This document shows positions 1 to 64,000 of a stretch of DNA of 64,000 nt, piece after piece. Origin of the DNA: Kibdelosporangium sp. MJ126-NF4 (GTDB lineage: Bacteria > Actinomycetota > Actinomycetes > Mycobacteriales > Pseudonocardiaceae); contig NZ_CDME01000015.1 of assembly GCF_000826545.1 (NCBI RefSeq), forward strand, positions 264,207 to 328,206, read 5' to 3'. The first letter of the stretch is position 1. Each line of letters begins with the position of its first letter. The notes under the pieces are model-generated. The model saw nothing but the letters and a program-made list of their open reading frames with translations, was not told the origin of the DNA and made no database searches. The position numbers and the translations under genes are program-made.

Positions 1-52
1 TACCGACCTCCCGGCACGCCGTGGTTTCCTTTGGCAGGTCATACGGGAGGGG
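1..52. repeat. Outer left arm of a long imperfect inverted repeat
   Basis: The first 52 bases are, in reverse complement, a close match (about 90% by eye) to 2071-2122; both contain the core CTCCCGTATG and the block GGAAACCAC. A third, same-orientation relative lies at about 2153-2210. With 1642-1740 (pairing with 1963-2046) this forms the left arm of a large hairpin-like repeat that the IS element at 65-1631 has split. No coding function is apparent. Confidence 0.7.
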
Positions 53-64
53 CGCCCCGCGCCC

Positions 65-92
65 CAATGCCACTTAGCTTAAGTTGATCATG
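65..92. repeat. IS left terminal inverted repeat (28 bp)
   Basis: The sequence starts CAATGCCACTTAGCTTAAGT and is the exact reverse complement of 1604-1631 over all 28 bases. The 10 bases just outside (55-64) are duplicated at 1632-1641. Confidence 0.93.
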
Positions 93-148
93 GTGTGGTG
101 GCGTGTCGTTGGGTGTGGTGGGGTGGCTGGTCTGGATGATCGGGTGTT

Positions 149-1405
149 GTGGCACGGAATGGTGTGGTGGCGGGTGGTTCGTTGACCGACTGGGTTTCGA
201 TCGGTGTGCTGACCGGGTCGGTGCCGCGGGACGTGGTCGATGAGGCGGTCGCCGCGGCGGGGAAGCAGGCCCGGCGTTCGGGTGGGAAGCTGCCGCCGCA
301 TGTGGTGGTGTATTTCGTGATGGCGATGGCGTTGTTCGCTGATGATGATTATGAGGAGATCGCGGTCCGGTTGTCGGAGACGTTGGCGGGGTGGGGGTGT
401 TGGGACGAGGTGTGGTCGCCGCCGAGTTCGGGTGGGATCGCCCAGGCGCGGGCCCGGTTGGGGGCGGAGCCGGTGCGGGCGTTGTTCGAGGCGGTGGCCG
501 TCCCGGTGGCGGGGGAGTTGACGCGGGGTGCGTGGCTGGGGCCGTGGCGGTTGATGGCGATCGATGGGTTTGAGTGGGACGCGCCGGATACCGAGGAGAA
601 TGTCGCGGAGTTCGGGTACGGCGGTTCGGTGGAGCATGGAACGCCGTTTCCCAAGGTGCGGGTGGTCACGATCTCCGAGTGCGGGTCGCATGCGGTGGTG
701 GCCGCGGCGATGGCTGGTACGTCGGTCGGGGAGCAGGTGCTGGCCCGGGAGTTGTGGCCGCGGGTGGAATCGGACTGGTTGCTGATCGCGGATCGTAACT
801 TCTTGGGTTGGGCGGATTGGCGTGCCGCCTCGGCGGGGGGTGCGCAGTTGTTGTGGCGGGCCAGGTCCAATCAGCGGCTGCCGGTGCTCGAGGTGTTGCC
901 TGACGGGTCCTATCGGTCGATCATGTTCAGTTCGGCCACTCACAATCAGGGGGTGCGGGCCCGGTTGACCGACGCGGCTGGTCGTGGTGAACCGCTCGAT
1001 CCTCGCAGGGTCACCGAGGTCCGGGTCGTGGAATACACAGTGGACGACCGCGTGGTGGATGCTGATGGCGAGCCGGAGACGGTCCGACTGGTCACCACGA
1101 TCACCGACCCGGCCGCCGCGCCGGCGCCACTGCTCGCGCGGGCCTATCACCAGCGGTGGGAACACGAGACCGGCAACAAGCAGCTCAAGACCCATCTCCG
1201 CGGCCCCGGCCGGGTGCTGCGATCGAAAAGCCCGGACATGGTCCGCCAGGAGATCTACGGCTACCTGCTCACCCACTACGCGCTCAGCGCCCTGATCTGC
1301 CACGCCGCCACCGAGGCCGATATCGACCCTGACCGGGTCAAGTTCCTGCGCACCGTGCGGATCGCCCGCCGCCGGGTCGATGACCCGGCGGCGTTTTCCC
1401 CCTGA
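149..1405 (+). CDS. IS4-family DDE transposase, main frame
   Basis: This 418-residue frame starts at GTG. It has an N-terminal IS4-type domain (about residues 10-110) and an RNase-H-like DDE domain. The acidic residues appear in IDGFEWD (about 136-142), LLIADRNF (about 210-217) and the IS4 signature YHQRWEHETGNKQLK (about 332-346, Y-2-R-3-E-6-K). It would cut and paste the element through the 28-bp ends. The frame stops at TGA 1403-1405 right after AAFSP. The expected basic C-terminus (PPRRHRTYPRVVKR-type) is encoded immediately downstream in the +1 frame to 1622, so the protein is either made by +1 frameshifting at CCC-TGA or is truncated by mutation. Confidence 0.9.
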   Translation: MARNGVVAGGSLTDWVSIGVLTGSVPRDVVDEAVAAAGKQARRSGGKLPPHVVVYFVMAMALFADDDYEEIAVRLSETLAGWGCWDEVWSPPSSGGIAQARARLGAEPVRALFEAVAVPVAGELTRGAWLGPWRLMAIDGFEWDAPDTEENVAEFGYGGSVEHGTPFPKVRVVTISECGSHAVVAAAMAGTSVGEQVLARELWPRVESDWLLIADRNFLGWADWRAASAGGAQLLWRARSNQRLPVLEVLPDGSYRSIMFSSATHNQGVRARLTDAAGRGEPLDPRRVTEVRVVEYTVDDRVVDADGEPETVRLVTTITDPAAAPAPLLARAYHQRWEHETGNKQLKTHLRGPGRVLRSKSPDMVRQEIYGYLLTHYALSALICHAATEADIDPDRVKFLRTVRIARRRVDDPAAFSP

Positions 1406-1622
1406 ACACGCACACCACCTCCGCGCGGTGGTGATGACCGACATCACCACCCACCGCAACCTCAACCCGCCCCGACGCCACCGCACCTATCCCCGCGTGG
1501 TCAAACGCACCCGCCATGCCCAATACAGAGCCAAACGCGCCACCGACACACCCACCCGACACACCGGGCCACCCACCATCACACTCATCGACAAACACCA
1601 CAACATGATCAACTTAAGCTAA
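1406..1622 (+). other. C-terminal transposase segment in the +1 frame
   Basis: Shifting +1 at TCC-CCC-TGA (about 1397-1405) joins ...AAFSP to EHAHHLRAVVMTDITTH, continuing through HRTYPRVVKR, which matches the usual basic tail of this transposase family, and ending at TAA 1620-1622 inside the right terminal repeat. The open frame and family-like sequence show that it belongs to the same gene. Whether the shift is programmed or a mutation cannot be told from one copy. Confidence 0.75.
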
Positions 1623-1631
1623 GTGGCATTG
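1604..1631. repeat. IS right terminal inverted repeat (28 bp)
   Basis: Exact reverse complement of 65-92. The transposase stop codon in the +1 frame (1620-1622) lies within it. The target duplication ccccgcgccc follows directly at 1632-1641. Confidence 0.93.
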
Positions 1632-1641
1632 CCCCGCGCCC

Positions 1642-2224
1642 CCCACTCGACCCAGGAAATCACGTGGGCTGAGCGAACCGGCGCGAGAAACGAAGAGGTC
1701 TGTGGTGTCCCTCTTGGAGGCCTGCCCGCCGGCGAGGCATCTCTGTTTCTCTTCCTCCACACCCCACAAGACAGTCCCCCACCCAACCCGGGGGGCGTCC
1801 CTGCTCCAGTCTACCGGCAATAACCCCTGGTCAACGGGCTACCGACGAGTTGTGGACAACGAGATTCGCCGATGATCCCTTCGCCTCAGGGACGAGCCTG
1901 TGATGCCCGCCGTGTCGGGCTCGTTCCCGACACTCGAGTTCGCTCGTGGCCCGAAGAGCAGGTCCTCGCCGGACGGCAGGCCGCCGAGAGGGAAACCAAC
2001 ACGTGGTCTGCTCACCCGGTTGGCTCAGCTCACGTGATTTCCTGTGCCTGGAAAAAGAGGCGTGGTCGGTTCCCTCCCGTATGGCCTGCCGGAGGAAACC
2101 ACGACGTGCCGGGAGATCGGTACCGCCTCGCGCTGGGCACGCCAGTTTCGTAGGCCGACCTCCCGACACGCCGTGGTATGGCTTCGCCCAGGCCATACGG
2201 GAGGAAACCAACCACGAACCACCC
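1642..2224. repeat. Non-coding inverted-repeat region
   Basis: No credible gene is seen. The blocks at 1652-1682 (ending GAGCGAACCGG) and 1717-1737 recur inverted at 2017-2046 and 1963-1984, and the block at 1-52 recurs inverted at 2071-2122. The order A-B-C ... C'-B'-A' makes a nested imperfect inverted repeat with arms of about 150 nt and a loop of about 220 nt (1741-1962). A further copy of the A block at 2153-2210 is itself internally palindromic. Confidence 0.65.
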
Positions 2225-2375
2225 TCATGCGCTCGCGCGCAAGGCCGCTTACGTGCAAGGCCGCTCACGCGCAAGACCTCTCGCCCGCTTGCCCACTTAC
2301 GCGCAAGGCCTCTTACGCGCTTGCCGTCTTGCGCTTGCGCGCTTGCTCTCCTGCGCTTGCTTTGCGCACAAAGCC
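2225..2375. repeat. Low-complexity CGCGCAAGG / CGCTTGCG repeats
   Basis: Several degenerate copies of a 15-16 bp unit like TTACGCGCAAGGCCTC run through 2225-2320, then units of the opposite sense (CGCTTGCG) through 2375. The tract sits between the inverted repeat and the stop codon of the kinase gene. No coding potential is evident. It could fold strongly as RNA at the 3' end of the kinase transcript. Confidence 0.6.
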
Positions 2376-2423
2376 CGACTTTGACGGAACCCTGCTGATC
2401 TCCGGCGGGGCGGCAGGAAATGA

Positions 2424-3299
2424 TCAGCAAGCCAGGGCGAGTAGTTCGTCGATCACCGGCGCTGGCCCGTCATCGGTGACGTGCGCGATGACCGACATCG
2501 GTGCGATCACCCGACTCCAGGCATACAACCTGTCCCCATCGAGCCCGCACGCGACCGCCACCCGCTGGCAACGAGCCTCGACACCCTCGTGTCCGGCACC
2601 GGCCACCACGTAGTCGACGGCGTCGAAGCACGGATCGCCTATGCACGCCTTCGGGTCGATCGCGATCAGGCCACGCGACGGGCCGCCGTCCAAGGCGTTG
2701 CCGAGGTGCAGATCGCCGTGCAACAACACGCGCGTGGCCTGAGTGTCCAGCAACGTCTCACAGCGCCGTATCGCCCGTTGCCACGTGGCCTGGTCGATCC
2801 GTGCGCCGATAGCTGGTTCGGACAACCTCCGGCCGATCCGGGCGAAGGCCTCGTCAAACCGACCGCGCAGATCCCACGGCCATTGCGCGGGCGGGGCCAC
2901 GGCGTGCAGTGCGGCAAGCAACTCTCCCCACAGCTGCGGCAATGAAGTCTGTGGCATGTCCTCGGCCACGATGCCGGGTAGGACCTCCTCCAACACCATC
3001 GCCCCGGCCTCCGCGTCGGTAGCCAACACGGCTGGTACCCGACCCGATGACGCGAACACGCGCAGCATCTCCACCTGCTTGAGCAACAGCGCCCGATCCG
3101 GACTGAGCTTGAGCACCGCTGACGTTCCGTCAGGCCATTGACAGCGCATGACGACAGATGAGGCTCCACTCTCGAACAGTTCACCGAGCACAAGGCCCCA
3201 CCGGGAAGCCAGCCGCGCAGCGAGGTTCGGGACCTCAGCGAGCCAACCATCGACCTCCGGCCCAAATCGACGCGCCAACCGCGCGCCAACGTCTCCCAT
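2424..3299 (-). CDS. Aminoglycoside/hydroxyurea-type O-phosphotransferase
   Basis: A 291-residue kinase of the APH(6)/hydroxyurea phosphotransferase family, cytoplasmic, expected to move the ATP gamma-phosphate onto a hydroxyl of a small molecule such as streptomycin. Visible motifs are the ATP-binding lysine in AVLKLS (about 64), the catalytic loop HGDLHLGN (194-201) and the Mg-binding IDPK (214-217). I chose ATG 3299 because GGGGTGA lies 5 nt upstream; an in-frame start at 3335 lacks this. Family members run about 280-300 residues, so the gene looks complete. It is monocistronic. Actinomycetes carry many such kinases, and the actual substrate cannot be read from the sequence. Confidence 0.85.
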   Translation of the reverse strand: MGDVGARLARRFGPEVDGWLAEVPNLAARLASRWGLVLGELFESGASSVVMRCQWPDGTSAVLKLSPDRALLLKQVEMLRVFASSGRVPAVLATDAEAGAMVLEEVLPGIVAEDMPQTSLPQLWGELLAALHAVAPPAQWPWDLRGRFDEAFARIGRRLSEPAIGARIDQATWQRAIRRCETLLDTQATRVLLHGDLHLGNALDGGPSRGLIAIDPKACIGDPCFDAVDYVVAGAGHEGVEARCQRVAVACGLDGDRLYAWSRVIAPMSVIAHVTDDGPAPVIDELLALAC

Positions 3300-3356
3300 G
3301 TTCACCCCGACAGCTTGCCCCAACAACCACCACACTCACCTCGGCAGGAATTGTCG

Positions 3357-4049
3357 CTACGGAGTGACGAGCCCTGTCTGGTAGGCGATGACGACCAGTT
3401 GTGCGCGGTCGCGGGCACCGAGTTTCACCATGGCATGGCTGACGTGGGTGCGGGCGGTGGCGGGGCTGAGGAAGAGTGCAGCGCCGATCTCGCCGTTGTT
3501 CATGCCCTGACCTACGAGCGCCAGGACCTCACGTTCCCGTTCGGTGAGGACCGCAAGCCGGTGTTCGGCGGCCTTGTCAGCTGTTCGTTGGGCGGTGAAC
3601 TGGGCGATGAGCCGACGTGTGATGCGCGGCGCGAGCAGGGCGTCTCCGGCGGCGACCACGCGGATGCCGTGCAGGAGCTCGGCCGGGCCAGCGTCTTTGA
3701 GGAGGAACCCACTGGCGCCAGCTTGCAGGCCCTCGAAAACGTAAGCGTCGGTGTCGTAGGTGGTCAGGATGAGGATGCGGCCGTGGTGCAGGCCCTTCGT
3801 GGCGGCGATCTGTCTGGTGGCCTGGATACCGTCCATCGTCGGCATGCGGATGTCCATGAGCACGACATCCGGGCGCGCGGCGCGGGCTTGTTCCACGGCT
3901 TCGGCACCGTTGGTCGCTTCCCCGACCACCGTGATGTCGTCCTCGACGTCGAGGAGGAGCCTGAACCCGGACCGCACCAGCTGCTCGTCGTCGACGAGCA
4001 GGACCTTGATCGGAGCAGCGTCGCGCGAAGCGCCTGTCGTGGTGTTCAT
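3357..4049 (-). CDS. NarL/FixJ-family response regulator (LuxR HTH)
   Basis: A 230-residue regulator with a receiver domain (about 14-130; phospho-acceptor D66 in VVLMDIRMP, acidic pair in LVDDEQ) and a C-terminal LuxR-type helix-turn-helix (about 165-225, starting LTERERE). It is the partner of the kinase just upstream: the ATG overlaps the kinase stop as ATGA (4046-4049), so the two are translationally coupled. A longer in-frame start at 4151 would lie inside the kinase gene and adds a non-conserved arginine-rich stretch, so it was rejected. The targets are unknown. Confidence 0.93.
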   Translation of the reverse strand: MNTTTGASRDAAPIKVLLVDDEQLVRSGFRLLLDVEDDITVVGEATNGAEAVEQARAARPDVVLMDIRMPTMDGIQATRQIAATKGLHHGRILILTTYDTDAYVFEGLQAGASGFLLKDAGPAELLHGIRVVAAGDALLAPRITRRLIAQFTAQRTADKAAEHRLAVLTEREREVLALVGQGMNNGEIGAALFLSPATARTHVSHAMVKLGARDRAQLVVIAYQTGLVTP

Positions 4050-5287
4050 ACGTTCGCCGTTCCGGTTGGAGTCAAGGGCAGCCGGGCGGTGACCGCGAAG
4101 CCGCCGCCTGGGAGTGGACCGGCGTCGAGTTCTCCGCCCAAGAGCTGACAACGCTCGCGCATCCCACGGATCCCGCGGCCCGGCTTGTCCTGGTCGGCGA
4201 GCCCGTTCTTCACTCGGCCGTCACCCAGGCGCAGGACCGCTTCGTCCCTTCGGCCCTCGTCTCGCACGCGGATCTCGACGGCGTCAGTGCCGTAGTCCAG
4301 TGCGACCGTGACCCGGGTGGTACCGACGTGGCGAATCACGTTGGTGATCGACTCCTGCAGGATTCGGTACACGGCGCTGCCTATCGCGCTGGGTATCGGC
4401 GGAGGCGGCGAGGATGCCTCGATGTCGACGTCGAGACCGGCTTCGCGTGCCTTGGCGGTGAGCTCGTCGATCTGGCCGAGGCCGGGGTGCGGGACGCGGC
4501 CGTCGTTGTCGTCGCGGAGGACCCCGAGGATGGCCCGCATCTCCTGCAGCGCCTGGGAGCTGGTCTTCTCAATGGCCTCCAGGGCCTCGCGTGCTCGTTC
4601 CGGCCGCTTGTCGAGCACATGCGCGGTGACGCCGGATTGGACGTTGATGATGGCGATGGCGTGTGCGACGGTGTCGTGGACCTCACGTGCGATCCTGAGC
4701 CGTTCCTCGTCGACCCGGGCTCGCGCTTCGTCCTCGCGAGTTCGTTCTGCCAACTCGGCGCGCTCCAGTGCTTCGGCCGCGATGAATCTCCTCGAACGGA
4801 CACTCTCGCCGAGTGCGGCGCTCATGACCGAAGCGCCGATGCGGAAGAAAACCCAGCCGATGGCGGCTGGTGGTTCGATGTCGGCGGCAGCGATCAGCCA
4901 GCATGCGGCCATGGCCGCGATCCCCGCACCGGCCGTCACCAGCGAGCGGCGCCCGTCGCCGAGGGCTGTGAGTGTGTAGATGGCCACGAACAAGCCGAGC
5001 CACCCAGGCCCGTCCGGGAAATCGAGGGCGTAGTAGACCGTGCTGGCGAGCGCGGTTACGGCGAACACCGCGACGGGCCAGCGGCGGCGCACTGCCACGG
5101 CCGCACCACTGGCGACCAACAGGATGTATCCCAGATACCCGAGATCGGCGAGGGGACGCAGCACCAGTTCGGGCTCCCCGCTGTTGCGCACGATCGTGCC
5201 CTGGACCTGCATCACGGTGATGAACAGCGCCAGCAGCACGTCCTGCGCCCAGGTGGGCAGGCGGAACAACGTGACGCGGACCTGCAT
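4046..5287 (-). CDS. DesK/NarX-type sensor histidine kinase
   Basis: A 413-residue membrane kinase. About four hydrophobic segments fall within residues 15-165, followed by a short coiled linker, a HisKA_3 dimerisation domain with the phospho-accepting His in REVHDTVAHA (H204), and a HATPase domain ending in a GRGIRGMRER block. The input domain is only the membrane bundle, with no extracytoplasmic sensor, as in sensors of membrane or envelope state. It forms a two-gene operon with the response regulator (4-nt overlap). The stimulus is unknown. Confidence 0.92.
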   Translation of the reverse strand: MQVRVTLFRLPTWAQDVLLALFITVMQVQGTIVRNSGEPELVLRPLADLGYLGYILLVASGAAVAVRRRWPVAVFAVTALASTVYYALDFPDGPGWLGLFVAIYTLTALGDGRRSLVTAGAGIAAMAACWLIAAADIEPPAAIGWVFFRIGASVMSAALGESVRSRRFIAAEALERAELAERTREDEARARVDEERLRIAREVHDTVAHAIAIINVQSGVTAHVLDKRPERAREALEAIEKTSSQALQEMRAILGVLRDDNDGRVPHPGLGQIDELTAKAREAGLDVDIEASSPPPPIPSAIGSAVYRILQESITNVIRHVGTTRVTVALDYGTDAVEIRVRDEGRRDEAVLRLGDGRVKNGLADQDKPGRGIRGMRERCQLLGGELDAGPLPGGGFAVTARLPLTPTGTANV

Positions 5288-5500
5288 GTCGCGATCATAG
5301 GGTTGTTGGCGTGGAAACGACTCCGATCGGCCGCGCGGCTGGCTACGTCGAGAAGCGCGATCCCACGCGAGCCGCCTACGTCGACCTTCGTATCCACTGC
5401 CGCCTCCTGACGGAGGACACCCCGGATCGCACGACGCGACGATGATCTGCGTCCAGTCAACGATGGCGGCTACCCGTCATTCGACCGAAAAGGATCCTCG

Positions 5501-5878
5501 ATGTCCGCCCTTCACCTGCTGGCCGCGCCGACGGCCGCGCACGTCTCGATTGCCGCTGCTGGTTACGAACTCGGCGTCGGGCGCACCGTGCCCACGGTGG
5601 CAGCCCTGCTGGGATTGATCAGCGTGATCGTCGGTGGGCTGGTGCTGGTCCGCTCCCGCCGCACCAGCACCGGGCGAGCCGGAATGATCGTGGCCTTGGC
5701 GCTGGGGTCGATCAGCGTGATCGTCGGTGGAGTGCATGGGGCCAACTCCGCCGGTGGTCTCGGCACCGGCAACGGGCTCGCGGGCGCCATCTTCGCCGTG
5801 GTGCTCGGGCTGATCGGCATAGTCCTCGGTGGACTGGCGCTGGCCCGCTCCCGCCGCACCGGCCGACCCGTCCGCTGA
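5501..5878 (+). CDS. Small membrane protein with repeated transmembrane hairpin
   Basis: A 125-residue protein with an AAGGATCC ribosome binding region before ATG 5501. The first 30 residues resemble a signal or anchor segment. Three glycine-rich hydrophobic segments follow, two of them nearly identical (LISVIVGGLVLVRSRRT and LIGIVLGGLALARSRRT), each ending in an Arg-rich cytoplasmic motif. It resembles small actinobacterial membrane proteins of unknown function (DUF6223-like, from memory). It is monocistronic, next to but not overlapping the two-component genes. Confidence 0.7.
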   Translation: MSALHLLAAPTAAHVSIAAAGYELGVGRTVPTVAALLGLISVIVGGLVLVRSRRTSTGRAGMIVALALGSISVIVGGVHGANSAGGLGTGNGLAGAIFAVVLGLIGIVLGGLALARSRRTGRPVR

Positions 5879-5920
5879 TGCGCCCACGACCAGGCTCTGT
5901 TCTGATCGATGGAGTGAGGC

Positions 5921-6085
5921 TCATCTCCGGCTGGCTTCCTGCGCCACATGCTCCAGCCGGTTTCGGTAATTCGCCCACCACGCCTGATCGCCTGGCACCA
6001 TGTTGTCGTTGTCCTGCTGCATCCCGGTGGCCCCGTCGATCAACTCCCGGACGATGTCCGCGTGCCCGGCATGCCGATGAGTGGG
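5921..6085 (-). pseudogene. C-terminal remnant of a DinB/DUF664-type protein
   Basis: The reverse strand reads THRHAGHADIVRELIDGATG and then a tail ending in EHVAQEASRR, which matches the C-terminal end (HAGHADI-RE-IDGATG) of actinobacterial DinB/DUF664 putative metal-dependent enzymes. The N-terminal three quarters, including the other metal ligands, is missing; upstream the frame is unrelated sequence. It is therefore a 5'-deleted fragment. Confidence rests on this one motif. Confidence 0.6.
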
Positions 6086-6209
6086 AGCAACGCAACCAGG
6101 TGAACGGCTCCCCTGGCCAGCTACCGCACTCGACTGGCCAACTGCAGCGCTCAGTCGCAAATCGCCATGACTTGGCAGGCAGATGCCGTAACGGTTTGTT
6201 GGTCTGGAA

Positions 6210-6818
6210 GTGGTGCCAGGTGGTGTTGCGGCGCACGTCAGTCGGGAGGTGGACACAGGGTACCTCGTGGCGACATTCGAAGACGACGTCCGGGGGACGC
6301 ATCCGGAAGACTTTCAGCTACTTCACCACGGTCATCTTCATCTGTTCCGGCACGCATGGGCGCTGTCTCGCCTCGTGACTGATCTCGCCAGCCTGGGGTA
6401 CGAAGTCGTCGAGGTGGATGCGGCGTCGTGCGATTCTGCCGACAGCCTGCGTGACGCGGTGATCGGCACGATCGATGATTGGCCTGCCGACCACGGACGC
6501 GGTAGTTGGCCGGGGTTCAACGACGGCTTGATGGACTACTTGCTTACCGCAGAGCATCCTCTCGTTGTCCTGGTTCTGAAGGGGCTCGATCAGGCCCGCA
6601 GAAAGGATGAGGCGTCCGTGCTTGTCCTGCTGGACCTCCTGGCCGCGATTGCCCGGTGGCATCTGTTGTTCGGCCGACGACTGATCTGCCTCATCGAAAC
6701 CGACGAAACAGAACTGGACACCGGTGAGCTGGGCGGTGAGCGGCCCGGTTGGAGTCGACACGAGTTCCGGCTCGCCCATCGCACGGGCGAACGCCTACCG
6801 CCGTGGATCACACCCTGA
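6210..6818 (+). CDS. Barstar-like inhibitor family protein (tentative)
   Basis: A 202-residue protein. The central part has a barstar-like layout: SLRDAVIGTIDDW, then a HGRGSWPGFNDGLMDYL stretch that resembles the YG-N-DALWDCL helix of barstar, then a strand VVLVLKGLDQA, a helix, and a closing strand LICLIE. Barstar-family proteins bind and block secreted or toxic RNases. No barnase-like nuclease is visible beside it. The start is uncertain: GTG 6210 is used, but GTG codons further in (about 6237 and 6264) are possible. It stands alone between a gene remnant and a non-coding gap. Confidence 0.5.
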   Translation: MVPGGVAAHVSREVDTGYLVATFEDDVRGTHPEDFQLLHHGHLHLFRHAWALSRLVTDLASLGYEVVEVDAASCDSADSLRDAVIGTIDDWPADHGRGSWPGFNDGLMDYLLTAEHPLVVLVLKGLDQARRKDEASVLVLLDLLAAIARWHLLFGRRLICLIETDETELDTGELGGERPGWSRHEFRLAHRTGERLPPWITP

Positions 6819-7175
6819 GCAACAGTTGCGCTCGCAGTGGACAACAACAGCGTTCACTGGCCAACTCGGATACCTCCAGCCACACACTCAGTCTGACCTG
6901 TTCGCCGCAGGGCCACCATCCGTGTACAGGAGGCCATCTGGCCTGCAAAGTCACACCACACCACCACCTTCATCCCGGCAGGACGGAACACAATTCACCG
7001 CATCGGCAACCGGCGTGATCCCAGCGGTTTCCTCCCGGGCCGTGGCCGGTCAGGCTTTCATCGGAGAACACCTGTGAAATCCTCGCCCGCTTGAGGGCAT
7101 CCCGATCGTGACGCCATACCCCTTCTCGGCTAGTAACGACACCATGATCACCCGCAGTGGGCCCGCACTGTGCTG
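6819..7175. other. Intergenic stretch without a recognisable gene
   Basis: This 357-nt stretch lies at the convergent ends of the barstar-like gene and the ABC permease. Base composition is lower in GC than the neighbours. A short reverse frame beginning near 7146 (MVSLLAEKGYG) is open for about 30 codons but has no clear family and no good ribosome binding site. It may be decayed coding sequence. Confidence 0.4.
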
Positions 7176-9557
7176 TCATTCCTGTGTCAGAGCTGCGATC
7201 GGTGTTGTTCGGGCGGCTCGTTGTCCTGGTAGGACTGAGGCGAGGATTCCGGCTGCCAGAGCCACCGCGGCCACGGTCAGGGTTTGGGGTAAGGACATCG
7301 CGAAGTCCACTGTGGTGAAGGCGAGTTCCTTGCTGATGGCATGGGTTCCCACCCAGCCGAACAGGATTCCGGCGAGGATTCCGACCAGGGTTCCGGCGAG
7401 GCTCACCAGGACAGCCTCGATGGCCAGCATCCACCTGAGGCTGCCGCGTTGCATGCCGAGCGCCCGCAGCAAGGCGGATTCCCTGGTTCGTTCGAGGACG
7501 GAGAGGCCGAGCGTGTTGCCGACTCCGGCGAGGGCGATCAGGACCGCCACGGCCAGGAGCATGGTGGTGACCATGAGAAGGCGGTCGAGGAACTCGGTGT
7601 AGCTGGCCTTGGCCGACAAGCCTCCGCCGACCTCGGCACCGGTGATCGGCGCGACCACTGCCCGCAGCTGGGAACGCAAGGCTGTGATGTCCGCATCGGC
7701 CGCCGCGTCCGCCCACACCGCACCCACGGGGGCACGGGAATCCAATGTGGACAACACGGCTGGCGAGACCACCAGTGTGTCCGCGGGGGCCTGGTAGTCG
7801 CTCACGGCCGGGAGGGTGACTGACCCCGTCTTGCCCACCAGGTTCGCCGACGTCATCTTCAGGTAGGGATCCGCGAGCACCTCCGCGTCACTCACGCCCG
7901 GCACACCCAGTACTCGCAGGTCTGTCCCGTTGGCCCGGACCCGGGTCGATCGCAGTTCCCGCGTGCTGGTGATGCCCGGCACCGCGGCGATGTTCCGGGC
8001 CGCGCCTGGCGGCAGGGCACCGTCGAACAGGGAAACCGTGACGTCCACCGGGAACCGGTGGCTGAGGTTGGCGTTCGCGGTCGCCTTCATGCTGGCCGCG
8101 CCCACCTGCAATGTGACGATGATGCCGACCGCGACGATCAGCGCCGCCCCGGTCGCCGCCATCCTGCCCGGGTTGCGGATCGTGTTGTTCGCGGCCAGCC
8201 GTGCTGTCGGCCCGAACCGGGCGAGCAGGACTGTGCTCGTTCTCAGCAACGCCGGGAGGTAGATCCCGGTTGCCGCAAGCAGTCCGATCGCGAACACGAA
8301 CAATCCGCCGACCGAGAACAGCAGGGCGAAAGGTGTGTCGCCGGACCCGATCCAGATTCCCGCGAGTCCGGTCAGCATCAGAGCGACCGACAACACGGCG
8401 CGCGAGCGCGATGCCGTCCGCTCGGTCCGCCGGTCCGCGACGGGCCGCAGCGCCTCCAGCGGCGAGATCCTGATCGCCCGGCGTGCTGGGACGACGACCG
8501 ACATCACCGCGAGCACCACACCGACCAACGCGACCACCGCTATCTGGCCGACCGGGACCGTGAGCACCTGGCCCAGCCGGTAGGACACGACCGCGGACAC
8601 GCCCACGCCGAGCAGCAGCCCCAGCGTCGACCCGATCAGCCCGATCGCGGTCGCCTCGATGAACAGCCCGCGCCTGATCTGCGCGTTGCTCGCACCCAAC
8701 GCCCTGAGCAGGCCGATCTGCCTGCGTCGCTGGGTGACCAGGATCAGGAACGTGTTGACGATCATGATTCCGCCGACCAGCAGGGCGATCGCCCCGAACA
8801 CCAGCAGCAACAACTGGAAGACGAACACCCCGTTGGTCTGCTCACTCATCTTGCGCCGCGTGAACTGCGACGAGGTCTCCACCTTGTTGCCGCCCGCGAC
8901 CTGCTCGATCCGCCCGGCCATCTGCTCCGGGCTGGCGGAACCGTTGCCGATCACGAGGATCTCGGTCTGCAGCGACGTTCGGATGGACGCCGTGCCGGTG
9001 TAGAACGCCGTCGCCACAAAGGAACTCTGCGCCAGGCCGGACAGCAGGGAGTCGCCTTCGTCGGTCAGCCCGGTCACCCGGAGCGTCGCCGAGGAGTTGG
9101 CGTCGTTGATGGTGATCTCGTCGCCGACTGTCAGGTTCAGCTGCTTGGCTGTGACAGTCCCGAGAGCGATGTCGTCCGGCCCGACAGGCCAGGTTCCCTG
9201 CGCGAGGCCGGTCCAGCGCAGCGCCGGATTGTCGGGCAGGGACTGCTGCTGCACCCATTCCGACGACCCCGTCACCCGGCCTCGCGACAGGTAGCTGAGA
9301 TCCGCGGACGCCACGCCGTCGATCGCACGGACCTGGTCCGTCAAGGCCGGATCACCGGAGGTGAGCGTGACCACCACGTCCGCCTCGGCCGTGCGGGCGA
9401 TGACGCTTCTGTCCATTGTGGCGCTCTCACCGGCCAGCACCGTCGCCGAGGCGGCGAGGTACCCGACACTGATCATGATGGCCAGGACGACCGCGACGAT
9501 CCGCCGGGGATTCGCCCGCACCTCCGCCATCGCCACACGCGTCGACACCATTCTCAT
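7176..9557 (-). CDS. ABC transporter permease, FtsX/MacB type
   Basis: A 793-residue protein with two FtsX domains. It has an N-terminal membrane helix (about 20-40), a large extracytoplasmic domain (about 45-245), three helices (about 250-375), a central pair of helices, a second extracytoplasmic domain (about 500-660) and three C-terminal helices. This is the usual fused actinobacterial layout of MacB-like systems that export or remodel envelope lipids and peptides rather than import. The start overlaps the ATPase stop (9554-9557, ATGA), so the two are coupled. The substrate is unknown; the nearby two-component systems suggest an envelope-stress or antimicrobial-peptide role, but that is inference. 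Confidence 0.9.
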   Translation of the reverse strand: MRMVSTRVAMAEVRANPRRIVAVVLAIMISVGYLAASATVLAGESATMDRSVIARTAEADVVVTLTSGDPALTDQVRAIDGVASADLSYLSRGRVTGSSEWVQQQSLPDNPALRWTGLAQGTWPVGPDDIALGTVTAKQLNLTVGDEITINDANSSATLRVTGLTDEGDSLLSGLAQSSFVATAFYTGTASIRTSLQTEILVIGNGSASPEQMAGRIEQVAGGNKVETSSQFTRRKMSEQTNGVFVFQLLLLVFGAIALLVGGIMIVNTFLILVTQRRRQIGLLRALGASNAQIRRGLFIEATAIGLIGSTLGLLLGVGVSAVVSYRLGQVLTVPVGQIAVVALVGVVLAVMSVVVPARRAIRISPLEALRPVADRRTERTASRSRAVLSVALMLTGLAGIWIGSGDTPFALLFSVGGLFVFAIGLLAATGIYLPALLRTSTVLLARFGPTARLAANNTIRNPGRMAATGAALIVAVGIIVTLQVGAASMKATANANLSHRFPVDVTVSLFDGALPPGAARNIAAVPGITSTRELRSTRVRANGTDLRVLGVPGVSDAEVLADPYLKMTSANLVGKTGSVTLPAVSDYQAPADTLVVSPAVLSTLDSRAPVGAVWADAAADADITALRSQLRAVVAPITGAEVGGGLSAKASYTEFLDRLLMVTTMLLAVAVLIALAGVGNTLGLSVLERTRESALLRALGMQRGSLRWMLAIEAVLVSLAGTLVGILAGILFGWVGTHAISKELAFTTVDFAMSLPQTLTVAAVALAAGILASVLPGQRAARTTPIAALTQE

Positions 9558-10315
9558 GACGCCAGGCTCCGCATCGCGCTCAGCACCGAGTCCGGTGTGG
9601 GATGGTCGATGTCGTCGACGATCCGCCCGTCGCTGAGCACGAGCGCCCGGTCGGCGAACGCGGCCGCGATCGGGTCATGGGTGACCATCACGATGGTCTG
9701 CCCGTGCTCACGGCAGGACGTGCGCAGGAAGGACAGCAGCGCCGAGGCCGTCGTCGAGTCGAGCGCGCCGGTCGGTTCGTCCGCGAAGAGCACGTCCGGC
9801 CTGGTGACCAGTGCACGGGCGATCGCGACTCGCTGCTGCTGGCCGCCGGACAGTTCGCTGGGTCTGTGGTTCAGGCGGTCGTGGATCCCCAACGACCGGG
9901 TCACCGACGACACAGTGTCCCTGTCGGCCCGCCGCCCGGCGAGATCCAGTGGCAGCAGGATGTTGCGCAGCGCCGTCAAGGTCGGGACCAGGTTGAACGA
10001 CTGGAAGACGAAGCCGACGCGGTCGCGGCGCACTCTGGTGAGCTCGCGGTCGGACAGCGCGGTGATCTCCTGCCCGCCGACGTGCACCTCGCCGTCGTCG
10101 GCCCGGTCGAGACCGGCGAGGCAGTGCATCAGTGTGGACTTGCCGGACCCGGACGGGCCCATGATCGCTGTGAACGTGCCCGTGGAGAACTCCACGGTCA
10201 CGCCTCTCAGCGCGGATACCGCCGTGTCGCCGGTTCCGTACGTCTTCTTCAGGCTTTTCGCCGATGCCGCGGTTCGCACACGTTCGAAGCTACGGATTCG
10301 GGTGGTGCCGGACAT
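9554..10315 (-). CDS. ABC transporter ATP-binding protein, MacB/LolD type
   Basis: A 253-residue ATPase with Walker A GPSGSGKST (53-61), Q-loop FQSFN (about 104-108), signature LSGGQQQR (155-162), Walker B VLFADEP and the switch His in VTHD. It powers the FtsX permease encoded 4 nt into its stop. ATG 10315 has no Shine-Dalgarno sequence and lies inside the outer edge of a 17-bp palindrome (10311-10357). The mRNA may therefore be leaderless, or translation may begin at GTG about 10279; the residues before about 16 are not conserved in the family. Confidence 0.93.
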   Translation of the reverse strand: MSGTTRIRSFERVRTAASAKSLKKTYGTGDTAVSALRGVTVEFSTGTFTAIMGPSGSGKSTLMHCLAGLDRADDGEVHVGGQEITALSDRELTRVRRDRVGFVFQSFNLVPTLTALRNILLPLDLAGRRADRDTVSSVTRSLGIHDRLNHRPSELSGGQQQRVAIARALVTRPDVLFADEPTGALDSTTASALLSFLRTSCREHGQTIVMVTHDPIAAAFADRALVLSDGRIVDDIDHPTPDSVLSAMRSLAS

Positions 10316-10357
10316 CGGACCACAGTCCGGAGTTGACTATGACTGTGGTCCGATGTC
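10311..10357. promoter_or_regulatory. 17-bp perfect palindrome overlapping the ABC ATPase start
   Basis: The left arm GACATCGGACCACAGTC (10311-10327) and right arm GACTGTGGTCCGATGTC (10341-10357) are perfect complements separated by 13 nt. The left arm contains the ATG of the ATPase (10313-10315). The repeat also lies 40 nt downstream of the stop of the upstream peptidase gene. It could be that gene's terminator hairpin, an operator for the ABC operon, or both. No T-tract follows on the minus strand, which favours an operator or translation-blocking role. Confidence 0.65.
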
Positions 10358-10396
10358 GGTGATGTCAGGATGTCTCGACAGCCACCTCACTCGAGG

Positions 10397-11824
10397 TCAC
10401 CGTGCGCAGTGGACGTCACCGCCTGGTCGCTGACCCGTGACAAGGAACTCGGTCACCAGACGATCGCCACACACGTTGCCCAGCTGCAGGTAAACGCCAT
10501 GCCCACCGGTGTTCACGGTCACCAGCCTCGCCCGGTGGCCGAACGCACGCCTCGTCTGTATGGCGCCGACCAGCGGCGCGAACGGGTCACGGGCGCTCTG
10601 CACCATCAGGACGTTGCTCGGGCCGTCGGGCGTGATCCGGACCGGCTTCTCCGGCGGGTACGGCCAGAACGCGCACGGCACGATGTTGGTGAACATGCCC
10701 GCGGTCATCGGGTACTGCTCACGGGAACGCAACACCTCACGCTGATAGAACTCGGCGGATGTCGGCCATGCGACGTCGTTGCAGATCGTGGCTCCGGCGA
10801 CAGCCGCGATGTTCTGCAGGACACTCTCCGGCGGCAACTGCTGGGCCGGTGGGGTGCTTCCGGTCCGCGCCGCGTTCATCGTCCTGGCGATGTACGGGAA
10901 CCCCGCGTCGCTGCCCATCCCCCGCGCCACCGCTTCGCGCAACGTGTTCCCGTTGAAGGTGCCGATCGGCGACTGGTCGAGCCGGGCTGCCAACTCGATC
11001 ATCAGCGGACGGACCGATTCGGGCTTCTCGGCCACACGGTCGGGGTTGTCCGGGCGAGTGGCCCACGTGGCGAAGTCGGGGAAGCGGTCTTCCACTCCGA
11101 TCGCCTGGTTGGCCAGTACCTTGCGCCACAGGATTTTCGGGTCGGTCTCGTCGCTGGTGTCGAGCAGGACACGGTCGGTGTTGCCCGCGTACAGCGTGGC
11201 GTAGTAGGCGCCGACGACGGTTCCGTACGAGTGTGCCCAGTACGAGATCTTCCTCTGCCCCAGTGCTTTTCGGATCTGATCGATGTCACGCGCCACGTTC
11301 TGGGTGCTGATGTGCCGCAACAGCGGGTCCGCGTTCCGGGCGCACGTGTCCGCGATCCGCTTGGCACGGACCACGTTCTCGCTGATGTCACCGTTCGGCG
11401 CGGGCCACTGGCTCAGGCTCCGCACGTCCTCCGACAACAGACCGCAGCTGACCGGGTTGCTGCGGCCGACGCCACGCGAGTCGTAACCGATGATGTCGTA
11501 ACGGTCCTTGACGTCCTGCGGCAGCCGCGCGCCGAGCGTCCACGGCCTGTCCAGGCCGGTGTTGCCCGGACCACCGGGGATGAGCAGCAGAACGCCGCGC
11601 CGCAGCTCCGGACGCGCCGCCGGGATCCTCGAAACGGCAAGGGAGATCCGGCCGTTCGCCGGTTTCGCGTAGTCCACCGGAACCGACACCGTGGTGCATT
11701 CCTGCCCCAGGTCGACGGAACCGGGCGGACACTCGCCCCAGTGGAGCGCCCCGGACGCTGATGCTGCTGCTGGCGCCGTTGTCAACACGACGGCGACGGC
11801 CAGCACAGCCGCTAGTTTTCGCAT
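10397..11824 (-). CDS. Exported alpha/beta hydrolase, TAP-like (tripeptidyl aminopeptidase type)
   Basis: A 475-residue exported enzyme. The signal peptide (residues 1-25, AVVLTTAPAAASASG) starts at ATG 11824; a longer frame upstream only adds an Arg-rich non-signal stretch. The fold shows the oxyanion motif PGGPG (83-87), a GYDSRGVGRS block and the nucleophile in AHSYGT (S199). The C-terminal TAP-like domain carries the acid in SARDP and the His in NTGGHG. Family members remove N-terminal tripeptides from exported proteins in Streptomyces (SlpD/Tap). It is monocistronic. Confidence 0.9.
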   Translation of the reverse strand: MRKLAAVLAVAVVLTTAPAAASASGALHWGECPPGSVDLGQECTTVSVPVDYAKPANGRISLAVSRIPAARPELRRGVLLLIPGGPGNTGLDRPWTLGARLPQDVKDRYDIIGYDSRGVGRSNPVSCGLLSEDVRSLSQWPAPNGDISENVVRAKRIADTCARNADPLLRHISTQNVARDIDQIRKALGQRKISYWAHSYGTVVGAYYATLYAGNTDRVLLDTSDETDPKILWRKVLANQAIGVEDRFPDFATWATRPDNPDRVAEKPESVRPLMIELAARLDQSPIGTFNGNTLREAVARGMGSDAGFPYIARTMNAARTGSTPPAQQLPPESVLQNIAAVAGATICNDVAWPTSAEFYQREVLRSREQYPMTAGMFTNIVPCAFWPYPPEKPVRITPDGPSNVLMVQSARDPFAPLVGAIQTRRAFGHRARLVTVNTGGHGVYLQLGNVCGDRLVTEFLVTGQRPGGDVHCAR

Positions 11825-11894
11825 GCACCAAGGCTGGCCTGTGGCACTGGCTCGAACCATCAGGCCAGCCGGACGAACAGCGGTATGGACAGCC

Positions 11895-12527
11895 CTACGG
11901 CTTGCGCGCCAGGAAGTACCCCTGCGGACCCTTCTCGTTCTCGGCCGCGACGCGCTCCAACCGGGCGACTTCCGCGAAACCTGCCTGTTCGGCAAGCTTC
12001 GCGACCCGCTCCACGGACCTCCAGTGCACGTCGAGGTTCACCTCGTGGCCGTAGCCCTGCGACAGGTGCCGTTTCTCGTCGCCCACCTGGAACGCGAGCA
12101 GCAACTGACCGCCGGGCTCAAGCACACGGAAGAACTCGGCGAAGACCCCTGGCAGTCGCTCCTGCGGAAGGTGGATGATCGAGTACCACGCGACCACACC
12201 GCCGAGCGAGCCGTCCGCCAGGTCGAGCGCGGTCATCGAGCCCACCTCGAACCGTAGCCGCGGGTACTCGCGCCGGGCGACGGCGATCATCTCGGGCGAC
12301 AGGTCGATACCGAACACCGTGAGACCGAGAGCGGCCAGGCGGGTGGTGATCCGGCCGGGACCACAGCCGATGTCGGCGACGGTGCCCTGCGCGCGTTCGG
12401 CGAACGCGGTCAGCATCGCCCGGTCGAACGGCATCGAGTCGTAGGCGTCCTTCAGCAGGTCGTGATAGGTGTTGGCGACTGTGTCGTAGGAGTCCCTGAT
12501 CGCAGTCAAGTAGGAGGAGTCGGTCAC
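11895..12527 (-). CDS. Class I SAM-dependent methyltransferase
   Basis: A 210-residue methyltransferase with motif I VADIGCGPGR (about 50-59), the acidic residue of motif II in VFGIDLSPEM, and motif IV near WYSIIHLPQERLP. The latter is typical of a ubiquinone/arsenite-like Methyltransf_11/25 group acting on small molecules. It is divergently transcribed from the sensor kinase at 12605, with 77 nt between the starts. The substrate is unknown. Confidence 0.85.
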   Translation of the reverse strand: MTDSSYLTAIRDSYDTVANTYHDLLKDAYDSMPFDRAMLTAFAERAQGTVADIGCGPGRITTRLAALGLTVFGIDLSPEMIAVARREYPRLRFEVGSMTALDLADGSLGGVVAWYSIIHLPQERLPGVFAEFFRVLEPGGQLLLAFQVGDEKRHLSQGYGHEVNLDVHWRSVERVAKLAEQAGFAEVARLERVAAENEKGPQGYFLARKP

Positions 12528-12604
12528 AAACCCAGACCCTAGTCATAGGATGTTTCGGACCGTGGTCGGATGCGCAGGACCAACCGACTGCCTAAGTTGA
12601 GATC

Positions 12605-13657
12605 GTGCCCCCACGCCCATGGATCGCTGACACGGTCTGGGCGGCCGCGCTGGCCGTCCTGAGTGTCGCCTTCGCCTACCCCAGCCTGGCCGACTGCCTG
12701 CTGGCGGTGGCGCTGTGCGCGGCGCTGGGGATCCGCCGGACGTACCCGGCGGTGGCGTTGGCCTTCGGCACCGTCGCGGCGGTCACCCAAGCACTGGTGC
12801 TGACCGACGTGAACCTGTCGATCCTCGCGGTGCCGACCATGGTGTACAGCCTGCGGCGCTGGTCCGGCCGAACACTGGGGCTGTTCGGCCTCGGCGTGGG
12901 GCTGGCGGGCGCGGTCATCGCGCCGGTGGTCTGGCTGCGGAGCACCAACGCCCGGGATATCGGGGTCACCGCCCTCTGCTACGCACTGGTGATCATCGTC
13001 GTGTACGGCTTCGGACTGCGGGTACGTGAGCGCGAAGAGGCAGCGCTCGCGCTCGCCCGCGCGGAGGCCGCCGAGGAGCGCGGCGAGATCGCGCGCGAGG
13101 TGCACGACGTGGTGGCGCACTCGCTGTCGCTGATCGCCGTCCAGGCCGAGGGCGGGCGCTCAGCGGCGATGCGTGACCCGGCGAGAGCCCCTGAGATCCT
13201 GGACGTCATCGCCGAGGAGTCACGGCGTGCGCTGAACGAGATCAGGGACATGGTGACCGTGCTGCGCAAGGGCGGCCTGTCGAGCGACCAGCGCGGGACA
13301 GCGGGAGTCCGCGAGCTCGTCGAACGCCTCGGCGACCGCGCCCAGCTGACGGTGACCGGCGACACCGGCCCGGCCCTGGGCTTCACCATCTACCGCGTAG
13401 TCCAGGAAGCGCTGACCAACTTCCTCCGACACGCAGGCCCCCACGCAACCGTCACCGTCTCCGTGGCAGTGAACAACGCGCACGCCGAAGTCACCATCCA
13501 GGACAACGGCCACGGAGCGGTCGCGACAACCGACGGAAAAGGACACGGCCTCGCCACCATGCGCGAACGAGTCCAGGCACGTGGCGGCACCTTAAGCGTG
13601 GGCCCGGTGGCCACAGGCGGTTACCGGGTCCACGCGACAGTCCCGGTGACGTCATGA
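12605..13657 (+). CDS. Sensor histidine kinase (HisKA_3)
   Basis: A 350-residue membrane kinase starting at GTG 12605. About five membrane helices lie in residues 8-138, followed by a coiled linker, the phospho-accepting His in EIAREVHDVVAHS (H167) and a HATPase domain with N-box EALTNFLRH and the glycine-rich GKGHGLATMRER. It is shorter than the 4046-5287 kinase but has the same design. It pairs with the response regulator 40 nt downstream. The signal is probably sensed in or at the membrane. Confidence 0.92.
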   Translation: MPPRPWIADTVWAAALAVLSVAFAYPSLADCLLAVALCAALGIRRTYPAVALAFGTVAAVTQALVLTDVNLSILAVPTMVYSLRRWSGRTLGLFGLGVGLAGAVIAPVVWLRSTNARDIGVTALCYALVIIVVYGFGLRVREREEAALALARAEAAEERGEIAREVHDVVAHSLSLIAVQAEGGRSAAMRDPARAPEILDVIAEESRRALNEIRDMVTVLRKGGLSSDQRGTAGVRELVERLGDRAQLTVTGDTGPALGFTIYRVVQEALTNFLRHAGPHATVTVSVAVNNAHAEVTIQDNGHGAVATTDGKGHGLATMRERVQARGGTLSVGPVATGGYRVHATVPVTS

Positions 13658-13697
13658 CCGCACGGGCTCCGCACTGCTCACTCGCTACATTTCACTG

Positions 13698-14354
13698 ATG
13701 GGCCTCGATGTTTTTCTCGTCGACGATCAGCGTCTGGTTCGGACCGGGTTTCAGATGATGATCGAGTCCGATCCCGAGCTGCGGGTTGTTGGTGAGGCCG
13801 GGGATGGCGCGGCCGCGGTCGAGGCGTTGCGGACGGTGGATGCCGACGTTGTGCTGATGGACGTCCGGATGCCGGTGATGGACGGGGTGCAGGCCACCGC
13901 CGAGCTGACCAGGCTCGGGCATCGTGCCAAGGTACTTGTCCTGACCACGTTCGATCTGGACGAGTACGTCTTCGCCGCGCTCAAGGCCGGGGCTGCCGGG
14001 TTCATGCTCAAGGATGCTCGTCAGGAGGAACTGCTGTCGGCTGTTCACGCCGTTGCCGATGGTGGTTCCGTTGTCGCTCCGACGGCTACTCGGCGGTTGC
14101 TCGCCCACGTGCTCGATTCGCTGCCCGGCAGGACCACCGATCCCCGGATCAAAACGCTCACCAGCCGCGAGGTCGACGTGCTGCGGCAGATCGCCACCGG
14201 TGCGAGCAACAAGGAGATCGCCACCACGCTCAGCATGGCCGACGGGACCGTCAAGACCCACATCGGCAACCTGCTGTCCAAACTCGACTGCCGGGACCGG
14301 GTCGGGCTTGTCCTCTTCGCGTTCGAAACCGGTTTGGCAAAGCCCCCGTCCTAA
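13698..14354 (+). CDS. NarL-family response regulator (LuxR HTH)
   Basis: A 218-residue protein with a receiver domain (phospho-acceptor D55 in VVLMDVRMP; LVDDQ acidic pocket; switch K in FMLKDA) and a LuxR-type HTH (about 150-210, LTSREVDVLRQIATGASNKEI). It follows its cognate kinase by 40 nt and is likely co-transcribed. The 16-nt gap to the next gene (acetyltransferase) suggests that gene may also belong to the operon. Confidence 0.93.
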   Translation: MGLDVFLVDDQRLVRTGFQMMIESDPELRVVGEAGDGAAAVEALRTVDADVVLMDVRMPVMDGVQATAELTRLGHRAKVLVLTTFDLDEYVFAALKAGAAGFMLKDARQEELLSAVHAVADGGSVVAPTATRRLLAHVLDSLPGRTTDPRIKTLTSREVDVLRQIATGASNKEIATTLSMADGTVKTHIGNLLSKLDCRDRVGLVLFAFETGLAKPPS

Positions 14355-14370
14355 CGATGTGATCATCGGC

Positions 14371-14979
14371 ATGACTTCGATCTGGACCGGTGGACGAGTT
14401 CGGCTGCGCGGCATCGAACCGGAGGACTGGGAGGCGTTTCGGCGGTTCGACGAGAACTCCGAGGACATGCGGTCCGCCGACATGACACACCCGCCCCGCT
14501 CGGCCGAGGGATACCGGCGGTGGGCCGAGGAGCAGGCGACCCGTGACCCGCAGGACGACGAGTTCATGCTGGCCATCGAGGCGCACGGCACAGCGGACGA
14601 CACACTGGACAACACACTGGTCGGGTCCATCTCCACGAACGGGACCGACCGGCTGGCCGGGCGGTTCAGCTACGGCGTCAGCATCGGTGACGAGCACAAA
14701 CGGCGAGGCTACGCCAGCGAGGCGGTGCTCCTGCTGATGGCGTTCATGTTCGCCGAACGCCGCTACCACAAGTGCGAGATCAGCGTCCACGCCGTGAACG
14801 AGCCGTCCGTCCGGATGCACGAGAAGCTCGGTTTCGTGACCGAAGGTCGGCTGCGTGACCACGTGTTCTTCGCAGGCAGGCACCAGGATCTGATCCTGCT
14901 CGGCATGACGGCCCAGGAGTTCTGGGCACGTCATGCCGAGCACACGCCCACGGTCATCAGGCCGGATCAGCCCTGGTGA
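14371..14979 (+). CDS. GNAT-family N-acetyltransferase (RimJ/RimL type)
   Basis: A 202-residue acetyltransferase of the Acetyltransf_3 group. The core shows the strand-loop GVSIGDEHKRRGYASEAV, which is the acetyl-CoA pyrophosphate-binding R/Q-x-x-G-x-G/A-like loop, and the C-terminal NEPSVRMHEKLGFVTEGRLRD typical of RimJ/L-like enzymes. These acetylate protein N-termini, ribosomal proteins or small amines including antibiotics. ATG 14371 is used; GTG 14359 is also possible. Its 3' end overlaps the convergent lipase gene by 13 nt. The substrate is unknown. Confidence 0.87.
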   Translation: MTSIWTGGRVRLRGIEPEDWEAFRRFDENSEDMRSADMTHPPRSAEGYRRWAEEQATRDPQDDEFMLAIEAHGTADDTLDNTLVGSISTNGTDRLAGRFSYGVSIGDEHKRRGYASEAVLLLMAFMFAERRYHKCEISVHAVNEPSVRMHEKLGFVTEGRLRDHVFFAGRHQDLILLGMTAQEFWARHAEHTPTVIRPDQPW

Positions 14980-16298
14980 CCGAGGCCATTGGGCGTGCCG
15001 AGGAAGCCTTTGACCACAGCGATCAGGAACGCGGGTACCTGGCTGAGGGCTTCCGGAGTCAACAGTGTCGAAGCGACCGTGGTCGTGCTGCACCCGGCAG
15101 GTGCGGGAGTGCCGGTGAGGCGTTTCGTCAGCCACGCCAAAGCCGCGGGAGCGCCCGTGGCGGCGAGGGAGCCATGGACGCTGATCAGGTCACGCACGTA
15201 GGTGACGGACGTACCCGCGGCGCAGTACTGCGGCACGATCCGGTCGCTGCCGCCGACGGGAATGAGCTCGTCGTTGACAGCGTGGTAGACGAAGAGCGGC
15301 GCGGTCGGCGCGTGCTGCCCGAGGTTGACGGTGGCCAGTGCGTCACGGATGTCGGGCTGGGCGAACACCTCGCGCAGTGGCATGGTCAGGTAGTCGTCGA
15401 AGTTCCGGAACGGGAACTGCAGCACGTTCACGGACACACACTGGGTCGTGGCACGTGCCAGCAGCTCCTTACCGGCCGGGGTGAGGTACTTGTCCAGCAA
15501 CGGAGCGAACGCCGGGTCGGAGCGGATCAGCCCGGGAAGCACCGACGGCACCAGGCCGGACGCCCAACCACCGTTGATCTTGAGCGCGGCCTGGCTGAGG
15601 TCCGTGACGTAGCCGCCGACAGCGGCACCGGTGACGGCGAGTTCAGGCGCGTAGCTCGGCTGGACCTCGGCGGCCCATCCGGAAGCCAGCGAGCCGCCTG
15701 AGTAACCCCAGATGCCCACTGGTGTCGCGGCACCTGGCAGGTCCAACTCGGCGAACTGCTCCGCCGCGCGCACACCGTCGAGAATGGCGTAGCCCGGCTG
15801 GCGTGCGGCGCCGAACTGGCTGTCCGGTCCCTGATAGTCCGGAATGGACACCGCGAACCCGTTGCCCGCAGCGGAGTCGGCTAGCAGGATCTCCAGGTTG
15901 CCGGTGATCCCGTCCAACGGGTTGCCCGCCTGGATCGCGTGCGAGGGAGCGCACTGCGGGGCCGAGGCGTCCTCGGCGATCTGGTACGACACCAGGCCAC
16001 GGGGTGCGCGGCCGTCCGGTCGCAGCACCGTGGTCACCGTCGTGATGGGATCGCCGGATCGGCTGGTGGTGCGGTAAAGCAGCTGCCACGCCTTGACCTT
16101 CTGCGGAAGCAGGGACAGCGCGGCTGTCTGCACTGGACGCGACCGGAGGATGGTTCCCGGCGCGGTGTCACCGAACCCGGCCGGTGGCGTGTAGAAGTCG
16201 TCTGTTGCCACCGCGTTCGCCACGGGTGTGGCCGAAGCCAGGCCAACGGCCATCGCAGCGGCGACCGCCGTGGCACGCACCCAATGAGCTGCCCTCAT
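14967..16298 (-). CDS. Secreted lipase (LIP family)
   Basis: A 443-residue exported serine esterase. ATG 16298 follows a strong AGGAGG site; a longer frame to 16379 would bury the signal peptide. Residues 1-30 form a signal peptide ending AVANAVA-like. The nucleophile is in GYSGGS (S200). The acid is in YHAVNDELIP and the His in LISVHGSLAATG near the C-terminus. The pattern matches the secretory lipase family (PF03583), whose members hydrolyse short- to medium-chain acyl esters. It is monocistronic. Confidence 0.88.
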   Translation of the reverse strand: MRAAHWVRATAVAAAMAVGLASATPVANAVATDDFYTPPAGFGDTAPGTILRSRPVQTAALSLLPQKVKAWQLLYRTTSRSGDPITTVTTVLRPDGRAPRGLVSYQIAEDASAPQCAPSHAIQAGNPLDGITGNLEILLADSAAGNGFAVSIPDYQGPDSQFGAARQPGYAILDGVRAAEQFAELDLPGAATPVGIWGYSGGSLASGWAAEVQPSYAPELAVTGAAVGGYVTDLSQAALKINGGWASGLVPSVLPGLIRSDPAFAPLLDKYLTPAGKELLARATTQCVSVNVLQFPFRNFDDYLTMPLREVFAQPDIRDALATVNLGQHAPTAPLFVYHAVNDELIPVGGSDRIVPQYCAAGTSVTYVRDLISVHGSLAATGAPAALAWLTKRLTGTPAPAGCSTTTVASTLLTPEALSQVPAFLIAVVKGFLGTPNGLGHQG

Positions 16299-16435
16299 CG
16301 CATCCTCCTGCCAGCCCACACTGCCCCGTGCGGCTTCACGATGCGTGCCATCCTGCTCACGGCACGTGGCATCGGGCAATGTTTCGCACCGGTCAATGCC
16401 TCACACGGGGGATACGCAACCGGGTCGTTTTCTGT

Positions 16436-19400
16436 TCACCGCACAGTGAATTCGTCGAACACCGCGCGGGTGACCTGCCCCGGGTAGTGGAGATTGACCG
16501 CGCTGGCAGTCATTCCCGCGTCCACAACGCCCGATGTGGACGGGATGTTCGCCGTTCCGACCTGCCGCCAGCCAGTTCCGTCGTCACTGAGGAACGCCGT
16601 GTAGGTCGTGCCCGCGCGCTGGAGTTTCAGCCACACCGGACGGGAACTCGGGCCGCCGCCAGCCCAGCCATCGAGTTTGCCGTCACCGTCGCCGTCCCAC
16701 ATGAACTCCGGGCCGTGCTGAGCCGTCATCACGAGCACCGCGTATCCGCCACGGTCGGGCGCGGTCAGGTCGTTGGCGACCGCTATTCCGGCCTTGGCGA
16801 CAGGCCCGCTGCCGTCCTGGCTGCTCACCCTGGCCACCACGGATGAGCCGTCATTCAGGACGTTGCCCGAATAGATCGCACCTTTTTCGTCCACCCAGCC
16901 GGACAGATCACGGCCACCGCTCCAGATGGCGAACTTTCCTGTGCCTGACTGCGCGTACTGGGTGTCCGTGGTCGAGTGGGTCCGGTAGGGCGCGGCGATC
17001 GGGCCGGGCTGGGGCTCGACGGTCAGTGTGACCTGATCCTGGACGACCTCACCGCGGTGAAAGCCGACCCGCGCGGTGAGGACGTGCGCGCCCCAGTCCA
17101 CTTGAGACGGGACGGTCACCGCGAAGCGAGCCGTGACAGTCTCCATGTTCCGGACCACCGGGAAACGCGCGGTGTCAATCGGCACGGCCTGCCAGCCCGC
17201 GGGGACGTTCAGGCTCATCTCCGCGCCGACGACGGGCATCCGGCGCCAGTTCGCGAACCGCACCGTCACCTCCACGGTCCGGCCCGCGCTCGTGGCCGCC
17301 CGCTCCGGCGTGGCGATGGCGACGGGAGTCCGCGGCGCGAGCTCGCGGGACACCTCGTATGGATCGCCGGATGCCTTGACCGGGAACGGATGCGTCTGCC
17401 TGCTCCACGCGTCCTCCCAGGCGAACCAGTCGACGGCGGCCGGTTCGCGGCCCTCGGCCAGCGCGGTGGCGAGTGTGTCGAAGTACTTCGCCCAGCGTGG
17501 CCGGTAGAAGTCCGCCATCAGCCCGGCCCAGTCCCGGTTGGCGTAGTCGTGCAGGCCACCTTCGTCGCTGGCGCGGCGGTGTCCCCACACTGTCAGGATC
17601 GAGCGGGCGTCCCATTCCAACTGTGCCCGCTCGGCTTTGCTTCCGGCCCAGGACTTCGCTCGTTCCAGCCACGGTCCGAGCATGAATTCCGGCCGTGTGC
17701 CGAGGATCTGTTCAGCGGAGTCGATCAGCGCGAGGAACTCCCTGGACAGGGCACGGAATCGAGGCAGGTCCTTGGCCTCGTACGCGGCGCGCACGGCGGG
17801 AAGCAGCGTGCGAGTACGGTCGGACAGCACTTGCCTGGTCACATCGACAAGGTCGTACTGATACGTGTCGGCGCGCCGCAACTGTGGTCCGGCACGCAAC
17901 AACAGCCGCCACGCCTCGGTGAACAGGTCCGGGTCGTGCCGGATCTGCGGCGGCCCCCACGTCGATGCCGTCGTCGCGGTCAGGTTCGGGCGTGCGGCCG
18001 CCAGAGATTCCGCCGCGCCCATCACCCCGGCGACGTTGTCCGCACGGGTGCCGTACACCGTGCGCAGCAGGACGTCCCACGCCTGCACGGCGTCCGGGTT
18101 TCGTGTGCCGTACCGGGCATGGGCGTAGTCGGCGATCCACTGCTGGGTGTTGATCGGTGTGGAGCGCCAGATCATGTCGGCCATCAGATCCAGCACGACC
18201 GGGTTCTGATCGGTTCCCTCCATCGCGATCGCGACGGCGTTGAGGTTGCCGCGTTGGGGGGACTGCAGCGCGGCGGGCAGGCTTTTCGCCATCTCCTCGA
18301 GGTTTCCGTACATCCCGCTGCGACCGCCGCCGTTCTGCAGGATGCCCCACGCCCATGACGCGCCCCAGAACGCGTCCGTCTCCGACCAGCGGGGATCGTT
18401 GTCGGCGTTGATGTCCAGCACGAGCAGTTTGCTCTTGTCGACCGCCTCGACGAGTTCCCGGCGCGGATTGGTCTGCCACGCCTGCGTGACCCACAGGGCG
18501 GACGGGTCCGCCCGGCGCATCGCCTGCTCGATCCCCTTGGCGGCGGCGGGAATGTCCACGTCACCGACTTGGCCGCCCTCATGCAGGATGTCGACGGCAT
18601 ACGCACCGGTCGTGCCGAACCGCTCCTTCTGGTTGCGGTAGAACGTGTCGGCGACGCGCTGGTACTCCGGTGTGCCGGGATCCAGCCAGCCGGGCCGGTC
18701 GAACCCGACCCATTCGCCCTGCGGGACAACCTTGGCACCGGGGTTGCGCGCGGCGAAGCCGTCCGGCACCAGACCGCTGAACCCCGGCAGGACCGGGGTG
18801 ATGCCGAGTGACCGCATCCGGTCGGCGATCCTGCTGCCCAGCGCCGCCCGGCGCTGGATCAGGTCGAGCGAGATCGGGCCGCCGAACGCGGACATGTTGC
18901 TCATCCACTGCCACGGCTGGTGCGCGGGCAGCACGATCCACGCCCGGATCTCCGCGTCGGAGTAGCCGAACCGGCGGAACGTGTCGTACCAGACGATCTC
19001 CTGGCCGACCGGCAGCAGCACCAGGTTCATCCCCTTGGCCGCGAGCAGGTCGATCTCCCGTTCCCAGCGTGCCCAGTCCCAGTACGGCGAGGTGTAGCCG
19101 AACTGCGTGAAGTTGTAGATGTACCGGTGCCGGTAGGGGGTGCGCAGCCGGATCGGGGCCGCGGGCGCGGGCAGGATTTGGCCGAGGTCAAGCTGATCCG
19201 CGCCCCAGGACACTTGGCCGTGCGCGACATGCCGGAGGTAGTGGTCGAACGCGGAGGTCAACGCGGTCGTGCTCGTCCCGGAAAGCACGATCCGTCCGCG
19301 CCTGCCCGCGACCTCGAACGCGTCACCGTCCGATGAGGACGGCAACGCTCTGAGCTCGAACTGGTTGGCGTAGCGCGGGGCCAGCCGGGAGATGACGTCT

Positions 19401-19534
19401 CGCGCTGGTCTTGTGTCCCAGGCTTCGGCGGCGTGCACCGGAGTCACAGCGACCGTGACAGCGGTGACAGCGGCGACAACCAGGACGTGTCCGAAGCGCA
19501 GAGCCAACACCGCCGCCACCTCCACGATGCTCAT
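16436..19534 (-). CDS. Secreted GH89 alpha-N-acetylglucosaminidase
   Basis: A 1032-residue exported glycosidase. After a signal peptide (about 1-36) come a NAGLU N-terminal domain, a TIM barrel with YNFTQFGYTSPYWDWARWE, DILHEGG (about 315) and the catalytic-type Glu in AMEGTDQNP (about 438), a helical C-domain, an NPCBM-associated NEW3-like beta domain (about 720-830) and a C-terminal LamG/DUF1349-like jelly roll (about 850-1030). GH89 enzymes release alpha-linked GlcNAc from mucin- or heparan-like glycans. An alternative GTG start at 19510 has a near-ideal GGAGGT site 6 nt upstream and still leaves a good signal peptide; ATG 19534 has only a weak site. Confidence 0.92.
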   Translation of the reverse strand: MSIVEVAAVLALRFGHVLVVAAVTAVTVAVTPVHAAEAWDTRPARDVISRLAPRYANQFELRALPSSSDGDAFEVAGRRGRIVLSGTSTTALTSAFDHYLRHVAHGQVSWGADQLDLGQILPAPAAPIRLRTPYRHRYIYNFTQFGYTSPYWDWARWEREIDLLAAKGMNLVLLPVGQEIVWYDTFRRFGYSDAEIRAWIVLPAHQPWQWMSNMSAFGGPISLDLIQRRAALGSRIADRMRSLGITPVLPGFSGLVPDGFAARNPGAKVVPQGEWVGFDRPGWLDPGTPEYQRVADTFYRNQKERFGTTGAYAVDILHEGGQVGDVDIPAAAKGIEQAMRRADPSALWVTQAWQTNPRRELVEAVDKSKLLVLDINADNDPRWSETDAFWGASWAWGILQNGGGRSGMYGNLEEMAKSLPAALQSPQRGNLNAVAIAMEGTDQNPVVLDLMADMIWRSTPINTQQWIADYAHARYGTRNPDAVQAWDVLLRTVYGTRADNVAGVMGAAESLAAARPNLTATTASTWGPPQIRHDPDLFTEAWRLLLRAGPQLRRADTYQYDLVDVTRQVLSDRTRTLLPAVRAAYEAKDLPRFRALSREFLALIDSAEQILGTRPEFMLGPWLERAKSWAGSKAERAQLEWDARSILTVWGHRRASDEGGLHDYANRDWAGLMADFYRPRWAKYFDTLATALAEGREPAAVDWFAWEDAWSRQTHPFPVKASGDPYEVSRELAPRTPVAIATPERAATSAGRTVEVTVRFANWRRMPVVGAEMSLNVPAGWQAVPIDTARFPVVRNMETVTARFAVTVPSQVDWGAHVLTARVGFHRGEVVQDQVTLTVEPQPGPIAAPYRTHSTTDTQYAQSGTGKFAIWSGGRDLSGWVDEKGAIYSGNVLNDGSSVVARVSSQDGSGPVAKAGIAVANDLTAPDRGGYAVLVMTAQHGPEFMWDGDGDGKLDGWAGGGPSSRPVWLKLQRAGTTYTAFLSDDGTGWRQVGTANIPSTSGVVDAGMTASAVNLHYPGQVTRAVFDEFTVR

Positions 19535-19629
19535 TTGTGCTCAGTTAGGCCACTAAACACACAATGTTGGACATCCGTCAACAGGTGAAGACGTTTACAG
19601 AGCAGCGCTACCCGGTCAGCGGGACACCC

Positions 19630-20406
19630 TCAGTCGCGGCAGAGGATCTCGCCATGCAGGATGGCGATCCAGCCGTCGGGCGCGGCGGCCCACTCCCGCC
19701 AGCCTTCGGAAATCGCCTCGAGGTCGGCGCGGGTGGCGTAGCCGTAGGAGACCGCGTGCTCGGCGATCTTCGTGTGCAGGATCCGGTCCGCCCACATCCC
19801 GCCCCACCACGCGCGTTCCTCGGGCGCGGCGAAACACCAGACCGAACCGCTGCTGACGACCTCGGCGAACCCGGCCGCCCGCGCCCACGACGACAGCCTG
19901 CGGCCCGCGTCGGGCTCGCCGCCGTTGTGCCGCGCGATCTTCCGGTAGAGCGCCAGCCAGTCGTCCAGAACCGGTACCTCCGGGTACCACGTGAACCCGC
20001 CGTAGTCGGAGTCCCGCGCGGCCACAAGTCCTTTGCCGACGCGGCGCATCTCCTTGAGCGCGCCGATCGGGTCGTGCACGTGTTGCAGCACTTGGTGTGC
20101 GTGCACCACGTCGAACGCGTTGTCCTCGTACGGCAAGGCGTGTACGTCTGCCACGTCGAAGCGGACATTGGGCTGCTTCACATAGTCCTGCGCCAGCGCG
20201 AGGGCTTCCGGCACGGGTTCGATCGCGGTGACCCGGTCGACCAGACCGGCCAGGTCGGCGGTGATCGTCCCCGGACCGCAGCCCACGTCCAAAAGGGACA
20301 TCTCGGCGGTCAGGTGCGGCAGCAGGTAAGCCGCCGAATTCGCGGCCGTCCTGGTCCGGTGCGACCGGAGTACGGCTTCATGGTGTCCATGGGTGTAGGT
20401 CGACAC
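19630..20406 (-). CDS. Class I SAM-dependent methyltransferase (UbiE/Methyltransf_25-like)
   Basis: A 258-residue enzyme with motif I LLDVGCGPGT (38-47), motif II acid in TAIEPVPEAL, and post-motif FDVVHAHQVLQHV. The C-terminal half has a conserved WWGGMWADRI segment common to an actinobacterial group annotated as methyltransferases without known substrate. It is followed on the same strand by the GH89 gene after 95 nt. It is not obviously part of glycan breakdown. Confidence 0.85.
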   Translation of the reverse strand: MSTYTHGHHEAVLRSHRTRTAANSAAYLLPHLTAEMSLLDVGCGPGTITADLAGLVDRVTAIEPVPEALALAQDYVKQPNVRFDVADVHALPYEDNAFDVVHAHQVLQHVHDPIGALKEMRRVGKGLVAARDSDYGGFTWYPEVPVLDDWLALYRKIARHNGGEPDAGRRLSSWARAAGFAEVVSSGSVWCFAAPEERAWWGGMWADRILHTKIAEHAVSYGYATRADLEAISEGWREWAAAPDGWIAILHGEILCRD

Positions 20407-20444
20407 CTCCCCACGGTAACCGCGTATCTCGCGGGTTGGGAGTG

Positions 20445-21059
20445 CTATCTCAGATTATGGATATTGAGCTCCCGTCGCAGATTGGCCCGTGCCTGCCGGT
20501 CCCAGCGCGCACTACCGGCCGGGGTGTGGAAAAGGGCATCACGGTCGAGCAGAGTGCGCAGTACCGCAGCCCTTCCCTGGCGCCACGCGTCATCCGGAAC
20601 GCCCGAGTACTCCATTCGGACGGCGACCGCGTAGTTGTCGTACACGTCCGGTTCCGCGCCGAGGATGGACAGGTCAGCGTCGAGCAGAATGTGGGCCAGC
20701 TCGTCGTCGGACTGATGGCCGAGCGTCGCGAGCACGAGCTCCTCGACTTTCACGATGTGCGAATCGGGCACGCCCGCTGCCGTCAGGTGCTGTCTGGCCC
20801 ACTCGGCGCTGGCTCGCTCGTCGTCGCCCGGCTTGGCGTCGTAGACGACATCGTGCGTGCAGATCGCCAACGCCAGGATCGCCCAGTCCTGCGTTGACAC
20901 GTCAGCGATGGCACGCGCCTCACGCAGCACAGCCGTCACGTGCTCAGCGTTGTGATAAGCGCGGTGCGGCTCTCCGTAACGCCGTACTAGTTCCCGTGCC
21001 GCGTCGGTCGGTTTGCCGCCGAGCTGGCGGACCGCCTGGTTCCACTCGTCTTCCACCAA
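20445..21059 (-). CDS. HD-superfamily metal-dependent phosphohydrolase
   Basis: A 204-residue predicted metal enzyme. The metal ligands appear as YHNAEH (35-40), the HD pair THD (H69, D70) and a further Asp in LLDADLSILG (about 129), a pattern typical of the small YfbR-like/'predicted metal-dependent HD' family. The reaction is unknown (nucleotide or phospho-ester hydrolysis). It starts 110 nt from the divergent chitinase gene, so the dre-like operator between them could affect it too. Confidence 0.85.
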   Translation of the reverse strand: MVEDEWNQAVRQLGGKPTDAARELVRRYGEPHRAYHNAEHVTAVLREARAIADVSTQDWAILALAICTHDVVYDAKPGDDERASAEWARQHLTAAGVPDSHIVKVEELVLATLGHQSDDELAHILLDADLSILGAEPDVYDNYAVAVRMEYSGVPDDAWRQGRAAVLRTLLDRDALFHTPAGSARWDRQARANLRRELNIHNLR

Positions 21060-21085
21060 CCAAGGCTAGCGGTCACGACGGGGGA

Positions 21086-21101
21086 TTTGGTCTAGACAAC
21101 T
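21086..21101. promoter_or_regulatory. DasR-responsive (dre-like) operator before the chitinase gene
   Basis: TTTGGTCTAGACAACT differs at few positions from the Streptomyces dre consensus (ACTGGTCTAGACCAGT-like), keeping the core TGGTCTAGAC. It lies 68 nt before the chitinase ATG and just upstream of a -10-like CACAATAT (21117-21124). In Streptomyces, DasR represses chitinase genes at such sites and is released by phosphorylated amino sugars. The site is seen directly; DasR itself is not in this window. Confidence 0.75.
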
Positions 21102-21168
21102 TACCGATCCGGTTCGCACAATATGGGTCCGGTGGCACCCCTGCCAAGCCACCCGATGGAGGGCCGCA

Positions 21169-22938
21169 ATGTCGCGATCCAGCCTGCGGAGACTGTCCGC
21201 GTTGCTCACCGCGTTCGCCATGACCGCAACGGCCTTCGTGGCCGGGGCCGCACCGGCCGGTGCGGCCAATCTGCTCAGCAATCCCGGGTTCGAGGACGGG
21301 TCCACGTCGGGCTGGGCCTGCCAGAGCGGCACCGCCGTGGCCAGCCCGGTGCGCACCGGGAGCTACGCGCTCGCGTCGACCGACTTCGGCCGGTGCGCGC
21401 AGACCGTCTCGGTCGTCCCCAACACCACGTACGCGGTTTCCGCGTGGGTACGCGGTAATCCCGTCTACCTGGGAGTCACGGGCGGGTCGTCGACCTGGAC
21501 GGCCGCGACCGGCTACGCCGAGCTGAAGCTCAGCTTCACCACGGGCGCCAGCCAGACGTCCGCCGAGCTGTACCTGCACGGCTGGTACGGCGCGGGAACG
21601 TTCAACGTCGACGACGTCGCACTGGACGGTCCGGGCGGCGGAACACCGGGAGCCCCTGGCACGCCAGGGAATCCGGCTGCGGGCGCGGTCACGAACTCGT
21701 CCGTCGCGCTGTCGTGGGGCGCCTCGGCCGGGACGGTCACCGGCTACCGCGTCTACGAGGGCAGCACGGTCCGAGCGACCGTCACCGGCACGTCGACCAC
21801 GATCTCCGGGCTGACGGCGTGCACGACCCACAGCTACTCCGTGGCCGCGTACAACAGCGCGGGCGAGTCCGCGAAGACCACGCAGGTTTCCGCGACCACC
21901 ACGGGCTGCCCGTCGACCGGGCTGCCGAAGCACGCGCTGATCGGCTACCTGCACGCGAGCTTCGCCAACGGCTCCGGCTACCTGCGGATGGCCGACGTGC
22001 CCGACGCGTGGGACATCGTCAACCTCGCGTTCGGCGAGCCGACGTCGGTCACCTCCGGTGACATCCGGTTCCGCCAGTGCCCGGTCGCCGAGTGCCCTGG
22101 CGTGGAGTCCGAGGCCGACTTCATCGCCGCCATCAAGGCCAAGCAGGCCAAGGGCAAGAAGGTGCTGATCTCGATCGGCGGCCAGAACGGCCAGGTGCAG
22201 CTCACCTCGACCGGCGCGCGGGACGCGTTCGTCAACTCGGTCAGCGCGATCATCGACAAGTACGGCCTCGACGGCCTTGACGTCGACTTCGAGGGCCACT
22301 CGCTGTACCTGAACTCGGGCGACACCGACTTCCGCAACCCGACGACGCCGGTGATCGTGAACCTGATCTCCGCGTTGCGCACGCTGAAGAACAAGTACGG
22401 CTCGCGGTTCGTGCTCACGATGGCCCCGGAGACGTTCTTCGTCCAGGTCGGTTACCAGTTCTACGGCGGTTCGGGCGGTTCCGACAACCGCACCGGCTCG
22501 TACCTGCCGGTGATCCACGCGATGCGGGACGCGCTGACCGTGCTGCACGTCCAGGACTACAACTCCGGCCCGGTGATGGGCCTGGACAACGTGTACCACA
22601 ACATGGGCGGCGCGGAGTTCCACATCGCGATGACCGACATGGTCAAGGCGGGCTTCAAGGTCGCCAACACCGGCCAGACGTTCCCCGGGCTGCGTGAGGA
22701 CCAGATCGCGTTCGGCCTGCCCGCCGCAGTCAGCGCGGGCAATGGGCACACCGCGCCCGCACAGGTGCAGGCGGCGGTGAACTGTCTGGCACGCAACCAG
22801 GGCTGCGGCGGGTACACCTTGCGGGGCGGCGCTTCCCCGGCGTTCCGCGGGCTGATGACGTGGTCGATCAACTGGGACCGTTACTACAACTGGGAGTTCC
22901 AGAACAGCCACGAGCCGTTCCTGAACGCACTGCCCTAG
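21169..22938 (+). CDS. Secreted GH18 chitinase with CBM and FnIII domains
   Basis: A 589-residue exported enzyme: signal peptide (1-33, ending AGAA), a CenC-like carbohydrate-binding domain (about 34-150, NLLSNPGFEDG), a Gly/Pro linker, a fibronectin III domain (about 165-245), and a GH18 barrel (about 255-588) with the catalytic motif DGLDVDFEG (about 368-376; catalytic Glu about 375) and the substrate strand LISIGGQNG. It is expected to cut chitin to chito-oligosaccharides outside the cell. Domain order matches Streptomyces family-18 chitinases of the ChiC/ChiD type. The dre-like site upstream implies amino-sugar control. Confidence 0.95.
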   Translation: MSRSSLRRLSALLTAFAMTATAFVAGAAPAGAANLLSNPGFEDGSTSGWACQSGTAVASPVRTGSYALASTDFGRCAQTVSVVPNTTYAVSAWVRGNPVYLGVTGGSSTWTAATGYAELKLSFTTGASQTSAELYLHGWYGAGTFNVDDVALDGPGGGTPGAPGTPGNPAAGAVTNSSVALSWGASAGTVTGYRVYEGSTVRATVTGTSTTISGLTACTTHSYSVAAYNSAGESAKTTQVSATTTGCPSTGLPKHALIGYLHASFANGSGYLRMADVPDAWDIVNLAFGEPTSVTSGDIRFRQCPVAECPGVESEADFIAAIKAKQAKGKKVLISIGGQNGQVQLTSTGARDAFVNSVSAIIDKYGLDGLDVDFEGHSLYLNSGDTDFRNPTTPVIVNLISALRTLKNKYGSRFVLTMAPETFFVQVGYQFYGGSGGSDNRTGSYLPVIHAMRDALTVLHVQDYNSGPVMGLDNVYHNMGGAEFHIAMTDMVKAGFKVANTGQTFPGLREDQIAFGLPAAVSAGNGHTAPAQVQAAVNCLARNQGCGGYTLRGGASPAFRGLMTWSINWDRYYNWEFQNSHEPFLNALP

Positions 22939-22950
22939 TCGAGAACGTGT

Positions 22951-22979
22951 ATGGGGGCGGCCGATAGGGTCGCCCCCAT
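22951..22979. terminator. 9-bp GC hairpin between chitinase and pentapeptide genes
   Basis: ATGGGGGCG (22951-22959) and CGCCCCCAT (22971-22979) are perfect complements with an 11-nt loop. The repeat begins 12 nt after the chitinase stop. Both ATG codons that could start the next gene (22951 and 22978) lie in its arms, so it may end chitinase transcription or shut translation of the next gene when folded. No T-tract follows. Confidence 0.55.
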
Positions 22980-23541
22980 GAGTCGTAGCGCGAACCTGGC
23001 CGAGCACGATTTCGAGGACGAGGTCGCGTACCGCGGGCTCGACTACACGGGACTCGACTTGTCCGGTCGTGCCGTGCGGTCGCTTGAGGTCGAGGAGTGC
23101 CGGTTCACCGACTGCGACATGGCGAACGTGCACGCGAGCCAGGCGACCATGGCGGACTGCACGCTGCGCAACAGCCGGATGACCGGGTCGAAGTGGCCGG
23201 AAGGGGTCTTCCGGGATGTCGTCTTCGAGTCGTGCCGGATCGACCTGTCCAGCTTCCGGTTCGCCACGTTCCGGCGGACCGTGTTCCGGGACTGCAATCT
23301 CAGGGAAACCGACTTCCAGGACGCGGACCTGCGGCGGATCCGGTTCGAGTCGTGTGACCTGCGCGGCGCCCAGTTCGCGAACGCGCAACTCGACGCGGCC
23401 ACGTTCACCGACTGCCACCTGCTCGGCATCGGCGGCGTGACCAGCCTCCGAGGCGCCATTGTGGACAGTGACGACCTCGGCGGCCTCGCCTACAGCCTGG
23501 CGGCAGCACTGGGGATCAAGATCAGCGACCGCCGAGGGTGA
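22978..23541 (+). CDS. Pentapeptide-repeat protein
   Basis: A 187-residue cytoplasmic protein. From about residue 25 to 160 it has tandem A(D/N)Lxx-like repeats (for example RFTDCDMANVHASQATMADC, NLRETDFQDADLRRIRFESC) that fold as a right-handed quadrilateral beta helix. Several members mimic DNA and protect gyrase (Qnr/MfpA), but most are of unknown role. ATG 22978 lies in the hairpin; an in-frame ATG at 22951 would add nine residues. It ends 83 nt before the leader mini-ORF, which has its own promoter-like sequence. Confidence 0.82.
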   Translation: MSRSANLAEHDFEDEVAYRGLDYTGLDLSGRAVRSLEVEECRFTDCDMANVHASQATMADCTLRNSRMTGSKWPEGVFRDVVFESCRIDLSSFRFATFRRTVFRDCNLRETDFQDADLRRIRFESCDLRGAQFANAQLDAATFTDCHLLGIGGVTSLRGAIVDSDDLGGLAYSLAAALGIKISDRRG

Positions 23542-23555
23542 TCCGGAAAATGGCG

Positions 23556-23585
23556 TTGACGCGAATGTGCGCCATCGTCCATAGT
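23556..23585 (+). promoter_or_regulatory. Promoter-like sequence of the leader ORF/tRNA unit
   Basis: TTGACG (23556-23561) and CATAGT (23580-23585) are spaced by 18 nt, a reasonable sigma-70/HrdB-type match, 40 nt before the leader ORF start. It is the only promoter-like sequence I see between the pentapeptide gene and the first tRNA. Confidence 0.5.
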
Positions 23586-23624
23586 TCTCCCATCAAACGC
23601 CGATTCGAGCACCGGAGGGACACC

Positions 23625-23708
23625 ATGGCCAGCAAGTCGCTACTGCTGCAGCAATCATCCCGGCTCGAACTGAAGCTCGAACTCGAGCTCGGCAGGCTCC
23701 CGTTGTGA
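23625..23708 (+). CDS. 27-residue Leu/Glu-rich leader-like peptide
   Basis: A short ORF with an excellent GGAGG site ending 6 nt before ATG. The peptide begins MASKSLLLQQ and ends with LELKLELELGRLPL. Ten of 27 residues are Leu, 4 Ser, 3 Glu, 2 Lys and 2 Gln. There is no signal peptide or known domain. An intrinsic terminator starts 22 nt after the stop and tRNA genes follow. Codons AAG(2), TCG(1), CTG(3), CAA(1), CTC(5), GAA(2) and GAG(1) are exactly complementary to the seven anticodons of the downstream tRNA array. This suggests a leader peptide whose translation senses charged tRNA supply. A free-standing amphipathic peptide is the alternative. Confidence 0.72.
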   Translation: MASKSLLLQQSSRLELKLELELGRLPL

Positions 23709-23732
23709 CATAACCGGTCACGCAAGGGAGCC
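23695..23732 (+). promoter_or_regulatory. Alternative hairpin competing with the terminator
   Basis: GGCTCCC (23695-23701) pairs with GGGAGCC (23726-23732), and GTGAC (23705-23709) with GTCAC (23717-23721), leaving a 7-nt loop. It spans the last leader codons and stop codon, and its 3' arm uses the first three bases of the terminator stem (23730-23732), reducing the terminator's lower stem from 7 to 4 bp. A ribosome finishing the leader would melt it; a ribosome stalled upstream would leave it free to form. Confidence 0.5.
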
Positions 23733-23768
23733 GCCCCCGTCGGAGAACCGACAAGGGCGGCTTTCTTT
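23730..23768 (+). terminator. Intrinsic terminator / attenuator before the tRNA array
   Basis: The stem is 23730-23743 with 23748-23761 (7 bp, a 2x2 CC/AA internal loop, then 5 bp), the loop is AGAA, and TTTCTTT (23762-23768) follows. The first tRNA nucleotide is at 23785, only 16 nt further on, so the array appears to depend on read-through of this terminator. Confidence 0.8.
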
Positions 23769-23784
23769 ATGTCCTGCCGTGCAT

Positions 23785-23856
23785 GGCCGATTCGGCTAAC
23801 GGTCAGGCCGCCATGCTTTCACCATGGAAGCCCGGGTTCGACTCCCGGATCGGCTG
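23785..23856 (+). tRNA. tRNA-Glu (anticodon UUC)
   Basis: A 72-nt cloverleaf: acceptor GGCCGAT/ATCGGCT (G1-U72 wobble), D stem GGCT/GGCC, anticodon stem CCATG/CATGG with loop CTTTCAC (U33, anticodon TTC), T arm CCGGG-TTCGACT-CCCGG, discriminator G. CCA is not encoded. Its codon GAA occurs twice in the upstream leader ORF. It is first in the array. Confidence 0.88.
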
Positions 23857-23869
23857 CTGTGCGCACGAC

Positions 23870-23941
23870 GGCGCGTTGGTCCAGTGGAATGGACGTCGGT
23901 CTCTCACACCGAAGACACGGGTTCGACTCCCGTACGCGTCA
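23870..23941 (+). tRNA. tRNA-Glu (anticodon CUC)
   Basis: A 72-nt cloverleaf: acceptor GGCGCGT/ACGCGTC (G2-U71 wobble), D stem GTCC/GGAC, anticodon stem TCGGT/ACCGA with loop CTCTCAC (anticodon CTC), T arm ACGGG-TTCGACT-CCCGT. The discriminator is A, where bacterial tRNA-Glu normally has G. CCA is not encoded. Its codon GAG occurs in the leader ORF. Confidence 0.87.
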
Positions 23942-23942
23942 C

Positions 23943-24186
23943 GCGGTCCTAGTGGTTGCGACTGGGAGTTCGTTGGGGGTATTCGGCGGATCCAGGTTTT
24001 CGCTGGGCGTGCCGGACGAAGGGGCCGGTACCTCTGTTGTACCGGCGCCTTTGGCCGGTGCGGTCAGCGGGAAGCTGGGCCGTCGAGACCCCCGACAGAC
24101 TCCCGGTCGTGACCACTAGCCCAACTGGGAGAGGCACCAGGCCGAGATCCTGGCCAGTGGGGGTTCGACTCCCCCGGACCGCACCA
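23943..24186 (+). tRNA. Interrupted tRNA, anticodon GAG (Leu codons), with internal 165-nt insertion
   Basis: The 5' acceptor strand GCGGTCC (23943-23949) plus TA is separated from the rest (24117-24186) by a long hairpin insertion. Joined, the parts form a class I cloverleaf: acceptor GCGGTCC/GGACCGC (perfect), D stem GCC/GGC, anticodon stem CCAGG/CCTGG with loop CCGAGAT (C at 33, anticodon GAG), variable CCAGT, T arm GGGGG-TTCGACT-CCCCC, A73, and an encoded CCA (24184-24186). The short variable arm is unlike any normal tRNA-Leu. The codon CTC occurs five times in the leader. It may be broken, or tolerated because the insert closes on itself. Confidence 0.7.
23950..24118 (+). repeat. Long imperfect hairpin inserted between acceptor and D arms
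   Basis: The arms 23950-23980 and 24088-24118 pair over about 31 positions with one mismatch and several G-U pairs (for example 23957-24111, 23963-24105, 23970-24098, 23974-24094). An apical 8-bp stem GCCGGTAC/GTACCGGC (24024-24031/24039-24046) closes a 7-nt loop. CTAG at both borders suggests a 2-4 bp target duplication, as for a MITE. The number of G-U pairs would also suit selection on RNA structure. No coding content is seen. Confidence 0.7.
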
Positions 24187-24187
24187 A

Positions 24188-24260
24188 GCCCTTGTAGCCC
24201 AACGGAAGAGGCAGCGCGCTCAGAACGCGTCCAGTGCAGGTTCAAATCCTGCCAAGGGTA
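24188..24260 (+). tRNA. Class I tRNA with Leu anticodon CAG
   Basis: A 73-nt cloverleaf: acceptor GCCCTTG/CAAGGGT (G1-U72), D stem GCC/GGC, anticodon stem GCGCG/CGCGT with loop CTCAGAA (U33, anticodon CAG), variable CCAGT, T arm GCAGG-TTCAAAT-CCTGC, A73. The D arm and variable loop match the interrupted tRNA before it, so the two are relatives. Normal bacterial tRNA-Leu is class II with a long variable arm; this one is class I, so its charging identity is open. The codon CTG occurs three times in the leader. Confidence 0.82.
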
Positions 24261-24264
24261 CTAC

Positions 24265-24336
24265 TCCCGGTTGGTGCAATGGGTAGCACAACGGACCTTG
24301 GTTCCGTTGATCCAGGTTCGAGTCCTGGACCGGGAG
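24265..24336 (+). tRNA. tRNA-Gln (anticodon UUG) with C33
   Basis: A 72-nt cloverleaf: acceptor TCCCGGT/ACCGGGA (U1-A72, as usual for Gln), D stem GTGC/GCAC, anticodon stem ACGGA/TCCGT with loop CCTTGGT (anticodon TTG), T arm CCAGG-TTCGAGT-CCTGG, discriminator G. Position 33 is C instead of the near-universal U. The body otherwise looks like bacterial tRNA-Gln. The codon CAA occurs in the leader, and CAG can be read by wobble. Confidence 0.85.
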
Positions 24337-24340
24337 CGAA

Positions 24341-24427
24341 GGAGGATTGGCCGAGCCCGGTAAGGCAGCCGTCTCGAAAACGGTAGTCGGCGGAAACGTC
24401 GCGCAGGTTCGAATCCTGCATCCTCCG
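24341..24427 (+). tRNA. tRNA-Ser (anticodon CGA)
   Basis: An 87-nt class II tRNA: acceptor GGAGGAT/ATCCTCC, anticodon stem GCCGT/ACGGT with loop CTCGAAA (anticodon CGA), long variable arm AGTCGGCGGAAACGTCGC, T arm GCAGG-TTCGAAT-CCTGC, discriminator G. It looks normal. The codon TCG occurs in the leader ORF. It begins 4 nt after the tRNA-Gln. Confidence 0.93.
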
Positions 24428-24428
24428 C

Positions 24429-24501
24429 GGGTCGTTAGCTCAACTGGGAGAGCAGCGGACTCTTACTCCGCGGGTTCGGGGTTCGATCCCCCGGCGACCC
24501 A
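24429..24501 (+). tRNA. tRNA-Lys (anticodon CUU)
   Basis: A 73-nt cloverleaf: acceptor GGGTCGT/GCGACCC, D stem GCTC/GAGC, anticodon stem GCGGA/TCCGC with loop CTCTTAC (anticodon CTT), T arm CGGGG-TTCGATC-CCCCG, A73. It is last in the array; CTTTTT follows at 24502. The codon AAG occurs twice in the leader ORF. Confidence 0.92.
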
Positions 24502-24600
24502 CTTTTTCACATGTTCGGCAGGCCGGTGCTCACTCCGGCCCGCCGCGACACCGCCTCCCCGTTATCCTTGGGCGTACTGGGCGGAAGAGAGGTCGGGGAG

Positions 24601-24936
24601 ATGACGACTACGCGGCGGCCGGGGGCGTACGTCTGCGGGATCGACGCGGCGATGGACGTGATCGGCGGCAAGTGGAAGGTGCTGATCCTGTGGGAGCTCG
24701 GCCATCAGCCGCGCCGCTTCGGCGAGCTGCGCAGGCTGCTGCCCGGCGTGACCGAGAAGGTGCTCGCCGCACACCTGCGTGAGCTCGAACGGGACGACGT
24801 CGTGCACCGCCAGGCGTTCGACGAGGTCCCGCCGCACGTGGAGTACTCGCTGACCACGCGCGGCAGCACACTCAACCGCGCCCTCGCGCCACTGGGCCTG
24901 TGGGGCCAGGAGAACGTCATCGACCGAGTTGGATGA
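24601..24936 (+). CDS. HxlR-family transcriptional regulator
   Basis: A 111-residue winged-helix protein with the family hallmarks: Cys near the N-terminus (YVCGIDAAMDVIGGKWKVLILWEL), FGELRRLLPGVTEKVLAAHLRELERDDVV and a wing (VEYSLTTRGSTLNRALAPLGLW). ATG 24601 follows GGGGAG. HxlR proteins often sense reactive aldehydes or quinones through the N-terminal Cys. It is convergent with, and overlaps by 20 nt, the aldehyde oxidoreductase operon, which it may control (inference). Confidence 0.9.
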   Translation: MTTTRRPGAYVCGIDAAMDVIGGKWKVLILWELGHQPRRFGELRRLLPGVTEKVLAAHLRELERDDVVHRQAFDEVPPHVEYSLTTRGSTLNRALAPLGLWGQENVIDRVG

Positions 24937-27010
24937 GCACCTTGTCCGGTGTGATCGGCAGGTCCCGCACGCGGACGCCGGTGGCGTGGTGCACCGCGTT
25001 GGCGACCGCGGCGGCCACGCCGATGACGCCGTTCTCGCCCGCTGGCCGGATCCCCATCGCGTTCGCGTGCGGGTCCGGTGTGCCCAGCCAGACCGCGTCG
25101 ATGTCGCCGACGTCGGCGTGCGTGGCGATGTGGTAGCCCGCGAAGTCGTTGTTGACCATCGCGCCGACGCGTTGGTCGATGGCCGCGCTTTCGTGCAGTG
25201 CCATGGACAATCCCATGGTCATGCCGCCGATGAGCTGTGAGCGCACGGTTCTCGGGTTGACCACCCGCCCGATGTCGAACACGCCCAGCATTCTCGGCAC
25301 GCGGATCTCCCCGGTGTCCGCGTGCACCGCCGCCTCGGCGAACACCGCGTGGAAGGAGTCGATGGTGACCTTGTCCGCGTTGGGGTTTCCGGTCATCGTG
25401 CCCTCGGCGGTGGCGCCAGGACGGGGATTCGCGCCGTGTGCAGTGCGGAACTCCCGCGCTGCCGCCACAATCGCCGAACCCCAGACCATGGTGCCCATCG
25501 AACCGGCCGCGAGCATCGCCCTGGGCAGAGCGCTGTCGCCGATCTCCAGTTCGACGTCGTGCAACGGGATGTCCAGCGCGTCGGCGGCGATCTGGCTCAA
25601 CGCGGTCAGTGCGCCGGTCCCCGCGTCCGAGGCGCCGGTACGCACCCGGTAGCGGCCGTCCCCGATGTACTCGACGGACGCGTTCGTGGGCCCGTACGCG
25701 ATGGTGATCAGCTTGAACCAGGTCGGCAGCGACGCCGCCGCGACGCCTGTGCCGATCAACCAGTCGCCCTGCCTTCGTGGCGCGCGGTCGGCCCAGCCGA
25801 ACCGACGTACTCCCTGCCGAAGGCACTCGACGAGGTTGCGGCCGGACCACGGCAGGCCGGTGACGGCGTCCGCTGTCGGCTCGTTGCGGATCCGCAGCTC
25901 GATCGGGTCGATGCCGACGGCACAGGCCAGTTCGTCCATCGCGGTCTCGGTGGCGAAGTGCCCCTGCGCCTCGCCCGGTGCTCGCATCGGGGCAGGCACC
26001 TGCACGTCCAGCCGTACCGCGCGGTGCGTGGTCTGCCGGTTGGGGGTGGCGTACATGTTCCGCGACGACGTGGCAACCCACTCCACGTAGTCCTCATACC
26101 GTGCGGTGGGCAGGATCGCGTCGTGCACGAGCGCGGTCAGCTGACCGTGCGCGTCGGCAGCGAGCCGTACTCGTTGGATGGTTGCCGGACGGTGGTTGGT
26201 CAGGGCGAACATCTGCCTACGCGTCAACGCCACCTTCACCGCACGACCGCCGGTCATGCGTGAGGCGAGTGCGGCGAGCACCGCGTGTGGCCGCGCCACG
26301 CCCTTGGATCCGAACGCGCCGCCGACGTACGGCGCGATCACCCGGATACGCTCCATCGGGATTCCCAGCGTCCGGGCCATCCCGGCGGCGAACTCGTGCA
26401 CGCCCTGGCTGGCCTCGTACACCGTCAACGAGTCGCCGTCCCAGATCGCCGTGGTGGCGTGCGGCTCGATCGGGCTGTGGAACATCGCCGACGTGGTGTA
26501 GGTCTGGTCGACGCGGAACTCGGCCGACGCCAGCGCCGCCTCCGCGTCGCCCGTTGCGGAGTCAGCGGGTGCGCCGATGACGACCATGTCCGGCGCGTAC
26601 AGCTCCGGGTGGTCGGCACGCAGCAGGACGTCGTGGGGCCGCGCGTCGTAGGTGACCTGGACGAGGTTGGCGGCGTGCCGTGCGATCTGTGGGCTTTCCG
26701 CCGCAACGGCGGCAATGATCTGACCGTGGTGGAGAACCTCACCGGTCTGCAACGCACCAAACTCGGCGTGAGCCTCCGGGGCGAGACGCGGCGCGTTGTG
26801 GTGAGCGAGGACAACCGCCACACCGGGCAACGCCTCCGCTGCCGCGGTGTCGATGCTGACGATCGTTCCCCGTGCGATCGTCGCTTGGATCAGGTGCAGG
26901 TACAACGGATTGGCCACGTGGTGTTCGTACGCGTAGCGCGCGGTTCCCGAGACTTTGGCGCGGCCGTCCAGGCGTTCCACCGACGTGCCGATCACTGTGG
27001 GTTTGATCAT
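24917..27010 (-). CDS. Molybdenum-binding subunit of a PaoC-like aldehyde oxidoreductase
   Basis: A 697-residue xanthine oxidase-family large subunit. It starts GTSVERLDGRAKVSGTARY (Ald_Xan_dh_C N-terminus), contains the molybdopterin-region segments VGGAFGSKG and RAPGEAQGHFATE, and ends with the GENGVIGVAAAVANAV block carrying the catalytic-type Glu. With the FAD and 2Fe-2S subunits upstream it forms a heterotrimer oxidising aldehydes or related heterocycles to acids. It overlaps the FAD gene by 4 nt. No XdhC-type cofactor chaperone gene is seen nearby. Confidence 0.92.
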   Translation of the reverse strand: MIKPTVIGTSVERLDGRAKVSGTARYAYEHHVANPLYLHLIQATIARGTIVSIDTAAAEALPGVAVVLAHHNAPRLAPEAHAEFGALQTGEVLHHGQIIAAVAAESPQIARHAANLVQVTYDARPHDVLLRADHPELYAPDMVVIGAPADSATGDAEAALASAEFRVDQTYTTSAMFHSPIEPHATTAIWDGDSLTVYEASQGVHEFAAGMARTLGIPMERIRVIAPYVGGAFGSKGVARPHAVLAALASRMTGGRAVKVALTRRQMFALTNHRPATIQRVRLAADAHGQLTALVHDAILPTARYEDYVEWVATSSRNMYATPNRQTTHRAVRLDVQVPAPMRAPGEAQGHFATETAMDELACAVGIDPIELRIRNEPTADAVTGLPWSGRNLVECLRQGVRRFGWADRAPRRQGDWLIGTGVAAASLPTWFKLITIAYGPTNASVEYIGDGRYRVRTGASDAGTGALTALSQIAADALDIPLHDVELEIGDSALPRAMLAAGSMGTMVWGSAIVAAAREFRTAHGANPRPGATAEGTMTGNPNADKVTIDSFHAVFAEAAVHADTGEIRVPRMLGVFDIGRVVNPRTVRSQLIGGMTMGLSMALHESAAIDQRVGAMVNNDFAGYHIATHADVGDIDAVWLGTPDPHANAMGIRPAGENGVIGVAAAVANAVHHATGVRVRDLPITPDKVLIQLGR

Positions 27011-27996
27011 TGTTGCTCCCTGACAAGGCGGCGGAGCACGGACACCAGCGTGTTGCGCACCATCGGAACCTTGAATCCGTTCTCGGCCAACGGCTTCGCG
27101 TCAACCAGTTCCGCGTCGGCCGCCGCACGGAAGGCCTCCTCCGTTGCCGGTGCGCCCCGCAGAGCCTCCTCGGCTCGCAGCGCGCGCCACGGCTTGTGCG
27201 CGACGCCACCGAACGCGACTCGTGCGTCACGCACCACACCGTCGTCGACCTCGATGGCGGCGGCCACCGACACCAACGCGAAGGCGTAGGAGGCGCGGTC
27301 CCGAACCTTGTGGTACGCCGAGCGCCTGGCCAACGGGAGCGCGGGTACATCCACGCCCAGGACCAGCTCACCGTGCGTCAACGTGGTGTCGCGGTGCGGC
27401 TCGTCACCGGGCAACCGGTGTAGCTCACCGATCGGCACAACGCGTTCCCCTGACGGGCCAAGGACACGCACCGTGGCATCCAGCATGGTCAACGCGACCG
27501 CCATGTCCGACGGGTGCGTCGCCACACAGTCCTGCGACGCGCCCAGGATCGCGTGTTCCCGGTTGTGCCCGGCCAACGCCGAACAGCCCGAGCCAGGTTC
27601 TCGCTTGTTGCACGGCGTGTACAGCGTTGTGAAATACGCGCATCGCGTGCGTTGCAGCAGATTCCCACCGGTGGTGGCGAGATTTCGCAATTGCCCGGAC
27701 GCGCCCGCGAGCAAAGCGGCCGCCAGCACGGGGTAATCGCGCCTGATCAACGGATCCGCCGCGAGATCGCTGTTGCGCACCGCCGCGCCGATCCGAACCC
27801 CACCTCCGGGCAAAGGCTCAATACCGGCCAACGGCAAGCGCGCCACATCCACCAGCAGTTCCGGAGTGGCGACACCGAGTTTCAGATGGTCGACCAGATT
27901 GGTTCCGCCGCCAAGGAATACCGCGTTCGGCTGCCCGGCAACCGCGGCGACCGCCTGTGCCGCGTCGACTGCCCGGACATACTCGAACGGCTTCAC
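27007..27996 (-). CDS. FAD-binding subunit (PaoB-like) of the aldehyde oxidoreductase
   Basis: A 329-residue protein with the FAD-binding dehydrogenase fold (VFLGGGTNLVDHLKLG, LATTGGNLLQRTRC). The extra cysteines in RTRCAYF and PCNKREPGSGC match the PaoB/HcrB-type subunits that hold an additional [4Fe-4S] cluster. GTG 27996 overlaps the stop of the 2Fe-2S gene (GTGA), which fixes the start; the longer frame upstream would lie inside that gene. It is the middle gene of a three-gene operon. Confidence 0.9.
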   Translation of the reverse strand: MKPFEYVRAVDAAQAVAAVAGQPNAVFLGGGTNLVDHLKLGVATPELLVDVARLPLAGIEPLPGGGVRIGAAVRNSDLAADPLIRRDYPVLAAALLAGASGQLRNLATTGGNLLQRTRCAYFTTLYTPCNKREPGSGCSALAGHNREHAILGASQDCVATHPSDMAVALTMLDATVRVLGPSGERVVPIGELHRLPGDEPHRDTTLTHGELVLGVDVPALPLARRSAYHKVRDRASYAFALVSVAAAIEVDDGVVRDARVAFGGVAHKPWRALRAEEALRGAPATEEAFRAAADAELVDAKPLAENGFKVPMVRNTLVSVLRRLVREQQ

Positions 27997-28496
27997 CTCG
28001 CCACCGAACCGATCGCCTTGACGATGCCAACGTAAGCGCCACAGCGACACAGGTTTCCGCTCATCCGCTCGCGGATCTCCGCGTCAGTCAGCCCGACCGG
28101 CGCGGCCAGGTCGTCAGTGACATGACTCGGCCACCCCGCCGTGGCCTCACGCATCATGCCCACAGCCGAGCACACCTGACCTGGCGTGCAGTAACCACAT
28201 TGCAGCCCGTCGTGATCCAGCAACGCCCGCTGAACCGGATGCGGCTCGTCGCCGTCCGCAAGCCCTTGCGCGGTAACGACATCCGCGCCGTCGTTGGCGA
28301 CGGCGAGCGTCAGGCACGACACAACGCGCCGCCCGTCGACCAATACCGTGCACGCGCCGCACTGCCCGTGATCGCATCCCTTTTTCGGCGAAGTGTTCCC
28401 CACCTGGTCACGCAACACATCCAGCAGCGTCGAACGCGTGTCGACGGACAGTTCGTGTTTCTCGTCGTCGACCCGAACGATGATTTCAGTGATCAC
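27993..28496 (-). CDS. [2Fe-2S] subunit (PaoA-like) of the aldehyde oxidoreductase
   Basis: A 167-residue iron-sulfur protein with the plant-type cluster motif KKGCDHGQCGACTV and the second cluster motifs CGYCTPGQ and GNLCRCGAY. It passes electrons from Mo to FAD. GTG 28496 is chosen; a TTG at 28526 is in frame but less convincing. There is no obvious Tat signal, so unlike E. coli PaoA it is probably cytoplasmic. It is first in the operon, about 90 nt downstream of a perfect inverted repeat. Confidence 0.9.
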   Translation of the reverse strand: MITEIIVRVDDEKHELSVDTRSTLLDVLRDQVGNTSPKKGCDHGQCGACTVLVDGRRVVSCLTLAVANDGADVVTAQGLADGDEPHPVQRALLDHDGLQCGYCTPGQVCSAVGMMREATAGWPSHVTDDLAAPVGLTDAEIRERMSGNLCRCGAYVGIVKAIGSVAR

Positions 28497-28585
28497 AGCG
28501 AATGCCCAATCCCCTTGTACCCCCAAGCCCGGAGATCAGCCTCGCGCACAGCACCGGACGGCTCAAGTACGCACTTCTTTGTCAC

Positions 28586-28605
28586 CACTTACCTGCGAGT
28601 AAGTG
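28586..28605. promoter_or_regulatory. Operator-like inverted repeat in the divergent promoter region
   Basis: CACTTAC (28586-28592) and GTAAGTG (28599-28605) are perfect complements with a 6-nt spacer, in the 155-nt region between the aldehyde oxidoreductase operon and the HAD gene. This is the size and symmetry of a dimeric TetR, MarR or HxlR operator. Confidence 0.6.
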
Positions 28606-28651
28606 AGAAGCTGACGAAAAGTCACTTGCCGACAAGTCGATACTGGGACGC

Positions 28652-29185
28652 GTGGGGCAACCTGACGACGGGCTGCTGCTCCTGGACGTCGACGGGCCGC
28701 TGAACCCGTACGCCGCCCAAGCCAGCAGGCGGCCACCCGGCTACGAGACGTTCCGGCAGACCACCGGTGGCCGGTGGTTGACCGGAAAGGAAGCGCGCAA
28801 ACGCAAAGGCCTGCGAGTGTGGCTGAACCCCGCGCACGGTCCGATGCTGCGCGAACTGGCCGAGGAGACCGGCCTGACCCTGGTCTGGGCGACGACCTGG
28901 CAGCACGAGGCCAACACCTGCGTCGCCCCCGCGATCGGCCTGCCGGAACTGCCGGTCATCGAGTTCACCCCGTCGACCGGCTGGAAGTGGGCAGCGGTGG
29001 CCGCATACGCACAAGGCCGTCCGATCGCCTGGCTGGACGACCAGTTCGACGAATTCCCCGCCGCGCGAGGGACGTTCGACGAGCAACGTGCGGGCGCGTC
29101 GACTTTTTTGTGTCATGTCGATCCGGCGACCGGGCTGCTGGACGCGCACGTCGACGCCATCAGGCACTGGCACGCAGCGGAGTGA
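28652..29185 (+). CDS. HAD-like protein (Swiss-army-knife RNA-repair HAD family resemblance)
   Basis: A 177-residue protein starting at GTG 28652. HAD motif I is seen as LLLDVDGPLNPY, a motif II Thr in LVWATTWQHEAN, a Lys in GWKWAA and motif IV in AWLDDQFD. The DVDGPLN motif and spacing resemble the HAD domain described in Swiss-army-knife RNA repair proteins, which are thought to dephosphorylate RNA ends; many actinobacterial stand-alone copies have no known role. It is divergent from the paoA-like gene. Its link to the tRNA array 4 kb away is speculative. Confidence 0.65.
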   Translation: MGQPDDGLLLLDVDGPLNPYAAQASRRPPGYETFRQTTGGRWLTGKEARKRKGLRVWLNPAHGPMLRELAEETGLTLVWATTWQHEANTCVAPAIGLPELPVIEFTPSTGWKWAAVAAYAQGRPIAWLDDQFDEFPAARGTFDEQRAGASTFLCHVDPATGLLDAHVDAIRHWHAAE

Positions 29186-29291
29186 GCACGGCGGCGATGA
29201 ACTCGTGACCTGGTTCCAGCCATCCGACGTTGACCATCGGCTGGTCTGCCAGGGTGTACTGGTACGGCGTCAGGTCAGGGTAATACGTCAC
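29160..29291 (-). CDS. Short DUF7919-like fragment
   Basis: This 43-residue frame starts at GTG 29291 with GGAG 5 nt upstream. It begins VTYYPDLTPYQY and continues MVNVGWLEPGHEF, which resembles the N-terminal end of a small actinobacterial family (T/YYPDLSPY...VNVGWLD..H-F) whose members are longer, with C-terminal cysteines. Here the frame ends soon after, overlapping the HAD gene by 26 nt. It is probably a truncated remnant, possibly still translated. Confidence 0.4.
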   Translation of the reverse strand: MTYYPDLTPYQYTLADQPMVNVGWLEPGHEFIAAVLTPLRASA

Positions 29292-29496
29292 TCGCTCTCC
29301 GGGTGGTGGGAGCCCGGTGACTGGGGTGACCGGGCTCCCTGCACCACATCCTGCCAACGGCACATTTCATATCCCTGTCACGGCGTTGACACCAGGTCGA
29401 CAGCCTTGCGGTCGTTACCCACATGCAGCAACCTGGGCAGTGGATGTCGGATTTGTACATCCTCGTTCGTCGTAGGGGTAGGACGAAGGAGGACGC

Positions 29497-30393
29497 GTGA
29501 CCTACGTAGAGCTCCCACCCGAGGATCAGCTCCGGCTGATGTACACCTGCTGTCACCCCGCGCTACCCGTCGAGGCCCAGGTGGCCCTCACTTTGCACAC
29601 GGTGGCCGGGCTGTCGACGGCCGAGATCGCCAGGGCCTTCCTCGTCGAGGAGTACGAGATGGCCGAACGTCTTGCCCACGCACGACTCATGGTCAAGAAC
29701 GCCGAGCCGTCGCCGGACACCGACCGTACGCACGCGGTTCTCACCGTCCTGTACTTGTTGTTCAACGAGGGCTACTCGTCGGCACGAACCACGCTCGCGG
29801 GCGAGGCGATCCGGTTGGCACGAGTGATCGCGCGGCCGGGCGCGCCCGAGGCGATCGGGCTGCTTGCCTTGATGTTGTTGCACCATGCGCGACGGGACAC
29901 CCGTCTCACGCCCAGTGGCGATCTGGTCACGTTGGAGGAGCAGGACCGTTCGCGGTGGGACCACGGGGACATCACCGAGGGCGTGCGGCTGCTCGCCGCC
30001 GCGGAGATGCACGAGGAGCCCGGCCCGTTCCAGATCCAGGCCGCGATCGCCGCGTGTCACGCGACCGCCACCCACGCCGACGACACCGACTGGCCGGAGA
30101 TCGCCAGCCTCTACGGCAAGCTGATGCTCGTTGCTCCGTCGCCGGTGGTCGAGCTCAACCGCGCGGTGGCCATCGGGATGGCGGACGGCCCCGCTGCCGG
30201 GCTGGTTCTGGTCAACGCGTTGATCGACCGGCTCAACGACTACCACCTCGTGCACGCCACCAAAGCCGACTTCCTGCGGCGGCTCGGTCGCGGGCTCGAC
30301 GCCGCCGAGTCGTATGCGCAAGCGCTTGCTTTGACGGCCAACCCGGCCGAAAGGCGGTACCTGATCAGACGGTTACGCGAGACGAGCCGCTAG
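29497..30393 (+). pseudogene. N-terminally truncated ECF42-type sigma factor (sigma4 + TPR-like C-terminus)
   Basis: The 298-residue frame starts at GTG 29497 after AAGGAGGA. The sequence begins within what is normally the middle of ECF42-type factors: EDQLRLMYTCCHPALPVEAQVALTL, the sigma4 HTH (about 28-65), then the alpha-helical TPR-like extension (LLFNEGYS, NRAVAIGMADGPAAGL, HATKADFLRRLGR). Region sigma2, about 100-130 residues that bind the -10 element and core polymerase, is absent, and no frame upstream encodes it. The usual DGPF-type partner gene is also absent. The strong RBS leaves room for a shortened functional protein. Confidence 0.7.
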
Positions 30394-32484
30394 ATCGCCC
30401 GGCGGCAGGGCTTTGCCGTACCGGTCGCCGATCACGAAGTCGGCACCGGCCGCGGCCCACCACTTCTCCTGATCGTCGTTGTGCACGCCGTCGACGACAA
30501 CCTTCACGCCCGACCGGTGCACCAGCGGCACGAGCGCGGTCAGCGCCTCGGTGAGCGGCGCGTCGCTCCCCGCCTGTGTCTGGCGCTCGACGAGTCCACG
30601 GGCGACTCGTACGTAGCCCACCGGAACGTCCTCGATCAGGGCCAGTTCGTCCGGCGCCGTGCCGAAATCGTCGAGCATGGTGCCGACTCCCGCGTCGGCG
30701 AGGACACTCAGGTTCTCGACGACGTCAGCCGACCGCGTCGAGCCGACCGGGAACCCGACAATCAACTGGTCGGTCACGCCCACCGCCCGCAGGACGCGGG
30801 AAACCAGGTCGGCGTCCGCCGCCTGGTTGCGGGTCAGCCCGACCATCAACGGCAGCGCACGGCCCGCGCGTTGCCGCCACCACTCGGTCTGCTTGCTCGC
30901 CATGCGCAGCATCCACTCGCCCAGCGGCAGGATCAGACCGGTGTGCTCGGCCAGTTCGACGCACTGGTCATGTTCCAGCACACCGAGATCCGGCCTGCGC
31001 CAGCGCAACAACGGCTCCACGTAGGCGATGTCGCCCGTCGCCAGCTCGACAACCGGGCGGTACACCACATCGATCTCGCCGATCTCCCACGCGCCCGGCA
31101 TCGCCGCGGCGAGCGTGTACGTCCGGCGGTCGCGCTCGTCCTGGTCGGTGTGGAACAGCTCCCACTGGCCACGGCCCGCAGCCTTGGCCCGGCGCAGCGT
31201 GAAGTCCGCCGCGCGCAACAGTTCCAGCGGATCCATCGACGGCGACGGCCGGTGCACCACGCCGATGCTCGCCGACACCGCGACGCCGTGACCATCCACA
31301 TAGATCGGTTCGGCGAGTTCGCCTGCGATGTCCTCGATGATCGTCGAGAGATCCGGTGTGGTCTCGGTGTTCTCGATCAGGACACCGAACTCGTCGCCGT
31401 CGAACCGGGCGACCATCGCCTTCTCCGCCGCCACGATCGCCCGCAGCCGCTGGGACACCGAGACGAGCAGGTGGTCGCCGACCCGGCGGCCGAGCCCGTT
31501 GCAGATCATCGCGAACGCGTCGAGGTCCAGGTGCAGCAGGGTGACGCCGTACTTCGGGTCCGCGCGCCGCAGCGCGATCTCCACGTTCGTGCTGAAGTAC
31601 TGCCGGTTCGGCAGGCCGGTGAGCACGTCGTGCAGCGCCTGGCGGTTCAGTTCTCCTTGCAGGAGCATGAGTTCCGTGCCGTCTTCGACGACGGTGACGA
31701 TGTGGCTGGGCCCGCTGTCGTTGCGCAGCACCGAGGCGGTGAGCGTGATCCGCGCGACGTCGCCGTCCTTGCAGATCAGGCGCTGCGGCTGGCGGAGGCG
31801 TTCCTTCCTGCCTTCGACGAGTTCCTGGTAGTCCTCACGCAGGACCGCCGCGCTGTCCGGGTGCACGAGGTCGAACAGGGTGCGACCGTTCAGTTCCTCG
31901 GTCGTGTGACCGAGGATGTCCGCGACGGCCACGTTCGTCCTGATCATCTCGCCGTCCGGCGTGGTGATGATGATGCCGCTCGCCGACGACATCGCGACCT
32001 CGTCGAACTGCGCCTCGCTCTGCCGCAGCCGCCACTTGGCGTCCCTGACCGCCTTGAGCAGGGAGATCTTCATGGTCTCCTGCTGGTCGAGCGTCGCCGC
32101 CCGATAGGCCTTGGTGAAGCCGCCGGACAACGCGCCGAGCGTGCGCACGATCGGCTCGGCGTACTTGGCCACCGGCTGGAACTCCGGCAGCGCGAGCAGG
32201 CCCCTGCCCAGGGTCTCCATCGTGCACGGCAGCACCGCGTCGCCGACGCAGCCGAGTTCGACCAGCCTGACGCCCGCGTCGGCAGCGGGCCGCACGTCGG
32301 TCGCCTCGGCGTGCACGATGTCGCAGAGCGTGTCGAGCACGCCGGACAGCCCGTGGTGGAGCTGCTCCTGCTCGACGGTGAAGTAGACGTTCTCGTGCAG
32401 CATGTACGCCCACTTACGCGCCAGGATCAGCCGTTCACGACCGTGGTCGTGCGGCTGGTGGCTCCGGCGGATGGGCTCTGTCAT
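30373..32484 (-). CDS. PAS-GGDEF-EAL protein with degenerate catalytic motifs
   Basis: A 703-residue cytoplasmic protein: a helical N-terminal region (about 1-155), a PAS domain (about 160-275), a GGDEF domain (about 280-440) with the signature as FDGDEF rather than GGDEF, and an EAL domain (about 455-700) with EPLLR in place of EALLR, DDFGT followed by APDEL, and VDGV in place of AEGV. Loss of key acids suggests little or no phosphodiesterase activity, perhaps c-di-GMP binding only. In Streptomyces c-di-GMP controls the switch to sporulation. It follows the DUF574-type methyltransferase gene by 5 nt, so they are co-transcribed. Confidence 0.9.
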   Translation of the reverse strand: MTEPIRRSHQPHDHGRERLILARKWAYMLHENVYFTVEQEQLHHGLSGVLDTLCDIVHAEATDVRPAADAGVRLVELGCVGDAVLPCTMETLGRGLLALPEFQPVAKYAEPIVRTLGALSGGFTKAYRAATLDQQETMKISLLKAVRDAKWRLRQSEAQFDEVAMSSASGIIITTPDGEMIRTNVAVADILGHTTEELNGRTLFDLVHPDSAAVLREDYQELVEGRKERLRQPQRLICKDGDVARITLTASVLRNDSGPSHIVTVVEDGTELMLLQGELNRQALHDVLTGLPNRQYFSTNVEIALRRADPKYGVTLLHLDLDAFAMICNGLGRRVGDHLLVSVSQRLRAIVAAEKAMVARFDGDEFGVLIENTETTPDLSTIIEDIAGELAEPIYVDGHGVAVSASIGVVHRPSPSMDPLELLRAADFTLRRAKAAGRGQWELFHTDQDERDRRTYTLAAAMPGAWEIGEIDVVYRPVVELATGDIAYVEPLLRWRRPDLGVLEHDQCVELAEHTGLILPLGEWMLRMASKQTEWWRQRAGRALPLMVGLTRNQAADADLVSRVLRAVGVTDQLIVGFPVGSTRSADVVENLSVLADAGVGTMLDDFGTAPDELALIEDVPVGYVRVARGLVERQTQAGSDAPLTEALTALVPLVHRSGVKVVVDGVHNDDQEKWWAAAGADFVIGDRYGKALPPGDLAARLA

Positions 32485-32489
32485 CGGCT

Positions 32490-33314
32490 TCAGCCGCCCT
32501 TACGGCCGACACCCGCGTACACGAGCATGTTCATCTCGGGGTGGTCGGTGATGTCGCCTGGCCCTTCCGGCCGCCACAGCGCACAGCCGACCAGCCCTGG
32601 CTCGACGATGTCGAAGTCGCCGAACATCGACGTGATCTCGGCGCGGGTACGCGGGTTGACCTGGTCCTGGCTCTTGCTGCGGCGGATCACACCGGTCGCC
32701 TCGTCCAACTCCTCGCCCTGGTTGTCACTGGTGACGTGGGTCAGCGCGAAGTAGCTGCCCGGCGCGAGCCGCGACCGGTAGCGCTCCAGCAGACCGTGCG
32801 GATCGTCCTCGTCGGGCACCCAGTGCAGCATCAGCAACATCAGCAGCCCGATCGGCTGCGTGAAGTCCAGCAGCTGTTGCGCCTGCGAACTGCCGAGGAT
32901 CGCGTCCGGGTCACGCATGTCCGCGTGCACGATCGCCGCCCGCGGGTTGTTCACCAGCATCAACTCGCTGTGCGCGACGGCGATCGGTTCCCGGTCGACG
33001 TACACGACGCGGCACTCCGGGTCGGCCCGCTGCGCGATCTCGTGGACGTTGCCGACGGTCGGGATGCCGGAGCCGATGTCCAGGAACTGGCGGACACCCT
33101 GGTCGACCATGAACCGGACGGCCCGACCGAGGAAGGCCCGGTTGACCCGCGCGGCCTGCTTCAGCCCAGGCATCAGCGTCTCGATCCGGTCCCCCACTTC
33201 CCTGTCCGCCGCGAAATTGTGTCCGCCGCCGAGCATGAAGTCATATGTCCGAGCCATACTCGGCACTGACGGGTCGACGTCTGGCGGAACCCAGTCCTGC
33301 TGGTGCTGCGTCAC
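32490..33314 (-). CDS. DUF574-type SAM-dependent methyltransferase
   Basis: A 274-residue protein of the actinobacterial SAM methyltransferase family PF04672. It has the family's N-terminal PSMARTYDFMLGGGHNFAADR, motif I FLDIGSGIPT and HWVPDEDDP. GTG 33314 follows GAGGTG. Family members are very numerous in Streptomyces, and some are linked to BldD/Whi-type regulation and antibiotic control; substrates are unknown. It is the first gene of a two-gene unit with the PAS-GGDEF-EAL protein and is divergent from the P450 gene. Confidence 0.88.
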   Translation of the reverse strand: MTQHQQDWVPPDVDPSVPSMARTYDFMLGGGHNFAADREVGDRIETLMPGLKQAARVNRAFLGRAVRFMVDQGVRQFLDIGSGIPTVGNVHEIAQRADPECRVVYVDREPIAVAHSELMLVNNPRAAIVHADMRDPDAILGSSQAQQLLDFTQPIGLLMLLMLHWVPDEDDPHGLLERYRSRLAPGSYFALTHVTSDNQGEELDEATGVIRRSKSQDQVNPRTRAEITSMFGDFDIVEPGLVGCALWRPEGPGDITDHPEMNMLVYAGVGRKGG

Positions 33315-33490
33315 CGGGAACACCTCTTCATCACGCGAAAGCATAGAGCTTACCGAGCGGGTCACGAATCCTGGTTGCCCCATCGGTGTGACCACTTCCC
33401 ACCCGATCGGGCGCTATCACGGTCCGCTGAACGGTCCTATTGTGGACCGTCCCCTTAACTACACTGTTCGTCTCCACGGCGGGAGCATGG

Positions 33491-34816
33491 ATGCCAGTCC
33501 CTGTGGCACCTGGCCGTTGGCCGGTGCTCGGGCACACGCCGGCCATGGTACGCCGCCGATTCGGATTCACCGCCGACCTGCCGAAACACGGCGATGTGGT
33601 GAAGATCTACCTCGGCACGATGCCGACGTATTTCGTGACGAGCCCGGAACTGACGTATCAGGTACTGGTCACCGACGGGCCGAAGTTTCGCAAAGGTGCG
33701 ATGTTCGACAAGTTCCGACCGTACGTCGGCAATGGCCTGTTGTTGTCGGAGGGAGCCTTTCACCTGCGACAACGCCGACTCATTCAGCCCGCTTTCCACC
33801 ACGAGCGAATCTCGCGTTATGCCGGGATGATGATCGGCGCGGTGAACGACCTCCTCGAAACGTGGCAGGCCGACCGGATCCGGCAGGTCGACCAGGACAT
33901 GCAAGCGCTTGCGGTGACGATCGTCGGGAAAACGTTGTTCTCCACCGAGCTGGGTGAATCGGTCATCGCCGAGGCGCGCAGGTCGATTTTCACCATCATC
34001 AAACAGGGCATGATCCGCGCGTTGTCGCCCGCCTTCGTCGAACGGCTGCCGATCGCGGCGAACCGCGAGTTCGACCGGGCCGTCGTCAGGATGAAGGCGG
34101 TCGTCCTCGACGTCATCGCGGACTGGCGCAGAACCGGAACCGACCACGGCGACCTGCTGTCCACGCTGCTCATGGCGCACGACGCCAGTGGCGAGTTCGG
34201 CGAGACCATGTCCGACGAGCAGGTGTACGACGAAGTGCTGTCCATGCTCACGGCGGGCATCGAGACGACCGCGCTCGCGCTGGCCTGGCTGTTCCACGAA
34301 ATCGCCGCCAACCCCGATGTCGAACGCAGACTGTGCGCGGAAATCGACTCGGTACTCGGTGGGCGGCCACTAGCGGTCGCCGACATCCCGAAATTGATCT
34401 ACACGCACCAGGTCGTCAACGAGGTACTGCGGATGTACCCGGTGTGGATCCTGATGCGGCGCGCCACGGCGCCGGTGGAACTGGGCCCGGTTCGGATCTC
34501 GCCCGGATCGGAAGTCACGATCAGCCCGCACATGCTGCATTTCGATTCCCGGTTCCACGACGACCCGGCGCGGTTCGACCCGGACCGGTGGACGCCGGAG
34601 CGGGCCGCGAGCGTTCCGCGTGGCGCGTTCATCCCGTTCGGCGCCGGTGTCCGGCAGTGCATGGGCAATTCGTTCGCGACGACGGAGATCGTGATCGCCG
34701 CCGTGTCGGTGCTCGCCGGGTGGCGGCTCGTGCCCGTGCCGGACCGGCCGGTGAAAGTGCGGTTCACCTCGGCCGCCTATCCGACCAGGATGCCGATGAC
34801 TCCCATTCCCCGCTGA
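33491..34816 (+). CDS. Cytochrome P450 (terpene-oxidase-like)
   Basis: A 441-residue soluble P450: proline-rich start (PVAPGRWPVLGH), I-helix AGIETT (about 255-260), ExxR as EVLR (about 310) and the heme loop FGAGVRQCMGN (about 383-393, axial Cys). The early block VGNGLLLSEGAFHLRQRRLIQPAFH resembles bacterial sesquiterpene oxidases such as pentalenene oxygenase (PtlI). ATG 33491 has GGGAG 5 nt upstream. No terpene synthase or ferredoxin gene is adjacent. It is followed after 39 nt by an exported hydrolase, possibly in the same transcript. Confidence 0.9.
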   Translation: MPVPVAPGRWPVLGHTPAMVRRRFGFTADLPKHGDVVKIYLGTMPTYFVTSPELTYQVLVTDGPKFRKGAMFDKFRPYVGNGLLLSEGAFHLRQRRLIQPAFHHERISRYAGMMIGAVNDLLETWQADRIRQVDQDMQALAVTIVGKTLFSTELGESVIAEARRSIFTIIKQGMIRALSPAFVERLPIAANREFDRAVVRMKAVVLDVIADWRRTGTDHGDLLSTLLMAHDASGEFGETMSDEQVYDEVLSMLTAGIETTALALAWLFHEIAANPDVERRLCAEIDSVLGGRPLAVADIPKLIYTHQVVNEVLRMYPVWILMRRATAPVELGPVRISPGSEVTISPHMLHFDSRFHDDPARFDPDRWTPERAASVPRGAFIPFGAGVRQCMGNSFATTEIVIAAVSVLAGWRLVPVPDRPVKVRFTSAAYPTRMPMTPIPR

Positions 34817-34855
34817 AACCATGAAAACCCGACAGTCCGAAAGAGAGTTCCGCTC

Positions 34856-35866
34856 GTGCGTTGGTTCCAGAATGGACGGAAACGCCGCCTTCTCGCCGGG
34901 ACGGCAGCCGTCATCGGCACGACACTCGGCCTGATGCCGGTGTCGGCACAGGCGACGGCAGTGGCCTGCCACGAAGTCGATTTCCCCGTTTCCATGGGGA
35001 CAATGCACGGGAAACTGTGCGCACCGGCCGGTGCCGACACACTGCACGTACTGATCCCCGGCGGGACGTACAACAGTTCCTACTGGGATATCGGCTTTTC
35101 GGCGTCGACCCGGTCCTACCGGGCGGCGATGAACAAGGCGGGGCAGGCCACGCTGGCGGTCGACCGGCTCGGTACCGGACGCAGCACGAAGCCGTTGAGC
35201 GCGCTGGTGACCGCGTCGGCGCAGGCCAAGGCCGTGCACGAGGTGATCGGGCAGGTGCGCGGGCGGTTCGCCAAGGTCCTCGTCGGCGGGCACTCGATCG
35301 GCTCGGCGATGGCTATGATCGAGGCGGCTACGTACGGTGACGTCGACGGCGTGCTCGTCACGGGAATGACCCACCGGATGAACTTCCTGACAGTGGCGCC
35401 CGTCCTGGCCCAGATGATCCCGGCACCGCTGGACCGCCAGCTCGGTTCGCGCGGCCTCGACGCCGGGTACCTGACCACCGGCACGGGCTCGCGGTACTCG
35501 GCCTTCCACAAGCCGGGCCCGAAGGTGGACGGCGCGGTCGCGTTCGACGAGGCCACCAAGGACGTGTTCGCGGTGACCGAGGCCGTCGACACAGTCGCGC
35601 TGACGAACATCGTGATCCCGGCGTCGCGCCGGATCAACGTTCCCGTGCTGATGATCGTCGGCCAGGACAACCACTTCTGCGGCGCTCCGCTGGGCGCGGA
35701 CTGCTCGTCGCCGGAGGCCCTGCGTGCGCAGGAGGCACCGTTCTTCGGCAAGGGTGCCCGGCTGCAGACGCACATCGTGGACGGCTACGGCCACTCGATC
35801 AACTACGCGCCGAAGGCCAACGAGTTCTACAGCGTGGTCGCCCAGTGGGCGGGATCGCTGCGCTGA
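34856..35866 (+). CDS. Exported alpha/beta hydrolase
   Basis: A 336-residue protein starting at GTG 34856. A signal peptide (about 1-34, RRLLAGTAAVIG...AQATA) precedes an alpha/beta fold with the oxyanion segment IPGGTYNSSYW, nucleophile in VGGHSIGSA (Ser about 144), acid in IVGQDNHFC and His in GYGHSINY. The catalytic triad is complete. The substrate is unknown. It lies just downstream of the P450. Confidence 0.87.
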   Translation: MRWFQNGRKRRLLAGTAAVIGTTLGLMPVSAQATAVACHEVDFPVSMGTMHGKLCAPAGADTLHVLIPGGTYNSSYWDIGFSASTRSYRAAMNKAGQATLAVDRLGTGRSTKPLSALVTASAQAKAVHEVIGQVRGRFAKVLVGGHSIGSAMAMIEAATYGDVDGVLVTGMTHRMNFLTVAPVLAQMIPAPLDRQLGSRGLDAGYLTTGTGSRYSAFHKPGPKVDGAVAFDEATKDVFAVTEAVDTVALTNIVIPASRRINVPVLMIVGQDNHFCGAPLGADCSSPEALRAQEAPFFGKGARLQTHIVDGYGHSINYAPKANEFYSVVAQWAGSLR

Positions 35867-35878
35867 AACGGGTAGCTG

Positions 35879-37456
35879 TCAGCTGAAGGCCGCGGCTTCC
35901 TCGTAGTCGAGGCGATCCAGCTCGCGGCGCACGGTCTCGTCGTCAAGCTCCCCGCTGTCGCGGGCCTTGGCCAACGCCTGCCGCTGCGCCGCGAGCATCG
36001 TCCGCCGCACGGTCATCGTGGCTTCCCGCAGGCTGCGTACCCGGCTGTCCATGTCGTCGTCGACCGCCCGGCGGGCCTGGGCGGCGGCCAGGTACCGCTC
36101 CTTGAACTTCTCGACGACTTCCTTGCTGAGGCCGGGCGGCGGTTGGTGGTAGAGGTCGATCATCGCCTGCTTGACCGCGTTCATCGACACCTGCCTGGCC
36201 TTGTGGTTGGCCGCCTCCTCCTCGGCCTGCTCCTGCGGCGCGGTGATGTCGAGCTTCCTGATCAGCAACGGCAGCGTCGGGCCCTGGATGAGCAACGTCC
36301 CCACGGCCACCACGAACGCCAGCGCCTGAATGGCGTCCCGGCCGGGCACGGACTCGGGCACACCGGCCGCGGCGGCGAGTGTCACGACACCGCGCATGCC
36401 CATCCATGACATGACCACGAAGTACTTCCACGGCAGGGGTTCACCCCGCCGCTGTCGCCGCCGGACCAGCTTCAGCATCAGCGCGGTCCGCCCGTAGGTC
36501 ACAGCCATCCACAGCGGCCGCACGACGAGGACCGTGAGCAGGACCGCGACGGCGGCCACCGCGAACTTGAGCCAGTCGCCCGGATGCAGCTCGGCGAACA
36601 CGAACCGGCACTGCAAACCCATGTAGGCGAAGACGAACGCCTCAAGCAGGACGTCGAGGCTGCTCCACACCTGACGTGCCTGCAGGCGGGTGGCGAAACC
36701 GGCCTCGGTGTTGTGGTGGCCGAGCACGAAACCGGCCATCACCACAGCGAGCACACCGGACGCGTGGACCTCTTCGGCCAGCAGGTAGGCCGCGAACGGC
36801 ACGACGAGGCCCAGGGCTGTCTCCAGGCCGCTTTCCCGCAGGCGCATCCGGATCAGGTGGACGGCGTTGCCGAGCACGAAACCGATCAGGGCGCCGACGA
36901 CGGCGCTGTAGACGAACAGCAGGAACGGGTTCTCGATGAAGGTGTGGTCACCGGTGACGGCGGCGACCGTGAGCGAGAAGATCGTCAGCGCGGCGGCGTC
37001 GTTGACCAGGCTTTCCCCGGTCAGGATTGCCATCAGCCGCTTCGGCAGCCCGAGTTCCCTGCCGACCGCGAGCCCGGCGACGGCGTCCGGCGGGGCCACC
37101 ACGGCACCGAGGACGAGCGCGGGCACCAGCGTCAGCCCCGGCACGATCCACCAGGCCACGACACCCGTCGCCAGGGTGGACACCACGACCATGCCGACAC
37201 CGAGTGCGACGATCGGCCGCAGGTTGCGGGCGAAGGTCGGGAACGAGAAGTTCAGCGCGGCCGAGTAGAGCAGCGGCGGCAGCACGACGCTCAGGATCAG
37301 CTCCGGCTCGAGCTCGAACCTGGGCAGACCGGGGATGAACGACACCGCGGCCGCGAGGATCACCACCACGAGCGACGGCTGCATCCCCCGGCGGTGCGCG
37401 ACCGCTGTCACCGCGATCGCACCGACCACTACCAACAGGAGCTGAATCGCCCTCAC
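35879..37456 (-). CDS. CPA1-type Na+/H+ antiporter
   Basis: A 525-residue membrane protein with about 12 helices over residues 1-410, including the ion-binding helix LGAVVAPPDAVAG (ND/PDA motif) and the later SLVNDAAAL segment, then a cytoplasmic tail (about 410-525) rich in charged helices. It would exchange protons for Na+ or K+. GTG 37456 is chosen because the frame further upstream crosses non-coding repeats and is not membrane-like. It is monocistronic and convergent with the hydrolase gene, 12 nt apart. Confidence 0.9.
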   Translation of the reverse strand: MRAIQLLLVVVGAIAVTAVAHRRGMQPSLVVVILAAAVSFIPGLPRFELEPELILSVVLPPLLYSAALNFSFPTFARNLRPIVALGVGMVVVSTLATGVVAWWIVPGLTLVPALVLGAVVAPPDAVAGLAVGRELGLPKRLMAILTGESLVNDAAALTIFSLTVAAVTGDHTFIENPFLLFVYSAVVGALIGFVLGNAVHLIRMRLRESGLETALGLVVPFAAYLLAEEVHASGVLAVVMAGFVLGHHNTEAGFATRLQARQVWSSLDVLLEAFVFAYMGLQCRFVFAELHPGDWLKFAVAAVAVLLTVLVVRPLWMAVTYGRTALMLKLVRRRQRRGEPLPWKYFVVMSWMGMRGVVTLAAAAGVPESVPGRDAIQALAFVVAVGTLLIQGPTLPLLIRKLDITAPQEQAEEEAANHKARQVSMNAVKQAMIDLYHQPPPGLSKEVVEKFKERYLAAAQARRAVDDDMDSRVRSLREATMTVRRTMLAAQRQALAKARDSGELDDETVRRELDRLDYEEAAAFS

Positions 37457-37523
37457 CTCACTCGTCTCGCACACGCGCGACTCGCCAACGCGCGACGGAC
37501 GATAACCACGTTCACCCCAACTC

Positions 37524-37659
37524 GCGTGTCCACCACTCCAGCACAGCGTGTCCACCACTTGAGCACAGTGAGTTCGCCACTCCGGCACACCCGTTCGAGC
37601 GGTGTGCGATCTCGGTGTGCTGGAAAGTGCGACACGGGGTGTCCGAGTGGTGGACACGG
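37524..37659. repeat. Iterated 22-bp repeats, three direct and two inverted
   Basis: GCGTGTCCACCACTCCAGCA plus CA is repeated at 37524-37545, 37546-37567 (TTGAGCACA end) and, less well, 37568-37589. Two related units lie in the opposite orientation within 37616-37659. They sit in the 320-nt gap between the antiporter and the formate dehydrogenase operon, where several regulator dimers could bind. No gene is seen here. Confidence 0.7.
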
Positions 37660-37740
37660 CGGGCTGGCCAGCGTGGACGGTGGCGACCTAGCCTGGGTGC
37701 GCCGGGCCTTTCACTCGGCACCGCGACCCGGTAGGGTGAG

Positions 37741-37756
37741 TGTATACCGTATGCAG
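37741..37756. promoter_or_regulatory. Palindrome-like element ahead of the formate dehydrogenase operon
   Basis: TGTATACCGTATGCAG contains TGTATAC/GTATGCA-type symmetry and lies 21 nt before the fdsG-like ATG. The 11-mer ATACCGTATGC recurs on the minus strand at 57375-57385. It resembles GntR-type operators, but the assignment is tentative. Confidence 0.4.
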
Positions 37757-37776
37757 ATGTGGTGTTGGGAGACGAG

Positions 37777-38262
37777 ATGACCCCCGATGCGCTGGGGCAG
37801 CGAGTACGGGCAGTGGTGGACGCGCATCGAGGAGACCGGGGCGCGCTCCTGCCCATCCTGCACGGCCTGCAGGCCGAGTTCGGCCACGTCAGCCAGGAGA
37901 TGGTGCCCATACTGGCCCGCGAACTGAACATCTCCCGCGCCGACGTGCACGGCGTGGTCACGTTCTACACGGACTTCCGCGCCGAGCCCGCGGGCCGCAC
38001 GGTCGTCAAGATCTGCCGTGCGGAGGCGTGCCAGTCCGTCGGCGCGGAGAAGCTCGCCGAGCACGCCCAGCAGGTTTTCGGCGTCAAACTTGGCCAAACC
38101 ACGCCAGATGGCTCGGTCACCCTCGAGCAGGTGTTCTGCCTGGGCAACTGCGCGCTCGGGCCCGCGGCCCAGATCAACGGCCGCCTGCACGGAAAGCTCG
38201 ACGAGCACCGCTTGGACACGCTCATTCTCAACGCTGACACCGCCGGGACGGGGAACGCATGA
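37777..38262 (+). CDS. fdsG: NAD-dependent formate dehydrogenase gamma subunit (NuoE-like)
   Basis: A 161-residue thioredoxin-like [2Fe-2S] protein with ligands in CRAEACQSVG and VFCLGNCALGP. It is the NuoE/FdsG-type small subunit that relays electrons between the iron-sulfur chain and the flavin subunit. ATG 37777 has GGGAGA upstream; an in-frame GTG at 37759 would overlap the palindromic element. The stop overlaps the next start (38259-38262, ATGA), so the genes are translationally coupled. Confidence 0.92.
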   Translation: MTPDALGQRVRAVVDAHRGDRGALLPILHGLQAEFGHVSQEMVPILARELNISRADVHGVVTFYTDFRAEPAGRTVVKICRAEACQSVGAEKLAEHAQQVFGVKLGQTTPDGSVTLEQVFCLGNCALGPAAQINGRLHGKLDEHRLDTLILNADTAGTGNA

Positions 38263-39803
38263 CCACGACCATCTATGTCCCCCGCGACTCCGCGGCGGTC
38301 TCGGTCGGCGCGGACGCGGTCGCCGACGCGATCCAACGCGAAGCGCAGGCGCGTGGCCTGGACATCCGCCTGGTCCGCACCGGCTCCCGGGGCATGCTGT
38401 GGCTGGAGCCGCTGGTCGAGATCGGCACACTGGACGGCCGCGTCGGCTACGGCCCGGTCGCGCCGCACCAGGTGCCCGAGATCCTGGCCAACCCCGAGCA
38501 CGAGCTCAAGATCGGCCTGGTCGACGAGCTCCCGTGGATGAAAACGCAGACGCGCCTGTGCTTCAAGCGCGTCGGCGTCACCGATCCCCTGTCCGCCGAC
38601 GACTATCTCGCCCACGGCGGGATGGCCGGTCTGCGCAACGCGCTGGAACTGCCGCGGGCCGACGTCGTCCAAGCGGTCACCGACTCCGGGCTGCGCGGCC
38701 GAGGCGGCGCCGGTTTCCCCGCGGGCATCAAGTGGAAGACCGTCCTCGGCACACCGGGCGAGCTGAAGTTCGTCTGCTGCAACGCCGACGAGGGCGACAG
38801 CGGGACGTTCGCCGACCGGATGCTGATCGAGGGCGATCCGTTCTGCCTGATCGAGGGCATGACGATCGCGGCGTACGCGACCGACGCCACCGAGGGCTAC
38901 GTCTACCTCAGGTCCGAGTACCCGGACGCGGTCAGGACTCTGCGCCAGGCCATCGAGATCGGCTACGCACGCGGCTGGCTGGGCGAGAACATCCTCGGCT
39001 CCGGGTGCAAGTTCGACCTGCACGTGCGGGTGGGCGCGGGCGCGTACATCTGCGGCGAAGAGACGTCGATGCTGGAAAGCCTCGAAGGCAAAAGGGGAAT
39101 GGTCCGCGCCAAGCCGCCGATCCCCGCCATCACCGGGCTTTTCGGCAAGCCGACAGTGGTCAACAACGTCCTCACGCTCGCCTCCGTGCCCACGGTCCTC
39201 GCCGACGGCGCCGAGGCGTACGCCGCCCTCGGCACCGGCCGATCCCTTGGCACGCAGGTGTTCCAGCTCGCCGGGAACATCGCACGCGGTGGCGTGTACG
39301 AGACCGCGTTCGGCATGTCGTTGGGCGAGCTGATCAACGAGTACGGCGGCGGTACCCGGTCCGGGCGCCCCGTCCGCGCGGTGCAGGTCGGCGGCCCGCT
39401 CGGCGCGTACCTCCCGGCCGACCGACTCGACATCCCGCTCGACTACGAGGCGTTCGCCGCCGCGGACGCGATGCTCGGGCACGGGGGTATCGTGGTGTTC
39501 GACGACACCGTTGACATGGCTGCCATGGCGCGCTTCGCGATGGAGTTCTGCGCCGAGGAGTCGTGTGGCAAGTGCACCCCGTGCCGGGTGGGCTCGGTGC
39601 GTGGCGTCGAGACTATCGACAAGATCGTCGCAGGTCAGGACACCGACACGAACCTGGCCGTGCTGAACGACCTGTGCGAGCTGATGACAGACGGGTCGCT
39701 GTGCGCGATGGGCGGCCTGACGCCGAACCCAGTGCTCAGCGCGCTGCGGTACTTCCCAGACGACTTCGCTGTGAAGACACCTCCCCACCAGGAGACGTCA
39801 TGA
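38259..39803 (+). CDS. fdsB: NAD-dependent formate dehydrogenase beta subunit (NuoF-like)
   Basis: A 514-residue diaphorase subunit. An N-terminal thioredoxin-like domain is followed by the NADH/FMN-binding block GLRGRGGAGFPAGIKW (about 144-159), NADEGDSGTFADR (FMN), a SLBB domain and the 4Fe-4S motif EESCGKCTPCRVG (about 431-443). The fused NuoE-like N-terminus and NuoF core are as in Ralstonia FdsB. It passes electrons to NAD+ and is coupled to both neighbours by ATGA overlaps. Confidence 0.95.
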   Translation: MTTTIYVPRDSAAVSVGADAVADAIQREAQARGLDIRLVRTGSRGMLWLEPLVEIGTLDGRVGYGPVAPHQVPEILANPEHELKIGLVDELPWMKTQTRLCFKRVGVTDPLSADDYLAHGGMAGLRNALELPRADVVQAVTDSGLRGRGGAGFPAGIKWKTVLGTPGELKFVCCNADEGDSGTFADRMLIEGDPFCLIEGMTIAAYATDATEGYVYLRSEYPDAVRTLRQAIEIGYARGWLGENILGSGCKFDLHVRVGAGAYICGEETSMLESLEGKRGMVRAKPPIPAITGLFGKPTVVNNVLTLASVPTVLADGAEAYAALGTGRSLGTQVFQLAGNIARGGVYETAFGMSLGELINEYGGGTRSGRPVRAVQVGGPLGAYLPADRLDIPLDYEAFAAADAMLGHGGIVVFDDTVDMAAMARFAMEFCAEESCGKCTPCRVGSVRGVETIDKIVAGQDTDTNLAVLNDLCELMTDGSLCAMGGLTPNPVLSALRYFPDDFAVKTPPHQETS

Positions 39804-42610
39804 CACTGATGAAAGAACCGGACCTCGGCACACCCGCCGTCGCGGGCGAGGCGACCGTCACGGTCGAGATCGACGGCATGCCAGTGACCGTGCCACCAGG
39901 CACGTCCGTGATGCGGGCCGCCGCGATGACCGGCATCGACATCCCCAAACTCTGCGCGACGGACTCGCTCGACGCCTTCGGCTCCTGCCGGTTGTGCCTG
40001 GTGGAGATCGACGGCCGGAAAGGCACCCCGGCCTCCTGCACCACGCCGGTCGCCGAAGGCATGCAGGTCCGCACCCAGACGCCCAGGGTGGAGAAACTCC
40101 GCCAGGGCGTGATGGAGCTGTACATCTCGGATCACCCGCTGGACTGCCTGACCTGCTCGGCCAACGGCGACTGCGAGCTGCAGGACATGTCCGGTGTCGT
40201 CGGCCTGCGGCAGGTCCGCTACGGCTACGAGGGCGAGAACCACCTCGACCTGCTGACGGACTCCAGCAACCCGTACTTCGACTTCGACGCCTCCAAGTGC
40301 ATCGCGTGCTCGCGGTGTGTGCGGGCGTGCGGCGAGATCCAGGGCACGTTCGCGTTGACGATCGAGGGCCGTGGCTTCGAGTCCAAGGTCTCGGCCGGTG
40401 GCGTGGACTTCATGAACTCCGAGTGCGTGTCGTGTGGCGCGTGCGTGCAGGCGTGCCCCACGGCCACGTTGCAGGAGAAGTCCGTGGTGGAGCTGGGAAT
40501 GCCGACGCGCAGCGTGGTCACCACGTGCGCGTACTGCGGTGTCGGCTGCTCGTTCAAGGCCGAGATGCGCGGCGACCAGCTCGTGCGGATGGTGCCGTTC
40601 AAGGACGGCGGCGCCAACGAGGGCCACTCGTGTGTGAAGGGCCGCTTCGCCTTCGGCTACGCCACGCACCCCGACCGGCAGCTCAACCCGATGGTCCGCG
40701 ACTCGATCACCGACGAGTGGCAGGTCGTGGACTGGGACACAGCGATCGAGCACACCGCGCGGAAACTGCTTGAGGTGCAGGCGAAGCACGGCGCGGGCTC
40801 GATCGGCGGGATCACTTCGTCGCGCACCACCAACGAAGAGGTCTACGTGGTGCAGAAGATGGTCCGCGCCGCGTTCGGCAACAACAACGTCGACACGTGC
40901 GCCCGCGTCTGTCACTCGCCCACCGGGTACGGCCTCAAGCAGACGTTCGGCACGTCGGCGGGAACGCAGGACTTCAAGTCCGTCGCCGAGGCCGACGTGA
41001 TCGTGGTGATCGGCGCGAACCCGACCGACGCCCACCCGGTTTTCGCGTCCCGGATGAAGCGGCGGCTGCGTGAGGGCGCCAAGCTGATCGTGCTCGACCC
41101 GCGCACGATCGACCTCGTGCGCTCACCGCACGTCGAGGCGCAGCACCACCTGCGGCTCCAGCCGGGCACGAACGTGGCCGTGGTCAACGCCTTCGCGCAC
41201 GTCGTGGTCACCGAAGGACTGGTGGACCAGGACTTCGTGGACGCGCGCTGCGAGGGCTTCGAGGAGTGGGCCGAGTTCATCGCCCGCCCGGAGAACAGCC
41301 CGGAGGCCACCGAGGCAATCAGCGGCGTGCCCGCGGACGAGTTGCGCGCCGCCGCGAGGCTGTACGCGACCGGCGGGAACGCGGCGATCTACTACGGCCT
41401 GGGCGTGACCGAGCACAGCCAGGGTTCGACGATGGTCATGGGTATGGCCAACCTCGCCATGGCGACGGGCAACATCGGCCGGGACGGCGTCGGCGTGAAC
41501 CCGTTGCGCGGTCAGAACAACGTGCAGGGCTCGTGTGACATGGGCTCGTTCCCGCACGAGCTGTCCGGCTACCGGCACGTGTCGGACGAAGCGGTCCGCG
41601 AGGTGTTCGAGAACCTGTGGGGCCGCGCGATCCTGCCCGAGCCGGGCCTGCGGATCCCCAACATGTTCGACGCGGCCATCGACGGCAGCTTCCGCGCGTT
41701 GTTCGTGCAGGGCGAGGACATCGCCCAGTCCGACCCGAACACCAAGCACGTCACCGCCGCCCTCGCCGCGATGGATCTCGTCGTGGTGCAGGACCTGTTC
41801 CTCAACGAGACGGCGAAGTTCGCGCACGTCTTCCTGCCGGGCACGAGCTTCCTGGAGAAGGACGGCACGTTCACCAACGCCGAACGCCGGATCAACCGCG
41901 TCCGACCGGTGATGGCGCCCAAGACGGGTGTGCACGAGTGGGACATCCCGTGCCGCATCGCGAAGGCGATGGGCTACGAGATGTCCTACAACAACCCCGG
42001 CGAGATCATGGACGAGATCGCGGCGGTCACGCCGACCTTCTCCGGTGTCTCGTTCGAGAAGCTGGACAAGCTGGGCAGCGTGCAGTGGCCGTGCAACGAC
42101 GCGGCCCCGACCGGAACGCCGATCATGCACGTCGACGGCTTCGTGCGCGGCAAGGGCGCGTTCGTGCAGACCACGTTCGTGCCGACGGACGAGCGCAGCA
42201 CGCGCAAGTACCCGTTGATCCTGACCACCGGCCGGATCCTGTCGCAGTACAACGTCGGCGCGCAGACCCGGCGCACGGCGAACGTGGCCTGGCACCCGGA
42301 GGACGTGCTGGAGATCCACCCGCACGACGCGGAGGTGCGCGGGATCAACCACGGCGACATGGTGTCACTGGCCTCACGGGTCGGCGAGACGTCGCTGAAG
42401 GCCGTGATCTCCGACCGGATGCCGGTAGGAGTGGTGTACACCACGTTCCACCACCCGGTGACGGGTGCCAATGTGGTGACGACCGAGAACTCGGACTGGG
42501 CGACGAACTGTCCCGAGTACAAGGTGACCGCCGTCCAGGTGGGACTGCGCACCCCGGCCGGACCGGCGGAACGCGTTGCCCACGAAGACATCCCGATCGC
42601 AGTGGACTGA
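39800..42610 (+). CDS. fdsA: Formate dehydrogenase alpha subunit (Mo-bisMGD)
   Basis: A 936-residue catalytic subunit. It has an N-terminal [2Fe-2S] domain (CATDSLDAFGSCRLCLVEIDG), a His-Cys NuoG-like region (DCLTCSANGDCELQ), two [4Fe-4S] ferredoxin motifs, a cluster at CAYCGVGCSF, then the molybdopterin domains with the active-site region DTCARVCHSPTGYGLK (about 364-379), where Cys (not selenocysteine) would bind Mo, and a C-terminal dinucleotide-binding domain. Formate is oxidised to CO2 with NAD+ as acceptor in the cytoplasm. The start ATG 39800 overlaps the fdsB stop. Confidence 0.95.
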   Translation: MTLMKEPDLGTPAVAGEATVTVEIDGMPVTVPPGTSVMRAAAMTGIDIPKLCATDSLDAFGSCRLCLVEIDGRKGTPASCTTPVAEGMQVRTQTPRVEKLRQGVMELYISDHPLDCLTCSANGDCELQDMSGVVGLRQVRYGYEGENHLDLLTDSSNPYFDFDASKCIACSRCVRACGEIQGTFALTIEGRGFESKVSAGGVDFMNSECVSCGACVQACPTATLQEKSVVELGMPTRSVVTTCAYCGVGCSFKAEMRGDQLVRMVPFKDGGANEGHSCVKGRFAFGYATHPDRQLNPMVRDSITDEWQVVDWDTAIEHTARKLLEVQAKHGAGSIGGITSSRTTNEEVYVVQKMVRAAFGNNNVDTCARVCHSPTGYGLKQTFGTSAGTQDFKSVAEADVIVVIGANPTDAHPVFASRMKRRLREGAKLIVLDPRTIDLVRSPHVEAQHHLRLQPGTNVAVVNAFAHVVVTEGLVDQDFVDARCEGFEEWAEFIARPENSPEATEAISGVPADELRAAARLYATGGNAAIYYGLGVTEHSQGSTMVMGMANLAMATGNIGRDGVGVNPLRGQNNVQGSCDMGSFPHELSGYRHVSDEAVREVFENLWGRAILPEPGLRIPNMFDAAIDGSFRALFVQGEDIAQSDPNTKHVTAALAAMDLVVVQDLFLNETAKFAHVFLPGTSFLEKDGTFTNAERRINRVRPVMAPKTGVHEWDIPCRIAKAMGYEMSYNNPGEIMDEIAAVTPTFSGVSFEKLDKLGSVQWPCNDAAPTGTPIMHVDGFVRGKGAFVQTTFVPTDERSTRKYPLILTTGRILSQYNVGAQTRRTANVAWHPEDVLEIHPHDAEVRGINHGDMVSLASRVGETSLKAVISDRMPVGVVYTTFHHPVTGANVVTTENSDWATNCPEYKVTAVQVGLRTPAGPAERVAHEDIPIAVD

Positions 42611-42617
42611 CACACAC

Positions 42618-42833
42618 ATGACACACGCAGCCAATCCTCAGATCCGCCTCGCGAACGAGATCGCGGTGCAGTTCCACCACCGTCCCGCCGACGAGGCGGC
42701 GGCGGCGATCGCGAATCACATCAGGATGTTCTGGGACCCGAGGATGAAGGCTGACCTGCTGCACCGCGCGGAGACCGAGACGGCGGCGCTCGACCCGCTC
42801 GTGCTCCGCGCGGTGACGCACCTGAGGCCTTGA
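42618..42833 (+). CDS. fdsD: Formate dehydrogenase delta subunit
   Basis: A 71-residue protein with the FdsD-family pattern QIRLANEIAVQFHHRPADEAAAAIANHIRMFWDPRMK. FdsD is a small accessory subunit of NAD-dependent formate dehydrogenases, thought to help assembly or stability. It begins 7 nt after the alpha subunit stop; the RBS is weak and translation is probably coupled. It closes the operon. No fdhD/fdsC sulfurtransferase gene follows. Confidence 0.9.
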   Translation: MTHAANPQIRLANEIAVQFHHRPADEAAAAIANHIRMFWDPRMKADLLHRAETETAALDPLVLRAVTHLRP

Positions 42834-42867
42834 CCTCAACATATCTTGAGGTTCAACACTGGCTCAT

Positions 42868-43815
42868 ATGCGAGTCATCGAAGTAACCGAACACGGCGGC
42901 CCGGACGTCCTTCGGGTGGCCGAGGCGCCGGACCTGACACCGGGCGCGGGCCAGGTGCTGATCAGCGTGGCCGTGTCCGGCGTCCAGTCCATCGACGGAT
43001 ACCTGCGCCGAGGCCTGTGGGCCGACATGTTCCCCACGTACCCGCCCTACATCCCGGGCCTTGAGGTCGCCGGAGTGGTCGCGGCGGTCGGCGAAGGCGT
43101 CGACCCAGCCTGGACAGGCCGACGAGTGGCGTCACGAGTCGAGAACGGCTACGCGACCCAGGCGGTGGCGGCGGCCGACACGATCCTCGCCCTGCCTGAT
43201 GGCCTTGGCTTCCAGGAATCGATCGCCGTCATGCACGACGGCAGCACGGCCCTCGCCCTGGCGGAGGCGGTCTCGGTGCGGGCTGGGCAAACGGTGCTGA
43301 TCCAGCCTGCCGCGGGCGGCCTCGGCACGATCCTCGTCCAACTCGCGGTGGCCGCGGGCGCCCGGGTGATCGGGGCAGCCCGGGGCTCGGAGAAACTGGC
43401 GCTGGTGAAGGAACTCGGCGCCGATGTCGCGGTCGACTACAGCTCCCCGGACTGGATCGAGCAGGTCGGCCCGGTGGACATCGCGTTCGACGGCGTCGGC
43501 GGCCCGCTCGGACGCTTGGCTTTCGGCGCCGTGCGCGTTGGCGGCGTGTACTCCAACCACGGCAGCGCCAGCGGCTCAGCCGAGTCCGTCACCGACGAGG
43601 AGGCAACCTCGCGCGGTGTCACCAGGCGAGGAATCGAGCAGCTCTCGACATTCCACCCCGACCAGCACCGTCGGATCGAGCACCTCTTCGACCTGACCGT
43701 GACAGGCAGGATCAAGCCGGTGATCGGCCGAACCTACCCACTCGACCAGGCCGCCGACGCACACCGCGCGGTGGAAGCCCGCGAAGTCGTCGGCAAAGTC
43801 CTACTGATTCCCTGA
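42868..43815 (+). CDS. NADPH:quinone oxidoreductase-type zinc-less alcohol dehydrogenase
   Basis: A 315-residue MDR-superfamily protein: GroES-like N-domain (MRVIEVTEHGGPDVLRV) and Rossmann domain with the nucleotide motif AAGGLGTILVQLA (AAxGGxG type), with no catalytic or structural zinc ligands. It resembles quinone oxidoreductases (QOR) that reduce quinones or enones. It is 34 nt after the fdsD stop but has its own promoter-like space, and it overlaps the convergent TetR gene by 15 nt. Confidence 0.88.
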   Translation: MRVIEVTEHGGPDVLRVAEAPDLTPGAGQVLISVAVSGVQSIDGYLRRGLWADMFPTYPPYIPGLEVAGVVAAVGEGVDPAWTGRRVASRVENGYATQAVAAADTILALPDGLGFQESIAVMHDGSTALALAEAVSVRAGQTVLIQPAAGGLGTILVQLAVAAGARVIGAARGSEKLALVKELGADVAVDYSSPDWIEQVGPVDIAFDGVGGPLGRLAFGAVRVGGVYSNHGSASGSAESVTDEEATSRGVTRRGIEQLSTFHPDQHRRIEHLFDLTVTGRIKPVIGRTYPLDQAADAHRAVEAREVVGKVLLIP

Positions 43816-44562
43816 CCCGGATCGGCGTTCGAGGTACGCGGCGACGCCGTCGAGGTAGAGCTGGAGGCTGAAGTCGAAGTCGGTGTCGACTTCTCCTTCG
43901 GCCCACAGCGACTCCTGGTCGAACACCCCGGACGCCACGAGCTTGGTCAGCGCGGGGAAGTCACTCGGATCGAGCAGCGTGGACAGCGCGGTGTGGTACT
44001 GGCGCCCGAACGCCGCCGGGTTCTCCGCGTATCCGGCAGCCAGTTGCGCCCGCAGTTGGTACTCGCCACGCAGGAAGGTCAGCAGGCCCATCACGACGCC
44101 TGCCTTCTCCGGCTCGTACAGCTCCGTCTCGCCCAACATCGCCAGGCCGCGGTCGAACCACAGCAGGTTGTGCGGGCCGAACGGGGGCGCGGAGACAGGA
44201 ATCTCGTGGTACCACGGGTGTTGCGCCACGGCCTTGATGATCTCGTGTGCCCAGAGCCGCAGGCCTTCGCGCCAGCCGATGTCGTCGGGGAACACCGGCG
44301 GCGGCTCCAGCGCCGCGTCGGACATCAGCATCAGCAGTTCGCTCTTGCTTTTCACGTACCGGTACAGCGCCATGGTCGAGTTGCCGAGGTGGCCTGCGAC
44401 TTTCGCCATCGACACGGCGGCGAGGCCCTCGGCGTCGGCGACCGCGATGGCCGCGCGCGTGATGTCGTCAACCGTCAGTGTCGGCTTCGGCCCGCGTCTC
44501 GTTGTTTCCCGCGTGCCCCAGAGCAACGCGATGTGCTCGGGGATCTCGGTCTCGTCGGTCAT
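43801..44562 (-). CDS. TetR-family repressor with C-terminal TetR_C_1-like domain
   Basis: A 253-residue regulator with an HTH at about 35-80 (LTVDDITRAAIAVADAEGLAAVSMAKVAGHLGNSTMALYRYVKSK) and a long ligand-binding domain as in regulators of antibiotic exporters. ATG 44562 follows AAGGAGAGAG. It is divergent from the DrrAB-type exporter, with two palindromes between them, which is the classic arrangement for a drug-responsive repressor of its neighbouring pump. Confidence 0.92.
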   Translation of the reverse strand: MTDETEIPEHIALLWGTRETTRRGPKPTLTVDDITRAAIAVADAEGLAAVSMAKVAGHLGNSTMALYRYVKSKSELLMLMSDAALEPPPVFPDDIGWREGLRLWAHEIIKAVAQHPWYHEIPVSAPPFGPHNLLWFDRGLAMLGETELYEPEKAGVVMGLLTFLRGEYQLRAQLAAGYAENPAAFGRQYHTALSTLLDPSDFPALTKLVASGVFDQESLWAEGEVDTDFDFSLQLYLDGVAAYLERRSGSGNQ

Positions 44563-44610
44563 GTCCCTCTCTCCTTCTCGGCCGAGTTTAGAGAAGGCCT
44601 TGCGCACCCT

Positions 44611-44654
44611 TACTGCGTAGATGCTACGCTAATTCGCGTATTGCATACGCAGTA
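44611..44654. promoter_or_regulatory. Two palindromic TetR-type operators
   Basis: GCGTAG-ATG-CTACGC (44615-44629) and GCGTA-TTGCA-TACGC (44636-44650) share half-sites. The whole block is itself bounded by TACTGCGTA (44611-44619) and TACGCAGTA (44646-44654). It lies between the divergent tetR and exporter genes, 15 nt before the ATPase ATG. Confidence 0.75.
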
Positions 44655-44668
44655 CTTGGGGAGGGGCG

Positions 44669-45601
44669 ATGATCGTCGACGTACAAGGCCTGAGAAAGGC
44701 CTACGGGGACAACCTGGTCCTCGACGGGATAGACCTGCACGTGCCGGAGGGATCGGTGTACGCGCTGCTCGGGCCCAATGGCGCGGGCAAGACGACAGCC
44801 GTGCGGATTCTCACCACGCTCACCCGGCCGGATGCCGGGACCGTGCTGGTCGCGGGCCACGACGTGGTGCGTGAGCCCGCCAAGGTCCGCGCGCAGATCA
44901 GCCTGACCGGCCAGTACGCGGCGGTCGACAACGCACAGACCGGCCGCGAGAACCTGGTCATGGTCGGTCAGCTGATGCACCTCGGCCGGGCTGCGGCCCG
45001 CAGGCGTGCCGACGAGTTACTGGAGCGGTTCGACCTCGTCGACGCCATGCACCGCAGGGTGTCCGCGTATTCCGGGGGTATGCGCAGGCGCCTCGACCTG
45101 GCGATGAGCCTGGTCGCCCAGCCGAGGGTGATCTTCCTCGACGAGCCGACCACCGGACTCGACCCGGCCAGCCGGACGACCATGTGGGACGCGATCAGGG
45201 AACTGGTCCGCGCGGGCGCCACGATCGTGCTGACCACGCAGTACCTGGAGGAGGCCGACAAGCTGGCGGACTGGATCGTCCTGATCGACAACGGCCGGGT
45301 GTCGCTGTCGGGAACGGCGGACACGCTCAAGGCACAGGTCGGCGGCGAACGCCTCGAGTTGACGTTCGACGACGAGGGAAGCGTCCTGCGGGCAGCGCAA
45401 CTGCTTGGCGGGAACGTGAACCGCGAACGCCGTCTGCTCGAACTCCCGTCGGACGGAACAGCGGCGCACGTCCACGCGGTGCTGAACAACCTGCACGCGG
45501 CCCGCGTCCCGGTCGCCCGCGTCTCGGCACACAGGCCGACGCTGGACGACGTCTTCATGGCTGTCACCGAGAACCGTTCTCGCGAAGGGGCAAACGCGTG
45601 A
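44669..45601 (+). CDS. DrrA-type ABC exporter ATP-binding protein
   Basis: A 310-residue ATPase with Walker A GPNGAGKTT (35-43), signature YSGGMRRRLDLA (about 133-144), Walker B VIFLDEPTTGLDP and the C-terminal DrrA-type extension ending in LDDVFMAVT, which is characteristic of daunorubicin-type exporters. ATG follows GGGGAGGGG. It forms an operon with the ABC-2 permease (GTGA overlap at 45598-45601) under the TetR-type operators. The exported compound is unknown. Confidence 0.93.
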   Translation: MIVDVQGLRKAYGDNLVLDGIDLHVPEGSVYALLGPNGAGKTTAVRILTTLTRPDAGTVLVAGHDVVREPAKVRAQISLTGQYAAVDNAQTGRENLVMVGQLMHLGRAAARRRADELLERFDLVDAMHRRVSAYSGGMRRRLDLAMSLVAQPRVIFLDEPTTGLDPASRTTMWDAIRELVRAGATIVLTTQYLEEADKLADWIVLIDNGRVSLSGTADTLKAQVGGERLELTFDDEGSVLRAAQLLGGNVNRERRLLELPSDGTAAHVHAVLNNLHAARVPVARVSAHRPTLDDVFMAVTENRSREGANA

Positions 45602-46386
45602 CGACACCGGCGATCCGGCACGGCGGCCCCGGCAACGCGGTCAGTGACGTGCTCACGATGATCGGCCGCAGCATCCGGCTGAGCAGGCGCGACATGGACA
45701 CCCTGATCATGGCGATCCTGTTGCCGCTGCTGATGATGTCGTTGTTCGTGTACGTCTTCGGCGGCGCGATCAGCACCGGAGTGGCCTACATCAACTACGT
45801 GGTGCCGGGCACGATCCTGCTGTGCGTCGGCTACGGTGCTGCGTCGACAGCCATGGCCGTGGCCGACGACATGCACAACGGCATGGTCGACCGGCTGCGT
45901 TCGATGCCGATCAGCGGCTTCGCCCTGCTGACCGGACACGTGGTGGCGAGCATGGCCCGAAACGGCCTGTCCACCACGATCGTGATCGCGGCGGCGATCG
46001 CGATGGGCTTCCGCCCCAACGGTTCCGTGGTCGACTGGCTGCTCACCGCCGGGCTGCTGATGCTCTACGTGCTCGCGTTGTCCTGGCTGGCGGCGGGCCT
46101 CGGCGCGATCGCGGGCAGCGTCCAGTCGGCCAGCGGGCTGAGCTTCTTCATGCTTTTCCTGCCGTACCTGAGCAGCGCGTTCGTGCCGACTCACACGATG
46201 CCCGCGTTCCTGCGCGGGATCAGCGAGAACCAGCCCATCACGTCGGTCATCGAGACGACCAGGGGCCTGCTCACCGGAACACCGATCGGCGACAGCGGCT
46301 GGACGGCACTGGCCTGGACAGTCGGTCTGCTGATCTTCTCCTTCGCGCTGGCGACAGTGCTCTACCGCCGACGCGTCAGCCGCTAG
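45598..46386 (+). CDS. DrrB-type ABC-2 permease
   Basis: A 262-residue membrane protein with six helices and the ABC-2 central signature (VADDMHNGMVDRLRSMPIS) followed by FVPTHTMPAFLRGISENQPITSVIETTRGLL near the C-terminus. GTG 45598 overlaps the ATPase stop. It is the membrane half of the drug exporter. A strong bidirectional terminator hairpin begins at its stop codon. Confidence 0.93.
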   Translation: MTTPAIRHGGPGNAVSDVLTMIGRSIRLSRRDMDTLIMAILLPLLMMSLFVYVFGGAISTGVAYINYVVPGTILLCVGYGAASTAMAVADDMHNGMVDRLRSMPISGFALLTGHVVASMARNGLSTTIVIAAAIAMGFRPNGSVVDWLLTAGLLMLYVLALSWLAAGLGAIAGSVQSASGLSFFMLFLPYLSSAFVPTHTMPAFLRGISENQPITSVIETTRGLLTGTPIGDSGWTALAWTVGLLIFSFALATVLYRRRVSR

Positions 46387-46439
46387 TGCCACAGGGAGGT
46401 CGCGATCGGCCCCACGACGATCGCGACCTCCCGTGGCAC
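46386..46439. terminator. Strong bidirectional terminator hairpin
   Basis: The arms 46386-46408 and 46418-46439 pair over 22 bp with one bulged A and a 9-nt loop. The hairpin lies between the convergent exporter permease and O-methyltransferase genes. There is no T-tract, as is common in actinomycetes. Confidence 0.82.
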
Positions 46440-46500
46440 CACTTCGAGTCTGCGGGACCCGATCCGGTTCCCTGGCAGTGAAAGAAATTCGGCGAGTGGT

Positions 46501-47766
46501 TCAGCCAATCCGGGCAGTCACCAACGCGAAGTCCAATGGCAGGTCCGCGGCGGAGGTGACCACGAACCCGGCCGTGGCGAGAAGTCGCCGGTAGTGCCCA
46601 AGCGTTCGCTCCCTGCCACCGACGTTGCACAGCATGTGCACGTCCCAAGCCACGGCGAGCGACGGAGAATCGTCCTCCGGCAGCAGTCGTTCGACCACGA
46701 GCAACTGGGCGCCCGGCCCCATGGCGGACGCACACCGCTTCAGAATCGCCAGGCACTGCTCGTCATCCCAGTCGTGCAGGACCCGTGACAGCAGGTACAC
46801 GTCGCCGCCAACCGGCACGGCAGTGGTGAAGTCACCGCCGACGAATGAGCACCGGTCAAGGCACTCGCCCAGATTGGCCTGTGCTGCGGGAAGAACGTCG
46901 TGACGCTCGAACAACGTCCCGTGCAGATACGGAATCGCCTGCAGCACGTGCTTGAGCAGTTCTCCGCTGCCACCGGCGACGTCGACCACGTGCCGCGCCG
47001 AGGTGAAGTCGAAGGCCTCGGTGACGCGGCCGAAGATCGACGCGGCCGCGGCCATCGCCCGGGTGAAGCCCAGCGACGGGCGATCGGCGAAGTAGTCGAA
47101 GTGATGCGAACCGAACACGTACTCGAAGGACTCCCGGCCCGTGCGCACCGCGTGCTCCAGTTCGCCGAAGGACTTGTAGAACGAGTCCCCGTACAGCAAT
47201 GCCAATGGTTGCAAGGAGTTCGGTGCGTCGGTCCGGAGCATCTCGCCCACCGCGGTCAACGCGAAGGTGTCGCCGTCGGCCCGCAGCACTCCCAGACTGG
47301 CCAGGTACCGCAGGAGTCGCCGGAGGCTGTCCAGGTGCAGACCGACCGACGCGCAGATGTCCTCGATGGACAGTCCGTTGGCCAGGTGGTCCGCCAGCCG
47401 GAGCGAGGCGGCGACGGCGACGGCCTGCGTTCGCCACGCACCCGTCATCACCTCCAGCAGCCGGTAGGCGGGGTCGCGCCGCAGGTGTTGCTTCAGTACG
47501 GACTCGTGGTGCCCTTCGGCGACCAGGTCGAGTCGACGCCCGCTGCCCCGGAAGGAAAGCACTGTGCGGTCGACGTGCGCGTCGTACCTGCCGCCGTCCG
47601 GTGTCAGACCGGCGTTGCCCAAGGACGTGGACAATCCTAAAAGGATGATCGAGTCCGGTTCGGTGACGGACAACGCGAAGGGCGATTCGAGCACGCAGTA
47701 CGCCGCGACGCCCTGATCGACGCCGAACGTCTCGAGCACACCGTGGATGTCAAGCTCCGGCCACAC
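46501..47766 (-). CDS. O-methyltransferase with extra N-terminal domain
   Basis: A 421-residue protein. Residues about 105-420 are a typical class I O-methyltransferase of the hydroxyneurosporene/polyketide OMT type: dimerisation winged helix (ADHLANGLSIEDICASVGLHLDSLRRLLRYL), motif I VVDVAGGSGELLKH, and catalytic-region LLSRVLHDWDDEQC. The first about 100 residues are an added alpha/beta-looking domain I do not recognise. GTG 47766 has GGGGGAG upstream. It is last in a unit after the flavin hydroxylase (28-nt gap), suggesting hydroxylation then O-methylation of an aromatic. Confidence 0.87.
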   Translation of the reverse strand: MWPELDIHGVLETFGVDQGVAAYCVLESPFALSVTEPDSIILLGLSTSLGNAGLTPDGGRYDAHVDRTVLSFRGSGRRLDLVAEGHHESVLKQHLRRDPAYRLLEVMTGAWRTQAVAVAASLRLADHLANGLSIEDICASVGLHLDSLRRLLRYLASLGVLRADGDTFALTAVGEMLRTDAPNSLQPLALLYGDSFYKSFGELEHAVRTGRESFEYVFGSHHFDYFADRPSLGFTRAMAAAASIFGRVTEAFDFTSARHVVDVAGGSGELLKHVLQAIPYLHGTLFERHDVLPAAQANLGECLDRCSFVGGDFTTAVPVGGDVYLLSRVLHDWDDEQCLAILKRCASAMGPGAQLLVVERLLPEDDSPSLAVAWDVHMLCNVGGRERTLGHYRRLLATAGFVVTSAADLPLDFALVTARIG

Positions 47767-47794
47767 GTCTCCCCCGCGTTGGTTCGAAGGTTTC

Positions 47795-48952
47795 TCAGAT
47801 CCCGATGTAGTTCTCGGCGAAGTGGTCCTGGTGGGAACGGGAGTCACGCAGGCTTTCCAGCCGCGCGCGTTGCAGCGACCGGAGGAACACCGCGTGGTCG
47901 TCGTCCCCGAACGGACCGTGCAGCAGGTTGATCATCCAGTGCGAGAACTCCTGCGCACGCCAGATCCGGGGCAGGCAGTCGGCCGTGTACGTGGCCAGCA
48001 GCCGGTCGTCGCCGAGGTTGATCCGGCTGGCCAGCGCCTTCGCGAGCAGCTCGGCGGCCATCAGCGCGAGGTTCGCGCCCTTGGCCGCGGACGGGCTGAT
48101 CAGGCTGGCCGAGTCACCGGCCAGCAGCAACGACGCGTGCCGGATCGGGTCCATCACGTGTGAGGTCATGTCCACCACGCGGCGCTCGACGATCCGCCCT
48201 GTCCGCAGCGCCCCGTACTGGTCGGAACGCATCCGCAGGTGCAACTCCTCCCACACCCGGTCGTCCGTCCACTCGTCGGGATCGGTTCCCTTCGGGACCT
48301 GGAGGTAGTAGCGCGTGACCATGGCGCTGCGTGCCATGTGCCCGGCGAAGCCGTTCCGGTGGATCGCGTACATCACCGCGGCCATGCTCGGCGGCGCCTC
48401 GACCAGCAGCGCCAGCCACGAGACGCCGTGATCCCGTTGGTACACCTTGGCGGGAACCGCCTGCCGGGAGACGCCGTGCTGTCCGTCGCATCCGGCGACG
48501 AAACGGCCGGTCAGCCTGGTTCCGTCGGCGAGCTGGAGCTCCGCGCGCTCGGCGTCGACGTTCGTCACGACCGTGTCGAACCGGATCTCGCCGTCCCGGT
48601 CGAGGAACTCCCCGATCAGGTCCCGCACCAGTTCCTGCTGCGGGTACACCGTATGGACCTCGCCACGGCCCAGCCCGCTGTACTTGAGCTCGAACTCGCC
48701 GTGCTCGCCACGGAAGGCGCACGTGTCATGCTGCTGACCGTTGGCACGCAAGCCTTCGGCGAGCCCGTTCTCGGTCAGGATCCGGACGCTGTTGGCGGCG
48801 AGGAAACCCGCGCGGGCCCGTTGTTCGACGTGGGCGCGGCTCTGGCGCTCCACGACAAGGCAGCGGATTCCCTCTGCCCGCAACATGTTGGCCAGCACCA
48901 GGCCGGCAGGCCCGGCACCGCAGATGATCACGTCGGCGCTCAGCGTTGACAT
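47795..48952 (-). CDS. FAD-dependent aromatic monooxygenase (4-hydroxybenzoate 3-hydroxylase-like)
   Basis: A 385-residue flavoprotein with the Rossmann motif VIICGAGPAGLVLANML, the class A middle motif VAGCDGQHGVSRQAVP (CDG) and the GDSASLISPSAAKGANLALM FAD motif. Overall it matches PobA, which hydroxylates 4-hydroxybenzoate to protocatechuate with NADPH and O2. The identity of the aromatic is not certain. It is flanked by an NCS1 permease upstream (57-nt gap) and an O-methyltransferase downstream on the same strand. Confidence 0.88.
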   Translation of the reverse strand: MSTLSADVIICGAGPAGLVLANMLRAEGIRCLVVERQSRAHVEQRARAGFLAANSVRILTENGLAEGLRANGQQHDTCAFRGEHGEFELKYSGLGRGEVHTVYPQQELVRDLIGEFLDRDGEIRFDTVVTNVDAERAELQLADGTRLTGRFVAGCDGQHGVSRQAVPAKVYQRDHGVSWLALLVEAPPSMAAVMYAIHRNGFAGHMARSAMVTRYYLQVPKGTDPDEWTDDRVWEELHLRMRSDQYGALRTGRIVERRVVDMTSHVMDPIRHASLLLAGDSASLISPSAAKGANLALMAAELLAKALASRINLGDDRLLATYTADCLPRIWRAQEFSHWMINLLHGPFGDDDHAVFLRSLQRARLESLRDSRSHQDHFAENYIGI

Positions 48953-49009
48953 GGCACCCCCTCGTCCCCACTACCGTACAGGCGACGGCAAGATCGACGG
49001 GAGACCACT

Positions 49010-50623
49010 TTACTGTGCTTGCGCAGGCAATACGTGCTGTCCGGTTCGGTCGGTGCTCAGGCAGAGTGAGCAGATCACGCCGCCGAGCGCGCTCGCCAGC
49101 ACGTCCGGCCGTTCGTAACCCTGCTCACACACCTGGCAGGTGTAACGGGTCCCGCTCGGGTTGCCGTCCGCGTCCACCATCGGCTCGTCGATCCCGTCGT
49201 CGGTGCGGCGCAGGTAGTACCGGCCGCGGGTCGCGATCGCCATCACCGGCGTGAGCACGAGCGCGATCACCACCGCCGCCACCGGCGAGAACGGCTGGAC
49301 GCCCGAACCGAAGGCACCGAAGTAAACCGCGATCGAGATCCCCGACGACGCCACGAACGCGGTCGGCCCGACCGGGTTGACCGCGTACAGCATGCCGCGC
49401 CGGAACTCCGGCTGCTTCGGCGAGAGACCGAGCAGGAACTTGTTGACCATGATGTCCGTCGCGACCGTGACCACCCAGGCGATCGCGCAGTTCGAGTAGA
49501 AGCTGAGCAGGGAGTTCAGGAAGCTGAACATGTCCGCTTCCATCAGCACGAGGGCGAACGCGAGGTTCAGCACGACGAACACCAGCCGCCCCGGGTAGCG
49601 GCGGGTGACCCTGGTGACGGAGTTGGTCCAGGCCAGCGAGCCGGAGTACGCGTTGGTGACGTTGATCTTGACCTGGCTGAGCACGACCAGCAGCAGCGCC
49701 AGCGGGACCACCAGCCACACCGGCAGCATCCGCTTGAACGCGCCGGTGAACTGCTCGATCGGCTCGACCGCGGCCGCCACCCCGACGGCGTCCACTATGT
49801 ACACGGCGAGGAAGACGCCGATGATCTGCTTGGCCGCGCCGAAGAACACCCAGCCGGGACCGGCCGCGACCACCGAGATCCACCACGACCGCCGGTTGGC
49901 CCTGGTCCTGGGCGGCATGAACCGCAGGTAGTCGATCTGCTCGCCGATCTGCGCCATCAGCGACAGGCACACACCCGCGCCGAGCATCACCGCGGCCGCG
50001 TCCACGCCCGGCTTGTACGACAGGAACTCCCGCACCGAACCGGGATCGGCCACGACGAGGTAGCCGATCGGCGCGACGATCAGCACCAGCCACAGTGGAT
50101 TGGTCCAGGTCTGCAGCTTGGCCAGCGCCTTCATCCCGTAGACCACCAACGGGATGATCACCAGCGTCGACACCAGGTACCCGGCCCACAACGGCAGGCC
50201 GAGGCCGTAGCGCAGGCCCTGCGCCATGATCGAGCCCTCGAGCGCGAAGAAGATGAACGTGAAGCTGGCGAAGATCACGCTGGTCAGCACCGAGCCGTGA
50301 TACCCGAAGCCGGAGCCGCGGGTGATCAGGTCGAGGTCGATGTTGTACCGGGCCCCGTAGTACGCCAGCGGAAACCCGGTGACCAGGATGACGACCGCGG
50401 CGCACAGGATCGCCAGCAGAGCGTTGGAGGTGCCGTGGGTCAGCCCGATGCCCGCGCCGATGGAGAAGTCGGCCATGTAGGCCATCCCGCCGAGCGCGGA
50501 CGCGCCGACGACGGCCGGGGACCACCGCCGGTACGAGCGAGGCGCGAACCTGAGTGTGTAGTCCTCCAGCGTCTCGCGGGCCACATTGCCTTGCCGGGTA
50601 GGCAATGCCTGCTCGAGTGCCAT
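49010..50623 (-). CDS. NCS1-family permease with a C-terminal zinc-ribbon-like tail
   Basis: A 537-residue transporter with about 12 helices over residues 40-480 and the NCS1 pattern of a cytosine/purine permease (SPAVVGASALGGMAYMADFSIGAGIG, YNIDLDLITRGSGFGY). Such proteins import nucleobases, hydantoins or thiamine-like compounds with Na+ or H+. The tail after the last helix has TCQVCEQGYERPD and VICSLCLSTD (two CxxC pairs), an unusual cytoplasmic metal-binding-like extension. It heads the hydroxylase/methyltransferase unit, so its cargo may be their substrate. Confidence 0.88.
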   Translation of the reverse strand: MALEQALPTRQGNVARETLEDYTLRFAPRSYRRWSPAVVGASALGGMAYMADFSIGAGIGLTHGTSNALLAILCAAVVILVTGFPLAYYGARYNIDLDLITRGSGFGYHGSVLTSVIFASFTFIFFALEGSIMAQGLRYGLGLPLWAGYLVSTLVIIPLVVYGMKALAKLQTWTNPLWLVLIVAPIGYLVVADPGSVREFLSYKPGVDAAAVMLGAGVCLSLMAQIGEQIDYLRFMPPRTRANRRSWWISVVAAGPGWVFFGAAKQIIGVFLAVYIVDAVGVAAAVEPIEQFTGAFKRMLPVWLVVPLALLLVVLSQVKINVTNAYSGSLAWTNSVTRVTRRYPGRLVFVVLNLAFALVLMEADMFSFLNSLLSFYSNCAIAWVVTVATDIMVNKFLLGLSPKQPEFRRGMLYAVNPVGPTAFVASSGISIAVYFGAFGSGVQPFSPVAAVVIALVLTPVMAIATRGRYYLRRTDDGIDEPMVDADGNPSGTRYTCQVCEQGYERPDVLASALGGVICSLCLSTDRTGQHVLPAQAQ

Positions 50624-50692
50624 TCCTCGAAAGCTAGGAACGAGTCGTTTCGGCAGTACCTACCCAGCTGTGACAGCCACGTTAACGAGACC

Positions 50693-50845
50693 CTAGGGCG
50701 AGATGATCGGGCGCGTCCTTGATGGATCGCGGCCGTCGAAGTCCGTGCTGCCTGCCAGCTTGACCCCGGGCCGCGGACGGTGGTTGCGCTGCAGGCCGTA
50801 GACGAGGACGGCGAGGAGGATGAGGAGAACCAGTGTTTCTGCCAT
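50693..50845 (-). CDS. Small single-pass membrane protein
   Basis: A 50-residue protein with one N-terminal transmembrane helix (ETLVLLILLAVLVYGLQ) followed by a basic, proline-rich cytoplasmic tail (RNHRPRPGVKLAG, ...RPIISP). Similar tiny proteins occur in actinomycetes without known role. There is no Shine-Dalgarno sequence, so the mRNA may be leaderless. It is 69 nt upstream of the permease on the same strand and divergent from the GlxA-type regulator. Confidence 0.6.
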   Translation of the reverse strand: MAETLVLLILLAVLVYGLQRNHRPRPGVKLAGSTDFDGRDPSRTRPIISP

Positions 50846-50931
50846 GGCAGTAATTTTTCTATGGAGGATTTTCCGCCACCAGTGGCAGTAGAGACCTTGT
50901 CCAACAAAATCCTGCCATCTACGATGACCAC

Positions 50932-51900
50932 ATGCTGAGAACCGTGACAGTGGTGCTCGTCGACGACTTCGCCCCGTTCGAGTTCGGAGTGCTCTGCGAG
51001 GTCTTCGGCGTCGACCGCACCGAGGAGGGCGTGCCGCCCATCGAGTTCCGCGTGTGCGGGGAGCGGGCAGGCGTCGCACTGAACACGACCGTCGGCATCA
51101 AGCTCACACCGGACCACGGCCTCGACGCGCTGGCCGACGCCGACCTGGTGGCCATCCCCGCGTGCAACATCCGTGACGAGTACCCGGCAGCCGTGCTCGA
51201 CGCGATACGCGCCGCCTCCGGGCGGGGAGCCACCATCCTGACGGTCTGCAGCGGGGCGTTCCTGCTCGCCGCGACCGGACTGTTGGACGGCAGGCTGTGC
51301 ACGACCCACTGGCTGTACGCCGACCGGTTCGCGCGTTTGCACCCCAACGCCAAGCTTGATCCGGACGTGCTGTTCGTCGACGACGGCGACATCATCACCA
51401 GCGCGGGCACGGCCGCCGGGATCGACGCCTGCCTGCACCTGGTCCGCCGCGAGCTCGGCTCGGCGCACGCGGCGACGATCGCCCGCCGGATGGTCGTCCC
51501 GCCGCAACGTGACGGCGGCCAACGCCAGTACGTCGAAGTGCCCATTCCGCACACCGGCGACAGTCTCGAACCGGTGCTCACCTGGATGCTCGAACACCTC
51601 GCGGTCGAGCACACCGTCGCCGACCTCGCCAAGCGCGCGCAGACCTCGGAGCGGACCTTCGCCCGCAAGTTCGTGGCTGAGACGGGGACCACACCGCTGC
51701 GTTGGCTGTCCACGCAACGCGTCCTGCACGCGCAGCGGCTGCTGGAGGACACCGCGCTGGGCGTCGAGGAGATCGCGCAGCAGTGCGGTTTCGGCAGTTC
51801 CGCGCTGCTCAGGCACCATTTCCACAAGGTCGTCGGGATCGGGCCGAAGGACTACCGGCGGGCGTTCGCCGCAGGCCCGAAAGGGCAGCTTTCCGGGTGA
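50932..51900 (+). CDS. GlxA-type regulator (DJ-1/PfpI + AraC HTH)
   Basis: A 322-residue protein with a DJ-1/PfpI-like domain (about 5-190; ILTVCSGAFLLAATGLL with the nucleophile-elbow Cys and THW) and a C-terminal AraC double HTH (about 215-315). AraC/DJ-1 regulators respond to small amines, nicotinate or unknown signals. It is divergent from the small membrane protein and permease unit, which it probably controls (inference). Confidence 0.9.
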   Translation: MLRTVTVVLVDDFAPFEFGVLCEVFGVDRTEEGVPPIEFRVCGERAGVALNTTVGIKLTPDHGLDALADADLVAIPACNIRDEYPAAVLDAIRAASGRGATILTVCSGAFLLAATGLLDGRLCTTHWLYADRFARLHPNAKLDPDVLFVDDGDIITSAGTAAGIDACLHLVRRELGSAHAATIARRMVVPPQRDGGQRQYVEVPIPHTGDSLEPVLTWMLEHLAVEHTVADLAKRAQTSERTFARKFVAETGTTPLRWLSTQRVLHAQRLLEDTALGVEEIAQQCGFGSSALLRHHFHKVVGIGPKDYRRAFAAGPKGQLSG

Positions 51901-52010
51901 CGGGCGCCACTATCCGACACGTTCGAGTGATCATCGCGGATATCGGCATCAGACAGGCCCTGGGGAGGCGTCTCATCGCCGCAAGGCCCTGAAGCTGACA
52001 GGAGGCAGCG

Positions 52011-52427
52011 ATGATGCGCGAAGAGCACACCGAGATCGTGATGACGGTGACGTTCGACCTGGTTTCCGAGCACCCGGTTCCCGTTGACGTCGAACTTCGC
52101 TACGACACCCGCGACCCGTTCGCGGTGTACGCGTTGTTCGAGCCGGAGGGTGCCAGGGCTGTTCAGTGGATCCTGTCGCGTGATCTGTTGGCCGACGGCC
52201 TGATCGTGCGCACGGGCGAGGGTGACGTGCGGATGTGGCCGGACCAGGACAACGACGAGCTCATCATGATCGAGTTCGTCACGCCGAAGGGACAGGCCCG
52301 GTTCGAGGCGCACGCACAGGACATCGCCGACTTCCTGGACACCACCTACGAGGTGGTGCTGTCGGGCGGCGAGGACCAGTGGTTCGACTTCGACTCGGAG
52401 ATCGAGCGGATGATCGCCGCGGGCTGA
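52011..52427 (+). CDS. SsgA-like protein (SALP) of sporulation-specific cell division
   Basis: A 138-residue protein matching the SsgA/SsgB family: VTFDLVSEHPVPVDVELRYDTRDPFAVYALF, WILSRDLLADGL and DVRMWP. In Streptomyces, SsgB recruits FtsZ to sporulation septa. Members are restricted to sporulating actinomycetes, which supports the assignment of the host. ATG 52011 has AGGAGG upstream. A 14-bp terminator hairpin follows. Confidence 0.93.
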   Translation: MMREEHTEIVMTVTFDLVSEHPVPVDVELRYDTRDPFAVYALFEPEGARAVQWILSRDLLADGLIVRTGEGDVRMWPDQDNDELIMIEFVTPKGQARFEAHAQDIADFLDTTYEVVLSGGEDQWFDFDSEIERMIAAG

Positions 52428-52454
52428 TGATCATCCTCGCTGCCGCAGCCTTGT

Positions 52455-52498
52455 GTCCCTGGAGTGTCGTTCAGGACGCGGAAAGACACTCCAGGGAC
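52455..52498. terminator. 14-bp terminator hairpin between convergent genes
   Basis: GTCCCTGGAGTGTC (52455-52468) pairs perfectly with GACACTCCAGGGAC (52485-52498) across a 16-nt loop, between the SsgA-like gene and the XRE regulator gene on the other strand. Confidence 0.8.
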
Positions 52499-52536
52499 GA
52501 GAACCTGGCTGCCACAGCAGTTGAATTCAGGGAGGA

Positions 52537-53760
52537 TCACCCGATCCGGGGCACGGCCACGCCGACTCCGGCGAGCTGGCTGTACAGCGTCCTGACCGAG
52601 ACGTCGTCGCCGTACTTCGACAGCCGCCGCACCACCGAAGTCAGGCACACCTGGTCACGCACCGGACGGATCGGCGCGACGCGGGGCACGATCTGTGACG
52701 TGACCGCGCACGCTTCCTCGATCTTTCGCTGGTCCGCCAGCGCGGCGGCGAGCAACGTCCTTGTGCACAAACGAACTCCCGGCCAGCGTTCGCTCAGCTT
52801 GACCGCCGTGCGCGCGAAACCTTCCGCCTCGCGCGGCCAGCCGAGGAACCGGAACGACAGGGCGCAGCCGGACGCCAGGTACAGCCGGTCGGTCGGCTCG
52901 GACGAGCCGTAGGCCTCAAGCGACTTCTCCGCCCTGCGCAACACCTGCAGGCACGTGTCACGGTCGCCCATCATCGCGTAGCAGGACGCCGCCATCGAGG
53001 CGATCTCCACCCGCAGCAAGGTCAGCCCGGTCTTGTCCGCGGCCTGCTCGGCCATCCGGATCACCGGAACCGCCGACTCGAGCGTCCCGTGGAACAACGA
53101 CTGGAAGCTCAGCGCCGCGAGGATCTCCGCGGACAGCGCCAGCTCACCCGAGCGTCTGCTCAGGTTGAGCGCGATCCGCAGCCGCTGGCTGCCGAGCGCC
53201 ACCTCACCCTCGTCGAACGCGTACCAACCGCCGCGCAGGTACGACTCCGCCGCCGCCCGGAACACGTTCTCGCTCGGGCGCTCGGCTTCGTCGGTCGTCT
53301 CGTTGCCGAGCCACCGGAACAGTTGCCGCATGCCAAGCCCGACCTGCCCGTCCGGCCTGCTCACGATCCGCAGCGCGTTGAACCCGCCGTCGCCACCGGC
53401 GAACTCCGACTGCCGGGATCCCGACAGCTGGAACCACAGCAGCCGCTGCGGGATCTTCAGCGCCTTCGCCCAGCGTTCGAGCTTGTCGAGGTCGTGCACC
53501 TGACTTCGGTCGCGTTCGATTCTGCTGATCTGTCCCTGGCTGACGCCGAGCCAGTTCGCGACCTCGGCCTGGCCGACGTTGCTCGCCCGCCGGTACTCGC
53601 GCAGGAGCTGCCCGAAGTGGCGTTCCGCGGCGGCGGCACGCATGGGTGCGGCATCCCAGAACTCGTCCGGGCGGGATGGCGCGCCGGCCCTGCCTGACCG
53701 GCGAGGGGTGGTGTCCACCCCGCCGTGAGCGCTGGTCCGCCCACCTAGTTGCTGCTTCAT
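52537..53760 (-). CDS. XRE-family regulator with TPR-like C-terminus
   Basis: A 407-residue protein: a disordered Arg/Gly/Pro-rich N-terminus (1-35), an XRE HTH (about 48-105, VGQAEVANWLGVSQGQISRIERDRSQVHD) and a long helical repeat region (about 170-400) of TPR type, as in actinobacterial quorum- or nutrient-type regulators. ATG 53760 has AAGGAG upstream; the longer frame continues into low-complexity sequence and was not used. Ligand and targets are unknown. Confidence 0.85.
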   Translation of the reverse strand: MKQQLGGRTSAHGGVDTTPRRSGRAGAPSRPDEFWDAAPMRAAAAERHFGQLLREYRRASNVGQAEVANWLGVSQGQISRIERDRSQVHDLDKLERWAKALKIPQRLLWFQLSGSRQSEFAGGDGGFNALRIVSRPDGQVGLGMRQLFRWLGNETTDEAERPSENVFRAAAESYLRGGWYAFDEGEVALGSQRLRIALNLSRRSGELALSAEILAALSFQSLFHGTLESAVPVIRMAEQAADKTGLTLLRVEIASMAASCYAMMGDRDTCLQVLRRAEKSLEAYGSSEPTDRLYLASGCALSFRFLGWPREAEGFARTAVKLSERWPGVRLCTRTLLAAALADQRKIEEACAVTSQIVPRVAPIRPVRDQVCLTSVVRRLSKYGDDVSVRTLYSQLAGVGVAVPRIG

Positions 53761-53803
53761 GTCAGACTCCGCTCCTTCTCCGCGGCCGAGGTTCAGGGGT
53801 TGC

Positions 53804-54091
53804 TCAGCACCACCGGAGCGCCATCGGATCGCATTTCGTCCCGCTGGTGACTCCTGACCCCGATGAGGACCAGTCCGAATACCAGGTTGTCGCTGGCCTG
53901 AGCGCCGGTCGCGGGGTACCGGCACTGGCGGAGGCGGGGGCCTGGCTGTGCCCCAGGTTGGTCGTAGCCGTGGAATGCGTCTCACCTTGTGTCACGGATG
54001 CACCGGCAAGACCGTTCATCACCATCGCGATCACGGCCGCTGTCCCGGCACCGACGGCGGTCAACGTGATCGTTCGGGGAGCGACGCGCAT
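53804..54091 (-). CDS. Possible small membrane or exported protein
   Basis: A 95-residue frame with one hydrophobic segment near the N-terminus (TITLTAVGAGTAAVIAMVMNGLAG) and a Ser/Thr/Ala-rich tail with two cysteines at the end. The composition fits an exported or anchored peptide, but codon pattern and RBS are unconvincing (AGGAGG lies 15 nt before the ATG). No family is recognised; it may be spurious. Confidence 0.33.
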   Translation of the reverse strand: MRVAPRTITLTAVGAGTAAVIAMVMNGLAGASVTQGETHSTATTNLGHSQAPASASAGTPRPALRPATTWYSDWSSSGSGVTSGTKCDPMALRWC

Positions 54092-54354
54092 GCCTGTAGC
54101 ACGGGACCTCCTGCTGGTCGCCCTATGCCGTGCGCGCATGGAGGGAACCTCCCTATCAGCTCTAACCTGCACCCTGGTCTGGCTGGCGGCATGTACATCA
54201 CGACTTCAACTGGCGTGGAAGATCTGGTGAATCACCCCCAACAGGAGTAGAAATACGCCGACCGGAGCATAGGGGTGCGACGCACAGTGTTCAACCCTTG
54301 CCAGAGTGTTTCGAACGAGTGGATAGTCGGACGCGTTCGAGTGAGGAGGGGGAG

Positions 54355-55056
54355 ATGACCCGTGTCGGGGAGGGTCTGTTCGCCGCGGTCCTCGATGATC
54401 TCTGCCGCCATCCGCCGGCCAGGCGCAGGCGGCTGAGCAACGTCGAGCTCGCCGCGGCGATCCGGGACCGCGGGGGCGACATCGGACACGCGTACATCGC
54501 GCAGCTGCGCAAAGGCCAGAAGGACAATCCGACCCGCCAGGCGATCGAGGACCTGGCAGGAGCACTGGGGGTGCACCCGGCCTACTTCGTCGGCGGACGC
54601 CGTGAGCTGGCCGACGGGGAAACGCCACGGTGGCGGCACGACGCGTTACGGACGCTGTTCGACACCGCGCACGGAACCGTGTCACCCGAGGACGTGGCCA
54701 CCACCATCAGCTCGAACGGCCGGTTCGGCTCGATCTCGGCCAGCTACATCCGTGAGCTGCTCAACGGGGTCAGCGACAACCCCAGGCTGAAACACATCCT
54801 CGGTCTGGCTGAACACTTCGACGTCCCGCCCTCGTACTTCTTTGACGACAGGCTCGCTCGCTGGGTCGACAGCGAACGCGCCGACCTCGTGCAACTGCGG
54901 GAGTTAGGAGTGGTCGAGTTCGTGACACGGCTGGCCGGAAAGGTTCCTGAGCTGTCCCAGCAGACCAGGCGAGCCACCATCCAGGCGATTGCCGACGCGC
55001 TCGAGCCAGGCAAGTACGAAGGATGGTTCATCAGGCGGGACCAGGAGACGATATGA
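54355..55056 (+). CDS. Double-HTH XRE-like regulator of the ImmA triad
   Basis: A 233-residue protein containing two similar helix-turn-helix units: GDIGHAYIAQLRKGQKDNPTRQ (about 40-60) and FGSISASYIRELLNGVSDNP (about 120-140). Each is followed by a helix ending in hydrophobic/tyrosine motifs (VHPAYF, VPPSYFF). ATG 54355 follows GAGGAGGGGG. It is coupled to the metallopeptidase gene by an ATGA overlap, as expected where an ImmA-type protease cleaves the neighbouring repressor. Confidence 0.85.
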   Translation: MTRVGEGLFAAVLDDLCRHPPARRRRLSNVELAAAIRDRGGDIGHAYIAQLRKGQKDNPTRQAIEDLAGALGVHPAYFVGGRRELADGETPRWRHDALRTLFDTAHGTVSPEDVATTISSNGRFGSISASYIRELLNGVSDNPRLKHILGLAEHFDVPPSYFFDDRLARWVDSERADLVQLRELGVVEFVTRLAGKVPELSQQTRRATIQAIADALEPGKYEGWFIRRDQETI

Positions 55057-55598
55057 ACAGACGCACGCGCCGTGCACTGGTCACCCGCGTCACCGACGAG
55101 CTGCGGCTCGCACCGGGGACCACCCACCAGGAGGCCGCATGGCGCGTGTGCGAACTGATGGGGCAGCACCTCGGCAAACACGTCGAGGTCCGCTTCGCAC
55201 CGCTGCCGGACGCGCGGCTGACCGGCGTCTCCGCGTTGCTTGAGAACGGCAACTACCTGGTGATCTGCGCGAACTCACCACGCTGGTACCACCGGCTGCA
55301 GATCCTGCTGCACGAGTTCGCGCACCTGCTGCTCGGCCACCAGCCGATCACCCTGGCCAAGTCGGAGGGCCTGCGCAGGCTGGCCCCGAACGTGCTGCCG
55401 ACCAGGGCGAGGTACGTGGCCGGGCGCACCGCCTTCAGCGACCACGACGAGCACGCCGCCGAGGAACTCGCGGACGAGCTGCTCGACGCCATCACCGACC
55501 AGCGCCGTGTCGGCGACCCCGGTATGCCCGGCCACGTACGCCGGATCGTCTCCTCGTTCTCCACCGACCACGAGGCTTCCCATGACGTCCACCTATGA
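55053..55598 (+). CDS. ImmA/IrrE-family metallopeptidase
   Basis: A 181-residue protease of the ImmA/IrrE group with the zinc-binding HEFAH (87-91) plus a downstream acidic helix (HDEHAAEELADELL) that may supply the third ligand. In Bacillus and Deinococcus such proteases cleave an XRE repressor to induce responses to DNA damage or mobile elements. Its start overlaps the double-HTH gene, and its end overlaps the next gene by 17 nt (55582-55598). Confidence 0.9.
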   Translation: MNRRTRRALVTRVTDELRLAPGTTHQEAAWRVCELMGQHLGKHVEVRFAPLPDARLTGVSALLENGNYLVICANSPRWYHRLQILLHEFAHLLLGHQPITLAKSEGLRRLAPNVLPTRARYVAGRTAFSDHDEHAAEELADELLDAITDQRRVGDPGMPGHVRRIVSSFSTDHEASHDVHL

Positions 55599-56856
55599 CG
55601 TCATCTATCTCACCGGTGCCCTCGTCTGCGGACTGGCCCTGTTCTACAAGGCGATTCGGCTCTACCGGCACGGCGGCCACGCGCGGTCGTGGGCACTGAC
55701 CATCACACTGGCCTACAGCGTGGGCGCAGCCGTCCTGTCGGCGCCCACATTCGCGGGCTGGTTCGACCGGTTCGTCGGGATCGACAGCTTCGCCACACTG
55801 CTGGAGGCCTGCATGGAAGCGGGCTTCGCGTGTGGCGCGCTGTCACTGGTCACCTACTGGCGTTATCCGCTCGGGCGTGCGTGCGATCTGGTGTGGCGGT
55901 TCAGCAAGTTCTTCTTCGGGCTCGTCGCCGTGTTGGCGGCGCTGTTCGCGATCTCGTCGTTCCCCGGCAGCCATGAGGTCGATTTCATCAGCCAGTACGC
56001 CCACCAGCCAACGGTTTCCGCGTTCGTACTCGTCTACCTGATCCCGACGACGATCGTGATGGCCGCGTCCACTCGCGGCTGCGGAGTGGCGGCGAAGGAC
56101 CCGGCCATCGCGAAATTCCCCTGGCTGCGCAGGGTGTTGCGGTGCCTGCAACTGGCGATCGGCTTCGCGATGCTGCACCTGCTCGGTGAATACGTGGCAC
56201 TGGCCTCGGTGTGGTTCGACTGGCACTCGCTCGAATGGTTCGCGCCGACGGCGTCGGCCGTGTCGACCTTCGGGTTCGTCCCCAGCGCGCTCGCGGCCGT
56301 GTTGCCGGACGTCGAGCGGCTGAAACCGAGTCTGGGCCTGGCAATCGAACGCTGGCAGGTGTTCGTGTTGTTGCGCCCGCTGCACCGGGCGTTGCGATCA
56401 GTCAACCCGGAGGCCGTTTTCGTGGCTCGGGGCAAGCGGTTCTGCCCGCACCACCGGCTACGCAGGCAGTTGCTGGAGTTGAGCGAGTGGCGTTGGGCGC
56501 TGGCGCCGCAGTTCGACCCGGACGTCCGCAGCGCGGCACAGCGAATAGGAAGTATGCGCGGACTTTCCGGGACGGACCTCGATTCCGTGGTCGAAGCGGC
56601 CCAACTGGAGGCCGCGATCCACCGCTCACGACAGGTTTCCGCAACAGTGTGTCCGGACGTCACCCGTTGCGAGGTGACCCATTCTGAAGTGACCCACTCC
56701 GAAGTGACACAGGACGGCTCCGGATTGGACAGTGAGTACACCTGGTGGGTCGCTGTGGCGCAGGCGTTCCGCGGCTCCACTGTGGTGACCGCCGCACTCA
56801 CCGAGGCCGGAGCCCACCGGGCACGCGGCGAGCTGTTCACGCCGACCGGTCACTGA
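55582..56856 (+). CDS. MAB_1171c-like putative membrane transporter with EVTHS repeats
   Basis: A 424-residue protein with seven predicted helices (residues 5-260) and a cytoplasmic C-terminal domain, resembling the MAB_1171c-type family that often accompanies XRE-ImmA pairs in actinomycetes. Near the end, EVTHS-type pentapeptides are repeated (coding region about 56670-56712), with the DNA showing near-identical 15-nt units. Its function is unknown; it may sense or export the signal that triggers ImmA. Confidence 0.75.
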   Translation: MTSTYDVIYLTGALVCGLALFYKAIRLYRHGGHARSWALTITLAYSVGAAVLSAPTFAGWFDRFVGIDSFATLLEACMEAGFACGALSLVTYWRYPLGRACDLVWRFSKFFFGLVAVLAALFAISSFPGSHEVDFISQYAHQPTVSAFVLVYLIPTTIVMAASTRGCGVAAKDPAIAKFPWLRRVLRCLQLAIGFAMLHLLGEYVALASVWFDWHSLEWFAPTASAVSTFGFVPSALAAVLPDVERLKPSLGLAIERWQVFVLLRPLHRALRSVNPEAVFVARGKRFCPHHRLRRQLLELSEWRWALAPQFDPDVRSAAQRIGSMRGLSGTDLDSVVEAAQLEAAIHRSRQVSATVCPDVTRCEVTHSEVTHSEVTQDGSGLDSEYTWWVAVAQAFRGSTVVTAALTEAGAHRARGELFTPTGH

Positions 56857-57322
56857 GCGCACGCCGCAGCGCGCGAACCCCGTGGTACATCCGGGATTTC
56901 ACAGTTCCCGGAGGGACACCGAGCATGTCCGCGACCTCGTTGACCGTCCGGCCGCGCAGATAGGTCTCCTCGATGACCTGGCGTTGCGCCGGGGGTAACG
57001 TGTCGAGCGCGCGGCGCACGGCCAACGCGGACACTGTTTGCTCTGCTGGATCCGGAACACTGACATAGTCCTCGTGCGCCTCTTCGACCTCGTACGGCCG
57101 GGCCCGCCTGCTGCGCCAGTCGTCGATCACGACCCGCCGCGCCACCGTGTACATCCAGGCGCGCAACAGATGTGGCCGCGGGTCCAGCCTGCTGGCGTTG
57201 CGCCACGCCCTGATCAGGGTTTCCTGCACGACGTCTTCCGCCCAGTGCCGGTCGTGACCGGTCAGCCGCAACGCGTACGGCATGAGCGAGATGCTCATCT
57301 CCTGGTATGCGACGTGGCCCAT
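56837..57322 (-). CDS. ECF-type RNA polymerase sigma factor
   Basis: A 161-residue sigma factor with sigma2 (YALRLTGHDRHWAEDVVQETLIRAWRN, about 16-42) and sigma4 (LPPAQRQVIEETYLRGRTVNEVADMLGVPPGTVKSRMYHGVRALRRAL). It is slightly short at the N-terminus, so the real start may be upstream of ATG 57322 or this is a compact member. No anti-sigma gene is adjacent. Its end overlaps the convergent membrane protein gene by 20 nt. Confidence 0.88.
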   Translation of the reverse strand: MGHVAYQEMSISLMPYALRLTGHDRHWAEDVVQETLIRAWRNASRLDPRPHLLRAWMYTVARRVVIDDWRSRRARPYEVEEAHEDYVSVPDPAEQTVSALAVRRALDTLPPAQRQVIEETYLRGRTVNEVADMLGVPPGTVKSRMYHGVRALRRALSDRSA

Positions 57323-57679
57323 GCCACCATCGTGTTCCGTTGTGGCACAACGGTCCAGACGCTAGTCGGGATCCGCATACGGTATGCCAAAAAAAGGGGG
57401 GAGGGACATGGTCGGCTTGGGGGTGAAACCGGCCAGGCCCCTCCCGCATCGGCGGCCGGTGCTGGGGACACCGCAATGCCGCCTGTCACCTCGCAGCCGT
57501 CAGGCTATGGTGCGCGGTGTCATGCGCGCACGACCGACGTGGGTACTACTACCGTTGCAGATAGCCCCAGCCGGTTGGCACGCTTGTGCTCTCAACTATC
57601 ACTGAGCGGGAATCGACTCGGGAGTGGTTGGCTGTTGCCTCGTCAGTAGGCAACGAATGGGGGAAGAGGGGAGGACACG
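57323..57679. promoter_or_regulatory. Divergent regulatory region with a GCATAC-G-GTATGC palindrome
   Basis: This 357-nt gap separates the divergent ECF sigma gene and the HTH-NB-ARC-TPR regulator. GCATAC (57375-57380) and GTATGC (57382-57387) form a perfect palindrome with a 1-nt centre, followed by an A7/G6 run at 57388-57402. The minus-strand 11-mer ATACCGTATGC also occurs at 37744-37754. No gene is seen in the gap. Confidence 0.5.
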
Positions 57680-59863
57680 GTGTCCGCGTTCGGCAAGCGA
57701 CTACGGGAGGCCAGGCAGGCTGCTGGTTGGTCGCTGCGCGAACTGTCCGCCCGTGTGCACTACAACACCGGCTACCTCAGCAAGATCGAGAACGGCCTGC
57801 GCCCCGCGTCCATCGAGCTGGCCAAGCGGTGCGACGCCGAACTGGGCACCACATTGGCCCAACTCATCCCGCCCGCGATCGCCCGCTCGGCACAACGACC
57901 GGCGCCACGCCAACTGCCCGCGCACGATCCGCACATCGTCGACCGCGCGGAGGACATCACCGCGCTGGACGCGACGCTCGACAGCGACCGGATGACGATC
58001 GCCGTGATCTCCGGCACCGCCGGGGTGGGCAAGACCACGCTGGCACTGCACTGGGCCCACCGGATCCAGCACCGCTTCCCCGACGGCCAGTTGTATGCGG
58101 CCATGCACGGTTTCGGGCCACAGCCGCCGCTGGACGCGAGCCGCGTGTTGCGAGGATTCCTGCAGGATCTCGGTGTGGCACCGCAGGCCATCCCCGCGGA
58201 GCAGGACGAGCGGGCCGCGATGTTCCGCAGTCTGTTGGCGGACCGGCAAGTCCTTGTCGTACTGGACAACGTGATGGACAGCGACCACGTGCAGTCGCTG
58301 CTGCCGGGCAGCCCGAGCTGCGTAGTGATCATCACCAGCCGTGACCGGCTGGACGGGCTGGTCGCGCTGTCCGGCGCGCAACGCCGCACGCTGGCACTGT
58401 TCGACGTGCACACCAGCCGCGAACTGCTGGCCATGCGGCTCGGCGCACAGGCCGTTGCCACCGAGTCGGACGCGGCGACCGAACTGGCGCAGCTGTCCGC
58501 CGGACTTCCGCTCGCGTTGAGCATCGTCGCCTCGCGCGTGAACACCAGTTTCACGACACCGTTGCAGTGCCTGGTCGCCGAACTGACCGACACCCGGCTC
58601 GACGGGCTCGACCTCGGCGAGACCCTGGACCTCAGAACAGTGTTCTCGTGGTCGTGCGACCGGCTTTCGCCCGATGCCGCCCGGATGTTCCGGCTGCTCG
58701 GCGTCTTTCCCGGCCCGGACATCGGCGTGCACTGCGCCGCCGCGCTGGCCGGTACCGACATCACCAGGGCACGGCGTGACCTCACCGAGCTGGTCCGTGC
58801 GCACCTGCTGAGCGAGCGACGCCCCGGCCGCTACGGATTCCACGACCTGCTGCGGGTCTACGCGGCCGAGCAGGCGTCCCGAGAGTCCACTCGGTACGCG
58901 TTCGGCAGGGTGCTCGACCACTACCTGCACACCGCGATGTCCGGCGACAAACAGCTGTACAGCAACCTGTCCGGGTTCGACGCCGATCCGCCCGCCGACG
59001 GCGCCAATCCCCGCGAGCTGGCCGACTACCCGAACACCATCCGCTGGTTCGACGAGGAACACCACGCGTTGATGGCGTGCGTGCAGCAGGCGGCCGACGA
59101 CGGCTGGGACAGGCACGCGTGGCAACTCCCCCGCGCACTGGCCGGTTTCCTGCGGCTGCGCGGGCACTGGCAGGACTGGGCCAACACACAGCGGATCGCT
59201 TTGCGGACCGCACAACGGATCGGCAACAGGACCGCGGAGGCGGACGCGCATCGCCTTCTCGCACAGGCGTATCACAACCTGTGTGAGTACTCCGAGACCG
59301 TGCACCACGCCGAGCAGGCGATCGACCTGTACGGACAGCTCGGCGACCGCAGCGGCGAAGCGTTGTCACACCGCCATTTGGCGTGGACCTACCACGAGAA
59401 GACGGACTACGAAAGGGCAATGGCCCACCACCGGCAGGCGCTCACGCTGTTCCGGTGGAACGAGCACCGGCTCGGCGAGGCGAGCAGCCTCAACGGTCTG
59501 GGGTGGACGACCGCACACCTCGGCGACCACCACGCCGCGCTCGGCTTGTGCGAGCAGGCGCTGCGCATCGCCGATCAGTTGCGGGACAAGCACATGCAGG
59601 CCGCTGTCCGGGACAGTCTCGGCTTCATCCAGCACCGGTTGGGATCGCTCGGCCAGGCAGCAGAGCACTACCGGCTGGCCATCGCCGGTTTCCGGGAGCT
59701 GGGCAGTTCGTACTACGAAGCCCTGTCCCTCAACAACCTCGGGGACGTCCAACAGGCCGAACAGGACTGGACCGGAGCGACCGAGTCGTGGACGGCCGCC
59801 AAGGCCATTTTGGACTACCTGCGCCATCCCAAGGCGGCCGAAGTCGGCGCGAAACTGGGGTGA
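57680..59863 (+). CDS. HTH-NB-ARC-TPR signalling regulator
   Basis: A 727-residue protein: XRE HTH (about 5-60, LREARQAAGWSLRELSARVHYNTGYLSKIENG), NB-ARC ATPase (Walker A GTAGVGKTT 111-119; LLVVLDN-type Walker B; RNBS-like LPGSPSCVVIITSRDRL) and a C-terminal TPR array (about 510-720). It resembles AfsR/GutR-like STAND regulators but has an XRE HTH instead of the SARP domain. Such proteins couple ligand-controlled oligomerisation to transcription. GTG 57680 is used. Its transcript appears to end at the 15-bp hairpin downstream. Confidence 0.9.
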   Translation: MSAFGKRLREARQAAGWSLRELSARVHYNTGYLSKIENGLRPASIELAKRCDAELGTTLAQLIPPAIARSAQRPAPRQLPAHDPHIVDRAEDITALDATLDSDRMTIAVISGTAGVGKTTLALHWAHRIQHRFPDGQLYAAMHGFGPQPPLDASRVLRGFLQDLGVAPQAIPAEQDERAAMFRSLLADRQVLVVLDNVMDSDHVQSLLPGSPSCVVIITSRDRLDGLVALSGAQRRTLALFDVHTSRELLAMRLGAQAVATESDAATELAQLSAGLPLALSIVASRVNTSFTTPLQCLVAELTDTRLDGLDLGETLDLRTVFSWSCDRLSPDAARMFRLLGVFPGPDIGVHCAAALAGTDITRARRDLTELVRAHLLSERRPGRYGFHDLLRVYAAEQASRESTRYAFGRVLDHYLHTAMSGDKQLYSNLSGFDADPPADGANPRELADYPNTIRWFDEEHHALMACVQQAADDGWDRHAWQLPRALAGFLRLRGHWQDWANTQRIALRTAQRIGNRTAEADAHRLLAQAYHNLCEYSETVHHAEQAIDLYGQLGDRSGEALSHRHLAWTYHEKTDYERAMAHHRQALTLFRWNEHRLGEASSLNGLGWTTAHLGDHHAALGLCEQALRIADQLRDKHMQAAVRDSLGFIQHRLGSLGQAAEHYRLAIAGFRELGSSYYEALSLNNLGDVQQAEQDWTGATESWTAAKAILDYLRHPKAAEVGAKLG

Positions 59864-59889
59864 GCATTGATCATCGTGTGTACTGAAGG

Positions 59890-59923
59890 CGTAAGGCCCG
59901 CACCAGCCGGTGCGGGCCTTACG
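59890..59923. terminator. 15-bp perfect bidirectional terminator
   Basis: CGTAAGGCCCGCACC (59890-59904) and GGTGCGGGCCTTACG (59909-59923) are perfect complements with a 4-nt AGCC loop, between the NB-ARC regulator and the convergent cold-shock gene. Confidence 0.88.
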
Positions 59924-59938
59924 CTAGATCAGTGCTGA

Positions 59939-60142
59939 TCAGATCGCACGCACGCTCTGGGCCTGCGGGCCCTTCTGGCCCTGGCCGATCTCGAACTCAA
60001 CACGCTGGCCCTCGTCCAACGACCGGAAGCCCGAGCCCTGGATCTCCGAGTAGTGCACGAACACGTCGGCGCCCCCGCCGTCCTGCTCGATGAACCCGAA
60101 GCCCTTCTCGCCGTTGAACCACTTAACGGTGCCTTGCGCCAT
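59939..60142 (-). CDS. CspA-family cold-shock protein
   Basis: A 67-residue OB-fold nucleic-acid chaperone: [18 protein letters not shown] with RNP1 (KGFGFI) and RNP2 (DVFVHY). It binds single-stranded RNA/DNA. ATG 60142 follows AGGGAGA and gives the exact family length; a longer frame upstream is not conserved. The upstream 144 nt (60143-60286) contain no gene and may hold a long 5' UTR. Confidence 0.96.
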
Positions 60143-60286
60143 ACCACTATCTCCCTGAAATACAGCCCGGGTCCTCACAGCGATGACCCGCGGCCAACGT
60201 CCATACTGCCACCCAATGACCGGGCTGGCATAGCCGACCGGGCGAACTGATCGAAAAAGCATCGCTGACCAGCGGTGACAGCACGC

Positions 60287-61174
60287 CTACTTACCGGCGT
60301 CAACCGCCACGAGGGTCGTCGTTCGGCGCCTTCTGAGGCCGTCAAGGGTCAGTACGGCGAGGGCCAGCCAGACGAGTCCAAAGCCGAGCAAACGCATCGG
60401 TGGCATCGACTCGCCGAAGACGGTGACGCCAAGAGTGAACTGCAGCACCGGAGTGATGTACTGCAGAAGCCCCATCATGGTCAGCGGCAACCGCTGCGCC
60501 GCGCCCGCGTACATCAGCAGCGGTATCCCGGTGATCGGTCCGGCCAGCACGAGCAGCACGGTGTGCCAGCCGGATCCGGACATGACCGTGGTGCCGTCCG
60601 GACCTGCGAACCAGAACGTGTACACCAGGGCGAACGGTGTCAGCAGCAGGGTTTCCACCGTGACACCCTCGGCGGCGGGCACCCTGACGGACTTCTTCAG
60701 CACGCCGTAGGTGCCGAACGCCACCGCGAGGGTGATGGCGATCCACGGCAACCGTCCATACTCGACGGTGAGGACCACGCCCGCGGCCGCGCCGATGCCC
60801 ACCGCGAGCCATTGTGCGCTCCGTAACCGTTCACGCAGCAGTGTGACGCCGAAAACTACGGTGAGCAACGGGTTGAGGAAGTAGCCGAGTGACGTCTCGA
60901 CCACCTGGTTGGTGTGCACCCCGTACACGTAGACCAGCCAGTTCACCGCGATGAACACCGCGGCGAAGATCAGTTTCGGGGTGAACGCCTCCTTGAGGCC
61001 GCGCAGCCTGCGCAGCGCGGCGAGCAGCAGAACGCCGAACACCGCCGTCCAGACACAGCGGTGTACCAGCACTTCCAGCGGACCAGCGGGTTTGAGCAGG
61101 GCGAAGTACAGCGGGAACAGCCCCCAGCAGGCGTACGCGGCGATCGCGTATCCCAGGCCCTTACGGATCTCCAC
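60287..61174 (-). CDS. EamA/RarD-family transporter
   Basis: A 295-residue protein with ten helices in two EamA halves. The N-terminus (RKGLGYAIAAYACWGLFPLYFALLKPAGPLEVLVHRCVW) and VNWLVYVYGVHTNQVVETSLGYFLNPL are highly characteristic of RarD, a drug/metabolite exporter family of unknown substrate. GTG 61174 is chosen to begin just before the first helix; it overlaps the LuxR gene stop by 14 nt, implying coupling. Confidence 0.9.
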   Translation of the reverse strand: MEIRKGLGYAIAAYACWGLFPLYFALLKPAGPLEVLVHRCVWTAVFGVLLLAALRRLRGLKEAFTPKLIFAAVFIAVNWLVYVYGVHTNQVVETSLGYFLNPLLTVVFGVTLLRERLRSAQWLAVGIGAAAGVVLTVEYGRLPWIAITLAVAFGTYGVLKKSVRVPAAEGVTVETLLLTPFALVYTFWFAGPDGTTVMSGSGWHTVLLVLAGPITGIPLLMYAGAAQRLPLTMMGLLQYITPVLQFTLGVTVFGESMPPMRLLGFGLVWLALAVLTLDGLRRRRTTTLVAVDAGK

Positions 61175-63605
61175 CCGGCCAGTGTGCTGGCAGCGCACAA
61201 GCCAGTTGGGCCCGGCCGGTGATCCCGAGTTTGCGGTAGACCTTCGTCAGATGCTGTTCCACAGCACGCTGAGTGACGTACAGCTCGGCCGCGATCTCCC
61301 GGTTTGTCCGGCCGCGCACCGCCATCGAGGCGACGCACATCTCTTGATCGGTCAGGCTGAACGAGTGTTGGCGCGATCGGCGGCCACCCGCCGCACGCAA
61401 CTCGTTCGCGGCCATCGTCATGACCGGCACGGCACCGCACGACTTCGCGAGATCGTGCGCACGGCGGAACACCGGGCGCCGGTCGGCGGGCGGCAGGAAC
61501 GGGCCCCAGCTCAGCAGCGACCGCGCGAGCTGCAGCCGGGCGGGCGAGTCGGTGAGCACCTGGACGGACTCGGCCAGCAGCTCGGCGCCCTGCTCCTGAG
61601 CGGCGACACCCGCCACACGCAGAGCGGTGCCCAGCGCTCGTGGGCGTCCCCACCGCCGTGCCAGCGTGACCTCCTGCTCGACCAGGCGCAGCGCGTCACC
61701 CGGACGGCCGAGCGCGAGGTACTCCTCGGCCGCGTGCGACCGCCACGCCGTCCCGCTCGGGTTGAGCACGCCGCGCCCGATCAGCCGTTTGCCGCACTCC
61801 AGCAGGTCGAGCAGGGCCCCGCCGTGGTCACCGAGCCGGGAGCGGACGATGCCGCGGTGGTAGAGGACGCGGTCGAACCGCCGCGATCCGGGCACCTCGC
61901 CGTCCAGCCGGTACGCCGCGAGCTCCCTGAGCGCCCGTTCCGGGTCGCCCATCTCCGCCCAGGCCGAGCAGAGCGCGGTGACCGCGAGGGTGACCACCCG
62001 CTGGCGGCCGAGCTTGAGCTGCCCGAAGAGGTCCAGGGCCGCCTGGCCCGCCTCCTCGGCGTGGGCCAGCCTGCCGAGGCGCAGGAGGATGTGTGCACGC
62101 AGGGAATGCGCCTGCGCGGCGGCGACCGGCACCTCACGGCTGGCAGTGACCGCGAGCGCGTCGTCGCACAGCTTCAGCGCGGCTTCGAGCTCGTCGGCGA
62201 TCATCAACGCGATCACGATGTGGGTGAAGGCCGCGCGGTCGATGACGTCACCGCCCGCGCTCTCCGCCAGCCGTGGCGGCACGGCCGCGGCCAGCGTGGC
62301 CACACGACCGGAGTCCTCGCCACGCAGACACTCGCGATACGCCCGCAGCGCGGCGAGGAGCAGCCCGTTCTGGGCCGACATGGCCGGTTCGGCGCACAGC
62401 CGGGCCAGCCGAGGCGCCAGGTCCGTGTCGACGCACGACTCCTCGATGATCAGCCTGGACGCGTACAGCTGCAGCGAATGCCCGAGATCGGGATCGGCCT
62501 GCACGACCGCATCGGCCGCAGTGTCCAGCGCCGTCACCGCTCGGTGGCGGTCCTGGCGGTTGGCGATCTCGTAGGCCTGTGCGAGCGTGCGCCTCGCGTC
62601 GGCGACCGGGTCGGCACCCAGGTCGGCACTGTGATCCGGGCCGTGGTCCGGGCTGCGCTCGCGGCGAGCGGCGGACAGGAACCGGGCGGCCCGGCCGTGC
62701 GCGACCTCCCGTTCGGGACTGCTGATGGTGTACCGCAGGGCTTTGGCCGCGATCGGATACGTGATCGCCAGTGGTTCCCCCGCGACGAAACCGAGTTCGC
62801 CGAGTGTGGCCGCGGCCACCATGCCCCGTTCGGTGCTGAGCCCGGCGGCAGCCGCGGCGAGCGGAATCGTTGACTTGTCAATCAGGGCGACGGCCTTGGC
62901 CATGGCGAGCACGTCGTCGCCGTGCCAGCGCAGCCGCGGCACCAGGCTGATCGCGACCGCACCCGCCGCGGCGTCGATCCCCTCCGCCGTCATGGGTTCG
63001 CGCGCCGCGAGCAGTTCCCTCAGCAGGTACGGGTTGCCGCCGGTGGCCGCGTGGCACGCGGCGACGTACTCCGCGGGCGCCGGGCCGATCATCCTGGCGC
63101 AGCCGCCGAGTTCGAGGCCGCGCAGCCTGATCCGCGCGAGCGGCCCGATCAACTCGTTGACCAGGCCGGAACGCGCAGGCCCGGTGGTGAGGACCATGCT
63201 GACCGGCAGGTCGGCCATCCGGTGGTGGACGAAAGTCAGCCACCGCACGGACTGCTCGTCGGCTTTGTCCACGTTGTCCACACCGACGAAGATCGGCTGC
63301 TGCGCCGCGAGTGCGCGCAGATGCCGCGTGACGTGCCTGAGTACCGAGTGGACATCGCCGACCAGGTCAAGGCCGTCCAGCTTGCCGGGGAAAAGCTGGT
63401 CGACGACACCGAACGGGAGAGCGGTCTCCCCCGCCGTCGCGGTCGCTGTCCGCACGGCGAATCCGGCCGCCTGCGCCTGCCGTGCCATTTCGGCGAGCAA
63501 CGAGCTCTTGCCCGTTCCGAGTGTGCCGTCGACGCACGTAATTCGATGCCGCACACGTGCCTTCAAATCAGGCAGACCATTTCCGACATCGAGAACACCG
63601 GTCAT
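61161..63605 (-). CDS. LAL-type LuxR regulator (large ATP-binding)
   Basis: An 814-residue STAND regulator: AAA ATPase with Walker A GTLGTGKSS (27-35) and a Walker B-like PIFVGVDN, a helical repeat region (about 300-730) and a C-terminal LuxR HTH (about 745-810, FSLTDQEMCVASMAVRGRTNREIAAELYVTQRAVEQHLTKVY). ATG 63605 has GGGGG upstream. The family often controls antibiotic clusters and stress responses. It is followed by, and overlaps, the RarD-like exporter, which it may regulate (inference). Confidence 0.92.
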   Translation of the reverse strand: MTGVLDVGNGLPDLKARVRHRITCVDGTLGTGKSSLLAEMARQAQAAGFAVRTATATAGETALPFGVVDQLFPGKLDGLDLVGDVHSVLRHVTRHLRALAAQQPIFVGVDNVDKADEQSVRWLTFVHHRMADLPVSMVLTTGPARSGLVNELIGPLARIRLRGLELGGCARMIGPAPAEYVAACHAATGGNPYLLRELLAAREPMTAEGIDAAAGAVAISLVPRLRWHGDDVLAMAKAVALIDKSTIPLAAAAAGLSTERGMVAAATLGELGFVAGEPLAITYPIAAKALRYTISSPEREVAHGRAARFLSAARRERSPDHGPDHSADLGADPVADARRTLAQAYEIANRQDRHRAVTALDTAADAVVQADPDLGHSLQLYASRLIIEESCVDTDLAPRLARLCAEPAMSAQNGLLLAALRAYRECLRGEDSGRVATLAAAVPPRLAESAGGDVIDRAAFTHIVIALMIADELEAALKLCDDALAVTASREVPVAAAQAHSLRAHILLRLGRLAHAEEAGQAALDLFGQLKLGRQRVVTLAVTALCSAWAEMGDPERALRELAAYRLDGEVPGSRRFDRVLYHRGIVRSRLGDHGGALLDLLECGKRLIGRGVLNPSGTAWRSHAAEEYLALGRPGDALRLVEQEVTLARRWGRPRALGTALRVAGVAAQEQGAELLAESVQVLTDSPARLQLARSLLSWGPFLPPADRRPVFRRAHDLAKSCGAVPVMTMAANELRAAGGRRSRQHSFSLTDQEMCVASMAVRGRTNREIAAELYVTQRAVEQHLTKVYRKLGITGRAQLACALPAHWPGGDP

Positions 63606-64000
63606 CCGAATTACCCCCGGGTCAAGGTGCGTAAATAATATCACCCCACCGATTCCGGGGGACCCAACAAAATGGCATAACTCCACGATTATGCCTTGAC
63701 GGACACCGGCCCGGTACGTCACCCGATAGCAGGAACGCATGCAGCACAGCTATATCCAGTACAGCGGCGGAGGAAGCCCCGCCGGGCCGGTCGGTCACGC
63801 CGAGGCCTGGCAGTACCCGGCGAACGGGTGCGACCTACACCCAAGTGTGCCGGTCGTCGGCACACGCTAAACGAAAGTAGGTTAATCGCCCGACCGCGCC
63901 CTTGTAGGCTACGCCCCCGAGAGCAACCCCCAGCCAATGTCCCGGTTCAGCAAAGAAATCGAATAGTCAATGCCTACGCTCGCCGACATGTATGACGGAT
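63606..64000. other. Intergenic end of window
   Basis: No convincing gene in 395 nt. An AT-rich segment around 63630-63690 could hold the promoter of the LAL-type regulator. At 63970 an ATG opens MPTLADMYDG and runs off the window with no clear ribosome binding site; it may start a gene beyond the edge. Confidence 0.4.

Follow-up and report, generated by a model that had tools for sequence, protein, structure and literature searches.

Why does a dense array of tRNA genes lie directly behind an intrinsic terminator, when tRNA genes are commonly held to be constitutive or growth-rate controlled? The question is raised by a locus in the window, i.e. the whole stretch of 64,000 nucleotides from Kibdelosporangium sp. 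MJ126-NF4 that was analyzed. The preliminary description had listed a promoter, a mini-ORF with a ribosome binding site, a terminator, and a gap of 16 nt before the first tRNA, and each of these elements is present in the sequence. The predicted features upstream of the array are as follows.

23556..23585, + strand: promoter with -35 box TTGACG (23556-23561), 18-nt spacer and -10 box CATAGT (23580-23585), from the promoter scan
23614..23618, + strand: Shine-Dalgarno motif GGAGG of the leader ORF, 6 nt 5' of the ATG, from the sequence
23625..23708, + strand: leader ORF of 27 amino acids, MASKSLLLQQSSRLELKLELELGRLPL, followed by a stop codon, from the sequence and the codon count against the array tRNAs
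23695..23701, + strand: antiterminator 5' arm GGCTCCC, within the last leader codons, from the fold and the pairing in the family
23704..23722, + strand: small hairpin with the leader stop codon, stem of 23704-23709 with 23717-23722, from the fold and compensatory changes in relatives
23724..23770, + strand: intrinsic terminator with T-rich tail, from fold energy and model R1
23726..23732, + strand: GGGAGCC, which forms the foot of the terminator stem in one fold and the 3' arm of the antiterminator in the other, from the fold

The promoter scan yielded one site, compared with 0.1 expected from shuffled sequences. The terminator stem (23724-23767) has a folding energy of -31.9 kcal/mol (z -5.6), and none of 200 shuffled sequences folded equally well. 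The leader-terminator RNA model R1 scored the terminator with 66.8 bits, the window itself being one of the 26 training sequences of R1. A simple terminator scan listed none at this position (0 found, 1.0 expected), probably because the stem contains an internal loop. The tRNA array begins at 23785, 16 nt downstream of the last T run, and has the following composition.

23785..23857, + strand: tRNA-Glu(TTC), from ARAGORN and tRNA match
23870..23942, + strand: tRNA-Glu(CTC), from ARAGORN and tRNA match
23943..23952, + strand: tRNA-Leu(GAG), 5' part, from the uninterrupted homologue in L025/L028 and L031
23953..24116, + strand: MITE-like hairpin repeat within tRNA-Leu(GAG), with CTAG on both sides, from the fold and repeat copies
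24117..24186, + strand: tRNA-Leu(GAG), 3' part, from the tRNA match at 24117-24175
24188..24261, + strand: tRNA-Leu(CAG), from ARAGORN and tRNA match
24265..24337, + strand: tRNA-Gln(TTG), from ARAGORN and tRNA match
24341..24428, + strand: tRNA-Ser(CGA), from ARAGORN and tRNA match
24429..24502, + strand: tRNA-Lys(CTT), from ARAGORN and tRNA match

Seven tRNA genes with gaps of 1-13 nt had been described. The array as such is present; however, six tRNAs are intact according to ARAGORN (Glu TTC, Glu CTC, Leu CAG, Gln TTG, Ser CGA, and Lys CTT), and the gaps outside the split stretch are 0-12 nt. The seventh gene, Leu(GAG) at 23943-24186, is split at 23953-24116 by a near-perfect hairpin of 164 nt (z -12.7 with the stretch folded in full), and its 3' part matched the tRNA model with 26 bits, under the gathering score of 29. 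The hairpin is a dispersed repeat with copies in related genomes, and, with no Rfam intron match, its identification as a self-splicing intron was rejected. Among ten window proteins near the array, PADLOC returned one partial match, to the methyltransferase part of mad2.

Two RNA folds compete for GGGAGCC. The antiterminator fold of the window (-22.7 kcal/mol, z -4.5) spares part of the terminator stem. On the same stretch of 83 nt, the antiterminated fold reaches -39.9 kcal/mol, compared with -37.8 kcal/mol for the best structure in which the 5' arm is kept unpaired, a gap of 2.1 kcal/mol. One further helix lies upstream in the RNA of the window and might be a pause (1:2) hairpin, which would bring back termination when the leader is not translated. 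Across the family, the leader end is able to pair with the terminator foot with an arm score of at least 15 in 118 of 126 loci, and own arms outscored swapped arms (19.14 versus 18.56, sd 0.12; 0 of 200 swaps as high). In the alignment, 96.4% of the antiterminator cells are paired, compared with 94.9% after permutation (maximum 95.5%), and the stop-codon hairpin is paired in 86.8% of the cells, with double changes in 40 cells versus 16; for both helices, these values are biased towards pairing, as the alignment was trimmed to the best helix. One measure of covariation, the pairs with double changes, was not above shuffles (78 of 500), and RNAalifold proposed the terminator alone and no antiterminator.

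We consider it highly probable that a ribosome-mediated transcription attenuator controls the tRNA operon by testing the readability of the operon's own codons. RNA polymerase would start from the promoter at 23556-23585, and a ribosome would trail it on the 27-codon leader. When all codons are read promptly, the ribosome at the stop codon, from where the position of GGCTCCC appears to be within reach, would cover this arm; GGGAGCC would then enter the terminator, and transcription would end before the tRNA genes. When a cognate tRNA is missing, the ribosome would stall upstream, GGCTCCC would pair with GGGAGCC, the terminator would be left without its foot, and the entire array would be transcribed. 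In the window, the two folds of a ribosome-free RNA would be within about 2 kcal/mol of each other, so that either might be the default. While the parts and their alternative pairings can be read from the DNA, stalling of the ribosome and read-through are what we infer from them.

The leader is, throughout the family, made of codons of the array's own tRNAs, which is the most telling feature of the unit and one that the preliminary description did not contain. In the window, 16 of the 26 codons after the start are readable by the full set of seven array tRNAs (background 0.205, p 6e-6); counting the six intact tRNAs only, the number falls to 11 of 26 (p 0.002). For 120 leader-array pairs, the readable fraction was 0.338, compared with 0.173 after shuffling (z 19.7, 0 of 1000 shuffles as high), and with one leader for each of 24 clusters of 40% identity it was 0.315 versus 0.144 (z 9.4). 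Conversely, 91.7% of the array anticodons in the 120 pairs have a readable leader codon (59.5% when shuffled), and all 20 amino acids are commoner in the leader when their own tRNA is in the array, Thr and Asn barely so. Reshuffling of synonymous codons in the 24-cluster set changed little (0.315 versus 0.303, z 1.1), and therefore the match appears to lie mainly at the amino-acid level. Contrasts between codons of one amino acid were significant for Leu CTN/TTR (p 1.7e-6, 41 versus 4 leaders), Arg CGT,CGC,CGA versus CGG (p 4e-7, 37 versus 7), Arg CGN/AGR (p 1.8e-4, 53 versus 3), and Gln CAA/CAG (p 0.008, 13 versus 8), and not for Ser (p 0.70), Glu (p 0.53), or Leu CTC/CTG (p 1.0), in Fisher tests that count codons as independent while the loci are related.

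Individual loci illustrate how the leaders follow the arrays. Four short leaders ahead of a lone tRNA-Arg(ACG) contain four Arg codons each, in three cases CGT CGA CGC CGT; these four leaders also have one TGC, located in the structure-reserved tail. Four similar short leaders ahead of Arg and Cys tRNAs contain TGT or TGC among the Arg codons. The window has neither a tRNA nor a codon for Cys; both occur in six array relatives (L001, L028-L032). Locus L311, with tRNA-Arg(CCG) in the array, has three CGG codons in the leader, compared with 0-2 in the window and these six relatives, and the leader of L156 contains eight Cys. Matched codons are at background level in the last six leader codons (0.10-0.11) and reach 0.43 versus 0.17 directly upstream, as would be expected if the end of the leader is reserved for the antiterminator. 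Per locus, a mean of 8.3% of the array anticodons lack a readable leader codon; L028, for instance, has none for Gln(TTG) and Glu(CTC), and L118 has a lone Asn tRNA, yet its leader is devoid of Asn codons.

The arrangement recurs in related genomes. Among 390 genomes from the family Pseudonocardiaceae, 163 gave a match to model R1, with the weak matches mostly unchecked; of three weak matches that were inspected, two (G021 and G113) are followed by tRNA-Arg genes and one (G006) by no tRNA. A tRNA lies at most 450 nt from the attenuator in 74 of 77 loci parsed from the R1 match list. Among 127 parsed attenuators, five are devoid of a tRNA within 450 nt, and a leader ORF was found in all but one (126 of 127) by a script that required an SD-like motif. 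The distance from the T-tail to the first detected tRNA is below 40 nt in 55 of 121 loci, and the arrays comprise 1 to 22 tRNAs. Within 110 nt before the leader, the best promoter-like score is 9-10 of 12 in 68 of 126 loci, compared with about 2.8 for base-shuffled sequences, and 62 of the 126 have TTGACG as their -35 box, with TTGACC present in a further 23.

With the window leader and array as query, some match was found in 149 of the 390 family genomes. Homologous arrays without mini-ORF and terminator were sought among the 30 best-scoring places (the query contained the leader, and most matches covered the tRNA part only): 29 have an attenuator on the same strand at most about 0.8 kb upstream, and the remaining one (L310) has it about 6 kb upstream. 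At the sequence level, the arrangement is beyond chance, as it recurs in more than 100 loci and the codon match is significant in the window alone. Attenuation with tRNA as the regulated product, as proposed originally, is strongly supported by comparison. Across the host's class, R1 gave two matches in 394 genomes, both already in the family set. Across the order, 36 matches were obtained in 397 genomes; the seven that were absent from the family search were rejected as true units because none has a downstream tRNA on the same strand, and five of them are a terminator behind one identical conserved gene. In these class and order samples, no true unit was seen outside Pseudonocardiaceae. A first pattern search also matched Sphingomonadales and others (25 of 27 loci).

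The array tRNAs largely retain their charging (aminoacylation) signals. Compared with housekeeping tRNAs from two genomes, 375 of 561 array tRNAs have an altered anticodon loop; among the 28 isoacceptors, 9 have mostly unchanged array loops. Therefore, the likely role of these extra copies, mostly chargeable and often loop-altered, would be the replacement of destroyed tRNAs. The altered loops favour tRNA damage as the trigger, we infer, and a tRNA-damage response is plausibly the role of the unit. The wider proposal is that such a response operates family-wide, in which the leader would take a roll-call of the array codons, failure at any of them would release nuclease-evading replacement tRNAs, and the cassette would also be present in phages; we hold the chances of this to be evenly balanced.

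The same attenuator might instead respond to amino-acid starvation through uncharged tRNA, with the extra tRNA tuning the pool during growth changes. Stalling is blind to the difference between uncharged and missing tRNA, and leader-peptide attenuators of amino-acid genes and some synthetase genes have precedents in Actinobacteria, where the available portion of PMC1262725 predicts them for trp, ilvB, leuS, and trpS. However, this trigger is functionally less sensible, because added tRNA cannot cure a missing amino acid and extra copies of an uncharged tRNA are no help; moreover, the arrays combine many unrelated amino acids in up to 22 tRNAs, and the altered loops are left unexplained. We regard starvation as unlikely. 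More improbable still is a general switch for translation failure, in which the ribosome-free RNA would fold to read-through, antibiotics or ribosome loss would be the trigger, and codon identity would be secondary. Such a switch accords with the 2.1 kcal/mol advantage of the antiterminated fold, but this gap is small and the match between leader and array codons would be unexplained. An ordinary constitutive operon with leader and terminator as chance or relics has hardly any probability left, contradicted as it is by recurrence, codon match, and covariation.

A different question is that of origin, and its answer would be compatible with the attenuator: the unit may be a selfish or phage-derived anti-defence cassette that evolved in phages against tRNA cutting by the host and was later retained by hosts. 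Two uncultivated viral contigs (IMG/VR) contain attenuator, leader, and 10 and 13 tRNAs, respectively, and one of them has a terminase gene; in addition, phage tRNAs with anticodon-loop changes have been proposed to resist anticodon nucleases (PMC10264068, in the portion available). On the other hand, such viral contigs number two only, and host neighbour proteins, sampled at 20 of 108 loci with one protein per locus, had Pfam matches in 14 cases to ordinary chromosomal functions, with no mobile-element match and no recurring partner among the 20. This origin is conceivable, though doubtful. Matches of the window array in plasmid DNA (18 records) and in phage DNA (20 of 96 records listed) covered at most 10% of the query and one or two tRNAs. 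Two phages were rejected as carriers: the only tRNA gene of Streptomyces phage Urza is a tRNA-Trp, and mycobacteriophage Bonray (18 kb examined) has four tRNA genes and no full R1 match, apart from one partial match (18.2 bits) on the opposite strand.

T-box riboswitches need no leader peptide: the RNA itself binds the uncharged tRNA, and the outcome is decided at termination. The tRNA-array unit would likewise sense tRNA status and act on termination; its identification as a T-box was rejected, as the Rfam scans of the window gave no T-box match. With attenuators of amino-acid and synthetase genes it shares a short leader with control codons, a terminator, and, classically, a competing antiterminator. 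Unlike them, it yields tRNA genes instead of enzymes, and its leader would test many amino acids together, with a codon set that shifts with the array. Array units of mycobacteria and of M. avium plasmids (PMC5966550, PMC12803027) are likewise dense sets of extra tRNA genes, and the main texts of these papers contain none of the terms attenuat-, leader, terminator, or promoter; the available text of PMC12803027 names a putative anti-defence role. The array tRNAs also resemble the loop-changed phage tRNAs in being extra copies with altered loops, and for the latter the accessible part of PMC10264068 describes no regulated expression and lacks the term attenuat.

Together, in more than 100 arrays that differ widely in tRNA content, control appears to be exerted through translation of the codons that the array itself serves, and the leader would be a naturally occurring sensor that gauges tRNA availability at many codons. 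This gives a testable account of extra tRNA arrays, the role of which is called unknown in the portion of PMC12803027 available. The units may represent a sequence-level record of the tRNAs that need replacement in these bacteria and in some phages. If the family-wide damage response is real, they would be the first known circuit, within the literature searched, in which tRNA genes are induced by codon-specific loss of their own products.

The preliminary description had proposed an attenuation-type layout, and its elements were all found at 23540-24510, i.e. a sigma-70-like promoter, a Shine-Dalgarno sequence, a 27-codon ORF and a strong terminator. The proposed gap of 16 nt was also recovered, as the first tRNA gene starts 16 nt past the last T run. 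Of the seven tRNA genes claimed, six are intact, but the seventh, tRNA-Leu(GAG), is split by a hairpin:

23953-24116 (164 nt, at CTAG): MITE-like hairpin repeat inside tRNA-Leu(GAG)

Many copies of this repeat, whole or partial, were found across related genomes, with 35 matches in genome G002, 23 in G219 (best 95% identity) and 19 in G220. Because two parts of the hairpin also recur repeatedly about 1.9 kb apart in G002, the repeat looks like a MITE shortened from a longer element. The tRNA-Leu(GAG) gene is likewise interrupted in K. philippinense (locus L001), by a diverged copy, so that the CTAG site may be an insertion hot spot; it is uninterrupted in K. persicum (L025) and at locus L031. 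A HAD_SAK_2-domain protein ("Swiss Army Knife RNA repair proteins") is encoded at 28652-29185, 4 kb from the array.

The window leader ORF encodes MASKSLLLQQSSRLELKLELELGRLPL and contains, for each of the seven array anticodons, the exact codon partner: GAA (2), GAG (1), CTC (5), CTG (3), CAA (1), TCG (1) and AAG (2). When wobble was allowed, 16 of the 26 leader codons were readable by the seven tRNAs (p 6e-6), compared to a background fraction of 0.205 for this tRNA set in nine window genes. When Leu(GAG) was omitted, 11 of 26 codons were readable versus a background of 0.168 (p 0.002).

The match between leader and array was quantified for 120 distinct pairs. The readable-codon fraction was 0.338, in contrast to 0.173 (sd 0.0084) when the arrays were shuffled; a readable leader codon existed for 91.7% of the anticodons, versus 59.5% after shuffling. 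Leaders were richer in each of the 20 amino acids when the array served it, the difference being slight for Thr and Asn. To allow for relatedness among the loci, the leaders were grouped into 24 clusters, the largest with 63 of the 121, and a single leader was used from each. The readable fraction was then 0.315 versus 0.144 (z 9.4), and the anticodon coverage 0.864 versus 0.526 (z 5.8). Synonymous codon reshuffling within the 24 clusters gave a z of 1.1; therefore, this signal is mostly a choice of amino acids, rather than of synonyms. In direct contrasts with all 121 leaders, synonym choice also followed the array for Leu (CTN/TTR, 41 vs 4 leaders, p 1.7e-6), Arg (CGT/CGC/CGA vs CGG, 37 vs 7, p 4e-7; CGN/AGR, 53 vs 3, p 1.8e-4) and Gln (13 vs 8, p 0.008). 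No such contrast was seen among these leaders for Ser (22 vs 4, p 0.70), Glu (9 vs 16, p 0.53) or Leu CTC/CTG (4 vs 11, p 1.0).

Individual loci serve as natural experiments. The array of L156 is a lone Cys tRNA, and the leader contains 8 Cys. In four loci the only tRNA is Arg(ACG); their leaders are short and include four Arg codons, which read CGT CGA CGC CGT in three of them; inosine reads CGT, CGC and CGA. Similar short leaders, with TGT or TGC interspersed, precede the arrays of four loci with Arg and Cys tRNAs; the four Arg-only leaders also hold one TGC, but it is placed in the final four codons, which are governed by structure. A run of eight CTC/CTG codons is present in the leader of L048, which serves Leu(GAG) and Leu(CAG). 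The window has neither tRNA-Cys nor Cys codons, and six relatives with tRNA-Cys (L001, L028-L032) have TGT. Locus L311 of genome G216 combines tRNA-Arg(CCG) with three CGG codons, compared to 0-2 CGG in the window, L001 and L028-L032. One of the 12 loci with a single detected tRNA, L118 (Asn), counts against the match, as its leader has no Asn codon.

In the window, GGCTCCC in the last leader codons is complementary to GGGAGCC, the foot of the terminator. The free fold was antiterminated (-39.9 kcal/mol). For the same stretch, the full terminator formed at -37.8 kcal/mol when the 5' arm was held free, and the terminator also formed at -31.9 kcal/mol when everything through the stop codon was held free. 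As the full terminator appeared with the arm held free, masking of the 5' arm is predicted to suffice to switch the fold, the two modelled states being close in energy. In 93.7% of 126 loci the arm pairing scored 15 or more, and own arms outpaired swapped arms (19.14 vs 18.56; none of 200 swaps equalled this). In alignments trimmed at the best helix, and biased towards pairing, the seven antiterminator pairs were formed in 96.4% of the cells of 92 aligned loci, versus 94.9% after permutation, and the stop-codon hairpin showed compensatory changes in 40 cells versus 16 expected, the number of its pairs with such changes being ordinary (78 of 500 shuffles). RNAalifold proposed the terminator only and no antiterminator. 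In the last six leader positions, array-matched codons were no commoner than background, with 0.43 versus 0.17 in the three positions just upstream, which suggests that structure has priority in the stretch that a finishing ribosome would cover.

Of 27 loci that matched an array pattern in genome contigs, two homologous ones, in K. philippinense and K. persicum, were used. With the K. persicum locus as query, matches were found in 149 of 390 family genomes. Homologous arrays without an attenuator were looked for, as the preliminary description had suggested: at 29 of the 30 best places fetched from these matches, a same-strand attenuator lies no more than about 0.8 kb from the first detected tRNA. 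At the remaining place, L310 (genome G023), about 6 kb separate the upstream attenuator from its likely array, which points to a large insertion after the leader and ahead of the tRNAs. At L035/L311 (G216), about 2 kb of DNA that, judged by eye, resembles a group II intron maturase splits the array, and the attenuator remains ahead of it. At L029, L030 and L032, ARAGORN did not detect the leading tRNA, which is Glu(TTC) in relatives; a different, longer sequence replaces its anticodon arm.

A covariance model of the leader-terminator RNA (R1), built from 26 loci including the window, matched 163 of the 390 family genomes at E 0.001 or better, with up to 6 copies each; by our own count of the table, about 140 of them reach 1e-8. 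Among the R1 matches listed, 80 further regions were taken, 77 of which were parsed, and a tRNA was present within 450 nt in 74 of the 77. In all 127 parsed loci, a script found a leader in 126, a tRNA within 450 nt in 122, and both in 121. Three weak family matches were inspected, with tRNA genes behind two and none behind that of genome G006. R1 matched 2 of 394 genomes of a class-wide sample, both already in the family search, and 36 of 397 genomes of an order-wide sample; the 7 from outside the family search scored weakly and lack a downstream tRNA on the strand of the match. These samples indicate that the unit, as far as searches of this sensitivity can tell, does not extend beyond Pseudonocardiaceae, the family of Kibdelosporangium, which the searched family set is assumed to represent.

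A terminator pattern search of viral contigs gave 9 loci. L222 and L223, on uncultivated viral contigs, scored 44.5 and 45.7 bits with R1 and have 10 and 13 tRNA genes, respectively; their leaders, translated by eye, are MTSRRATESRGHGYPCSRRFLGIGKAPG and a near twin. A terminase is encoded on L222, and HNH endonuclease genes are interspersed among the tRNAs of L223. No tRNA was found at the other seven loci.

In K. persicum, each isoacceptor of the homologous array has a housekeeping gene too. Compared to two housekeeping sets, which have the same loop for 31 of 37 isoacceptors, the anticodon loop was changed in 375 of 561 array tRNAs, at positions 38 (225), 32 (181), 37 (176) and 33 (48); A37 replaced a housekeeping G37 in 133 of 228 cases, and loops were mostly unchanged in 9 of 28 isoacceptors. 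Six of the seven window loops differ from those of K. persicum housekeeping tRNAs, Ser(CGA) being identical; the Glu(CTC) loop is the same as the housekeeping loop of the second genome, G163. Identity elements for aminoacylation are largely retained in the array tRNAs: A73 is present in all 82 Leu genes, T73 in all 28 Cys genes, G73 in 49 of 50 Ser genes and G3:U70 in 7 of 9 Ala genes, whereas position 73 is mixed for Arg and Glu. All 23 array tRNA-Met(CAT) genes have C1 and G72, unlike the housekeeping elongator-type tRNA-Met genes of K. persicum, which begin with G. Also in K. persicum, the genes typed as housekeeping tRNA-Leu(CAA), (TAG) and (TAA) (L206, L207 and L208) measure only about 75 nt and have short variable loops, features that its Leu(CAG) and Leu(GAG) genes do not share.

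Among the literature matches listed, from a collection mostly without subscription papers and wholly without preprints, no title or abstract dealt with attenuated tRNA operons. The available part of a survey of actinobacterial attenuators (PMC1262725) is devoted to amino-acid and synthetase genes, with no occurrence there of "tRNA gene"; in contrast to the attenuators it describes, the attenuator studied here precedes tRNA genes.

The mechanism that we propose is attenuation of the trp type, in which the regulated genes are those of tRNAs. If the leader were read efficiently, GGCTCCC would be masked and transcription would terminate, whereas a stall on any test codon would leave GGCTCCC free, and the array would be made. 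Loss of tRNA is favoured as the putative trigger, because starvation would not be cured by tRNA and because many of the copies carry changes in the anticodon loop, the target of anticodon nucleases, for which the available part of a study of altered anticodon loops in phage tRNAs (PMC10264068) offers a comparison.
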